DNA of 64,000 bases from Branchiostoma floridae (taxonomy: Eukaryota > Chordata > Leptocardii > Amphioxiformes > Branchiostomatidae), in assembly GCF_000003815.2 (NCBI RefSeq), contig NC_049991.1, positions 11,752,917 through 11,816,916 of the forward strand, in the 5' to 3' direction. Positions 1-64,000 of the stretch are shown piece after piece. The notes beneath the pieces are model-generated. The model did no database searches, was not told the DNA's origin, and worked only from the letters and a program-made list of their open reading frames with translations. Position 1 is the stretch's first letter, and each line of letters starts with the position of its first letter. The translations under genes were made by a program, and so were the position numbers.

Positions 1-1496
1 AATACACCATATACATCACAAAATCTCTCAAAATTTTGACCAGAGTGAATACTTACTCCATGGTGTGAAGTGCAGCGGTTGCCAATGCAATCCGCGGTTC
101 TGTTATACGGCCATCCTGAAAGGATTTTCCTAGCAATGTGAGTTCACTTCGTCGTCGGTTGTGCATTGAGAGAAGAATGTCGTCCAGACAGAGGGTCGGG
201 GTTTTCTACACCATATCACTGCTAAATCACATATATTCATGCGCTAAAACTAAGATATATATCAAATACAACGTGAATGGATAGTTTTGAACAGTATAAA
301 TCAATGGTTATAAAAAAAATATATTTTTCTAATGTAGCTATGTTCCATTTTTGTCCATATATGAGATAAAATGATTTTTATGAATAAGAACTCTTTATCA
401 TACAGTGGGCAACAGTGCGGCAGTACATACGGAACTGTGGCTGTGCTGCGGCAGATGTTGCATCAGCCGGTGGTAAGGTTCTGACGTCATGAGCAGGATC
501 ATGTGAGAGCTTTCAGCTGATTGGTCAGGCCAGGCGCCAGCCACGTGGACTGTGGCGGACACCTAGGAGAAAGTGAAGGTCCAAAGTACAGATGAGGATA
601 GAGCTTTGGCGTATGTTTGTTTTGTTCACGTGAAACCTGGGTACAAAGTATCGGTCAGTAACCTCAAAACGGCGTCCTTCTTTCCGTTACATAAAATATA
701 CGGTCGTTTTCAGTTGGCAGTTTATTCAGCTATCAGTGTGAATGTCCTTGGTCAAAATTACTTTTATTATTGTCCGACTCTGAGTATGGAGGGCATACCT
801 CGCTGTATTTCAGCCATCGGTGAGAAAATGCCACGTACATTGTCTACAACTGCAGCAAAGAAATGCCAAGTCACGACTCTTGCGGCGCAGTATGTGTATA
901 TAATGCGCCCGACAATGCAGGAGAGGTGTACCATGTCAGACCTCAGGCGCCTTTCAGAACACAATGTGTCACACCTATATAAAGGTGGTGAGCCACAGAC
1001 AGGTACAGGTGAATGGCCTGGTGTGTACTTTACAATCTTTACAGGTGGTGTATGTACCGTATGGCACCACTACATTCAAATTGGCGGCCTTAGATAAGCA
1101 CTGGATCATTGAAATTTGGCGTAAAGTAACGTTACAGAAAAAAAAAGCTAAATTTTTATCATTTGTCTTGTCTATTAAGATTTTCTTTTCAAAAGGAAGT
1201 GATAGATATAACAAATACAGCAATTGTCACAAAACTATAAGTTGTCATGTACTGGTATAAAATGGATCTGAATGGCAGTGCGTGCGTGCTCGGTTTGTGG
1301 GTGTGCGCACGCGCGCGTTAGCACCTGCATTAGCACGTTAGTGCACATGTAAGTTTTATCCAAGTGCAGTTTCAACCATCTCGAAGAACCTGACATGGTG
1401 ACATTTTACCAACCCATCCCTTCCGCCACCACAGGATCCTAAAACATTCAAGGTTGAGCGGAACTCTGATAACAGCTCTATAGTTATAAACTAGTG

Positions 1497-1640
1497 CTAA
1501 AACACTACTATGAACAAGTTTTTAAAAAGATTTTACTATGAACAAGCTTTTAAAAAGTTTTTACTATGAACAAGTTTTTTTTTTTTTTATTTTACTACGA
1601 ACAAGTTTTTAAAAAGTTTTTACTATGAAGTTTTTTTAAA
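1497..1640. repeat. AT-rich tandem repeat, about five units of 29-31 bp
   Basis: The phrase ACTATGAACAAG followed by a T run and AAAAAG recurs about five times, with point changes (one unit has ACTACGAAC, one has an expanded T tract, the last is truncated). No coding content. It is a minisatellite whose copy number is probably variable. Confidence 0.8.
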
Positions 1641-2618
1641 GTTCGATGGTCCTTCCCACACCGTTTTTCGTTGTATCCCTTTGGTTACACAGGAAACTCA
1701 ACTCAACTTTACTGTCACTGTGTTCAACTCTTATACTCTTCCTCATGAGTACTGGGTGCAAAAAGATCAAAATTCTTACCGTCTAGAGAGAGTCAAACCC
1801 TCCGACCTTGTGAGCTTTCCAACTACTAGTATCTTACGTCTTCTTTTTTTTACTCACCTCTGGCATATCAAAGCCCCTTTATTGCTTGTGATAATAATGT
1901 GCTGTCTTCTTGTTTTCTGCTTGCTACTCCTTTTCTTTTTATTCCCAACGGGTTCTGATAACGTTACGAACCACAAAAGCATACACACGCCGGTCACAGA
2001 GTATACTGAGTCTATAGTATGGTTTGGAATCCAATTTGCTTCTTGAAGAGCCCTTGTGTGGCCTTGTATCCCGGATTCAACTACCTTTGTAGGACGACGG
2101 TCCTTGGTGTAACGCAAACTACTCTGTCCCTCCCTGCAATGTAGGACGGGCCGTAAGAAGCGTGATTAATCAGGCTAGGATTCCACCAATAGTATCAATT
2201 AAACCAGACGTTTTTACTTGTGCCAGAAGAACTCTACTTTACTCTACTCTACTCTAGTATCAGCCGATCAATGGCCTTGAAAAAAGTGTACATTTATATA
2301 AATTTGTAAATAAGTAATGCATGTGGTTTTATTGACGTACACTGAGTACCTTTAATCGGCTTTGCCTTTGGGATGGAAGTTCAAGTTAACTACCCCCTTG
2401 ACGGGGCGGGCCAGCCAGAAACGTTATGCCCTTCCTCCCAAGATCTACTTGAAAACGTTTTGTTGTGCTGTCGCGTGCCGCGGGTCGATCAAGCGAACCG
2501 CAGCATTTTGTCCTCCCGGTCGTTGACCCATAAACTATGCCAGCCGTGGTGGGCCCTATACTACTCTCCAAGCAGAGGTTAGGCTCCGGCTGTTTTGTTT
2601 TTTAATCGTTTTTATCGG

Positions 2619-2679
2619 GCTTTCTATTTTGTATTGTATCTTGCTGTTTTGACACAAGATACAATACAAAATAGAAAGC
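2619..2679. repeat. Perfect 25-bp inverted repeat (hairpin)
   Basis: The arm 2619-2643 is the exact reverse complement of 2655-2679, with an 11-base spacer. The perfect match suggests a recent foldback element or a conserved stem. It lies 24 bases left of the assembly gap, so the gap may come from hairpin-rich sequence that did not assemble. Confidence 0.8.
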
Positions 2680-2703
2680 GACTGGTGCTGTTCTAGCAGG
2701 GAC

Positions 2704-2803
2704 NNNNNNNNNNNNNNNNNNNNNNNNNNNNNNNNNNNNNNNNNNNNNNNNNNNNNNNNNNNNNNNNNNNNNNNNNNNNNNNNNNNNNNNNNNNNNNNNN
2801 NNN
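2704..2803. other. Assembly gap of 100 N
   Basis: Exactly 100 unresolved bases, a conventional placeholder size, so the true distance between the flanks is unknown. Hairpin-forming sequence lies on both sides. Confidence 0.98.
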
Positions 2804-2915
2804 ACAACGTTTCTTGCCTGGTATCCAGCCGTATTATTGCTCCCTTGTCTCTTCTATTTGCGGAGAGGACAGAAAAGACTCGGGAGCTATATTACGGCCA
2901 CGCTACAACGTTTCT
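2804..2915. mobile_element. Foldback MITE, copy 1, with flanking direct repeat
   Basis: Positions 2815-2904 form a long imperfect hairpin that begins TGCCTGGTATCCAG and contains CTCTTCT near its centre. The same family recurs at 17259-17356. An 11-base direct repeat, ACAACGTTTCT, stands immediately before (2804-2814) and after (2905-2915) the hairpin and is a candidate target-site duplication, although its left copy begins at the gap and may be longer. Non-coding. Confidence 0.65.
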
Positions 2916-3138
2916 GGCTACACCGTTATCTGACCCCCTTTTCTGAATGAACTGATAGCTCATAGCCTGTGTTGTAGGAAAGGTCTAGATCTCGTTGCCA
3001 GGGTCTAAAAGCCCTTCTCTCCATCTGTAAGGCTGGTCAGACGCGTCTATGTATACAAAGCAATCTGCAATGCTCAAAAGTTGATCTTAATATTTTGATA
3101 AGGATTTGGAAGGGAGTGTGTTCAAAATCAAGTATGAA

Positions 3139-3162
3139 TATGTATGTATGTATGTATGTATG
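3139..3162. repeat. TATG microsatellite
   Basis: A run of about six TATG units in otherwise unique AT-rich sequence. Confidence 0.85.
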
Positions 3163-3254
3163 TGTTCAACTTCTTGGTTCAACAATATCGAATTTATATA
3201 GGATAGGGCGAATTTCATTTAGTAGTAGGTGCTAGGTTCATATGCCCCGTGCCG

Positions 3255-3331
3255 CAGAAATAACAAGGAGCTTTCCTAGCTCAGAAACAACCCCTCACAC
3301 GCAGTGCGTGGAAAGCTCCTTGTTATTTCTG
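3255..3331. repeat. Perfect 22-bp inverted repeat with 33-base loop
   Basis: The arm 3255-3276 and its exact reverse complement 3310-3331 (containing AAGGAGCTTTCC) flank a 33-base loop. It resembles a small foldback element. No target duplication was identified. Confidence 0.75.
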
Positions 3332-4369
3332 AGCCATCCTCCAACGAAGGTACATTCAACGGCCGCTGGATGTCCCTGCGTAGGAGGATGTTTCTGAGTG
3401 TTCAGTCGTTACAAGATCTAACAAGAGTCTAATAGGGCTGACCGCCAAGGACAGAGCGTCAGCACTTAGTGGGTCAGGGTCGGTACCAATGAATGTTTGT
3501 GGCTGTAGGATGAAACAGACGTTAACCTTCACTAATCGCTCCCAGCCCCTTGTCGAAACGGACTGACGGACTTGGTCTAGCCTATCAACATGGACCGTGC
3601 AAGAGCGCCACCTGTCAAACGTTACAGAAACAGCACCATGTATGACTATATTTCGTGGACAGTGCACGAGCGCCTCGTGGCGGACGTTAAAGGAACAGCA
3701 CCGCACCTTACATATCAGGCAGGTTTGTTTGTTTTTTTATTTTCAAACGCCTGGGTAGCCTATTCAGTTTAGAGAAACTGGTTTTCAATAGGGCCCAAAT
3801 TCTATCATAGCAAAATTCATGCAAATAACGCGATTGTTCGACATTCCATCACTCAGGAGTTGCTTTGATTTTTAAACATTTAATTGTCACCATTTCTTCA
3901 CCACTTTTATTAATAATGCCACAAGGCATATGCATATTTCTGACAGCCATTGAACGCATGATTTTGTTAGTGTGAACCTATATTGGTGAAAGCTCAATTG
4001 GTCACTTTTCACTGAGGTCGATGCTCTTCTTTTTTTATTCAATGAATAGTTTATTGTGACCATCCACAAAGGTACCACTTTAATCAATTTCCACATCGAA
4101 AACGTTTTGGGAATACATTAGGGAATTGCAGAATACGATAATTAGGATGAGTGTCTAACTTCCTAAGCTTACTCCTGTCATTTGTTAAAATGTTCAAGGT
4201 AACTTCAATAATTGTGACAGCTAAAAAATGCCACACATGAAACCAATGGCAGGGCAGGCTAATCTAGTACATTGTATACACAGCTTACTAATGATGCAAA
4301 CTGCAAACCAACTACAAAAAATGACAAACAACAGCATAGTTTGAAATATTAGAACCTACAAAGGATAAT

Positions 4370-6701
4370 TTTATTGATTTAGGCATCTTTAACTTACAAA
4401 AACAGTTCATAGTGTGTGAGGCATGTCTATAGTAAGCCATCCAAAGTTATAAAAGCAGTTCCTTTCTACCATCTTCATGACATTATTCCTTATCTGCAAC
4501 TGGCTTGGACAGTCTTTCCACTTCAAGAGCAAAAACAAGCTGTCTTGTCTACCAGGTTACCAAGCCTATCTCATTTCATCTGGAAATTCTGATTCCCTGG
4601 TTATGTCACCATACCTATCTTACAATATGTCACTTTAATAAAAGGAAAACAGCCTAGAGTGTTTTTTGTTTCTTCTACATCTAATTGCATGATAGAGCCC
4701 ATTTGACTCAGGTCCAGACAATTTCCTACACACAAATGCAAAACATGTACAGAGCTCTAGAGCATCTATCTTTGAGATGGTGCAATATCTCTGCAGTTGG
4801 TATGGAGTCAAAAAGATTAAATGCACCTTCTGTAAGCTTTAAAGACAATATAAAGGGGTTCCATGCTTTCAAGATGTAAAGACTGATTGAAAAAAAAATC
4901 TTAGAAGAGATGAAAGTGTTTCACAGTGATAAAAAATGCAATGTGCCTTTAAACATAGACATAATACATAAGCTATACAGTAGGTTTTTCATCTGAAAAA
5001 ATTCATTTCACCATGAAAAGTTGTCTACTAATTATGCAGCCTACAGCTAATCAGTATATCTTATTCCCAAGCAGTGAGTAAACTTTTGCTACTCAGATGT
5101 CCTACGGACATGTATCTAAGTGTATCTCCAATCAATTAATTTATGTAGCCTCTTGTTCTTAGCTACAAAGATGCTAACCAAAGGACTGTGTAAATGAAGC
5201 ATTACCTAACAAATGTAAGGCTACACAAGGGCAAATATAGATATCTCTGAATATCTAACTGTTACAACTCACCATCAAATCATTTTTCTTTCCAACCATC
5301 ATTGAGAAGTTTGCACAGTACTCCAGGTGAACACCTTAATACTTTGATGTGACACAGCTTCAGGTATTCTCTGAAGAAAAACATTTCTTTGGTACGAGTA
5401 GTCGTAATCTTCAGCTCGAAGCTTCTTTCAAGAGAAAAACAATTCTGGTTGAAGCAGACATGATTGGATTGCCTCCAGCAAACTTCAACATGCTTCAAAT
5501 ACATAAACATGTGGTTTCTTATTCATAGATATCTGTAGCAAAAACAGCTAGCTCCAGGTGAGTATGTTCTACAATGTCTAACTCAGTATGTGAAACAGTA
5601 TAGTCTGACTAGCTTGGGTTTGGGTTTTTCACCCAAGAAAGATAACATGCAAGTGTTGCTTTATGGTAAACAGAAGAGAGAAGAATTGGAGGATAACATA
5701 CACAAGCAAGGAACCCCAATGTCACACACACAACACGTTAAAAACTACTAGAATAAATAAAATTGCAAACAAATTTCTAAGGTCTGGGAATAGCAAATGC
5801 ATGGTGAAAATACCGCTCATAAATTAGACCATAATTCTTAAAGGCAGTATATTGTAGATAGAACTGAAATATTATGCTGATGTATGTTTCAAAGTCTAAT
5901 ACCAACATCATAACTGTTTAAATATGGACAGCCTTCTGACAATGGTCACCACTCCTACATTTTTTCTTTATCCAAAAAAAGCAGTAGAGAATGCATTCTG
6001 TTCAATTAACACTGGTGGCTTGGTGTGACAAATTTGGCATGAGATTTTCAACATTTGCTCCATAGATAAGAAGACACCACATTTGACAATTACAATTTTG
6101 GTACTGTCTTGGCTGAGTGTTTCTAGTCTTCCCTCAAGCTCTCTTTGCCTGTCTGACAAACAGATGTCTGAAACAGACTGACTCCAATTGTTCTGTTACA
6201 AATGATAGATCATTTTGTATGAAAGTATGACACAATGATTCATCAATGAGGCAGACCTAGCCAGGCTAGCCAAGACAGCACAGGTGTAAGGATGTATCTC
6301 CAGCCTTTTCCCTCTTCTACAACATGATTTATGTTGCACTATTAGCAATACTACCACAAAAGTGTCCACCGACTGACAACAAACTAAAACTGATATGTCC
6401 CTACAAGCCTATGCTTTGAACTAAAACACACATGCACATGGCAACAACATTATCCATTAAAACCACTACTATCTTGCAGGTATAGACTCAAAAATAATGG
6501 AATGCAGCTAATATGAATTTCTCCCACAAAAGACAGTGGGTTATGTAGATGATTTCCTTCTATATAGTTACAATGTAGGCACTATGCAGATTAGATCAGC
6601 TTCTCATATACACTACGGCAATGTTGGCAGAAGTTGGGGAAAAGGCTGGTGAAACAGGAGCACGAGTTACAACAGGTAAAATTTTGCTAAGAGCAGTTGG
6701 C
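4370..6701 (-). other. Probable unkempt 3' UTR with candidate poly(A) signal
   Basis: Downstream of the unkempt stop codon lies about 2.3 kb of AT-rich sequence with no credible gene on either strand. On the minus strand an AATAAA hexamer occurs at 4375-4370, with further candidates around 4040-4030 and 3910-3905. Long 3' UTRs are known for UNK genes in other animals. The extent given here is a guess from the first clear hexamer; transcript reads would be needed to fix the end. Confidence 0.35.
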
Positions 6702-9700
6702 TCATAATGTGGGTACTTGAGGCAGTACGACAGTGGACCTTTGTTGTATTTGAAGGTGACAATAGGGGCATTCCTTCTGTACCGGAGCACAGATCTCGCA
6801 CATGACGTAGTGATTGCAGGGCATGACGGCCACACAGCGATTCCTCTCCTGACATATCAAGCACTTCATCGCCTGAAGCTGGTAAATAACCTACAGGGAG
6901 ATACATGTACATTGTTTGATTAGCTGTCAATCACAATAAACAGTGTAACATGCAACAAGAGAAAGACATGGCCATTTGATGAAACATATAAAGCAGTTGA
7001 TAGAGAAGGCTAAACTGCTTGAACAGATGAAAAAGAAATTCACAAATTAAAAATTATGTATACTATGATAGAAGCAAAGATATTTGCCTAGCTGCTTTTG
7101 ACCGTCAGAAATGACGTTTGAGAAGGAAATTTGTAGTTTGTCTTCACATGCAACAAGCTGTAGGCATAAGTAGTTGTCAAGTGTTGTGGCAGTGGAGAAT
7201 CGGAATATCCAAACATAGCAAACCTTCATCAGAGATTCTTGTTAAAGTCAGATAACCCTGTTTCATGTTATACAAAAAATGGAGATGGAGAGATTTTCAC
7301 CAAAATTTGATACAGCAGGCCATCCCATCCACCCAACCAACCACCCATATATTTTGTAGACCTTACACTTTCTTAAACCACACCTCACCTTGTCTAATCT
7401 CTCCAGATCTTGCCTCAGTTGTTGCTGATAACTTCTCAATGTTGTAAGGGGAAGCTTCTCCATGTCGGACAGCTTTTGCAAAACGTGTAGATGTGGCCCG
7501 CCACTCAAATTTTCTATGTCTTTTCTCAGCACTTCTGCTTGGTTTCTAACCTGCATACAGGGAAACAATAGACAATGTTTAGAGGATGATGAAACATGTA
7601 ATCCTCCTTAATCAATGGACTGCCCATCTTTTACTTAATATAGATTCTACTAGATGGCGATCACTGAGGTGCTGCACAGTGACCAAAACTAGTTATGTGT
7701 GACCCTTATTTTCAAAATTGGAACATCATTCAAGATGCAATAAAGAAAATATAAAACAAAACAAAACATAAAAAAAAGTTGCTCCATATTTACGAAATTT
7801 GTCAGGGATCTGTAAAATTTTTGGTCGCTCAGTGGTCTCAGTCTCTCGTGTAAAGGGGGTGAAACTTAAGCACACACAGGAAGATGAGTTGGAAACAATA
7901 TATCTACTTGATGCTCACCTCATCTCTTTCCACTATTGCCTGTAACTTTTCTTTTTCTGCAGCTTTGGCCTTTTCTGCATATTCAGATGCCTCCTTCTTC
8001 CATGCATCGCATGCCTGTCAAATAAAATAACAAACAGTCATGACATGAAGACACGAACATGGATTTTGACAAATCAAACAGAGTAAAAACATATTTTTCT
8101 TGCATACAGGAGGGATCTGGAGATAGAATAGGATGGTTTCTCACAATGTAGTGCTGACCATGGTTGTGGGTGGTAGTGAGAAGGCCCTGAATGTCTGACA
8201 GAGGCATAACAGAGCAGAAGAAACACAGTCAGGGCTGCCTCCAGATTTACCGGTAATTTTTTTTCTGTCACACTGATTGTTTGGGAGCCCATGTTGTTGA
8301 TTTTCCTGTTAAACGTGTCATTTTGAGCTCACGAAAATAGATTTTCATGTCATGAAGTTTAGATGTTTGGGACGGATGTGGACATATTTTTTCCGTCCCA
8401 ACAAGCAAATTTCCACCCTGGGACGGAGGGACAGGTCCTGGAGACAGCCCTGAACACAGTGAACATGTCTCACCTGTTTAGCCTGCTGCCAGGACTCCTC
8501 CCAGGACTGGAGTTTTGTTCTACACGCGTTGAGCTCGTCCTGTAGCCTCTGCACCTCGCTGTTGGTAGAATTGGTAGATGAGAATGTGGAGTGGCTGCCC
8601 CCGACTGACAGCAGGGGGGAGTGAGGCCCTCGTGTTGAGAAGTTCTGTGAGCCCAGGTCCATGAACCCTAGTGACCTCATCTCAGGGGCAGGCTGGCTAA
8701 GGAAGGCTGCTGCTGCCTGCAGTAGAACAGAGCAAAACTGCCAAGGTTACAACAGCAAGAATAAAACTGATATACTTCTAAAAAAACAGATTAAAAAATT
8801 CTCATATATCCTGATATACTTCTAGTTTATTCCACTGGAATTCTAACATTGCAATACAATGCGCTTCCCACGATAGGCAATATTGCTGATATTAGGTGCC
8901 ATCAGTTGACCATAAAACATATACATTTATGTATAACTTAGTCTGGATCAAAAAATCTCTCTAGCGTTGCATAATCACTTGAAATTCCTATTATAAATAA
9001 AATACTAGTAATATATATTCCAGTGGTCTAAGCCTACTTATTATCAAGGGCCCATTTTCAAAGCAAACAAGATAACTGTGATCAGCTATCTTGTGCATCA
9101 ATGAATCAGCAGATAAGTCTTTTATGACAAAAAAGATACTTCCCCCACCAATCAGTGCCCAGAAGAGAGACTGACCTGTTCTATTTGCTGCTGTTGGTGC
9201 TGTTGCTGCTGGATGTGCTGTGGTACAAAGGCAGGGGGCAGCTGTCCTAGTGGGGAGGGGGGTGACTGGGAATGTGTGGATGACGCTCCTAAAGACCCTG
9301 GGATGCTAACAGGGGTGGAGCCGGCCCCGCTCAAAATGCCTTGACTCAAGGAATTTGATAAGGAGTTGGACCCCATAAAATCTGGAAGAAGAAAAAAAAA
9401 CAGCCGTCAATAGTTCCATCAGGTTGGTAAGTCACTGACAAGTTCTCCGAACACAACTTTTTACACAACACAACGGGTTTACCTACGGTAGCCAACGTTT
9501 TGGCCATCGTCTTCAGGGGAATACTGACAGACGGTCACCAAAACATTGACTAGGTAAAACAAGTATAGGTTGTGTAGAAAGAACTTATCAAAGAAACAAA
9601 AGAGTCTTGAAGAAGTGACAAACAATGAAATTCAGGAAGCCTGTAGCTCCTAATAAGGATAACAAAAGGTGGTAAAACCAAACACAAGGAACACGAAGAA

Positions 9701-12700
9701 AAAACACATATTAACAGACTTTCTTGCTACTGACCTAGCCCTAGTCCTGTACTGGAGCTGGCTGCAGAGCCTGACTCGTTGTCCAGTTCTTTATCTATTG
9801 CTGACCCAACATCAAAATCATCCAAGTTCATGTCCTCTAGAGCAGAACCTACATGCAGCAAGGAAAACACCAGTCAGTAATACACACAGTTAAAGGCATC
9901 ATCTCAATAATTGGATTTGTTCACTCAAAATGAAGCAAAATCCCAACAAACTCAAAATCAAATGATTAAAACAGGGTCTTCTCCTTGGATTTTTAGTGTG
10001 CTATACTTCTAACATGAATTATAAGGAATTGTGAAACTATTGGATATCCAAAGAAGCAGTTAACATTCAAATTTACTAACTTATATAGTACATTAAATTG
10101 AAATACAATAAGCACCCTTAGATCTCAGATAGACTAAGCAAAAAATTTAGATTTTGACACTTTCTTGTACATATACATTTTGCACTACTACACAATGCAT
10201 ACATGCACCTTTTCACATTTCTTTCAAACAATATAGCCAGTATAACCACCCTTTGGCATAACACAAGCAGGCATGTTTAAGAGAGTTTCACACTGGTCAA
10301 GTTATTTCCACATACCTACAACAGACTCCACGGTATCAGAGGCAGGATAAAAAGGCCTAGCTGTTGGTGTTAACGTTGATGACGTGACCATGGTGGTCAT
10401 GGATGATAAAGAACTAGACAGAGGTCCTGAATTGTGGACTGACGTCACGACTGCCGTGGCGGTCCCCAGGAGGTTTTGCTTCCTCCTGAGCTTCTCCTGT
10501 TCATCCAGGCTCGGGTCGCTGTCAATCAGCTGCAGCTGCTTCTTCAGCTGGGCCTGGAAATGGAACGGATTGGTCCATAACTGCAACGTGCGAGGGGAAC
10601 AAAAACAAAAGATGTAGCAAAGCAAATAGTGAAGGCAGGACAATGCTGAAAAATGTATCCCTCTCCTTAACTTGACAAGATGACTAAGGAGCTGTGCTCC
10701 AAGGTTTAGCATGCCAAGGTCCAAAAGATATTTTTTTACACAGAATGAGATATACTTAGAATGAGATAAACTGTTATCAAGAGATTGAGGATAACTAAGA
10801 TAAAATAGCTTTTATGAAAAAGACATTACGGTGGTAAGCAAAAAATCTTTTACCTTAAAAACTTCTACATATTTGATGTATATACTTACTTATTTCAGCC
10901 ACAATTCAAACAACTTATATGCAGATATTCCCATTCAAAAATCTATTCAATGCTCCACACTTTTGCAATATGAACAAAACTTCTTGCTTATTCCATACAG
11001 CGCTCTAGCCAGCTCGAAATTTTTATCCGTCAATCAATTCCCACAGACGGGAAAATTCTGCTAAAAATCTTTTTTTTAATCATCACGTTCAAATTTCCAT
11101 CAACTGCAAAAATGTCTACCTCGTGCGATTGATATCACGCCCTCCAGCATATAGTGCCCCCAGAGGATAGAATAATGGCGCTGTTGGTTATATTAATTTT
11201 AAAGTTTACGAAAGTTAACTGATGTTGTCATTGGGAGAAAATATGACGCCACGCTGACATTTTGTAATTATACAACTTTTATGTGAACAATATAGCATCG
11301 TGTCTGGGCCTTCTCCCCGCAAATCAAGGCGCTAAAATCAACTCCGGATCGTTCCCACCGCTTGCATGCCGGGTATACAAATCTGACATTACGTAATGTA
11401 CTTGTTTTTTCCAGCCACGTGTAAACACTACAGGCCTAACCTGACTGTCTTCCCTCTCCGACCCTGGTGCCTTCTGGTACGTTGACCCTGACCCCAGCCC
11501 GGTGTCGGACGAGAAGCTACTGCTGGTGGAGGAACTCTGGGAACGGGGTTTACTGATAGGGTTCAGGCTGGGCGGGGTCAGAGACTCACTGATGGAGCTG
11601 AACACGCCCGACACAGGGGCTGAGATTGGCACCTGGACAGAAGGGCACAGCTAAAATAAGTCTTCAATATAACAAGTGACAATAGCGAGTGACAACACCG
11701 AATGAATTGTTACATGTTAATAAGGGTAAGAGGAAATGTGGTGGGAGAAATATTTGTGTGCAGTGCGGTTATGCTATACTAGTTAGTTGGTTGAAAGGTG
11801 CATTACACAGGCACGTTCGTTTGTTAACTCAGGCCGTTGTAGTGCCATGCAGCACATAGGGCCAGCGGCAAGTTTCCTTGCTGTTTCAGTCGCTGGGTAT
11901 ATTTTTACAGAGAGGGGTTGCTAGTTGTTCCCCTAAACATGCTTGAGGTACCTTTCTAATACACAGGAATCCCATTTTACGTCCCTTCCGAAAAAAACGT
12001 CCCAACCAAGATGCGCTACCAATAATTGAACCAGGGTCTCGCAGTTACCAATTAATTGGAACCAGGAGCTCAACTGTGAGGCTGCTCCTGGTTTAGCTAC
12101 AGGGACATCCCTCACATACATGCACAACTTGCACAAGACACAGAGAGCTGCAGACATGTTGTGCTGCACAGCTGATCAGTTTTTTTCCAGCAATTTTGAG
12201 GAAAATCAGATGAATCGAAAGAATTTACTGCAAGGTTTAACACCTTTCAACCAGGTTGACTGTACAAATATCTACCACGACACTTCTACAGCTGACTATA
12301 CCTGCAGACGTAGTGTTGGCCTGTGTACTAGTGGGAGGTGGTTATTGAGGGACCACATCTGGTGTGGAAGCAATATGAATCAAAGAGAAATCATCAGAAT
12401 CAAGGACAGTATGCACTTTAAATATGCATAACAAAAAGGTAGTCACATGCTGTCATAGTAGGCTTCATCAAATCATTTCAACAAAATACAGCAAAAGCCA
12501 TGTAGAAAGGATAAAAAAAATCATTGTACGTAAACATTGTTAATTGATCACAGTTGGTTGAGGCAGCAGAATAATAGAAAGGAGCTGAAGTGGATTTGAT
12601 GTGTGGTGTCAAAGTGGTGATGTTATAATGATTACATTGTACAGTATGTAGGTGTGAACGCATCTTAGCATTTCAACATTTGTAAACACTTGTTGATGTC

Positions 12701-15700
12701 CTTTTGCACAAAAAATTAATGTCTTTAGTACCACTATAAGTGACAATGGACTAGGATTAAAACTACCAGTGTCTCTCTATATGAACAAGAGTTTTGCTGT
12801 CGGAAACAGGAGAAGTCTAGCCACAGGTGCAGTTTTGCCCCTGGCTGTGAAGTGCTGCACTTACGGCCACCCTTGACATTTTATACATGCAATGTCTAAT
12901 ATCTTCATAACACCTCCACGGATTACATTTGTATGTTGGGTATCTGGATTAGCACATATGAATGTCAATAATGGGAAAGCTATACATATCAACCACTACC
13001 GACTATGAGATCAACGACTACCTGTGACAGTATGTAAGGCTAGAAGGGTGTGTTCTCACCTGTGACACCTGTGCAGGTGTGCCTATGGGGAGGGGAGGGG
13101 CAGACGAGGGGATGGGGATATCATCCAGGCCAGTAGAGGAGCCGGCTGTGTTGTCTTCTGCATGTGGGGAGAAAGTCATGGTCAAAACACTCAGAGAAAC
13201 CTGACTTGACTTATCAAGTGCTGTGATTGGTGTATATTCTTAACAGTTTTTTTTGTGACATTGCAGCAATTCTAGCAACAAGACAGATATAGACATGTGC
13301 TGACAGGATGGTTTCATGGTCTAAACACTGATCACTTAATCTTACAGTATTGATGATGAGTGTTATTTAACTCCATGGTTAAGATAACAGAATTTCATGT
13401 CAGATACATGTATGCCAAGTTTACCACTGTGGCACTGCACACAGATCATAACAAAGACAAGCTGCAAAGTTTGTTGAACTAGCTGCTGGAAATCTATACA
13501 GATATGTTTTTTTAGTTTACCATCCTCCTTGTAGTGAACTGATGCTCAAACATTGGACATAGATAAAGAAGAATAAAGAGGTAGTAAATGTAAAGCAGGT
13601 TGCAGGAAAATATCATTCACCATCACCATGTAGCAAGTCTGCAGCTTTCATTGGTATACATGAAGGTACAAGGGAGAGAGGCCCAAGATATTTATCAAAA
13701 TTAGGGTGAAATTTATCAAATGGGGGCAATTGAAAGCCACCACATAGATGTTTCTAGCCTAGGGGAGCATACTTGTTTTCATCTGCATGGGGCTAAATAT
13801 GTTCAATGATTACAGAAGATTGGAGAAATCACACACATTCACAGTCTTTATTAAGTGCTAGGATTATCATGCTATTGTAGTATGCTTTCAGTGTTCAAAA
13901 TGTCAGACTGCATTTGTTTCATCTGATCAGTAGGGAAGGAAGCAGGGTAAGGCCACCTGTGTCAGAAATATCTGGATATCTGTTCATTCTATGGAAGCTA
14001 CAGTCAAGGAGAACAAGAGCCACAACACAGAGATGTTTACGATAGTATCTACCATCATTATGATAGTAAATTTGTCAACCAAGAAATTCCATACTGACAA
14101 CAAAAATATAGGTTTGATCTACACAAAAAAGGTACAGACATAAACAGACAGATTAGATAGAACTTTTCTGTTATACATCAACCAAATAATTGGAGATTTT
14201 GGATAGGCATGTGATTATCGTGTTTTAGACTGTTGTTTTCCTATGACTGTTGCGTCTTCCTCTCATATGTACAGGTAAGAACGGGTCGCTTGCCTTGAAA
14301 GGGGGACGAGTCCAGCAAGTACATGTAGTCTCCTGATAGAGGGGTGAAATTCAAGGGCATTCATTCAACAACTCACAAGTAGGGGACTGCCTATCACAGC
14401 CATGTGATATCTAAGTAATGATACTTATAGGGGGTGGACACTAATTGATTCTACTACATGTATTCTACAGAGAGGACATGACACATACTAAAGACACAAG
14501 GGCTTATGTTGTTGCATGCAAGATGTATGTACGTATGTAGCCTGTATTATTATACTACACAAGGTAGCTTTTCTTGCAGAATAGCCAACTGGAATTCAAA
14601 AGACCAAAAAGAATCAATTATAATAATATATATTTACTGGAGACAACTAATCATGGAGTCTCGGTGGTATGTTCTTTCCGTTTTTGATCTGCAAACAGAA
14701 AATCTATGCGCAAAAACCAAAGGTTACATTGATGCTATGATCATTAGAAATAATGTTTCTTATTGCTGTGATAAAAACAAAGATGAAAGTAGACATGGTC
14801 AGACCAATTTTGTTTGTAAGGATAGTTTCAAAGGGGATTGGGGTGCTCAGAACTTTTTCGTAAACAACTTTCCAAAGGTCAAAATTCAATTTATTTTTTT
14901 TACACAAACTTTGGTAAAAACAAGAACTTTTTGGTTGGTTAGGGAAGGATACGGAAGACTCAATGGTAGAGATACTTACGTTCAACATGTGCAAAGGCAC
15001 AAAATGGTCCACGTGGACAATAATTTGTCTGCTGCATGTCGTTACATTTGGTAGACTTGTAAATCTGGAGGGGAAGAAAGAGATACAAGAAGATGAGGAG
15101 ACTGGTAAGAACAAATCAGTTACTCAATTTCAAACAAATCTCACTTGCTCTGGTTGGTCTGGTAATGTTGCTAACAAGAACAACATCAATCACACAAAAA
15201 CACATCAAAGTTAACTGTTTCACTAATAGATATGGGTTGACAGACTGATGACAAGTACAATCAATTATTCAACCTGTTTCTTCAGATCTGACACACCCAC
15301 ATACACTGGGTGGAAATCATGTTGTTATGGTGCATAGGACAATATTCTCCTTTTTCTAGTTAAAATGTCAGCTTTACCTCCTATCCAACCCCAACACCTA
15401 CCTGCCCACAAAACATGCTTGCACACACACACACACACAGACATGCTCACACACACACACGGATATACACACAAATGGACACACACACTCATGCACACAC
15501 AAATGGACACACACATGGACACACACACACTCATGCACACACATGCTCACACACACACACACGGATATACACACACATGGACACACACACACTCATGCAC
15601 ACACACACATGCTCACACACACACACGGATATACACACACATGGAGACACACACAGGTACATACACACTCATGCACTCACACACACACACACACTCCCAC

Positions 15701-18700
15701 TCCCACTCAGACAATACAGGCACATACCTCTGGGTGGAATTGCTGCTCTGTCCTAGTGTGACAATACTGACAGTTGTCCCCATTCTCACACAGAGATGGA
15801 TCCCCCCACTCATCACCATGCTTCACATTAGGACAGGGTGTGGACCTGCCAGCAAAAAAAACAAGAACAACATCAACAGGGCTCGAAATACTGGGTGCAT
15901 GTGCACCCAGGTGCACCCAAAATTGGAGCTGTGCACCCAATTATTTTCTGTGGGTGCACAGGGTCACTTGTATACATCATACTCTTGACATCTAAGTGTT
16001 AGAAAGATAATAAGAATGTTTGTCATGGTACTTGTTTAAGAATTTGGTAGTATGTAACTAGGTTTTGTTATTAGGTATTTCTGACATTCTACTTAAATTT
16101 AAGTGGTGCACCCAAAAGTTTTTTGGTGCACCCAATTTTTCAAGCTGGGTGCACCAGTGCACCTAATCCCAAAAACGAATTTCGAGACCTGATAAACATC
16201 AACATCAACAACAAATCAATTACCTGAAATGAAAATGATGAAAAGATTGAGGGTACATGTACTTGAGTCTCCTTTAGGCCATATTGATCTGATTATGTGG
16301 ACAACATCCATGTACATCAATTTGTGGCCGTATCAACATGAAAGGTTTTTGACCATACAAAGTAGCTGCAAAATGAGCAAATACATGCCATAAATTGCAA
16401 CAAAAAAATCTAAAAATAACTACTAATGTCGTAGAATGCCAAACTCAGTCCCAAAGTAAAAAAGAGGTGAAAGAATAAAATGAAGGATCTATTGTTTGGC
16501 ATACCATATTCTGTGTGTTCAGTCGTATGTTCAACCTTCCTGACCACTTAGATCTCATATTATATTATAATGGAGGCAATTTTTTTTACCAAATTTTTTT
16601 TTAATCGCCACTCGCACCAGATTTCGGGCTCCCAGAGGATGTCATTCATATAATCAAATGAACATGGCCTTAGACAAAACAAGGTATCTTTCTACAATTG
16701 AATGTCATTGGTTACAAATGTTGTACTGAGCTTGCTGAAGTATAGAAGGTTCAGATGCACTGTTCTCGGTGGATCTTACCTATACTTAAACTTGCGAGGA
16801 CTTCTCCTGCGATCTCTGGAATTGTGGTACTGTGGGCAGGCATACCCCTGTCGACAGAGCCTGGGCGGTCGTTTGCATGATTCTGTCTTGTAATTTGCTA
16901 AAACAAAGTTGGTATCTGGCAAAAAGATTGGTTTAGAATCAGTAAACATATCATGGCAATAATCAAAATACTAGTTTTACTGTTATAGAATAAGTTTAGA
17001 CATTGCTACCAAACAATTTTGCTTTCGCTTCTTTGTAGTCAAACCTTGCTACTTGCCAGGGAACTGCAGGTTTAGTACATCAAGGACAAGGGTGCTAATA
17101 AACTTGAGTCTTGACAAGACTTGTTACTTGTCTTGTTCATATCATCTATGAGTTGAAAAGTTAAAGGTCACAATGAATTCAAAGGTTGGCTTTTATTTTT
17201 CCTTGTCAGGATGACTGAAGAGTGAAGACATATATTTTCTAGCTTTCCAGAAACCTGATAGCCTGGTATCCAGTCGTATTGTAGCTCCCGAGTCTCTTCT
17301 ATCCTCTCCACAACAGAAGAGACTTGGGAGCTATAATACTGCTGGATACCAGGCTAGAAACCTTACACAGGGTTCAAAATTACAACAACAACAAAAAGTA
17401 TCCGAAAATGTTTGTACGTTGTACTCACCATTCCACTTTGGGTCTTCATTAACTATCATATTCTTTTCTTGTTTCTCCGGCAGGGAGAGCCCATTCGTGT
17501 CGGAGGGATTATTCCCCGGTGTCTGCTGCTGAGCCTGCAGCTCGCGGATATCGTAGACCGCAGGCCGGAGGTCGTGCGGGCCGTGTGCAAAAGCACAGTG
17601 GGGCCCGTTTTTCACACAGTAGCCTCTACTATCTGTCTCATGTACGCAGGTACTGGTTTTGTAGTAGCGTAGGTGATATCTTCGTTCTGTGTCCCCGGCA
17701 GTACGGTGTAAATAGGGGCAACTGCAAATGGATTACAAGATAAAGGTCAGAAACACGATACAACTTTCACTCCCAACAGCGTGGAAACAAAATACCACCT
17801 TTGGAACAAGGATAACCATGGGTTATAGATCAGGTAAGATATTGTATAAAAGGGGGATCTTTCTCAAAGAAGCCACATAAATATAATCTCAGGGTGTGAC
17901 TGGCATGGCACATAGATTATTAGATATATCATACACATGATAACAACGAAAGTACAACTAAATCAAATAACTAGTGGCCCTTCCACTAATAAGGTGATAA
18001 GGTGCAATAAACCCTCAACAGATTGTGTAACAGAGACAACATGGAGACATAGTACATGGGGTTACGGGTAGCCTGACAAAATCATGCTACTAGTAGCCAA
18101 CCCAACAGTTACAAGGATATATCATAAGAGTGGACACTACAATAGCCTGATTAAATCTCGCTTATAGCAGCCCGCCCAACATCCGCCGCCCCCCCTGCGG
18201 GGAGGGCCAGTTACAGCCCTGGACAGCAATGTTTGTGTTACACAGACTAGACACTACAAGAGGTGCATACATTTGAACAAAGCTTTGCTACATGTATATA
18301 TTCTTTCAATTACACAAAGTATGGCCAACAAAAAAGCTTCCTACATGTCTAGCTAGACTTGTGTAGCTATAGCAAACATGTATGCCATCCCTATAAACCA
18401 TTCCTTCCACAGTTGAATGCAAACATGAATCAACTGTTTCAGACATTTCAATTAATGCCATATTTCAATCACAGGCATAATTTGTGCAGATTCACGAAAA
18501 CTTATCAAAGTGTACCGAACAACCTGCTGGTTATAATAATGACATTTGCCAAAAAATGGCTCTGTACACATTCATCACTGATTAATCTAATAAATTAATG
18601 TATTGCTATGAACATTACTTGATTTATCTAGCAGTTGAACCAGCCATTACTATCCAGAGGAAGGCCACATTAAAAACCTTTAATTAATACCCACCGATTT

Positions 18701-21700
18701 ACTATCACAGATTCACAGTTAACCTAATGCACAAATACCTTTTCACCTGTAGAGAAATTACCTGTTGTGTCAGTTTTTCTCAGGCAGGTTAGGAAGATAA
18801 TTGCAGGTCAGAAACAATTACCGGAATTTCCCACCACCTTCATTTTCCTTCCTACACCGACATCTTGTACTCTACATGTTTATATTGGTTACAAAGTCTG
18901 TAGTTACAACAACAGGTTCCTTGCTGGAGTTTTTGCATGCCGTGATCTTCCCCCACATTTTCTCTTTTCCAAGAAAGAAGCTTTCTCCATATTCATATGC
19001 AATCAAGGGACACATAATCCTAGCCCACCTGCTCCCACCGTGGTGCCTACAGTACATGTATGTCAGTGGAAAACTAATCCACATATGCATGGCTCCCAAT
19101 GTAGGGTGCATATGCACACAAAATTGGAGCTGTATACCAATTTCTGACTGAGGACGCACCTACAATAGTTGATATTTTGTACGCACCTACAATTGTTGAT
19201 ATTTTGTACGCACCTACAATTATAGATATTTTGCATGGTTAAAGATGGTACACATATTCTTGATAGCTCAAGTGTTCAAGCTATGACAGAAAGGTATGTG
19301 ATTATGTTTTCCTGACATTCCACTTCATTTTATATTGTACACCCCAATTTCATAAATCTAGATTTTGAGGTTAGATGCATCAAAACACATGTTCTCAAAG
19401 AAATCATTTCGAGCCTTGCCATAATTGCACAGTACTGTATAAATCAAATCATATGAAGCAGTCCGATCCAGTTGTCTACATTTTTCACAGAAAGTAAACC
19501 AACAATTTTGGGACATTTTGTTTTAGTTGGTAGATCTAAAAGGACAAGTACTTGTCTCTAAACATCTGAGAAGTAAATACAAGTGTATACTTCTTGAAGT
19601 TTTCAAAACAAATTTCTTTTCCGGCCAAACATTTTGCAAACAAAGGCTGTGATATGAGAATCATAAGATACTGACAATAGCTGACAACACACAATATATT
19701 TTGGTAAAATCAACCTCCTTGGTAAAATCTACAAGTCTACCTGTCAATTCTGTAACTAACATAAATGACAACCTCACGAAGGTCAGAGGAACACACTGAT
19801 GACCGAGAAGTAAATTTGTTTGTCTGGAAACTGTAGCTTGTCATATTTTACCTGGCTTACAGCACACCTTGAAAGTCTGTTCCAACAGTACAACCTGGGT
19901 CTCAAACTAACCACAGAGAGATCTGCAATGGTGTTCAAACAAAGCATAACACTATGAGCAGTAGGTGTACTTCCTGTGTATGAGATCAGGTACACCCCTT
20001 CGCATATTTGACAAGGACAGGCACGCAACAGAGAGCATAAATTGGAATATAGAACAAAGTACCCACCTGTTACACCCGCCCAGGCCAGGTACATTTTGTA
20101 ACCATATACTTTGGACCAGAAAAAATGACTGGCCCCGTATGGCTCTTACGATGGAGGTACTAGGTACAGTTACCTACTAGACAATGATCGGATAAAAGCA
20201 AACAAAGGTGGATGTATCCAAGAAGGTAAGCCATGTGAAAGGCATTTCCCAGGCGACTGAGAGAGCTTTCAATTCTACATTATTTGTACTTATGCATTAC
20301 GTTCAATAGAGTCATTTGTTCCAACAAGCTACAGTGTATATATAACACCATCATGTTACAGTATCTCGGCTCCTCTGTGACTGGGATTGCTAGATAGCAC
20401 ATCGCTGAATACTGACAGAATGTTGTAAAGGTTACCGCAAATCACTACAAAACGTCTACTAGAATACTATAGAGACAACAAAATAAGCCCAGAACATTTC
20501 TGTACCTATAAGTTGACAATTCATCTACTGTCTCCTACAAGGAATATATTGTATCGTGTGAATATATTGTATCATCAGCACCTGACGATGTAAACTGTAA
20601 TACACCACACCTAACGATACAGAAGTAAGAGGGGTACCTGCAGTTCACAGCCACCAGTTGCTTCTGTACATGTACAGCATTCTTCACTAGGGTCTTGTTC
20701 AGTACAAGACAGTGGCCCATACACAGTGCAGGTGAGACTGGGAGGCCTCTGCGATCTGTTCCCAACCTCCCATTCATCCCTACTGGCCTGTCGATTAGTC
20801 TGCAGTGTGCTCCAATATACACCCTGCCCTTATACATACATGTAAGCAATTATCCCACAACAACATCACAGTTCTGCAGGTCTTGATTGTCTGGGCTCCT
20901 TGTCATCGTTTTTTATCTCGGCGGAATGGATAATGCAACAATGTGTATCTTTCAACCCGCAGCCGTTGGCAAGAATAAAGGCGCACACTATGATATGAAA
21001 GGTGTCATACTGCCTGCAATCTTTGATCGTCCTATGATTGTCTGAAACTGCCATACACTCTGCGAGTTCAGGGACCACCTCAAGAGTTCATATGCCTGCA
21101 CTAGGCAACATTTTGTAAGTACTTAAACTTAAGCAATCTTGGGTGCTGTGTTGAAATTCAGGACAGCTAACTTGTGCATAAAATGGTAAATGACAATTGT
21201 ACATAGTCTTGAAAATCATAGGCCAGTTAGACTCATATAAACTTGCACTGGTACACTGTGAGAACTTGTGAAACATTGGTAAGTTCAGTTTTAATTTGAA
21301 ATAACAAGATTTTGTACATACATACCATTGTCTACTTGGTCAGTATTTTATGTCAAGAATACATTTTTGAGAGCAGCAATTAGACTGATAACAAGTGCTG
21401 AAGCAGCGGATGGTAAACAGACCACCTGTGTCTTATGTTTCATTCAACATACTGGTGCTGCACACCTTCTGCCCAGCACTGATTACTACAGTTGTAGCTG
21501 TAACCTGATACACACTGTACATCTCCAATCAGTGCTCCTGGGCATGTCCGAATCATTTTCTTACCTAGAGATGGCTAGGAAGCTATCCTATGAATAACAT
21601 GGCACAATAATTATCACCGGAAAAATACTTTTTTTCCACTCATCTTATGTATGTGTATATACATGTGCCTTATTTCTAGGTTAATTAAATTTCCAACAAT

Positions 21701-24700
21701 CTCTGTCAATTTTCTTTTTTGCAATTGCAATCATACTGTGGCCTCATTTTTTTGTCATCAATATACATGTAGTATCTGGACAAAATATAGGTTAACTGTT
21801 TGGTTTTCAACATTTATGAATTCTAACTTTTCCCTGCTGCCTAACTCTACAACTGATGCATATTTGGAGCCAAAACAAAAGGCTACTTCTGCAGGGAGAA
21901 TGTTCATATGGTTATCTGTTTCTATGAATGATCATGCCAATGACCAAACACATACTCAGTACTAGTAGGTGTGGGTACGGGTACTGAAAATTCAGGTCCA
22001 TGTACGGTCCAGGTCCAACCTAAACCTACAATAATTGTTTGTGAAAACTTGTGAATGGGCGATACTCAATACCAACGGATTTTGTTTGGTGGGATATCCG
22101 AAATCTACTGGCATTTTAAAATCCACTGGCGTTTTAAAAACTGCCTCTGTTTCATGCCAAGTTTGACTGTCGAAACTTGGTAAAATTGACTATTAACTGT
22201 GCTATACTCTACGTAACGCTGTTGTTGTTTTCTTGGACCGGTAAGCCAAAAAAATGTGAATGCCTACAGTATAATCTGTTCATTTTCCAATCGGTGAAAA
22301 ATCCAGTCCACTGATTTTTTTTCTGGACCAGTCCAATAAGAAAAATGGTTTTGTTCCGTTACGGTCCTCTAATACGTAGGAAGAAAAAAACTTGTCCACT
22401 TCCAATACAAACATGTCTGACATTTATCGAAAATTTCACTGGGTTCCTTTTCCAGATTTGGGCTCTTTCAGAACTACAGGATGAAGTTTAGTGATAATTC
22501 AAATGTCAGGATCAAATGTCTCAACTATACATATGTCTCCTAGCCAATACTCAACAGTACTATCTACCTGCACACATTTCCATTTAGTCTTTGATACTGC
22601 AAAGAAATACACTGCCAAGCTTCTCTTATCTAAGCTATTGGCAATTTTCCCAAGGTAAAATAATATGATATTGACTTGTGAGTCATACAGAAATACTGGA
22701 TGTCACACCTAATATACAAACCTCCACATGCTACAATACTGAAACAATATCTAAAACATATCTAAAATGTTTCTTTACTACTTGTAAGGTTTGATATAAC
22801 GTTAGTAGTTATGAGTCATCGTACATGCCATTTAGATTTGCTGTGATATGGAACCCAAAGATTGAGTCAGCATGATGAAATACATTATTTATACTGAAAA
22901 CAAAATGGCAAACAGTATTTTGAACTATGACCTTTCTTTCAAGGCCACACATTTGATTTTCAGGGAAACTATCGAAGAGTAGCAGCACTATGGACAACAT
23001 GCTTACAATTTCTATCAAACAATAATTACAATACACTTTATCAGAATGAAAAAAATTGACCATATGATTATAACTGATTGGATTGATCTACCATGTCTGT
23101 TATTGTTTTCTTCAAATCAATATTTAGAGGAAAAACTCATATGGTTATCTTACAGTATTTCAGACTTGGTTTAATGATTATTCCTTCTTTATCAGAAAAT
23201 AGAAGAGTAAAAACTACACGTTGTTTTAGAATAACAACAAATTGCCAGTTGTCCACATTGAAATGCAAATGTAATCTTGCAACAAAAACCCGAGGTTTAA
23301 AAACAAGATCTATAAGAGACAAATTTATTATCACATAACTATTTACCATATACTCAATACTTTGCGGTGGGTAACTGGCACTGAGACATGCGTTATATAC
23401 TTTGTTTCCTTTGAATATGGTAACCACATCTCAGAATGTTACCATTCTTGATTTTATTAAAAAAATATGTATAGGTGTAATTCAACTAGACTAGTTGCTA
23501 GCGTACCCATCATAGTTCAAATAATGTTTCAATATCCCTGTCTTGTGAGCTGAAGGGGCACTCAACACATGCTATGTCAGGTTTGGTAACATAACCAGCA
23601 ATGATGAACAATTGCATTAAAACATTAAATGTTTCCTCTACCCTAATTTGGAGTAAGCAATCATGAATCGCTCACAGTGAGGAGCTTTCCTTACTCACAG
23701 GTACCACCACTGTGCTTGCCTAACTTGCTACTGCTATATACAGTACATGCTGGATGTTACACAGTTAGGCAGATGTGCATGTCTACAGGAAACTAGGGTT
23801 AGCTGACAAACTCTCTGGACTGTTCCATTTACAGGGAATACAAGGAACATACTTGAAAAATATATATTCATCTAGATTTGAATCCACTGCAAACTTCCAA
23901 ATTATAAATATTGTATTCTTACTCACAAAATAAGCATATTCTTCTTTTGAAACAAAGGTTGAGCCACCTCAATATTTGAAATGGAAAACTCCCAAAAAGT
24001 CCTTAAAATAATTCCTTTTTCTGGCATGTATGCCTGTGTGTGTTCCATTTGTTAAGTGTACTCTATTTAGACCTACTGTGATCTGGCCTTCCTTAGTCTA
24101 AAACATGCCCTGCTAAACCATTCTCACCTGGTTTTCCCATGTTGGGCCATTATACTGGCAAAAAATTACATGAGCAGTTGTTTCAGTGCCTGCAGAAGTG
24201 ATTACAAGTAAGTATATGTGACATTACTGAACTGTAGTACATGGGAATGAGACAGCTAGTACTTTCTGCTGACAATAGTAACATACGTTCACATTGTAGA
24301 AAAACAGTTGTCTTCTTGTAGTTTAGAGACCGCATGACAACAATGGTTGACAACAGTTATCTGTGACAAGTTCCAAGAATATATCGTACTGTAAGACTAT
24401 TGATGACAAATTTCAGATATCAAATGTTAACATTGATTACTATACAATGTAGAAGAGAAAAAAGGAACTTCTTAAGTCCACTATACATTAAAAAATTGTT
24501 GAAATCATCTATCTATTCTTTCTCCCATTCTTTCTTCAAATATAATGCTGATAATCATCATATAGAAGAAACTAGGTCATATACATAATGATTTAGTTCA
24601 CTAGTTACATCTAATACAAGATAGTATAGGATCTTGTAAGTTACAAGTCTGAAGACCCTACACTATGGATAACTGGTTATGATCACCTTCAGATACAATG

Positions 24701-27700
24701 AGAATACGAAACACCAAAATCCCTCTTACTGTAGTTAATACATTTGTACCAAAAACCTTTTTTGGCAAAAAGGAATAGGTTGAGGTGCCTATGAAACTTT
24801 TCTGGTATACCTGACTCCAATAAAATGTAGAAGTTTATTATATCATTATGGATCTAGTGCTGATGAAGAAATGTTTAAGAGCTTCATATGACTAATGAGA
24901 TTTCATATGATGTTATAGACAGATGTTCCTAATAACCACAGAACTTAATGACAGCACAAAGCTTATATTGGTGGTTTGTCTACCTTGGGCCATGACCTAG
25001 ATAAATCATATTCATCTCCTACTTTTTTTACTAATTAGCGTGAAAGCAATTTACATATGAACCCCGAACTCTGACCTCCTGCAACCAGCAAGCTAGCGCC
25101 AAGAAGCGATGGGCGATGTGTTTCTGTTCACACAAGGAAAACAACGCCACAGACTAGTCTCAGACTCCGGGTCCCTGGAAAACTGTAGAAACGCGGGACG
25201 CGTGCTGTTCCCTAGCCGGCTATACTCCTCTATACAAGGGTAGCGATAACTCCTTCAGGCTTAAACTCTCCGGAGCGCTTATGTGAGATTGGCGGGCTGA
25301 CTGACTTGGCTCCCCGAACAAAACTCGCTAGCTACCTGGTCCTGGCTGGCTACCAGGGTATCCTCTGGCCAGTTTACTCCTCTATCTGTTCCATTTTTTA
25401 CAGTTTTCCAGCGACCTGGAGTCTGGTAGAGACTAGTCACAGACCTCGCCGGGCAGTAGAGAGCGGTCATATGTCCATCTCAAAGGTTGATGTACGACAC
25501 AGCCATAAAATATCTGTTGCCAAACGCCCTAGGTCTGTTCTCAGGAAGCAAAAAATGTCAAAGACGGACGACTTTGGCATATGTCACTGTCGTATGATCT
25601 GAAATTTTCCTTGTGTGAACTGGCCCTAAACTGAACTCAGTCTTACGGGACTGGTATCTGATTTGATACTAGTAAGTTTGAGGAAATAACAATATGATAA
25701 GAGTGATTAAAAACCCATAGACATATACAAGGGGAACTGAGAAAGACAAATCATATGATACATTACTTGATACACAATATGAATTTCAATGTCTCAGGAA
25801 AGCCATTGAAGAATATTTCATACCTGTCCATTTATCACTAAAAAAAAATTGCCTGGCATGCGAAAATAAAAGAAACAAATCTTGATTTTCCTTCATCATA
25901 ATATGGAGATAAAAACAAACACACTTGCTTGATTTCATAAAACATGTACATCACTAGTCAAAGAAAAGAAAGCAATTAATTCCACACTGAGAGAGATAAT
26001 TACATTTTCAAACTCCCTACAACGACATTATTGTATATCCAACTGCTGAAGGAACATTGAACCCGGACGATAATTAGATTTTCTTTTACGCTGCTATTAA
26101 TCTAATCATAGTGCGATCACGATTTGTTTACATAATGATTTGTTGCCAAATCAATGACAGAAATACAAACAAAACCCCAAAAGTACTAAATAGGAATAAA
26201 CAACACAACTAAAACTGTGTCCAACAACCTATCTATATTTTTCAAATTAACAATGAATTGGAGGGGAGTGCAGATATGACCACTACTCCTATTACTTTTC
26301 AGACACTATTGAAATAGGATCACAAAAATACCATATCCAATTTCACACAAAAATACTACCATGGAGTGTCATAAAACAAGACAGAGAGAACCATTAAGTG
26401 TTATAGACTGTGAAAACGTTTATACATAACCGAACCGAATGGCAAAGCATTAATAACCTCGCTCCGATGCGACCTAGTTGGCCCCAATGCAAAATATTTT
26501 GGTCGGCCCACGTCGATGCCAACAATAGCACAAATGTAAACTTCCTGTTTTGGTTCACGACCCTGGTTAACCCTAGCGCCTTCTATCACGTAAAAACACC
26601 ACCTGTGTAGCAATTATAACTTCTTAAAGAAACTAGGGGAAAGATCAATGCAGTAGGGATGACTTAAGTAGTCCCAGATGGATATTTCGGAAGCCTGAAG
26701 AAGAAAAACAAGAGCAAAACCGTCCCAGAAGATTTTTGAATCAGGCCCGCCATTTTGGATAGCGATTATTGTTACGCTGAATTACGTCAACATTCTTGAG
26801 GAAACTTCTTGTTTTGGAGAGTCTTGAGTTGGCTTTTGGGTGTTCAGAAATTAGAATATCTTTCAACAAACCATGAGATATTTGGAAAAGCTACTTTGTA
26901 TTTAGCCAATACAAGGTTACGAGCACAATTAACAACTACGTGACCCCAAACACACAGACAGGGACAGGGACATGGTGACCTCAGTGGTCTGACAACCCGC
27001 CAAATTCGTAAAATTCAGTGAGCACAGAAATCAAAACACAACAGCTCAACCCACACAGGAACACGTGGAATAATTCTCACTCTCCTAAACACCATATAAT
27101 GTCCGGAAATCCACCAAACTTCAAGAGTTTGGCGTAGAAAAAGCAAGTCCGGAAGCGAAAGTAGCGGGACTTTCCCACTACGATATGAACTGAAATCTAC
27201 GGCGGAAATGGATACGATCAAAAACGCCAAGGTTGTAAAATCGACATAAAAGTCCATATCTGCATACCCTACATCTCCCAAGACACTATTATTACTTTTA
27301 GACTGAAAAATTTGACACCAAAGGAACAGAAAAATACTCCAATATTGCTTTATCCCTTCTGGCTTGTACTACTGTTTACAGTGTCAGAAAGTAGTAACAA
27401 ACGCAAATGTTTAGCCACTAAGTTTGCTCTAGCATATCAAGCAAATCGAAGGTTTTAGTAAGCCAACGAAACCACAGGCTGATAACCAGTGTAATAGAGA
27501 CCACAGGGAAATACTTGATATGTTTGAGGATGGCAAAATTCCTGCTGTCAAACACTTTTAAGATCAGGTCAACGTGTAGTAAGCGATCGGGAAGTTTGGA
27601 GGAGGGGGAGGGCCGATGTTTTGGCGGCCAGTTGAAATACACTTTTACTCACTCGTCTCCGTTGGGACAGATGCCTGACTGCTCGTCAAATTTGTCACAG

Positions 27701-28025
27701 TAGATATCTGGGCTATAGTTGAAGGTCCCGTCTCTTCTCCTGATCGGTCTTCGTCGCCTCTGGTTCATAAAATGCCAGTGGAAACAGGTAAAGGGCCGAT
27801 GTTGTTGACACTTGTGCTGGAGAAAGTCCTGACACTGCTGCGTTCTGAACTCCTTCAAATACCTGGCGAAAACAAGCACGGATTAGCACCAAACTCACCA
27901 CACAACACCCTGAAATGGTCTCAGAAAAGAAAATACTGTCGTCGAGATGCTTACATGTAGTGGAAGGGTTTTTCGGGAACATTTTGAACGACGGCAGCTG
28001 CTGTTTTGTTGTCCTCCGACGGCAT
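6702..28025 (-). CDS. UNK: Unkempt homologue, CCCH zinc-finger/RING RNA-binding protein
   Basis: Cytoplasmic mRNA-binding translational repressor; in vertebrates UNK binds UAG- and U-rich motifs and acts in neuronal morphogenesis. Fifteen coding exons on the minus strand: 28025-27955, 27862-27653, 17721-17429, 16915-16780, 15845-15728, 15064-14980, 13157-13060, 11632-11441, 10580-10316, 9848-9735, 9381-9176, 8716-8474, 8014-7919, 7550-7389, 6872-6702. All borders are GT-AG and the phases join to 819 residues (human UNK is about 810). Six CCCH fingers lie in residues 24-305, including the RRRRPIRRRDGTFNYSPD segment typical of the family. Residues 305-640 are rich in S, T, P and Q, with a short poly-Q around 585. 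A coiled coil covers about 645-763. The C-terminal RING uses C767, C770, C782, H784, C788, C791, C798 and C801. The start has a good context (AAGATGC). Vertebrates carry two paralogues, UNK and UNKL; only one is seen here. Exon 9 could start instead at its internal AG, giving 10 fewer residues. Confidence 0.95.
11930..12098 (-). repeat. SINE-like dispersed repeat
   Basis: On the minus strand this stretch, in unkempt intron 7, carries GGTTCAATTATTGG, which resembles a tRNA-type B box, followed by a GGAAGGGACGTAAAATGGG block of a kind I associate with invertebrate tRNA-derived SINEs. No A tail or target duplication was found, so the boundaries are approximate and the call rests on pattern memory. 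Confidence 0.35.
15421..15708. repeat. CA-rich microsatellite/minisatellite
   Basis: Runs of (CA)n interrupted by GGATATACAC, ATGGACAC, CTCATGCAC and ATGCTCAC blocks that recur in the same order about three times, giving a higher-order unit of roughly 60-70 bp. It lies in unkempt intron 5, about 20 bases downstream of the exon 5 splice donor. The open frames across it (Cys/Val-rich on minus, His/Thr-rich on plus) are repeat artefacts. Confidence 0.9.
15879..16189. mobile_element. GTGCACCC-rich MITE with terminal inverted repeats
   Basis: The left end reads GGGCTCGAAATACTGGGTGC and the right end, reverse-complemented, begins AGGTCTCGAAATTCG and contains GGTGCACCCAG, so the ends are inverted repeats. 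GTGCACCC occurs many times near both ends. AACATCAACA-like sequence flanks both sides and may reflect the target. It sits in unkempt intron 4, only about 30 bases upstream of the exon 5 acceptor. A diverged relative lies near 19090-19420. Confidence 0.6.
17259..17356. mobile_element. Foldback MITE, copy 2 (98 bp)
   Basis: The 42-base arms 17259-17300 and 17315-17356 are near-perfect reverse complements around a 14-base loop, starting TAGCCTGGTATCCAG and ending CTGGATACCAGGCTA. AAACCT stands just outside both ends and may be a target duplication. It is the same family as the element at 2815-2904 and lies in unkempt intron 3. Transcribed RNA would fold into a long hairpin. Confidence 0.8.
19090..19420. 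mobile_element. Diverged copy of the GTGCACCC-type MITE
   Basis: It shares with 15879-16189 the blocks GGGTGCATATGCAC, AAAATTGGAGCTGT and a terminal CATTTCGAGCC. The centre is replaced or expanded by the tandem repeat at 19153-19236. The boundaries are approximate. Confidence 0.45.
19153..19236. repeat. Three-unit tandem repeat of about 27 bp
   Basis: The unit ACGCACCTACAATTGTTGAT plus ATTTTGT recurs three times with minor changes. It lies inside the diverged MITE copy and is probably an internal expansion of it. Confidence 0.75.
21966..22371. mobile_element. hAT-like MITE, diverged copy
   Basis: It begins TAGGTGTGGGTACGGGTACTG and contains the family blocks AAAATTCAGGTCC, a stretch ending in ATCTGTTCATTTTCCAATCGG, and a right end with GGTTTTGTTCCGTTACGG. 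No clean 8-bp target duplication remains. It lies in unkempt intron 2. Confidence 0.6.
25150..25444. mobile_element. Non-autonomous DNA element with long terminal inverted repeats
   Basis: The left end CAGACTAGTCTCAGACTCC followed by CTGGAAAACTGTA matches the reverse complement of the right end, TGACTAGTCTCTACCAGACTCC followed by CTGGAAAACTGTA, over about 45 bases. The interior is GC-richer than the surrounding intron and has repeated ACTCCTCTAT blocks. No coding capacity. It lies in unkempt intron 2. Confidence 0.6.
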
Positions 28026-28200
28026 CTTGGCTAACAACACGGACGCGCGCCCACCCAGCCGCAAGGACTCACGGGAAATCTGGGGGTCACGAGTCAAACG
28101 TAGTATAGTATGTGCAAAGTCAATATTATTTTCAGGAGGACAGAATATACAATAAAGATATATTCGCGATATTGGACGTATTGCTATTCCTAATACTCGA
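28026..28200 (-). promoter_or_regulatory. Probable unkempt promoter and 5' UTR
   Basis: The 100 bases upstream of the unkempt start codon are GC-rich (GGCGCGCGTCCG on the minus strand) in contrast to the AT-rich surroundings. That is typical of a TATA-less promoter. The transcription start cannot be placed. Confidence 0.4.
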
Positions 28201-31189
28201 TACCCCAACTAACCACAATGTAGTGTTACATCACTGATAGCCTTTCATGAGTTGAAATTTATGCCAGTGAAGCAGGTGGCTGTTGATATCATGATGCTGA
28301 TTTTAACCTTTTTTCCTGATTGCATATAACTCAGGATTGGATTTAATCAAGGACATTATAAAGAGCCCATGGTAACCAGCCTTCAATTTGTTTTCATGGC
28401 TTTTGTTTAGTGGCATTGTGTGCTGCAATCGGTATCAAAGATTTTGCCTCAAAGGATTTAAAACTGCTGTGTTCGGATGTTGTCACAGCCCATTGGGAAA
28501 GCACTTTACACATCTTTCCTCACTTCACTCAGGTGTAAATGAGTATGTAGCTTTGGTTAGAACCATTAGGATAAGGTGACCCACTCATAAAAGTTCTATT
28601 TCCAATTAAGACAAAATTTCATTTTAAAGTGTACATGACATGTACATTCAAAGTCGTAGGTATTTGAACAGCAAGAAATCAGAATCACTCTGTGTTGTGT
28701 GCCCCAAAAATGTAATGGTGAAACAATACAAGTCAAGAAATGTATGAGAACTGTCTAGGTTTGAATTGAAATGAGATGCAAAAATAATCAAAGCCGTTAT
28801 CGTGTTTTTTTTCCAAACATCTGACCAAACAGAGATTTTGAGTTAGAATGAGTTTTACATATTAAGCAGATTAGCAGAATAAAGCCAAAAAGGCTGCTCT
28901 CCAGGCTATTCAAAATCTGCCTAGAGTTGACTACCGGTACTCAGCAAAGTGCTGGCCAAAAGGGATGTCAAATGAGGAAGTAAAGGAAGACACGTCAAGA
29001 GGGCATGGCCCTTAACATCCCTCACTGGAAGAGGAGGAAATGACAGTGGAATTGGAACAGCAAACAGTAATGAAGAATACAGACAGGAGGTGCATAGAAT
29101 TTGTAACATTATTTACAAGATCTATGTATATGATGAAAGATATCTTTCGAAACACTCAGGAAAAGGACAATGGCTTTGTTGAAATCATTCCTTGTACGAA
29201 GAAATAAGCCTCAGACTTACCACCTACAGCATTGTCTTAACCTCCTTGTTGACACCAAGGTTATTACTAAAACATGTGTACTGCAAGTCAAGGGTCTCAT
29301 TAGGGGTGGGTACCAGTACAGGTACAAAAGGAGGTTACATAGGATTCCTTGTTTCTACCAAGTATTACTGTCAATAGTCCACAGGAAGTTAGCCTTGTAG
29401 GACTTTAAAACACAAGTGGGAGTTGAATACTCCACAAAAGTGATTTCTTTGCAGCAAAATATACCATAGTTTTCAGTATTGTCCATTCACATTAGTTCTC
29501 ACATACTGAATCACTGGTCCAGGTTCAGGTCTGGACCTGGACCTAATCCTCTGGACCCGACTTGAATTTTCTGTACCGTTACCCACCACTAGTCCTCATT
29601 GATCCCTGATGGACGAACATCACTGCAGCAATTTGGCATGAGCCTTTGTAACTTTTCATTTTACAGGGAAATGATGAGACTGGTAGCAAAAGATAGGAAT
29701 ACCAAACTTCAGCACTGGAAGTTGAAGTGTGTATAAGATTAATTTAAAAGAAATAGAAAAAATCAAAAGCATCCCCTAGCAGTCAGTCCGGCAATTGCAG
29801 CTGCTGACTTTATATCTTACCATTGTTGGGTACCAACAAGTTCCAGCTGGTGGTGATTGCTGCCTTTATGTAGGACATATGGTCTATGTGAAGATATGAT
29901 AGTCATATACTAACTGACTAATAGAATGGTATAACTGAACATTCGGTGCCTTATGAGTGAGAAAATATTATGTACCTTGAAAGTATTCAGTGTCTTAACA
30001 CGTGCAAATGTTACACATTTATTCTGTAGTCTTGAATATTGCAATTATTGTCAAACAGAACAAAAACTGAAACAGTTACATATCTCAAACGCTTTAAGTA
30101 GGGTAACCTTACTTTGTAATTTCAATAACATTTTAAATAACCATAAACAATATAAAATCATAGAGTATAGACGTTTGATCTCTTGTCTCCAGCCACTATC
30201 TTCAGGTTTCGCGGCAAGCCAGAATAATTGTAGTGCCATTATATAAAGTCTTTCCATACAGATTGCAGCAGGTGTCAAGTATAAGTGGGGAGATCAGCAT
30301 GTCCTTCATACACATATATTTAACTCTACTCATTCACATGTCACTGACTGTAGCATTCATCATCATTAGGAAGCTGAACATTTCTACAAGAATAACTTCT
30401 GAACTTGAACAAGCAAAATGGTTATAATGTCTGTAAGTCAAAGCTCTGCTTTCCTATAAATACAATTAGGAACTCATCATTTTTCCTCCTCCTAAGGCAA
30501 ATGAAGTATAATCAACAGCATGATAACACTGTTTCTAATATAGTTTTCCCATTGTCTACCTGTCAAAATGTAATGAAATATGAATGACAGGAAGTGGCCA
30601 TTAACAATGCCTGTAGAAGCATATAGAAGAGAATGACAAAAGGTGTTGTTATGAAAGAGATGATGTATGACATAATGCCATGTCTGGCAGGCATGATTGA
30701 CAAGATAACTCATCTCCAGTTATCTAAATCTGTGTGTTTAAATATTCAAGAGGGCCAATGGTGAAGCATTTTGTACACTTTTTTTCAGGAAATGGGATAT
30801 TATATGAATAGAGGGCAATATGGCACCTTACACAATAGGCCAGGTAAGGACTATCCATATTAAACCGTAAAGGGGTAACTGCATGAAATGAAAAGAAATA
30901 AAAAATGTCAAAATGTTTCAGCTGCATCAAGTTTCTTATTAATGCTTTATCATCTCTCATTATAGGAAATACTGCAATTACTTTTTAAAAATTCCTACTA
31001 TAATTTATATTACATTTCAGTGAGCTGTTTCATGTAGTTTTTCATACATGTTTATCTATCATGATGCTAATTCCACAAGTCCCTGACAAATACAGAAACT
31101 CCTGCTAACTGTAGTGGGCCTGACTAGGCCATGTCTCCAAACAGACAAGTGTTAATCCCACAGGCCTGTCCATGCAGCAGCTGACCACA
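28201..31189. other. Intergenic region between TOP3A 3' end and unkempt promoter
   Basis: About 3 kb of AT-rich sequence without a recognisable gene. It contains one hAT-like MITE (29301-29591). The left end is presumably the upstream region of unkempt, and the part next to 31189 the TOP3A 3' UTR. I could not identify a convincing TOP3A poly(A) signal. Confidence 0.6.
29301..29591. mobile_element. hAT-like MITE, shortened copy
   Basis: Left end TAGGGGTGGGTACCAGTAC and right end GTACCGTTACCCACCACTA form the family's inverted termini. Internal CTCTGGACC and GAATTTTCTG blocks match the other copies. The flanks GGTCTCAT and GTCCTCAT are similar 8-mers, consistent with an eroded target duplication. 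Confidence 0.65.
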
Positions 31190-34100
31190 TCAGAACTCTT
31201 TGTTGCGACATCCACGTTTGGTGTGACCTGTAAGGAGAAAGCCTTGTTAGTATTTAGCAAGGTCAACAGGCAGCAGCTGCCTTTATCATTGTTGAGTAGA
31301 AGTTGAGGTACTGCCTGATAATATTAAAATTGTACATATTTTCCAATATGTGAAGACATTGTGTCCATTATCATTGTAGTAGCCAAATAGATGTGTCTAA
31401 AAATAAATGATTTTGTGGTGTGAGGGTGAATGTTTCAGATTTTCAGCAGTATTTCTTAGTACATGACAACAGTGAATTGAACATTTCAGCCGATCGCTCG
31501 TGGTTTTAGACTTTAGGTATGTATTCGTATGTAAGTCTGATCTGTACTTGGATGTTATTGTATCTGTTTATGTATTTGTATATACATGTATTGTATGTTT
31601 TTTATTGCATGAACCCTGGAAGATTAGCTCACTCTGAGCTAAAGGGTATCTCAATAAACTCAATGCACAAGCAATAGGGAGAGTACATGTATCCCCACCT
31701 ATTTCCCCACAGGCACCACACTTCGGAGGCTTCCTCTTCCTGGAGTTTTCCTGATCCCAGTCTCCATCACTGCTGTTGCTACGGTTACCCCTGCCACGCC
31801 CTCGACCTCCCCGGCTGCCCCGTCCTCGACCCGTTGCTCCCTGAAAACCTCCTTAAATGATAAAGATACACATGTGCAAATCAACACAATGTAAGAATCA
31901 TTTCTAAATATCCTGTAGCCAAAATACACAAATGCTGATACAGTACATTAACACAGACTCATCAATGGCATTGCTGATTAGATTTTTTCGCCTTTTTTCG
32001 ACTTTATTCAGATCCACTTTTAGCTATTACAACATTATTTATATTATATTTTGTACCTAAAGAGAGTGGATTAAAAAGCTCTGCCTAGGTTATCTGAAGG
32101 ACAAATACCAAGAATTCAGACAGGAAAACAATTCAACTAATACTTTTGATGCCAGATGGTGTAAGCAGTGTTACTCATTTGTACATAGGCTTTTCCAGTC
32201 TTCAAATTCCATTGTTTGGTCTGTTGTTAAGTCAGATACTTTCTACCTTAACACATACATGTACTTCTGGAGATGCATGTGGATATAGAGCGCGATATTT
32301 ATATGTACTTATGTTCTTTGCATTATACAGTCTGTTTTTTCTTACTATGGACCAGTATGTGCCTATAATAAAGAATAAACTTAAACTACTGTACCTCTGA
32401 AGCCGTCTCCTGCCCCACTGTTATCAGGTGCATCTGCCCACTGGAAGAATCCACACTGCTCACCCCTGGGCTTCACACAGGTGTGGAACTGCCGGCCCTT
32501 GTTGTTGCCCTCCTTCTGCACCGTTCTCCTGCGGCGAGAGAAACGCAAAGTTTAGTAATGGGAGGAAGCCACAATAGTCAGTGAAGTCTTTACTGGCCTC
32601 AGACATTTTGGAAAAACTTACATAAGCACTTCATAATATTCAATCCAAAAAAACAAAAAACTAGAGATCTGATGTGATTTAACCTTCTTCCTGCTGTCTA
32701 ACTCCATAATCAATACAATTTAGGGTGCCAAACAGCTACTTCAGCGTGCTAAAGGTTACCGTGTATTAAAATATAAATAACAGGTCTTAAATTCAAATTA
32801 TATATGTACAATTGGTACTTTTGCCAGGAAATCCAACTCGTGTAGTTGGATGAATGGCACAAATTGTAGCAACTTTACAAACCATTTTTCTGTTAGTTGT
32901 GAGGTCTGTACTTCCGACTGTGGTGGTTGAGAATAAAAGGTTTAGCAAAGTATTGTCTTCCTTTGCAACAACTGAATAAGGTGAATCCTGAATTTTCAGA
33001 TATGTCAACCCTAAACTCCTCACAATAGTGATAAGTTAACTCACGTCACACTAGGCTGCCCACAGTTACATTGTGGAACATCTCCATCAAAACCATCTCC
33101 TCCAAATCCATCTCCCGATGAGTGGCTCTGTCTGTCCCCAAATCCAGGCTGGTTGTTAAAGTTGCCATTGCCACCATCCCCTCTGGCATTGTAGGTACTT
33201 CTGTTGTTGTGATTGTTGCTGTTGTAACTGTTGTTGGAACCCACACTGAAGGCATCCCCTGCGGATGGTGCGTTGTCATCAGCCCAGAGGAAGAAGTCAC
33301 AGGGGTTGTCCATACGGCTGCACTTGTAGAACTGTCGACCTTCGTAGGCAGAGCAACAGCATATTTAACAGCAAATGAGGTAGGAAACTAACAAGAGGTT
33401 ACGCTAATGGTAAGATCGTAGGCAAGGTCCAGGCAATGGGTGAAAAATAGAAGTACTAGTGCTCAGGCCTTGGGAAAAATCCTTCATTATCCTTCATTTA
33501 ATAGGACAAGCAGCATTTTTTACTTCAATAGGAAGCAGGCTGAATAAAAATTCTAACTGGACGCTATGTGACTCCACTGCCCACCAAAAAAAAGTCTAGA
33601 ATGGGCAGGTTTTCTAGGGAGATGGGAAACACATTTTTTCCTGGTCCTCAGTCAGTGATATAAGCATGAATTTTGGCATGCTAAAGCCCAAGTTATATAC
33701 TCAATATCAGGTCTGGAGCCATTATACTTCCAGGTAGCCATTACAAAAAGTATGTTTCTTAGCAACAGTTGCTGGAAAACAAATTTACATTATCAAAGAG
33801 CTGTATTCACAGATTACCATCAAAGACATTTATTAACAGACATGATGACGTGTATTTGGGACTGTTAAAGACGTACCACAGTTGTTTCCCTCCTTCCGGA
33901 CTGTCAGTAGCCTGGCGTTCTGCCCACAGATACACACCACAGCATTGCCATCACCAGAACTGAAAAAAAAATGTCTTGAAGTTTATTTCCTTTGACATAA
34001 GATCGCAACAGAGGTCACATAAATATTTACCGTGTGCATATGGCAGATGACCTTTTAAAACATTCTATCAGTGTGGCAAAGGTGAAATTCTATATTAAGA

Positions 34101-37100
34101 AGTAGAAACACGTCATCACGTAAACAAGATTATTTTACCTTTGCACAGCTCCAAGGGGAGTGCGTCCTGAGTCTCCAACACCAAGAAAGCCCATATTGCT
34201 CTGGTTACCAGTGTGAAAGTCTCTGGTGTTGCCAGCACCTCTATTGTTCCTTCTATCGTTACTTCCCCCTCTGGCAACACCAGGAGCATTCCCCCTGGCA
34301 ATACCACCGCCTCCTCTTGGGGGAAATGGACCACCATTGTTTCCACCCCCTCTAGGAGGTGATGGGCCATTCCCTCTGGTGTTGCCCCTCCCTCTTCCAG
34401 CATCTCCACGGCTCGGTTGGACAGGTCGGCCTCGACCACCACCACCTGTTTGATGGTAAAACAAAAAGGCTCAATTCAAGGCAACATGTACATAATCACT
34501 GTTGCTCTTCAAGTTGTTATGGTTTTGGTTTCGGTCATCATGGTAGCACTAGTTTCAGTTACAGTTTCTAACAAAATCAATAGCCTTAAACAGTAGAATG
34601 ATCCAGGAAAAGTGGCCTGAAAAGACTTATAATACAGCTTTTAGACGACAGTGCATTTTCAAAGGACTTTTCATAAACGCATTTTTATACTTTTTACAAT
34701 GAAAAAGGCTCAAAAGCATGCAAAATAGGCCATTTCCCTGCATTTCGAAACTTGATAGAAAACTTACCAGCACCACGGTGCTGCTGTTGCTGAGGCCGGA
34801 GGTAGTTCAGGTTGAACAGCTCACATACAGTCTCATCACAACCACCAATACAGCCTAAGTAACTGAAGGGGTGCAAAGTAACAATTTTATAAGAACTTAC
34901 ATTCTAATTCCAAATTGATGTTACAGACAGTTGTGCCAAGTGGAAGCAGCTATATTGAAACTCATGTAACCTGACAGACATACAAAAGAGGTCAAAGAGA
35001 AAACATCGTTTGGGAGAAAAGCTAAACTTACTTTTTATACTAAGGACCTTCAATGACAAGACAATACTAGCATAGACATGAATAGTCTGTCCAGTTACCA
35101 GTAGTGTTTACTTTGTTTACAACATGTTCACTGTTTGAGATATACTGTACTTACTCCAGAGGAATAATGGGTGGAACAGACCCCCTCTTGAACTTAAACT
35201 TGATCTTGTGAACTGGTCCAGGCTGACACTGCACAGAAGGAAAGGTGCAGGTTATTACTTTGGTCTGATGTCTTTATAACCAGGTTATAAGAAACATGGA
35301 GACAAAAGTACGTCCTGCTTAAAACAAGTTAAAGAAAGCTGTGTGAAAAATTAGGGTGAAGCTTGATGATAGAATTTTACATTTGGCTAAGGATTTACAT
35401 ACATGCAATCATATTTTATAATACAGTATACTGCATACATTGTTGTTACATATGCATATTGTTACGTGGTTCTTGTTATTATGCACCGACACTTTTTAGA
35501 AAATCTCTGGTGAAAAGTGAATTTGAAGCTCTCACTTTCATGATTTCCTCGTATACGATTGGTAGATAGGTATGAGTAAAGCTATCCTGAGTAAGCCCTG
35601 GTGTACGTACCCTTGTGCAAATGGCTTCATCACGTGTCGCCTCAAGAACGTTAGCAGGGAACCAGGCAACAGCTCGGCAGTCGGGGTAACCCATGCAACT
35701 CAACATCAGCCTGTGAGCAGGTCACAATGTGTTAGAGACAATCATATCCGTATTACTCCAAACAGCTTAGCTGTTATCATTGCATATCTATTATGAACAG
35801 TCAACCTTATTGCAATACTGACGGGGTCTGTACAACAAAGACACCTGCCAATTTGCTTGTAAACTGCAGAATCACACCAGGAATCAAATTTGTCGATGAA
35901 GGTTAGACATCCAGGTAATAGATACAACACATATCCAGTTGCTCGAGTAACTGCTTTATGGCAGGACTCAAATTAAAACTACCAGGCCAGTATCTTTACT
36001 GCTAAAAATACATCAACCTCTCCTGGCTTGTTTGTTTGTTTTATTAGGATCTCCATTAGCCTGGTTGTGACCATTTACATGTAGGAAGGGGGACTGGTTT
36101 ATGGCATATCAATGGCTGGTGAGCAATTTGTTATGTGAGTAAACAAACAAAAATGAGTAAACAATAAAAAGCTCCACAGCAGTCCCTACCCGCCGTCCTT
36201 GCGTGTCTTGATGACCATGCTCTCTCCACACTGGGGACAGGGGCGGACAGGGGGGGACACCTGGACTGGGTTCATATCTGCAGAACAAAAACTATGTAAA
36301 TAAGACTGAACCTGCACACCAACTGTATAGTACAGGAAATAAACTTAGAATTGAAGTTTCAAGCCAGTACAAAAGACTCTCTTTACACAACAAGAAAGCA
36401 ATTCCCATTTCATACTTCCTGCTTAGCAACAATGGTTTACGCACGTATACTAAATGCATCTAAATGTCAGTTAAAAAGTTATCGCAAAAATAAGATGTTC
36501 TCCATCAAAGCCATTTACTTAAGAAATAACATAAACATTGCCCTACCTTGTTCTGCAAAGGGTTGTGCTTCTCCAAAGTAGGTTCCAAGAGCCTCATCTA
36601 ATTTCAGGGCCTGTAATTTTGGGGTAAAAATAAATACATGTAATATATTCTTATTTACGGTTTGCTGCCTTCAAAATACATCAACGTTAAGAATACATAA
36701 CTTTTTAAAGATACATTTAGCATGTAATGTATTTCCTCACCTGTGCACAAGCCTCAATGAACACCTGCTTGTACTTTTGTACCTGCTCTGCTAGCACAAC
36801 TGGGAAGGAAACACAAAAATAAAGAAATTATGAGAGAGGGTCACACAAATGTCTGAAGAACCAACAAGGCTAAACCTGTACCAAATGCTTTAACCAGAAT
36901 ACAGCTATGACACAGAAGTGGAATAAAATATATCAAGACAACAGCATTTGTGTCTAAGATATACTTTCTCCTTGGCCTCACCTTTAGGGTCTTTCCTTCC
37001 TTCACAGATGAGCTTCAAGTCAGCCTCTAGCTCTGCCCTCAGATGGGGTTTAGACATCTCATAACCCATGGCATCATAGCCTGGTGAAATACATAAGTTT

Positions 37101-40100
37101 ACTGAGCAACACACTCCGGCAGTCCATTTTATTCTGCTAAAACTACTAGTACATCAAATAACCTGACTCATTGAGATTACACAATGAAGCTATACATAAT
37201 CACATGTAAAGCTGCTTGGACAATACACATAAAACAGTACTATATGCAGAATTGAATAGGTATAAAACAATGTTTAACAATACATCATTGCTACAATGGA
37301 ATTAGCGACATTAGTACCTTCCACGAGCCCCATGCCAAGTTCCCCGGGCACAAATCTGCCATCCTGTTGGACACCCACATACATCCTGGACTTGATCGTC
37401 TCTATGTGTTCAGCATGGGTGGCATCTGTGCCTGAAATACAAGAAGACAAAGAGCACTGTCAGCATGCAGGTGTGTACTAGTACTATAAATTCATTCACT
37501 TTGAAGGCGGTTTCATTTCATGATAGGAGGGGGAAAGGAGATTTGTGTTTTTGAATTTGTGATTGTAATTATTCTGAAGTACAGGGGAGACATATTTCAT
37601 GTGTCATGAATTCACAGTAGACCTCAGAAACAAAACCAGTGTAAAAGTTAGAATGCAAGAAAAGCAGAAAAGGAAATACTAACAGAGGATGATTTTCTAA
37701 GTACAATGTATAAACTATCCACTAGTACAGCAAGTGGACTCTCTCCGTGGTTGAGAGAATAAGGCCAGGGTTGCTTACCGATCCCATGTTTATCCATCAA
37801 GGCAATCAGATCAGCCTCAGTCAGCAAGGGAGGGGGGCTGGTCTGTCCCTGGAGCATCTGTGGAGGTGTGGGATGGAAATACATGTATGTCAATCTTGAA
37901 TAAAACATAAGATTTTTACAACTACTTTACATCAAAACTCCACCCAGCTGCTCATACTGAGAGAAAAGAAAACAAGATTTTTACAGAAACTTGACACTTT
38001 GGAACAAAACTTCACCCAAGCTGCTCATATCAAGAGTACATCTCACCTCAATTGCTGAAGGCTGGAAGGTTTCTCCCTGGTTAAACACTGGGATTACCTG
38101 TGCAACAGAAACATAAATCATCATTTGTACTTGTGATAGTAAAAGACAAATTGAATGTAAAAAAGATTCCCTGTGCTTACAGAATATGACTATTTGAAGG
38201 AACACTGTGCACTGAGCCTTAACAGATAGTGAAAATATGTTAGAAAATGTTTAAAATCTATTCACCTTTGCATTCCACTTGTCATAGGGATAAACATCAA
38301 GGTAGTTTCTGGCAATGATCATCAGGCCTTGTGCAGTGAACTATGAAAGAACAAGGACAGAGGCTTAAATGGACATAGAATGCACAAACCTACTATCAAC
38401 CAATAACTGTGCGCCATGAGTGAATAAAGTTGAACTAATACCATTGACCATATTCCATTCAGGAACAATATCATAAGTATACAATGCATAAGTTATCTAA
38501 GCAACTTGATAGATCTTATAAAACCTATCCAGTTACTTGATCAATTTGTGTATTGTATATAATTACCTGGGTGTCTACCATTTATCAACATAAAATACTG
38601 GAAGTGCATTGTGAACCGACCTTCTCTCCATTGATGTCTATCTCTACTGTTGTCTCTTGTCCCTGTGCATCTTGAGACAGACAGGCCAGAAAGTGCCGAA
38701 CTATGAACTCGTACAGTCTCTTCTCGTTACCCTGAAAGGGAATGGATGATCATTGTCCTTAAACTGGAAGATAACTTCTTCAAACAGAAAATTCATTCAT
38801 ATTGCAGACCATTTTTTCAAGAAACAAACTATGATTTACATTAGTTTTGTTTTTGTAATTAACAGATACCCACATCTTCACAACTGATGAACAATCATTG
38901 AGATATACCTGTAGATTATCAGTATATTTTGTCGGATGAATGGGAGGATGGGCATTATCAGTCTTGTTTCCATTGCGTGGGTTGGGTCCCCTCTGCAGCA
39001 CCCCTGCAGCAAACCCTCCCCAGTCTGGGTCCACTGTCTGCAGCTGCACCAGACCCTGCAGGTCTGTGTCCTTGGAGAACTTGTTGGTCTCAGTACGGGG
39101 GTAGCTGATGAAACTGTGGGAAAGACACTTATGTCCAGTTATTTTTGTATGGTTAGTGCACATTACATGTAATATTACATATGATAAATAACATATACAA
39201 GGTGTTGAAGGGGGCCATATGAACTGTTGAATAGCCAGTGAGTAGTGTTGGAAAATATTTTCTATGTATCAACACTGTTACATGTATTTGAAAACCATTG
39301 TTCCAACCTGGACTAGACGCTTGATAACTGAACAGCCTATTTGGTTTTCGCATTTGAATAAAAGTTCAAACAGTCAAAATTAGCAGCCATGTTTCTGTTG
39401 CCTCCCATCTAAACATTCATATGCAGGATTGCAAATCTTGATAAGAGAAAGAAAACCAACCCCTGGTTGTACAACTTCTCTGCTATCTTCATGGTTTCCT
39501 TGGCGTTGATTCTCAGCTTCCGAGATGCCAACTTCTCAAGTTCCACAGTCTCTAAAGGCTGTGGTCTCCACTTGCTCTTCGGACGACTGTTAACACTGAT
39601 CACTCGGGCAATCGGGTTTTCCATCACAATCTGGTACAGAACAAGACATGCCGTATGGTTGAACAGACGGTTACGCTTCCAGTTGAAGTCCACCCTGCCG
39701 TCCTCTGTCTCGTGGGAGACCTTCAATTTGTGGAACATTTCTGGGATGAAGTTCTGTATTGCCTTGTACCGCTCCACAACAAAACCTAGCGTGGGGAACT
39801 GACAGCTGCCATAGCTAATGACCTGATCACTGAGGACATTGGGAAAGATCTTCTGCAGCCTGAGCGTCTGGAATCGTGTGAAGGCGGCACCGATTCTAAG
39901 GTCCAGCTCCGATCGCACGTTCACAGCATCCGATGACCGATAGTCTGGTTGTACAAGGTTGCAACAGGCGGATATTATTGACTGAGGTGTGAAGTCAGAA
40001 AAGCGAGCACGGTAGATTCTGATGTTCGGTTTGACTGCCTTACAAACATCGATCACCTCAGTCCCGATGTTCTCTCCCTCCCGATCACAGTCCGTCCATA

Positions 40101-40752
40101 TCACCAGCACCTGACACTGCCTAGCCTCTCGTTCCAGCGTCCGCTTGATGTCCTTAAACTGATCAGGGCAGTGTTTCTCCACACCTGCATCAAACAAGGC
40201 CACAGGCTGACAGCTGTGCCATTTTTGGTAGCTGCCCTTGAAGTCCAGTTCTAGGAGGTGACCTGACACGGAGGTCATGGACATGGAGCTCTGCTTGTTC
40301 AGAATGTTGAACTCAAACTCGTAGATCTTGTTGAACTTGGAGAAGCCTTCTCGTCTGCGGTACCTGTAACAGTGATTAAAAAAAGACATTCCCACCATGA
40401 ATAAAAATTGACTAATAACAAGATCAATACAGTTCAAATACAGTAATATTGGCATACTCGCAGGACGATCCTGTCAATAACAGCAATTCCGCATTGCTAA
40501 CTAGTTGATCATGCTAATCGCTACTTCTTTAAAAGTTAACCCACAATGCCAGAAGTTTAAAAGAGTTTTATTTATTATTTAATATTAACGCTATGTTATA
40601 CATATATAAAGTCGTTAAATGCAGGGATTCAGGGGATAAATAGCAAACTTAAAACAAGAGCCTTACCTGCCATTAGACAGTACGTCTGCTATCGCCTTCG
40701 CTGCGTCGTTTTTCTCGGCGACATTCAGAACTTTCTGTGTCCGTCCGGCCAT
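31190..40752 (-). CDS. TOP3A: DNA topoisomerase III alpha
   Basis: Type IA topoisomerase. With BLM and RMI1/2 it dissolves double Holliday junctions in the nucleus, and it separates mitochondrial DNA. Twenty-one coding exons (minus): 40752-40667, 40363-39461, 39113-38909, 38731-38621, 38340-38266, 38097-38047, 37857-37779, 37431-37318, 37080-36982, 36799-36741, 36610-36547, 36277-36190, 35710-35611, 35228-35155, 34862-34768, 34445-34139, 33959-33877, 33339-33045, 32528-32395, 31851-31699, 31227-31190. They join in phase to 1070 residues (human 1001). Exon 2 encodes the TOPRIM acidic motif (TDCDREGEN). The catalytic tyrosine is Y334 in ISYPRTE (codon 39103-39101). A Cys4 zinc motif spans exons 12-13. 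Residues about 735-837 are RGG-rich. Two GRF-type zinc fingers follow (837-885 and 950-995), then a second RGG stretch and a terminal CCHC knuckle ([14 protein letters not shown]) as in human TOP3A. The exon 20 acceptor could be three bases further in (31848). Confidence 0.96.
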
Positions 40753-40914
40753 AGTTCTGTGGAAGGATTTTGTTGTTGTTCTCAGAAATAATTTGATCAC
40801 ATTGATTCTCTTGATCACCAACACACTGCTAAACATAACAACCCTGGAACCTATCCCCCTCCTCCGAATAACTGCACAAATCCCCAACAGATGTACGCGT
40901 GTTTTAAAAGCCAA
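40753..40914 (-). other. In-frame N-terminal extension of TOP3A (mitochondrial-type leader)
   Basis: The frame of TOP3A stays open upstream of MAGRT to an ATG at 40914-40912. It adds 54 residues with many Arg and Lys, hydrophobic stretches and no Asp or Glu, the composition of a mitochondrial targeting sequence. Human TOP3A is known to make a mitochondrial form from the first of two in-frame starts and a nuclear form from the second. I infer the same arrangement here; whether transcripts begin upstream of 40914 is not visible. Confidence 0.6.
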
Positions 40915-41320
40915 AGGTACCGATACCCGGTCAAAATCGCTTAATCAAACGATATATGACGGGAATGTCAAAATACTGGCGCGAAAAAAAAGTTTCAACT
41001 TGGCCGCCATTTTCTCTTACTGCACTGCGCAAGCGCCTGACACGTTTTGCGGTAAACATAAATTTTACGGCCCTTTAAAATTTAGTATTTTTCAGATTAT
41101 TCAGGAAAATTTTAGACTTTTTAGTTCAAGCACATTTCTAAACCTCGACTTATATGAAGAATTTGTATAAACGAAACTTCTTTTCGGGGAAATGTGCATC
41201 TCATCGAGGATATTTACGACAAACGCAAATTGGGCTGTTGCATAAGATAAACTGACGACATTTTCCGTAGCTTTGCAGAAACGTTAAATTTAATATTATA
41301 TCACTCCTTAGTAGGCAGCT
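40915..41320. promoter_or_regulatory. Divergent promoter shared by TOP3A and UQCC4
   Basis: Only 406 bases separate the upstream TOP3A ATG from the UQCC4 ATG on the other strand. The interval carries TGGCGCGAAAAA at 40977-40988, an E2F-like site, and GCCGCCATTTT at 41003-41013, the reverse complement of a YY1 motif. No TATA box is evident. Head-to-head pairs driven by E2F/YY1-type sites are common for DNA-maintenance and mitochondrial genes. The sites are seen; their use is inferred. Confidence 0.55.
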
Positions 41321-42279
41321 ATGGCTGGAAGGTTACTGACTTCACAACTATATATCATCACAGAGAACAGTGGTATTAATACATTACTTCGGAGGTAAGT
41401 TACTAGTATTTGAAACAGTATTTTGTTCATACCCTCCCATGCGATGTCCTTCCGGGGATTCTGTCCTTGCCATGCGGTGATGTAACTTAAGTTATAACGT
41501 TACATGTAGGTATATATCATCACCATTGGCTATTTCTAAAGCAGTCACGCTCATAAAGTGTTACTTTGATATGACAGAATCTCACTTTTGACACTATTGT
41601 CAGGATCATTATGTTAATTACGATTATTGACAGGATTATTTTATTGATTTTCTCACAATTTAACCATTAACAATATTGATGCTGTTATCTAAGTGTCAAA
41701 AGATCATGGCCCAATATTTTTTCTATATTGCTATCAGGTAAATTCAGGTCTCCAATTTATACCAATTCATGGACATCTAGTAAGTTTGAAATGATTCCAA
41801 GAAGTTAACATTTAAGGAGTATAGATTACAATTTGAAAATCAATTCTTCATCTGAAATAATGAACATTCTTTCTTTTTTCAGGCTCCTGCGCACGAAGCT
41901 GCTACCACAGTACCAGACCCTCTCCACTGCTGCAGCAAGACATGCCAGGAAAACAGAGGACCCCCCAGGGGAGGAGGATACAGGACCCCTGAAGTTCACC
42001 ACCAGTAAGGGTGCTCAGTGGAAGGTGGCGCAAACTATGAACCTGAACAAAAACCGTCCAATCAGAAAAATCATCCCTTTTTCCCTTACCTTCACAGCTA
42101 TCCTGCTGTACTTCTGTGTATTCCGCAAGGAGTCGTGGTTGGATGAGGAACTGGACAAAAACTTGTATGCCAGGATGCCAGGGTTATTACCGCCAACAGA
42201 TGAAAATGAGGGTACTGACAGTGTTGCTGTTTCAGGACAAGATGTTGCTACAACTACTAATGTTACACCTTCTACATAG
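41321..42279 (+). CDS. UQCC4: Mitochondrial complex III assembly factor UQCC4 (CCSMST1 / C16orf91)
   Basis: Small inner-membrane protein needed for assembly of the cytochrome bc1 complex in vertebrates. Two coding exons, 41321-41394 and 41883-42279, join AG+G to 156 residues. The N terminus is a mitochondrial-type leader rich in Leu, Arg and Ser. It is followed by an acidic linker, the family block KFTTSKGAQWKVAQTM, a basic stretch and one membrane helix (about residues 92-108, PFSLTFTAILLYFCVF), then RKESWLDEELD, which matches the REESEADQWL end of the human protein. It is longer than the human form (about 132 residues) at both ends. The start has a good context (GCTATGG). An ATTAAA at 42777-42782 is a candidate poly(A) signal. 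The assignment rests on remembered similarity of the block before the helix. Confidence 0.82.
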
Positions 42280-44411
42280 CGAATTTTGTATATCTAAATT
42301 ACTGATGTACCTATAGGCTGAAAATGTTGTTGTTTTGTGAATTTTTGCTTTAAGTTATATTTGACTCATAAAATATAGAGGTGTAAATAATTAATAGGCA
42401 ACATTAATTAATGTGCTGAATGAAAAAAGTGAATAGATCTAGTAGAGGGCAGGGGAGAAACATTGAATACTGTAAATGTAGAAACTTTCGCAGTGGTTTA
42501 ATGTTCCGCAGTGGCGGCTTCACTGTGAACTTAACACCACCGCGAACATGTTTCCATTGCAGTAAGAGACAGTGCATGATTTTACCACGAACCATCGTGA
42601 AAAGTCCTTTTCCCTGCTACTGTGAAATTATATACCACGAACTTAAAAACATTTACAGTATGTGACTCGGATAACGTCCTTGCTCAGACTGTATTAAACT
42701 TTATAATAGTCCATGTACAAGTGCGTAAACCTGGTCCTCAGGCTGTTGTCATCATTTTTGTATTGAGAACCAAGAAATTAAATAGATGTGTCCCTTTCTC
42801 ACTCTCGGGTAATTTGTTCGTGAGTGGAGCGATCTGAAGCAGTACTCCTATTACATACAAGGGGGAGCTTTAGTAATAACCTTTTTTTTTTTGTCAATTG
42901 TTGTCTACATATACAGCTCAACTTCACTAGTGTTGACATTGATATACTAGGCAGTGCAAATAGATGAAAGCTGGTTTTTGCTTTACACTATCCTTTAAAA
43001 AAAAGGTGTCAACTTCGCTTTTGTGAGGGTTCAAAAAAAGGATCATTTGCCTTTTGCATGCCTGATCTGTAGCTATGTTCATGTTACAAATGACAATGAA
43101 TATTACTCATGGGCAAATCATGAAATTCCTTTCAGTTGATTTGTAAGGACTGTCATAATAACAGCTGATAATTGAAGTAAGCCAGTAAAGGCAGTGTTGT
43201 GACAGTTGTTGGAAAGTGATAAGGCAAGACAAAGAGCCAGGTGGACATTTGGTACCAGCCTGAGAAGTAATGAAGGGATGTTGGATGTATGTAACTTAAA
43301 GTTGATAAACATTGTTTGAAGACTCAGCGGCCCTAACTATAAGCTCATCGGTGTCTTACCTGCCTTATTAAAATTTCTTACCTATAAAGGGCAGGTATCA
43401 TACTGGTATTTAGATTAAATGCTAACACTGGCAAAACACATGAGCTCTATTTTGTTCAACCAACTACTTTACCTCAATAGCTACACTCGTGTACTTAATT
43501 GCCAAACAAATCCCTTTTGTAGGAACAGAATCCGGGTCAAATTCACGTTTTCTACGCATAACTATGTGCTGGAGTAGAATTGGCATTTACATTTTCAGCA
43601 GGTGTTTTGTTTCTCTGTACTGTTTCTAGGGGAATTTCCAGATAGCTGTGACAGTTTAAATTATCCAACAAGAAAAGAATAGCAATCTTCAAAAGGCATG
43701 AAGATTTATCAACAGACCTATGCTTAAAACAGTGAACACTCAACGGCCAGATATAGTGTGGAAGGTGAATGTTTATTACAGACATCTACATAGATGCGAC
43801 AGACAACACAGAAGTGACAAGAAGGTACCAGTACCTCAGCACTTAGTGGGAGGCTGATCAATGTAGTAAAACCTGATTTTGTTGTAGTCTCAAAGCTGCC
43901 AGTGTCACACAGGAAATTGTAGAAATCTATCTTGTATCCCTTGACTTCAAGTCTTTTTTGAACAGTCAGTTTTACAGTTTACAGAGATCTAATAGTGCAT
44001 ACTAAGTACAATATACAGTTTGACAAGACATCAGAATACATGTTATCTTTTTGTATACCAAAGAAACCATGGATGAACTTAATAGTAACATCCGATAGAC
44101 CCATGATTTCTTAGGTAGTAAATACACATACATAACACTTATATCATTCGGAATCAGCTCATTCTGAGACAGAAGCATTTGGCAGGTGTCAGGATGGGCT
44201 CATTTCAAAGCAGTCCTCTAAATACATACACATAATAAAAAAGTTTGCACCTCAATCACGATTCAAAGTTCAAAATGCTTCATGATCACCATGGTATAAA
44301 AATTGTGGATCTGGGTCTAAAACTACAGTTTGTAAAGAGTTCCTGTCTCTGCTCGATGATCTACATGACACACTAACACTGATATCTACAGATGATGGGG
44401 ATGGGATGTTT
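42280..44411. other. Convergent 3' region between UQCC4 and H3.3
   Basis: UQCC4 (plus) and H3.3 (minus) end towards each other here. No further gene is recognised. The right part is probably the H3.3 3' UTR: on the minus strand AATAAA occurs at 43777-43772, giving a UTR of about 640 bases. Polyadenylation rather than a histone stem-loop is expected for a replacement histone, and I saw no histone stem-loop motif just after the stop codon. Confidence 0.5.
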
Positions 44412-45150
<739 letters not shown>

Positions 45151-46166
45151 TTAGCGACGAACCTAGAATACAAATGCACAAAATTTTGTAAGCCTTTATA
45201 TAACACGCCCAAGACAACATAAGCTCACAAAAAGGTGTGAAGCAGACAACTTTACATTCGCGAAAGAAAGGGACACAGCTGAATGGAATGGCGCCCGACA
45301 CCCGAACATTTCCCCAAATGATTTACATAACAAGAGGTTTAATTAACCAGGACGCGCCAAGACGCTACGCGCCAAAACGAACGTCTTCTATTTAAACATT
45401 ATCCACTAGACAAGTGTATACAAGTTCAACAGCATGAACGACGGCACTGAGATACAAAAACAATGAGCGTGGAAACCTTTCCGCCTGAGGTCAAACTAGC
45501 GAGCCTTTCAGCTTGTCGCGACAAGTGTAATCAATGCCATATGCAAATTCGGCAACACTAAACAACCGGAATTTCGCAATTATACCCACCACGTTTCCAG
45601 AAAGTACAAAATATCAGTGATACTTCTGATTCAAACTGCTGTTAGTTGTCTTGGAACCATGTTTCACAATAATTTGTATACACAAACAGGGCACTACGAA
45701 TAGTCAGGTCGACGAAAATCAGACATAAATGGGCACTGCGAAGACGTAACAAACGAACCCGCCAGGAAAACCAGGTTTATATCTTGAAGACAAAAGCCAT
45801 TTCCTTCGTTACGTCGGTTTTGGGCTTCATACTACTACACACGTGCTCATATTACGCTGCAATGAAAACTTACTACCAATTCAACATTTCTCTTGTTATT
45901 TCAATTTTACAGTCTACTCTAGATAAAACCGAATACACAAATGAGGGCCTGGAATGGGGAAAAGCTTGGTTCGCTCCGTTTACGTTCAACCGTTTTTGTA
46001 TGGCGGGTGAATGGTGATACAAGCTAAACCTTGATGTTTCCCAGCCTCCTGTAAGCATATTTCGTCCCCATAACAAGTCAAAGACGTCTCAAAATAACCC
46101 TGAGAGTGTACGGAACACTTAAATATAACATTCAGAAATATAAATAAAGCAAAACGTGCATCTCAC

Positions 46167-46253
46167 CTGAAAAACTGAAAGATAACACAGAGATTGAAGT
46201 CAAATTCTCCGGCCAGACAGGAATAATGTGACAATGTCCTGACAGTTTTTATA
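46167..46253 (-). promoter_or_regulatory. H3.3 TATA box and 5' non-coding exon
   Basis: On the minus strand TATAAAAA is at 46253-46246. About 25-30 bases downstream a transcription start near 46222 would give a short non-coding exon ending at 46167 before GTGAGA (donor 46166-46165). This would splice to the acceptor at 45164-45163 ahead of the start codon. The same arrangement, an untranslated first exon and a long first intron, is known in H3.3 genes of other animals. Confidence 0.65.
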
Positions 46254-46321
46254 CCACCCGTGACGTTTCGTCATGTGACTAAATTACAACTCCTCGTTGG
46301 AAGCCAACATTCTGCCATTTG

Positions 46322-46438
46322 ATTGGTCAGCTTGCAGGCATACGTGACTACTGATTGGTTGAATTATATCATCGACGATTGGCTAGAAGGGAGCAACTTC
46401 TGAGCGCCTATTGGTTCAATTATCTCGAATGTGATTGG
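46322..46438 (-). promoter_or_regulatory. Array of five CCAAT boxes upstream of H3.3
   Basis: ATTGG (CCAAT on the minus strand) begins at 46322, 46354, 46378, 46410 and 46434, so the spacings are 32, 24, 32 and 24 bases. The two 24-base intervals are similar in sequence (ATTGGTTGAATTATATC and ATTGGTTCAATTATCTC), which points to an old duplication of a 56-bp unit. NF-Y is the known binder of such boxes in histone promoters. The array lies about 70-190 bp upstream of the TATA box. Confidence 0.75.
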
Positions 46439-47094
46439 ATGATCAGGGATACCTCAGGATCCGTTTTTCTGCACGAAGCTCGGGCCTTTCGTGTGCGTTG
46501 AGAACGGACGTCGGCGGAAACAGGGAACACAGAAACTAACGCTTGAGCAAAGGCAACATATGTCATGTGCACCAGCTTTTATCAATGTTTCTATGAAGTG
46601 TCATTTGCCATTGCCAAAACCATAACTCCGTAGTGACTCGACTCTATTTTTCAATTTTGACAATGATGTTACAAATGGTGACAATACAAGATCCTAAATC
46701 CTTCGAAGCTGCAGGTACCGATTGATCCGATAGACGGCAGTTTCACACAGACTCACACGTCAAGCAGATGTTCGAAGGTTTATTTTTGGCATCTTTCGAG
46801 AGTGCAGAGATGCATAATTTAATTCTCTCGTCTCGCGGGACAAAGCATTTGCTGGAAAAAATGCTACTTTTGAAAAAGTGACCGCAATGTGTAACACTAC
46901 TTTTTTTTTAATTTCATAACGTTTATATAATAATTATCTGGGGCGTGTACTATGCTCTTTACAATGTCTTTGCAATTTCCTTACTTGAACCGATGAACTT
47001 GAATAAAGAAGCTTATGCTTCTCACCTAATATTTTCTGTCAGTGTCAATCACAAATTTCGTCATCATCTTTAGCATCATTTTATCATCATCAAC
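46439..47094. other. Divergent interval between H3.3 and LMF1
   Basis: The LMF1 start codon lies about 840 bp from the H3.3 TATA box on the opposite strand, so this interval should hold the LMF1 promoter. A GC-richer block at 46460-46530 (with GGACGTCGGCGG) is the best candidate core region. No TATA box for LMF1 was found. Confidence 0.35.
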
Positions 47095-50000
47095 ATGGCG
47101 GCGTCCACGTCGGACGGCACCGCCTGTCCTGATTCAAACGTTTACGAAGGCCTCAGACACAGGAAAACACTGCAAGAAACTACTGATGAAACCAGGTACA
47201 CAGAGGAGAACACAAAGAATATGTCAGAATCATCGAAAACCAAGAAATCCACCTCTGTGCACCTGGAGACGGGTACATACTGGCTGACTCGGATCGTGTT
47301 CCTCAGGTCTCTGGGGCTCATTTACTGTGAGTTTTAACGTTACATAATTTGTTTCGTCTAAGCATTGAAGCTACTTTTCAACGGGTTCACTGGAAAGAAT
47401 GAGCAAGGGAATAGATAGTCATTTGTAGGTGACTTTGTACAGCCTTGGTGCAGCTAAAGGGACAGTTTATGACTCTTCATAATTTGTGGAGAATATACTT
47501 TGTTGTTGTTTTGAGACGTGTCCAGTAGTTGGCTGAGGGGGCGGGACTACAAATTATGTTTCCAGGTTGCGTGTACCCACGATATCATTATGCAATATTA
47601 ATCAATTTAATCAAGATCCCTGTGTCTGCTTTTATACACCATCTTTTTTTTTTTTTTTTTTCAAAATTATGTACTTGAATCAAGAATGCAGACAGCATTA
47701 GTGGATGACAATGTGTCTCTCCTGACTGTAGTCGTTGCCTTCCTGGTGGCCCTGCATCAGAACAAGCAGCTGCTGGGGACAGATGGCCTCCTGCCTGCTA
47801 ACCTGTACCTGCAGAGGGTCCAGCACCATGTCACAGCAGACCCCACACAGAGCGCCTGGAGCCTGGTGCCCAGTCTTCTCTGGTGGGTGGACTGGGAGAC
47901 GGACCTGGATCTGTGGTTAGACAGGTGAGCAATAGGGAAGCCTGTTACATAGTCTACTATGATGGTACTGGAAACGGGCCTGCATCTGTGGTTAGACCTG
48001 GATCTGTGGTTGGGTATAGATAGTGCATGTCTTCAGCCTGGCACCCTGTCTAGTGTGGTAGAGTTGGAAAAGTTTTCCAACCCCATTACTCTGGACAGGG
48101 TGCTAAGTTAAAGGAATTTAGGTTCTGTGGATGTAGAGTCAGTACATATCTGTAGGCACGTACTTTGTCTAATGCGTTGGTTGGACTGGGATAAAAATGC
48201 AGGATCTATAGCTAGTATCAACTATTATAGTGAGTATTATTCTATAGGCTGATAGACATCCTGGTCATCATTCAAAGTTGGTATTATGGCAATAACACTA
48301 AACTGACTTAACTGTGACCAAAGATAAAAAGATACACATTAGCTTAGTGTGTGGGAGTTATTAGGAAAATTTAACAATTCATTCTCTGACATGATCTTTT
48401 TTTCTTGTGGCAATAGGTACAAATTATTAGTTGAATTACTATGATTACTTGGTTTTAATTTCTAACAGCGTGATGCTCATCTGTTTAGGTTGGCCTACAT
48501 AGGAGTGGCTCTGTCCTTTATCGTCATGGTTACAGGATGTGCCAACATGGTGATCATGGCAGCACTGTGGGTTCTCTATCACTCCATCGTCAACATTGGA
48601 CAGAGATGGTAGGTACAAGATATGTACTCATCAGATTTGTGACTATACTTGGAAAGAAAAGACTAATACTCTGGGAGATTCTGCAATAACATATGATTAT
48701 TGGATTAGTCATGTAGAAAATCCACAGTTGAAGTTAACAATCGACATTAGCTTCTTCTTCTCCTTTTTCTTAAGAATTCTTTTTCTTCTTGAGTCCATGA
48801 TTTTCACTGTAATATCTCCCAATTAAAATGGCAAGCTTGATTCAGATGTGAGATGAGTATGTACTTTCGACAGAGTCAACTGAATCTCTGCATTCATGAT
48901 CTTCCCAAAGGTCTTTACTGTGCCATAATTTATGTATGTAGAACATAAAGTACAGTATTACTTTAGCTCCTGCAGTGCTACCTGCACCACATCTTCCTGC
49001 TCTTCCTCTTGTCTTTTCAGACACAGGCTCTGTGTAAAGCTCAGGTAACTAACAATTTCTTATTCTTTTCTCTTTTGCATCATTTCAGGTATTCCTTTGG
49101 TAAGTGACATTCTGATATCTTCAGGTTAGTTTGGCAAGGTGATAATTTTAAGTAGGGTGGTAAACGAAACTATTGTTATTGTTAGTATGTTTAAGATCAT
49201 AGTACAGTATCCATTTAGCATTTCTAGAACTATCAAGGCTAATGCCAATCAAGCAATGATAAGTTCTTTTTACACTTCATTTGTATTGGACATTTTGAGA
49301 TTACTTTAATAGGACCATCTTTTACATATTTTTCCATATTTTCCAGGCTGGGAGTCCCAGCTCCTTGAGACAGGTTTCCTGGCCATCTTCTTCTGCCCCC
49401 TCCTGACGCTCCACCCCCTGCCCCGGTCAACCCCCTCGCCCTGGGTCATCATCTGGGGGTACCGATGGCTCATCTTCCGCATCATGCTTGGTGCTGTGAG
49501 TAACATCATAACTACAGATACAATACTATAGTCATTAGGATGCCACTTACATACTACAAATGTAGTACATTGATTACCTTGGACCTGAAAGACAGAATGA
49601 GAGACAAGCCATACTGACGAGTGAATTTCATTGATCATCCAATCCAACAGAGGGAGGGTGATGATGATGATAATAAGTATGCCACCATATGTAAAGGAAT
49701 TTTGTTATGTTCAATTAACTGAAACATTTTCAGCTAAACTGTTGACATTGTCATTTCAAGAAGTATAAGCCTCGTCTTAGTCGAATTATTTTCCTTACAT
49801 CCAGGGCTTGATAAAGATCCGTGGTGACCAGTGCTGGAGAGACCTGACCTGTATGAACTACCACTACCAGGTCAGTTTCAGTAGTCATTAATTATTACAA
49901 TACCTGATGCCAAAATACACACACAGAGTAAGGAACATGTTTTTGTATCAAAGGACCCAAAGAACAATAAGATGATTGAGTTACTGATAAAGAACAATTG

Positions 50001-53000
50001 GCAGTATTCTACTCATATTGGGAAGCCTTTCTATACTAAACATTGTAAATTCAGAACATCTGCACAGTTTGTATTAGCCAAACAATAAATTGATAACATT
50101 ACCTCTTGTGCTGTGTCGTGCCTCGCCAGACCCAGCCAGTGCCCAACCCAATCAGCTACTACCTGCACCAGACACCAGAGAACATGCACAAGTTTGAGAC
50201 TCTGTCCAACCACTTTGTGGAGTTGGTGGCACCTTGGTTCATCTTCCTAACTCGTCCCTTCCGTTTCACCTGTGGGTTTCTCCAGATTCTGTTCCAGGTA
50301 CATAGACTCTGACCACAGTTTTCTGTTTTGTGCATTTGTTGTTTGATGATTTGAAGCAATGACAAAAAAGTGTCCTTTACCCTGCTGACATTCCTTGGCC
50401 ATACTGTGGCAGCTTTATTTTTTTGTTTATTATCTAGCTGGTTGCATGTTACATCAATTAAGGTTGGATATCCAAGAAATAAGATAAGAAAGCACAACAT
50501 AAGACTTACTCAAGCAACTGGACAGATTTTGAAAATGGTTAGACATTTCAGGTAACATGCATTGGCATAATACCGGTAGTAAGACTTATACCGGTAGATT
50601 AAAAATACTGGAACTTAAAGAGATCTACACATGCAACAATAGTTATTTCTGAGCTGTGCACACTTCAGACATCTAGGTGTCCAATACACCATTTACAAAG
50701 CATCAATAACAATGCATTCGAAGACAAAGTTTTCAGTATACTTTTTTTTAAATTTCGGGGTAGGCAGCTCGTCGTGGGACGAACACACTGTCACATTCAT
50801 TGCCAAATTTATATAGATCACAATTACACATGCTCACGGCACAAGACGAACATGATTCAACAACAATCTTGAATTTCTGTTGGTGACCTACAACTCATGT
50901 AAAAGTGTGAAGAACCGTTGCATAATAGCCCGGATCTACGACTGAATGGGCAAAATTGAACGTACGCAGCCATTTTCCCGCCATTTTTATATCTACGCTA
51001 GCAGTGAAGTGTTAGGTCATAGCGGTTGTGACGGACAGAAGTTAAATGAAAATTCTTGACAGTATACGTCCGTTTTCTCATGACATATTGTATGCTCATG
51101 CAGGTTTATGTTTTATGCATTTACTGACAGAAAAGGAAGGAACATCAGAGGATGTATAAATGTACATAGCGGCAGCTAATTGTGCCGTGTTTCTTCCTAC
51201 CGGTATTTTGTACCCCCTCCCAACCAAGTGCCCGTTCGCCGTGTAATTCCGCAGCGTGTTACAATTACAATATTACGCTTTTAGCAGGACAAGAGTGGCA
51301 GAAAAGTTACACAGAAGAAGTGGCAAGGGTAACCTATAACAGCAACATGTAACTGGAGAAAATGATGCGTTGACAATTTGTCAAATCAGTATGGCTAGAG
51401 AAATCGTCGTAAACGTACCGGTATTATGATAATAGATGTTACATTGTGGCTTCCACTCTCTTTCATCGATCACTGGCAAAAGGTACTGCATGCTACTTGA
51501 AACATCTGACCATTTCCAATATCTGACCAGTTTCTTGAGTAAGTGTTACCTTGTGTAAGTATATGTTTTTTTATTGTTTTTTATTATCTGTGTTATTGAC
51601 CTCTGTTATTCTTTATTCCCAGGTTATCCTGATCATCAGTGGGAACCTGAGTTTCCTGAACTGGCTGACCATCCTGCCCAGTATCTGTAGTTTTGATGAT
51701 GCCCACCTGGCCTGCCTGTTCCCCAGCTGGAGAGGGGGCACCAAGTGGCAGGTGGCACAGATCCAACAGGAGGAGAGGAGTGGGAGGGCACCTCCTCCTT
51801 CATGGGGTGAGAGGACAGTGTTTACGTGTTTCTTGTGTATTAACTGTTTGCTTTTTTTAATTTACGATTGAAACATACCATAGGTTGTATGCAATGGACA
51901 GAACGTTGACCAAACATCCAGCAGAAACAGTGATGAATTCCACTCCTACTACAAGACAACAACACCTGTACATGCCTGATAACACATTGCCATGCTAGTC
52001 AAGGGTTAAAAGGTTATTGTTGATGATTGACTAAGCCACTGATCATTGGTAAATATTAACAATTTGCCAGTCAACATGACCACCCAGAGCTCATTCAGGG
52101 ATGGTATCAGTTTAAAGTATATTGAAGTTAACAATTTGGGATTACAAGTTCTACACCATTTCTTTCAATATGTCGGATTTGACCTTCACTTCTATTCCCA
52201 GGACAGCTGGTCCGCCGTGTGGTGCACGTATCCCTGGCAGGCCTCATCATTTACCTGAGCCTTCCCGTGGTACAAAACCTGCTGTCCCGACGACAAGCCA
52301 TGAACACTTCATTTGACCCCCTCCGATTGGTCAACACATATGGTGCCTTCGGAAGGTAGGTGGTGGCTTCTAAGAATAGACAGAATCATATAGATGACTT
52401 GAAGTTGCAGCTCTTTTTGATTGCTTTGTCCCAATATCTTTTAAAACCTCATTTCTTAAACTCCCTAAGACTATATGTTAAAAACTATGTTCCATGTTAT
52501 GTGTCTTTGCTTACATTTCCAGTGTCACTAAGGAGAGGACCGAGGTGATATTTCAAGGGACCTATGCAATGAACCCAACAGACCCCAGTGCAGTATGGGA
52601 AGAGTATGAGTTTAAGTGCAAGCCAGGAAACGTGACGCGAAGACCGTGCCTGATCTCACCCTACCACTACAGGCTGGACTGGCTCATGTGGTTTGCCGCT
52701 TTTCAGGTTGGACACTTTTTCAGTCGGACAACTGTTGAAGGTTTTGAAAGAAGCACAAGAGGAGTAAAGCAATTTGTTTGGATAAGATCTAAGTTGGGAA
52801 GACTACTGGTATTAGTTGCAGCTGATCAAGGCATATTCTGTCCAGGCAAGGGGTGCAAAAATTGCTCAGATGGTGATAGAAGCTTAAGCATAAAACTAGG
52901 CACAACTGTGTCATATCAGAAACAATTTAACAGATTTTCTGGTCCTGACAAACTGTCCTTTAGATACCAGTACCTGTTTCCAGTCTGAGTCGGCAGTCTG

Positions 53001-54049
53001 TCATTGCTCGTTCATTCTCGCCATTATCAGTTCCCGCCGCAGTCCATTCCTGTGCAATCTGTTCCAACCGCAATCCTGTCGCAATACATCCCTGCCACAA
53101 TCTGTCCCTGCCGCAGTTGGTCCCTGTTTCAATCCATCCCACTGCTATCTGCTTTCACAGTAAATTTGATATGTTATAAGTAATATTCATATGTCATAGA
53201 TGCCATTTTGCTTTAGAAGATACAGCAGGTAAATTTTGGGGGTGTACCCACTGCTTTATAGTATGATCACCAAAGGGTTTAGGGTAAGTTTATAACAGTT
53301 AACCATCAAGGAAGTCATGTCTTTGCACAAAGTTGACCGGATTTTTTTTTTTACCATTTTTCCATACAGAATTACAACTATAACAACTGGCTGGTTCACC
53401 TGGCAGCCAAGCTCCTGGTTAACGACCCTGGTGCAGAGTCATTGATAGCACACAACCCATTCCATGGGAAGCAGCCTCCAAGGTTGGTGTTGATTCAACT
53501 ATGTTTTGTTCAGGTTTTATCCCACAAGAAGTATGTAATTATGCAGGCTTATCTGTTTGTGTAATACTGTGTTGCTTACCACAGAAGTTAGCAGTTAAAA
53601 TTCCATATACATCTTGTTGTGGATTCATGTTTTATGAGTTATGTAAACAAGTTTTGGACATCACTTTTATGTCATTGACAAGAGAAGAAGGTTTTGAAAA
53701 TTCTGAAAAAGTTCCAGTCCAATAATGCCAAAGGAAAATATTGATCTACCAACCTAATGAAATTAATTTTGGATGTATTTAGATTGTTGCTGTATATGTG
53801 TATACAAGTATACATGTATGTGTATGTATAGTCAGGATTACCCTTTTGACCAGTCTCACCCCACTTTCCAGTTTTATCCGAGCTGAACACTACAAGTATA
53901 CCTACACGAAGATCGGCAGTGCCGCAGCAAAGGAGGGGAAATGGTGGAAGCGGCGGAGAATCGGAGAGTACCTCCCCGCCGTCTCACTGGGCTCACTGAA
54001 CCAGTACATCAAGCAGCATGGCTGGAACATGCCTGCGATCAAACAGTGA
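47095..54049 (+). CDS. LMF1: Lipase maturation factor 1
   Basis: Multi-pass ER membrane protein required for folding and dimer assembly of lipoprotein, hepatic and endothelial lipases. Twelve exons: 47095-47326, 47732-47924, 48489-48608, 49089-49099, 49347-49495, 49805-49870, 50130-50297, 51623-51806, 52202-52355, 52523-52706, 53370-53482, 53872-54049. They join in phase to 583 residues (human LMF1 about 567). The N-terminal 55 residues are polar and poorly conserved. Family blocks are then clear: TGTYWLTRIV, VAFLVALHQNKQL, YSFGWESQLLETGFLAIF, FRIMLGAGLIKIRGD, CWRDLTCMNYHYQTQPVPNP, SGNLSFLNWLT, NTYGAFGSVTKERTEVIFQG, SPYHYRLDWLMWFAAFQ and a basic EGKWWKRRRIGEY near the end. Several hydrophobic segments fit the multi-pass topology. 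The match to LMF1 is better than to LMF2. Exon 4 is an 11-nt microexon. Intron 7 contains an 889-bp transposon copy and intron 10 a minisatellite. Confidence 0.95.
48041..48103. repeat. Foldback hairpin in LMF1 intron 2
   Basis: The arms 48041-48071 (GCACCCTGTC through GTTGGAAAA) and 48073-48103 (TTTTCCAAC through GACAGGGTGC) are imperfect reverse complements with almost no loop. A small foldback element; non-coding. Confidence 0.7.
50553..51441 (+). mobile_element. TIR DNA element, copy A (about 889 bp), in LMF1 intron 7
   Basis: The left end TAACATGCATTGGCATAATACCGG and the right end GTATTATGATAATAGATGTTA are inverted repeats of about 23 bases. A TA lies at each edge, consistent with a TA target duplication. 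ACCGGTA palindromes recur near both ends. No open frame of transposase length was seen, so the copy is non-autonomous. A related copy in opposite orientation is at 54347-54995. Confidence 0.75.
53005..53145. repeat. Minisatellite with a 16-19 bp unit in LMF1 intron 10
   Basis: Variants of CTGTCCCTGCCGCAAT recur about seven times in tandem (for example CTGTTCCAACCGCAAT, CATCCCTGCCACAAT, CTGTCCCTGCCGCAG). Non-coding and bounded by AT-rich intron sequence. Confidence 0.75.
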
Positions 54050-54346
54050 ACATTAGAGATACACATGTGTCATCATATGGGAGCAGGTAGCAATGTGAGC
54101 TGTATAAAAGTACTGTGAATGCCTTTTTCTCCTGCTTAGCCCATATATATATATATATCTGGGATGCACATAGAACATGCCTCTATGTGGGTCCAGTATC
54201 TTTATGGGTTTAGGGCATTTCTTCAGCAAAGCACATCAATTGTGGAGGTAAATCTGCTGCAGCAGCACAAAATAGGTCAGGTTTTACTGATCTGATTAAT
54301 TAACCAGCTTAGGGGGGTTCAATATTTAAAAAAAAAAAACTAGTTA

Positions 54347-54995
54347 ACATCCATTGGCATAATACCGGTCGGTTTACTGCAATTTCTCAAGCAATGCTAA
54401 TTTGGCAAATGATCAACGCATCATTTTCTCCAGTTACATGTTGCTGTTACAGCTTACCTTTGCCACTTCTTCTGTGTAAATTATTTTGTCTCTCTGGTCC
54501 TGCTAAAAACATAATATCGTAATTGGAACACACCGCGGAATTGCACGGAGAACGGGCGCGTGGTTGGAAGGGGGTGCACTATACCGGCCGAACGAAACAC
54601 GGCACAATTAACTGCCGCTATGTACCTTTATACATCCTCTGTTGCACTTTTACACGAGTTGTAGGTCACCAAAAGAAATTCAAGATTGCTGTAGAATCAT
54701 GCTCGTCTTGTGCCGTGAGCACATGTGATTATTATCTACAAATCTGGCGATGAACGTGACAGTGTGTTTGTCCCACGACGAGCTCGCCTGCCCCGAAAAT
54801 GACCTGAAAACTTTTGGCCTTGTTGTCTTCGAATGCATTGTTATCGATGCTTTGTAAATTATGTATTGGACACCTAGATGTCTGAAGTGTGCATACCTCA
54901 GAAATAACTATTGTTGCATGTGTAGATCTCTTTAAGTTCCACTATTTTTAATCGACCGGTATAAGGCTTATGACCGGTATTATGCCAATGCATGT
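54347..54995 (-). mobile_element. TIR DNA element, copy B (649 bp), inverted relative to copy A
   Basis: The ends ACATCCATTGGCATAATACC and GGTATTATGCCAATGCATGT are inverted repeats flanked by TA on both sides (part of TTAA here). The right part is the reverse complement of the left part of copy A, including CTATTGTTGCATGTGTAGAT, and the left part matches the right part of copy A. It lies about 300 bp after the LMF1 stop codon and may be inside the 3' UTR. Confidence 0.75.
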
Positions 54996-55576
54996 TAAGT
55001 CTGTGGTGATTTAATTACACTGTATTACAAAGGGAAAATGGACTGTTCATATGGTGGTATTATGTTTGTGATAGAGCTGTTGTCACATACTGTATGGTAA
55101 TGTAAACACCATTGGTTTTGAGTTTGTGGTGGTCATCACAAAAACTGTAAACATAAAACCACAATGAACATTTTAAGTATAGGATGGTGCAATACTTAAA
55201 GATGATCAGACACACATTCAAGTCTTTAGCTGTGCCCACTTGTAGACAGAGGTAAAAAAAAATGTGAGAATGTAACTTTTTGATTAGTAGAACTACACAC
55301 ATATTATCATGAGAAAGATAAATTATAGCTTTCTTATTGTGAAATTTTCTTAGCATGTCATACAGCCAGATATTGCAAAAGATTGTCAGTCATATCTTAC
55401 TTTTGTACACAAATATCTAGTACCTATTTGTTTGTTTAACAAATGGTTCATTTTTCTTCTGATATACTGTTTATGTTGTTCAGTCATGTACTAGCTTGTT
55501 TTTCTTCCTCTACACTTACTAGGTTGGAATCATTCTGAATTTGGTCAGGTGTAAACTTGGAGCTGATATCTGTGCC

Positions 55577-55997
55577 TAGGGCTGGTTACTGGTACACCAC
55601 AAAACTGATTTTTCTCATTGGAGCGGTCCAGAAAAAATTCGGTGGACCGGATGTTGGACCGATTGGAAAATAAACTTATTATATGATCAGGCATTCACAC
55701 GTTTTCAGGGTTATCGGTCGAGGCAAATAACAAGAGCAAAGCAGGGTAGACTCTGTAGTAATATTTACCAACTTACAATCAATTGTACAGAGCTAGTTAG
55801 CCTTGTAGGATTTTTAAAATGCCAGTGAGAGTCAAATACTACACAATACAGATTTCCCTGTAGCAAAATGGACCATTGTCTTGAGTATCGTCCATTCACA
55901 AGTTTTCACAAAATGAATCAGGTCCGGACCTGGACTTGATCCTCTGGACCTGAACCGGACGTGGACCTGAATTTTCTTTACCGGTACCCACCCCTAG
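55577..55997. mobile_element. hAT-like MITE with 8-bp target duplication
   Basis: The termini TAGGGCTGGTTACTGGTAC and ACCGGTACCCACCCCTAG are inverted. The 8-mer TCTGTGCC stands on both sides (55569-55576 and 55998-56005), as expected for hAT insertions. The interior has a GGTCCGGACCTGGACTTGATCC block shared with the other copies in reverse order. No coding capacity. Confidence 0.8.
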
Positions 55998-56184
55998 TCT
56001 GTGCCTGTAAACTTCAGGTGTAACCAGATACTATGTCAGTTTTACCATCCATGCAGTGACGAAGGATATAATAGTGAACTTTGACGAAACTGATATTTCT
56101 CAATCTATGTCATATCTCTTCTCCCTGCTACCAAATGCCATAACCAATACAAATTCAGTGCCAAACAGCTAAAGAAGGATGCTG

Positions 56185-56535
56185 AATAAGACCTTCAGAA
56201 GATCAATAGCCTACCGTGGCCCCTATGTCTGGAACAACCTACCACCAGACACACGTACGGCTCCAAATCTGACCAGCTTTAAGAGACTCTTGAAGTAAAA
56301 GTTATTGACCAAAACGAACGGACACGGACTATGAACACTGAGCCATCTGCACCACTATATGTTTTGTACAATGTATGTGTAGTGATATAGGTTGATGAAT
56401 CTAATAGTACTCAATATAAATCTGTATTATATTTTATATGACCCTGACCTCCCTCATGACCTCAATGAAAAGCGGCCTGCTGGCCGATTTGAGCTTCTCA
56501 TGAATAAACAAAGGTTCAAATCAAAAAAAAAAAAA
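56185..56535 (+). mobile_element. 3' end of a 5'-truncated LINE retrotransposon
   Basis: Positions 56185-56298 encode 38 codons ending in a stop, with the block RSIAYRGPYVWNNLPPDTR then NLTSFKRLLK. This is the usual extreme C terminus of a LINE reverse-transcriptase ORF. A short 3' UTR follows with AATAAA near 56503 and a run of 13 A at 56523-56535. The 5' limit of the copy is uncertain and may lie near 56090. I infer a dead insertion. Confidence 0.75.
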
Positions 56536-57012
56536 TTAACATAACCTTTGCATGTACTCAGCTGGATAGAACTTTTAAAGGAAGGGAATGACAGGTTTTA
56601 TCTTGCTGTAATTTGAACAGGAAGGCTGTGACAGACGTTTATCAACTCTGGATGAAGGTCTACAAGTATAACGATGTTTTAGATGTCTACCAGTCATGTT
56701 GATCAGAAGTTTTTCTAAGGCTAAAGAATGAAAATTTCCTAGTGGCCATAAGTTCCCTGGTCCAATACCACTCTCTCTGTTATGCATTGTTTTTATGAAG
56801 TTGTAAACTGGGTAGAAACACTGGAATACAATACTGTATATGGTGCACAGTAGATAAGATGGACGTGTAGCTTTATTCATTCAAAAGAAAAATAGAAAGG
56901 TGTAACTGTATGACTGTTTAGTTAGAGTCTGCAAAATGGAATCTTGAAACTTTATTGAAGTCTTTATTTGAGACAAATGTATATATTTATGTATGTATGT
57001 ATGGCTGTCAAC

Positions 57013-57440
57013 TAGGGCTGGGTACCGGTACAGAAAATTCAGGTCCGGTTCAGGTCCAGAGGATCAGGTCCAGGTCCGGACCTGAACCTGGACCTGATGC
57101 AGTATGACTCATACCAATCGTCCATTTCACTACAAAGAGATCTATTTGGTGGAGTATAAGACTTACACTAGCGTTTTAAAATCCTTCAACGCTTACTGCA
57201 CCTGTACGATTGGCTGTAAAACGTGGTAGAAATTTACTATAAACTCTATTCTACTTCACTCTTGTTATTTTCTTCCACCTGCAAGCGCCAAAACGTGTGA
57301 ATGCCTGATAAAATAATCTGTTAATTTTCTAATCGGTCCAACATCCGGTCCACCTAATTTTTTCAGGTCCGGTTTTTCTGGACCGGTCCAATAAGAAAAA
57401 CCGGTTTTGTACCGGTACACTGTACCGATACCCAGCCCTA
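57013..57440. mobile_element. hAT-like MITE, best-preserved copy (428 bp)
   Basis: It starts TAGGGCTGGGTACCGGTAC and ends GTACCGATACCCAGCCCTA, a terminal inverted repeat of about 19 bases. The 8-mer CTGTCAAC is present immediately on both sides (57005-57012 and 57441-57448). An 8-bp duplication plus short inverted ends points to the hAT superfamily. Subterminal GGTCC/GGACC repeats are abundant. Non-autonomous. Confidence 0.88.
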
Positions 57441-57615
57441 CTGTCAACTATGAGTTTCTCGATGCCCTAGCATTGTGTTGTGCAGTTTAGCTACTGTCAC
57501 CTGTGTGACTGTCACCTATGAGACCAAGAAAAAACAGATTTATCATCATCAGAAAAAAAAAGCTTTTGCTCCAAGCTTTTCTCCAACTGGAAACCAGAAT
57601 TCCTACCTGGCCGTA

Positions 57616-57768
57616 GGACGTTATATCATAACGTCCATGCCTGGCCAAAGAAGAATCTACCGCACCTGCAGTACTACATGTTGTCGCCAGGTTGCGACCA
57701 ATGAGAAACTACTGTTCTACACAAGACTAAGCACTGATAGACATATTCAATATGTCTATCGGTGCTTA
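57616..57768. repeat. Two near-perfect palindromes upstream of the RdRP gene
   Basis: GGACGTTATATCATAACGTCC at 57616-57636 has 9-base arms around ATC. At 57728-57768 a 20-base arm (TAAGCACTGATAGACATATT) meets its near-exact reverse complement around a single C. These may be ends of a further foldback element or cruciform-prone sites. No function can be assigned. Confidence 0.65.
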
Positions 57769-58199
57769 CGTCTTATATAATTCTTGGTCTGGAATAACGT
57801 TAGGTAAGGTTTATAACATTAAAGGCTAAAGGAAGGTACCTGGTTTTGCTTGTTGTTTCAGTAAAAACATCTGTCACTCGTACAAGAGCAAAATACCAAT
57901 GGTTTCGCTCCCAACGTCATGGTTTCGTGTCCTGACAGTTTCGGTCGTTATGTTGGACAATGGGGTCAATGCGAAAGGGGAACACCAATGCGGTAGTGTC
58001 GCTATTTATCCTGCGGGGAATCCCCGAGAAGGCAACGTTTGACAACAGAAACCGCGAGGCGAAATTCATTACCACAGCACAAGGGCATCATTTACAAGTC
58101 TCCGGTATGCAGTAGCGTTCTGATCTTCACTCTGCTTTGACTGGTCGATTTTTTATTTCTCCCTCAAACCCCAACGATTTGTTTTGATACGTTGCGTGT

Positions 58200-58451
58200 A
58201 TGGACGTCGTCTCTAATACACTGAAGGTGAGCCTCCTACGTTTTTATCCTTGATGAATGTTGTCACTCATATTTTAGAATAGGATATCATGTAACGTAAC
58301 AATGTATTTGGGGGAGGGTAAGCAACAAGAAAGGTAAGTATCAACACTCGATCTTTGGATATCGGGACTTGCTTTTGTGTCAGGTGGACTTATGGTGTCA
58401 CTGAATCCCTGGGCATTTTTTTTGTATTTGCAGATCTTCACCGTTGAGTAA
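58200..58451 (+). promoter_or_regulatory. 5' UTR exon border and short uORF ahead of the RdRP gene
   Basis: A donor (CTGAAG|GTGAGC) at 58226/58227 and an acceptor (TTTGCAG|ATC) ending at 58433 suggest a 5' non-coding exon spliced to the first coding exon. In the spliced RNA an ATG at 58200 would open a 14-codon frame (9 codons before the intron, 5 after) that stops at 58449-58451, 11 bases before the main ATG. Such a uORF would lower translation of the main frame. It depends on the transcript starting upstream of 58200. Confidence 0.4.
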
Positions 58452-58462
58452 AAGCGATCAAA

Positions 58463-61400
58463 ATGAAGCGAGGTGGTCATTATAAACCCCACTGCACCGT
58501 GACAGTCCAGGTCAGCATACAGAGTAGGGACCCGGCGGCCGCGCACTACCGCCTGGAGTCGTACCTGCTGCGGTATGCGGACATCAGCAGGGACCCGCCG
58601 CCTAGAGTCGTCAGCACGCCCGCTGCAGCTCAGTACGAGGACGCGGTGGTCAACCTGGAGTTCACCTTAGAGCCGAGGCACGGGACAACCCCGAAACTGT
58701 TTTTTGCTGACCTGAGGCGGCGATGGTGCGCGGACCCCCCGAACTGGGAAGGAGACAGCCGGCCTTGGCTCACAACAAATCAACGGAACACCTGGTCTGG
58801 GTCTGAGACAGGCATGAGGGCCATACCATTACATGACCTGGAGTGCGCCGGCTTCTCGCTAGGTGCGTTTGTCGGAAGGAGCACGTTCGTCGGCCACTAC
58901 GACACAGACGACTTGGTCCTGGACAAGACGGTGTCGTTCGAACACGACCGCAGGTTGATGACCGTGACCTTCCAGCCTTACGTCGACCTGCCGACCTGTA
59001 GGTTTGAGGTCGGCTACAAGGAACTGGAGAAAACCGTTCTGGTCCACCAAGATGGTGACGTCACCTGCCTGTTCTTCTTTCTCAAATACCCGCTGAAGGT
59101 GGGTGGAAAACACCACATACCTCCAAGAATAAGTTCCAACAGGGCGTAGCCTACATATAGATGACGCAAGTTCTAAAAGTTTCGGAAAACCCCTCTGGTA
59201 ATCTTTCATACTGTGACTTAGTACAGCCTATCCCCTTGTTTATCCTGCACAATATGTTGGATGATCCTATAGCTAAGCCGCTTATACTTGTCTATTTCGG
59301 TATGTAAGTGAATGTATTTTCACTTAAAAAGGTGTGCGAAGTAGAATATGAACTAGACTTTTTACTGACAATTTTACTGTGAAGTGCTGCCTTTTCCCTT
59401 ATTTATCCTGCACAATATATTGAATGGCGTCCTAAGCCGTTTTTAGTTTTTCTTTAGTCCTGTACGAAGTAGAGCTAGGAGGAACCAGATACAGCAGAAA
59501 GACAGCACTGCAGAAAGGACATGACAAAGATAAGCTTCAGTGCCATGTACTAGAATATAGGATTGATTCTAAGCCCGGCAATCTTAGGTTCTTGTTTCTG
59601 CAAGTAAGGCTGTTTATTATTGCATTTTCTCGTTTCTAAGGTATATGAAGTGGAAGAAGTGCTCGTGATTTTCCCCAGACTCAGTGACAGCCCTGAAGAA
59701 AAGGTGACCCGAAAGATCAGCTTTCACGGCTGCTCAAAGAGTACATTGGGAAACTCCTCCTGCCTGAAGCTCGTTCTCCCCGCCCGACAGAACCCCCAGG
59801 ACGTCCTGAGCCGACTGTGTGGGAGGGGCAGCTTTACCGCGCACTACGTCTCCGTCACGTCACTCCCCGCACCTGAGACGGCAGGTAAGGAGGCGGACAT
59901 GCTGACCGGCGTGGCGTTCAAGACCAGCTACGCCTTCCGCGCCCTCCTCTCGCGCGGCTTCACCGCCATGGACCAGGTGACGGACGCCTTCATCCGCCAG
60001 GTGAGACGTCTGGACAGGGACCGAGGGGAGGATGTGGCCGCCGATATTCTGTACCGTCTGACTCACGTGCTGGAGAGAGACAGGTAGGCTTTCATGGTTC
60101 GCTCTGACGTTCATTATACACTATATACAGTCGCTTCTCTGTGGATGGCAGAAGCGAACTACTACCCGGATGGTACCCAGGCTAGCTAGTGTTTAGTTTT
60201 ACTTGAAGAACGTCGACAGTTCATTCGCACCCCTAAGGACTTTGTCGCGTCCAAAGACCCTTTGTGTTTGAGCAAAAGTTCCCTATCATGTCGCTTACCG
60301 AAGCAGATTTTTTTTTTCAAGTCATGAGTTAGAACCTTTTACCGTTAGGTTTGCCAACATCCAAGCGGTGCTTGACTGCCTCCTGGCCGCCCGAGATGTT
60401 GAGTTGGGCCGACCGGAGACACTCCCGGCTACTCTGCAGGTGGTGGCCAGGGTCATCGTCACGCCGACAAGACTCGTCTTTCTGCAGCCGGAAATCATGT
60501 ACGGAAACAGGTGGGGACAGTGCAAGTCTGCGTCTAAAACACTTTTAGAGTTCCGTGTGCTTGCAGTAGGGTTACCCCTATATGAAGAAGCAGGAATCTG
60601 TAAAGGGAGTAGAGCATGTGTAGCATTGAAGTTTTGTATCATAGTATTTAAGTCTACAGGTACCATTGCTCGACCATGGCACCGCACTAACTGGGTGTTA
60701 TTTGCGACTGTCGCAGAGTTTTGCGGGAATTCGGCACAGATCACTTCCTCCGCGTGGTGTTCCGAGACGAGGACTTCTCCAAACTTCAAGCAACTGGGAC
60801 CGGTAGGGGCAATGGTGATGAGGAGGAGAAGATCTTTGTTCGCGTCAGGAAGGTGTTGAAAAAAGGGATCAAAGTCGGCAACAGGTGGGTTTGACGTATG
60901 GTATATTGGAATTTGATTTACTGTTCTGGTTATACCGTTCTTGTTTCCGCTCTCTTCCGTGCTTTAATACTTGTACTAGTTATAGTCTGACAGTCTGACA
61001 AGATTTGTTTCAATTGGAACTACATGTGTGACGAAATTTTACAACTTGAGCCAAAGATTTAATCAATTGTACATCCCATGATTTAGATTGGTAACAGGGT
61101 CTTTCCTTGGTGCTGAAATGGTGGTCGGCACAACAGTCCCTGTTGCTCTGTTTATTCAAACTGCTTTTTCTTAATCAAGATGTGATGCAGACCCTAAATG
61201 CACTAGGATTTACCCTTTCATTTTGTATAAATGTGTGAATTGTACAAATTAAGTATCTTTGACAAATGACAGGCCACATGATCAATGGGACATGCGGTGG
61301 TCAGACCGTTTGAATTTTTACATCATGACCGGGGCCTCATATTTCCGCCTTGACGCTGTACTTGTAGGTTGTACGAGTTCCTGGCGGCGTCTAACAGCCA

Positions 61401-64000
61401 GCTGCGGGAGCACGGCCTGTGGTTCTTTGCGTCTGACGGCAGGAACAGAGCGGACTCCATCCGGGATTGGATGGGAGACTTCAGCAACAGCAGGTCGGGC
61501 TTGTAATCATTCTCTTATCGCCAGTGTTTAACTGTAGAATTAAAGTTATAGAAGAAGCAGCCATAAATTTTAGGAACAGGTCGATTCCATAGCCTCCATA
61601 GGAGGCTCTCTGGACCGGACCGGCAGTACAAACGACCGAATTCAAAACGAAATGGCCAGCAAAAGTGTATGATGAGAATAAAAAAGACGAAAAGGGCACA
61701 GAGAGCCTGCTATGGAGGCTATCGATTCCAGTCGTTCGTCAGAATCAGCAGTTAAGCCAGGAGGAGAGTTCCACCTCGCCATTTTGTTGGCCGAATTCCG
61801 TATGTTTTGAAGAAACTGACTTTCTCATGATAAGCACATTTATTCAAGTACAGCGTGTTGTTAAGTCTTGAGAGTATACACTGGTTGACATCCACATTAG
61901 AAAGTCTTGGAATAGCTGTAAGATTATTGACACCCTCTGACTTGCCGCAGGTGCCCGGCCACCTACCTGGCCAGGATGGGTCAGTGTTTCTCCACCACGG
62001 AGTCCAGCGTCACAGTCCGGCCGGGACAGGTCAGCAGGATCGCCGACATCGAGGGCGGGCGGGACCCTGACGGCAAGTCCTACTGCTTCTCCGACGGCAT
62101 CGGCAAGATTTCACGGGACCTTGCTAAGGAGGTGTGTAATTCTAGTGTTAGCCCTGTATATGTAGCTAGCTGTATCTATCGGTCCTAGCTCCGTTCGCTC
62201 CTTGGATCGCTTCCCTGCCATCACTAGATTGACTGGAGCTACTTGATGGATTCCAGGCTGAGGAACACGGGATTACTTCAGCAACAACTTGTATCCTTTA
62301 ACAATGTTTAAGATGATGTTCGTGTCTTAGCGTCGACGTAATCTGCATACTTATACTGTGGTATTATCTATTATCTAAATAGCACGTAGAGCTCTAGACA
62401 ATGTACGACTATTTCTTAAACGTTTCTTTCCTCCTTTCCCAATGCAAAGGTGTGCGAGAAGACCCAGCGAAGCCATGAGCCCTCAGCCTTCCAGGTGAGG
62501 TACGCGGGAGTGAAGGGGATGCTGGCGGTAGACCCCACCCTCACCGGTCTGGCCATGCAGTACCGCAAGAGCATGGAGAAATTTTCCTCTGAGCACAACA
62601 ATATTGAGATTTGCTCCGAAAGTCATCCAGGTGCGCTTCCTTCATTTTACGTGATATAGTAATTGAATATTTTTTTATATAATTTAGCTTACCTTCACGA
62701 ATCGGAAACTATTGTTTTTGCTCAGTGTCTTCCTCTTTTGCCGTTCCAAAGAAATACAAATGTAAGGTCAATGACCTTGCCTAGACCACTATCACCATGG
62801 TTACATCGCTACGGTGTTCGATTTCATTAAGTAGCAAGTGGTAGGGCAGAGTTGAAGGGGTTGGAGGGACCTAGCCTTATTTATGAATGTATTTGAAAAA
62901 AGAATATAGAAGAATGAATAAACAGCTTGGACAGTAGTTTACTAGGCTAGAGGATGTGAAGGTAAATATCATGTATTTGCTTGCAAATGTTACCTTTCTA
63001 GTTGAGATATTCTTTCAGTCGTGTATTGTCCATGTCAAGGCTACACCGGGTTTAACTATTTTGTTTTCAGCGCGGTTTTACCTGAACCGACAGATCATCT
63101 CCATCCTGTCGGGACTGGGGATTCCAGACGAGGTTTTCCAGGTCCTTCAAGAAGACCAGCTGCGGAAGTTAGCCAGCATGTTCCTGTTGGAGAATCGGGC
63201 CGTCGACGCGCTGAACCAGCGGGCGCAACTGTCCGGAGTGCCGTACCAAAAGCTGTCCAACTGCGGCGTCTACATGACCAGCGAGCCGTTCTTTAAAGGC
63301 ATGCTACGGAGAGTTTACAAGAGCGGCATCGGTAAGAAGGTTCGCCACGTTGTTCTCGCCCAGTCTTTCACCCACGTTTCCTATGTTTTCTATGATATCT
63401 TACGCGCACTGTAGTTACATGTTTGCCCTACCTGTCATACTTGACATTTTATAACCTGTAGATATGGCCAAAATATGCATTTTGACGGCACCTATCTAAA
63501 TTTATTTGACCATGCACAGGGGACACTCGAAGAAAGGCCAGGATAGAGATCCCACCCGAGTACGGACGGAACATGTTGGGTGTCCTGGACGAGACAGGCA
63601 CACTTGAGTATGGACAAGTCTTTGTCCAGTACACGGAGGATATCACAGACAAGGGTGGCGAGACCAAAGTGTTGACAGGAGATGTCGTTGTATCGCGGAA
63701 TCCGTGTTTCCACCCGGGAGACGTACGGAAACTCAGGGCAGTCGACGTCCCCGCACTGCATCACATGGTTGACGTCATCGTCTTCCCCTCCAAAGGACCG
63801 CGACCGCATCCTAACGAAATGTCGGGAGGAGACCTGGATGGAGACCAGTTCTTCGTCACCTGGCACCCTGACCTGCTATTCCAGCGCCCGAATGCAGACC
63901 CCATGCACTTCAAGGCACCGAAAAAGATAGAGCTGGAGATCGTCACAATCTCCGACTTGCAGAATTTTATCGTTGACTATATCAAGAGCGACATTTTGGG
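58463..64000 (+). CDS. RNA-silencing type RNA-dependent RNA polymerase, 5' portion (cut by window edge)
   Basis: Cellular two-barrel polymerase that copies RNA into double-stranded RNA for small-RNA pathways in plants, fungi and nematodes. Nine exons: 58463-59098, 59641-60083, 60349-60510, 60717-60884, 61368-61493, 61951-62131, 62450-62630, 63071-63331, 63520-64000 (continuing). They join in phase to 879 codons. The start follows an in-frame TGA at 58445-58447. Family motifs appear in order: YCFSDGIGKIS (exon 6), FQVRYAGVKGMLAVDPTL (exon 7), LGVLDETGTLEYGQVFVQ, VVVSRNPCFHPGDVR, then SGGDLDGDQFFV (exon 9). The catalytic DLDGD is residues 824-828 (63831-63845), so all three metal-binding Asp are present. 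The N-terminal 200 residues show no domain I recognise. Exons are GC-rich against AT-rich introns. The C-terminal part lies beyond the window. It is unrelated to viral polymerases in fold and motif order. No frameshift or internal stop was seen, so the gene looks intact as far as it goes. Confidence 0.93.

Follow-up and report, generated by a model that had tools for sequence, protein, structure and literature searches.

A putative cellular RNA-dependent RNA polymerase in amphioxus and the catalytic core it appears to share with its neighbor through gene conversion

The current analysis suggests that gene A, located at the end of a 64,000-nucleotide stretch of the Branchiostoma floridae genome (the window), probably specifies a cellular RNA-dependent RNA polymerase (RdRP) that is catalytically competent and of the QDE-1/RDR/EGO-1 kind, a reading to which we assign a probability of roughly 0.78. 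Gene A is a member of a six-locus family (A to F), and its core and that of its neighbor D have been made alike by gene conversion and have stayed under selection since. RdRPs of this kind have already been published for amphioxus; what is new in this work is the conversion tract between A and D, which lies over the catalytic core.

Gene A and its polymerase domain

Gene A occupies positions 58463-64000 of the window, where nine exons and eight GT-AG introns of consistent phase yield 2639 nt, or 879 codons with 0 stops. Nine in-phase exons without stops and an 879-residue product had been claimed by an earlier reading made from the letters alone (the sequence-only reading). When the gene is extended past 64000 in the same genome, a check suggested by that reading, the frame stays open to 1415 aa over 10 exons and includes the remainder of the domain.

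58463..59098, + strand: exon 1, with the ATG at 58463 (residues 1-212)
59641..60083, + strand: exon 2; the PF25359 PH-like match (residues 155-284) spans exons 1 and 2
60349..60510, + strand: exon 3; the PF05183 match starts here, at residue 397
60717..60884, + strand: exon 4 (exon table and paralog-guided model)
61368..61493, + strand: exon 5 (exon table and paralog-guided model)
61951..62131, + strand: exon 6 (exon table and paralog-guided model)
62450..62630, + strand: exon 7 (exon table and paralog-guided model)
63071..63331, + strand: exon 8 (exon table and paralog-guided model)
63520..64000, + strand: first part of exon 9, which runs to 65411 past the window
65595-65792, window-equivalent coordinates outside the window: exon 10

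A second model was obtained by spliced alignment with the protein of paralog E, which had itself been modeled from A, so that the two are not fully independent. It gives identical limits for six of the nine exons, the identical ATG and the identical exon 9 start, and moves the exon 1/2 border (59145/59679 versus 59098/59641). When the gene A protein was searched against the whole window with tblastn, the nine exon matches were recovered, all at E 7e-22 or better, with nothing further below E 2.8; the window also contains no tRNAs and no RNA families at gathering score. A premature stop, suggested by the "2 TGA" listed for a genome match, was rejected, as both lie outside the exon 9 coding frame.

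The 879-residue part of A matches PF05183 at E 2.1e-158 over profile positions 1-494 of 582, as the sequence-only reading had anticipated, while the whole protein spans the entire profile (1-582/582) with 629.8 bits at a curated cut-off of 23.8. The match to PF25359 (metazoan RdRP PH-like) is marginal, with 28.3 bits for the 879-aa part and 27 for the whole protein, the cut-off being 27. The DLDGD metal-binding triad, also previously claimed, is intact:

63831..63845, + strand: DLDGD codons of A, residues 824-828 (coordinates counted by hand)

In the RdRP family, this loop is the binding site of the catalytic magnesium ions, and with single-stranded RNA as template the enzymes make the opposite strand, so that the product is double-stranded or short antisense RNA. 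The previous claim of an intact RdRP is upheld, A being a complete gene of the eukaryotic type that has the metal triad and lies on a chromosome-scale contig. An origin from a contaminating fungus, protist or virus has a negligible probability and was ruled out by the 22.4 Mb contig on which A sits and by its introns, which are positioned as in the paralogs; its neighbor genes carry domains of ordinary eukaryotic genes as well. Viral and bacterial contigs, searched with short peptide patterns (6, 2 and 2), yielded no confirmed relative.

The best solved relatives of A are structures of plant RDR2 (PDB 7eu0, 7roz, 7w84 and 7w82), the first two of which carry the name RNA-dependent RNA polymerase 2, while the latter two are presumably maize RDR2. 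They align with residues 392-879 of A, DLDGD loop included, at E 9.6e-94 to 3.3e-99. RDR2, whose role in plants is Pol IV-coupled siRNA synthesis, differs from the animal protein, which combines a marginal match to PF25359 with DUF7752 and whose long C-terminal region ends in an extra exon common to D and E. The catalytic region of fungal QDE-1 (PDB 5fsw, 2j7n and 7y7p) aligns with A as well, but with DYDGD where A has DLDGD and at a far greater distance (E 1.1e-23 to 8.1e-26, single sequence). The stronger match to RDR2 only hints that A may be an alpha-clade metazoan RdRP; in a tree of nine sequences, built without other animal RdRPs, four of the six inner branches are open, with F and QDE-1 being very long-branched.

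Conversion and selection within the RdRP family

Among the other family members, paralog D lies tail to tail with A, 1127 bp away, paralog E lies about 165 kb further on, and contigs C1, C8 and C4 carry one locus each. A 17-nt second exon in the aligner's model of E is probably an artefact, since an AAG/GT donor as in A would give a protein of about 1411 rather than 1418 aa (by hand). Between A and D, one segment stands out:

63543..63863, + strand, limits approximate: A/D gene-conversion tract; partner C13:11822084-11822486, minus strand (D)

Within this ~0.3 kb, which lies over the catalytic core, A and D agree in 277 of 300 columns, versus 210/360 just downstream. Among codons for the same residue in both genes, the identical fraction is 92/107 in residues 728-857 and 186/498 elsewhere. 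The segment scores 62, a value reached by 0/2000 permutations, the highest of which scored 19. The test took in nine pairs, with B-C and F left out, and it is only the neighbors A and D that share the segment, whose edges are abrupt and fall inside one exon; A-E (1093/2000 permutations) and D-E (287/2000) have no comparable segment. An A-C segment at residues 522-562, reached by 23/2000 shuffles, was not counted as conversion because it is one among nine pairs tested. The GC3 of D, which is 0.638 in the tract versus 0.517 in residues 840-1340 and 0.558 in exons 1-8, hints at a conversion direction from A to D.

It is conceivable that the two cores are alike through very strong purifying selection acting on codons or RNA, without any conversion, given that A-E and D-E, too, are most conserved in this region, with fourfold-site identity somewhat raised there. 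However, the synonymous divergence of E in the core is large (dS 1.6 and 1.7, versus 0.25 for A-D), and neither the abrupt edges within a single exon nor the confinement to one neighboring pair is in keeping with this explanation, which we regard as very improbable. Judging from these comparisons, the catalytic core of A and D is a region made alike by gene conversion.

Inside the tract, the dN/dS of A and D, a pairwise ratio rather than a value per gene, is 0.10 (bootstrap 0.03-0.21; 105 codons), which points to continued selection on the active site after the conversion. The low upper bound of 0.21 further argues against one free copy, which would pull the ratio towards one half. The low ratio is in part a general feature, owing to the conservation of this region in A-E and D-E. 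The separate B-C pair has a dN/dS of 0.158 (0.13-0.19). As far as can be judged from these ratios, the A and D cores are kept by purifying selection since their conversion.

Published amphioxus RdRPs and possible roles of gene A

The sequence-only reading held that amphioxus RdRP genes had merely been noted, which is too weak a description of the existing work. In B. lanceolatum, Pinzon et al. 2019 (PMC6396948) identified six RdRP candidates, including BL02069, BL23385 and BL09945, at least two of which have a full-length domain and a preserved catalytic site, and the genes are transcribed and developmentally regulated. The same authors sequenced 24 small-RNA libraries made from wild adults as well as embryos and larvae, some of them suited to capturing RNAs with a 5'-triphosphate, and encountered no siRNA class, very few antisense exon-junction reads (1.33 versus 94.2 ppm sense) and no clear RdRP product, leading them to consider that no active enzyme is made (PMC6396948). 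For the most part, therefore, a small-RNA check proposed by the earlier reading already exists for a related species, and its outcome was negative. Both genomes have cephalochordate RdRPs of the eukaryotic type, six candidates there and six loci here; DbDGD is intact in three of the six B. lanceolatum candidates, whereas DLDGD is invariant in all six loci here, proteins and loci having been counted differently. Neither "conversion" nor "tandem" occurs anywhere in the main text of PMC6396948.

The lack of a clear product in B. lanceolatum would agree with a protein that is retained for its structure or to bind RNA and does not act as a polymerase in vivo. We consider this improbable, as the catalytic loop is invariant across the family and is itself included in the converted tract of low dN/dS. 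A conserved sequence does not by itself prove polymerization; A is predicted to be an active polymerase that copies single-stranded RNA into double-stranded or short antisense RNA.

It is also unlikely, albeit less so, that A amplifies RNAi as nematode or plant enzymes do, producing secondary siRNAs in conditions or cells so far unsampled. In its favor, the family is known for siRNA amplification, this genome has Piwi-domain genes and, according to a tick study (PMC10062562), tick cells contain RdRP1-dependent small RNAs with 5'-monophosphates. Like A, tick RdRP1 is described there as an animal RdRP from a multi-gene family, with several Argonautes alongside; unlike the tick cells, amphioxus has yielded no RdRP-dependent small RNAs, and both the missing siRNA class and the scarcity of antisense junction reads in the 24 libraries weigh against amplification.

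The competent polymerase that we favor is in line with the Piwi-domain genes, too, and with the transcription of the B. lanceolatum genes. A more tentative suggestion is that A may be used conditionally, being either stage-specific or induced by dsRNA or viruses, outside steady-state siRNA amplification. A parallel for induction comes from a cnidarian, as PMC8476169 reports that Nematostella RdRP1-3 rise after poly(I:C).

The surroundings of A had been described as full of inverted repeats, and these are indeed denser by the gene, with 13 pairs at 50-64 kb versus 3, 3, 2 and 9 at 1-14, 14-28, 28-42 and 42-56 kb (the last bin overlapping that of 50-64 kb). Most pairs near A come from repeat copies arranged as two nested pairs, one at 50.5-55.0 kb and the other at 55.6-57.4 kb:

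50553..54998, no strand: inverted pair formed by a dispersed repeat; lies upstream of A and outside the gene
55599..57410, no strand: second inverted pair of repeat copies, upstream of A and outside the gene

A proposed link between A and nearby foldbacks found no support in the element at 50553-51441, which is dispersed over many contigs; this repeat was accordingly rejected as a gene-specific dsRNA source in the 50.5-55 kb foldback. Separately, a dispersed LTR-like element bears a short RdRP fragment and a DEAD-box helicase fragment. We also entertain the doubtful proposal, somewhat less probable than siRNA amplification, that conversion and selection keep the A and D cores in step for RNA copying of a non-siRNA kind, such as dsRNA for innate sensing. 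If so, the LTR-like element would be a trace of transposon-RdRP interplay.

Amphioxus RdRPs are a known puzzle: a chordate lineage has retained them, yet no siRNAs have come to light, and earlier publications left the activity of their proteins undecided. Conversion spanning the active site, together with the strong purifying selection that the pair experienced afterwards, would provide a separate line of evidence that catalysis is kept. It also names A and D as a pair, in which the loss of either gene may be masked by the other.

The RdRP gene of the window and its family

The sequence-only reading claimed an intact gene for a cellular RNA-dependent RNA polymerase (RdRP), here gene A, and a model rebuilt by hand from the sequence bears this out: nine exons, separated by eight GT-AG introns of consistent phase, encode 879 residues in the window with no stops and with the metal-binding loop DLDGD at residues 824-828. 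In Pfam, this product matches the RdRP family PF05183 (E 2.1e-158), while its match to the metazoan RdRP-associated PH-like domain PF25359 barely exceeds the cut-off. Among solved structures its nearest match is plant RDR2 (E 3.3e-99), with fungal QDE-1 much weaker (8.1e-26). Guided by paralog E, a second model reproduces six of the nine exons and the start of exon 9, and departs from the hand-built model at the exon 1/2 border. Past position 64000 the frame goes on 3', giving a full protein of 1415 aa that spans PF05183 1-582 of 582. The observation of gene A was correct, and genes of its kind were already in the literature.

Features of gene A (window-equivalent coordinates past 64000; exons from the extended own-genome model)
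End at 65411, plus strand: exon 9
65595-65792, plus strand: last exon
Residues 1173-1277: DUF7752 (PF24934), E 2.2e-9

The last exon has counterparts in paralogs D and E at an identical intron position and phase. Residues 1351-1415 and these counterparts share a 'TGA' plus hydrophobic pattern with some resemblance to a KH domain; no KH match was listed by Pfam up to E 1 in the full A protein. At the other end, 58200-58451 may, by eye, contain a spliced 5' leader (predicted donor after 58226, acceptor before 58434), which would hold a short upstream ORF stopping shortly 5' of the main ATG.

The window corresponds to C13:11752917-11816916 in the organism's own genome (513,431,437 bases, 431 contigs). 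Searching this genome with the PF05183 profile gave 26 exon-level matches that group into six loci, and the same family search found matches in none of 14 control genomes. The paralog models required no frameshifts and contain no stops, and DLDGD is kept in all six loci, which is a new point.

RdRP loci of the genome
A: C13, in the window; complete model, 1415 aa
D: C13, minus strand; complete model of 1421 aa
E: C13, some 165 kb further along; complete model, 1411-1418 aa, the length varying with one splice choice
B: C1; frame open to the end of the stretch examined
C: C8; frame open for 1741 aa
F: C4; partial model, 457-479 aa

A and D lie tail to tail with their stop codons 1127 bp apart, an arrangement in which the 3' ends of their transcripts might overlap. 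The stretch between the two stop codons (C13:11818709-11819835) holds a 42-nt (TG)n run.

Gene conversion and constraint on the catalytic core

Blastn of A against D yields a single long match (406 nt, 87%, window 63529-63934), the remaining six being 35-180 nt at 68-86%, and in a genome-wide DNA search 63520-64000 matches D with 87% identity and E with 74%. Within exon 9, identity counted in 30-column blocks delimits a conversion tract at about 63543-63863, over the catalytic core: ten blocks (63550-63849, including one 3-nt indel) are identical at 277/300 columns, compared with 19/30 in the block directly 5', 23/30 in the block holding the tract end (63850-63879) and 210/360 in the twelve blocks 3' of it. 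The tract ends some 18 bases 3' of the DLDGD codons. Codons for the same residue are identical between A and D in 92 of 107 cases in residues 728-857, versus 186 of 498 elsewhere, and synonymous distance within the tract is 0.25 for A-D, 1.6 for A-E and 1.7 for D-E. The A-D segment score was matched by none of 2000 permutations. None of the remaining pairs among the nine tested is comparable; for the runner-up, A-C, 23 of 2000 permutations reach the score.

Across the tract's residues 730-835 (105 codons), A and D differ by 16 synonymous and 6 non-synonymous changes, a dN/dS of 0.10 (bootstrap 0.03-0.21) that describes the pair jointly. If either gene had escaped constraint after the conversion, the expected ratio would lie closer to one half; a pair value well under this argues that the active sites of both A and D have probably been under selection since. 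Outside the tract no A-D dN/dS is given because synonymous sites are saturated; a separate pair, B-C, gives 0.158 (0.13-0.19) over 1020 codons. No prior account of gene conversion in RdRP genes was found among the open-licence papers searched, judged by title and the start of the abstract, and the tract together with the constraint on the active site is a new point.

Surrounding repeats and a dispersed element with an RdRP fragment

The inverted repeats upstream of gene A are real and denser there than in the window's first 42 kb. The proposed link between such foldbacks and RdRP function is unsupported: the element at 50553-51441, upstream of the gene, is a dispersed repeat, since its 40 scored matches (itself included, from 1176 candidates) are each at least 97% alike and lie on many contigs.

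Other features of the window (neighbours from Pfam)
2704-2803: 100-base N run, probably an assembly gap
17334-17732: UNK-type zinc finger
39412-40473: topoisomerase with Toprim
41809-42276: CCSMST1 family
44773-45150: core histone, H3-like by eye
52482-52985: lipase maturation factor C-terminal domain
61574-61737: small inverted repeat in intron 5 of gene A

Genome-wide, exon 9 DNA of A has seven further short matches (75-95 nt, 77-83% identity), which sit within an LTR-like repeat family. In most copies long stretches are 96-99% alike; the copy on C18 (L015) and parts of the one on C5 (L021) are more diverged.

Element copies
L022:1827-9026: own genome C13:19.78M
L023:1927-9072: own genome C2:33.11M
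L015-L021: likewise assigned to this element

With 9.9 kb examined for each of four copies, two have direct repeats at both ends (1470 nt in one, 1410 nt in the other, with 99.93% identity within each pair) and the other two do not. The RdRP piece aligns in frame with the A protein at 54-71% similarity over 31-37 residues, and its roughly equal distance from A, D and E suggests an old capture. The adjoining ORF contains a DEAD-box piece under the cut-off (24 bits against 26, E 3.7e-5); its top solved match is DjVLGB (5e-9), with many further DEAD-box helicases nearly as good. Of the nine ORFs of at least 110 aa in the L022 copy, the six that were scanned have no gag or pol match. An element carrying an RdRP fragment is likewise a new point.

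Possible function of the amphioxus enzyme

RdRPs of this family bind magnesium via the DLDGD aspartates and copy single-stranded RNA. The gene A enzyme would do the same, and is likely to be an active polymerase. Eukaryotic RdRPs have been found in 98 metazoan species (Pinzon et al. 2019, PMC6396948), and in B. lanceolatum the same study reports six candidates, in line with the six loci counted here, three of them with an intact site, developmental expression of these genes, and absence of an siRNA population from 24 libraries. The puzzle of an amphioxus RdRP lacking siRNA evidence is therefore already in print, and the published data speak against steady-state siRNA amplification as the job of gene A.

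Effectors exist in the genome, as there are 37 exon-level Piwi-domain matches on five contigs, 35 of them above the cut-off. Piwi-domain exons recur in three adjacent sets at C11:20694926-20769946, and at C149:81260-81826 a single piece of the domain is matched four times, over 111 nt each and at 152-nt spacing, which suggests local duplication.

Elsewhere, a tick-cell account describes small RNAs dependent on RdRP1 (PMC10062562), and one on Nematostella describes poly(I:C) raising RNAi genes, RdRP1-3 among them (PMC8476169). Our leading guess is that gene A may have a conditional role, such as dsRNA synthesis upon challenge.
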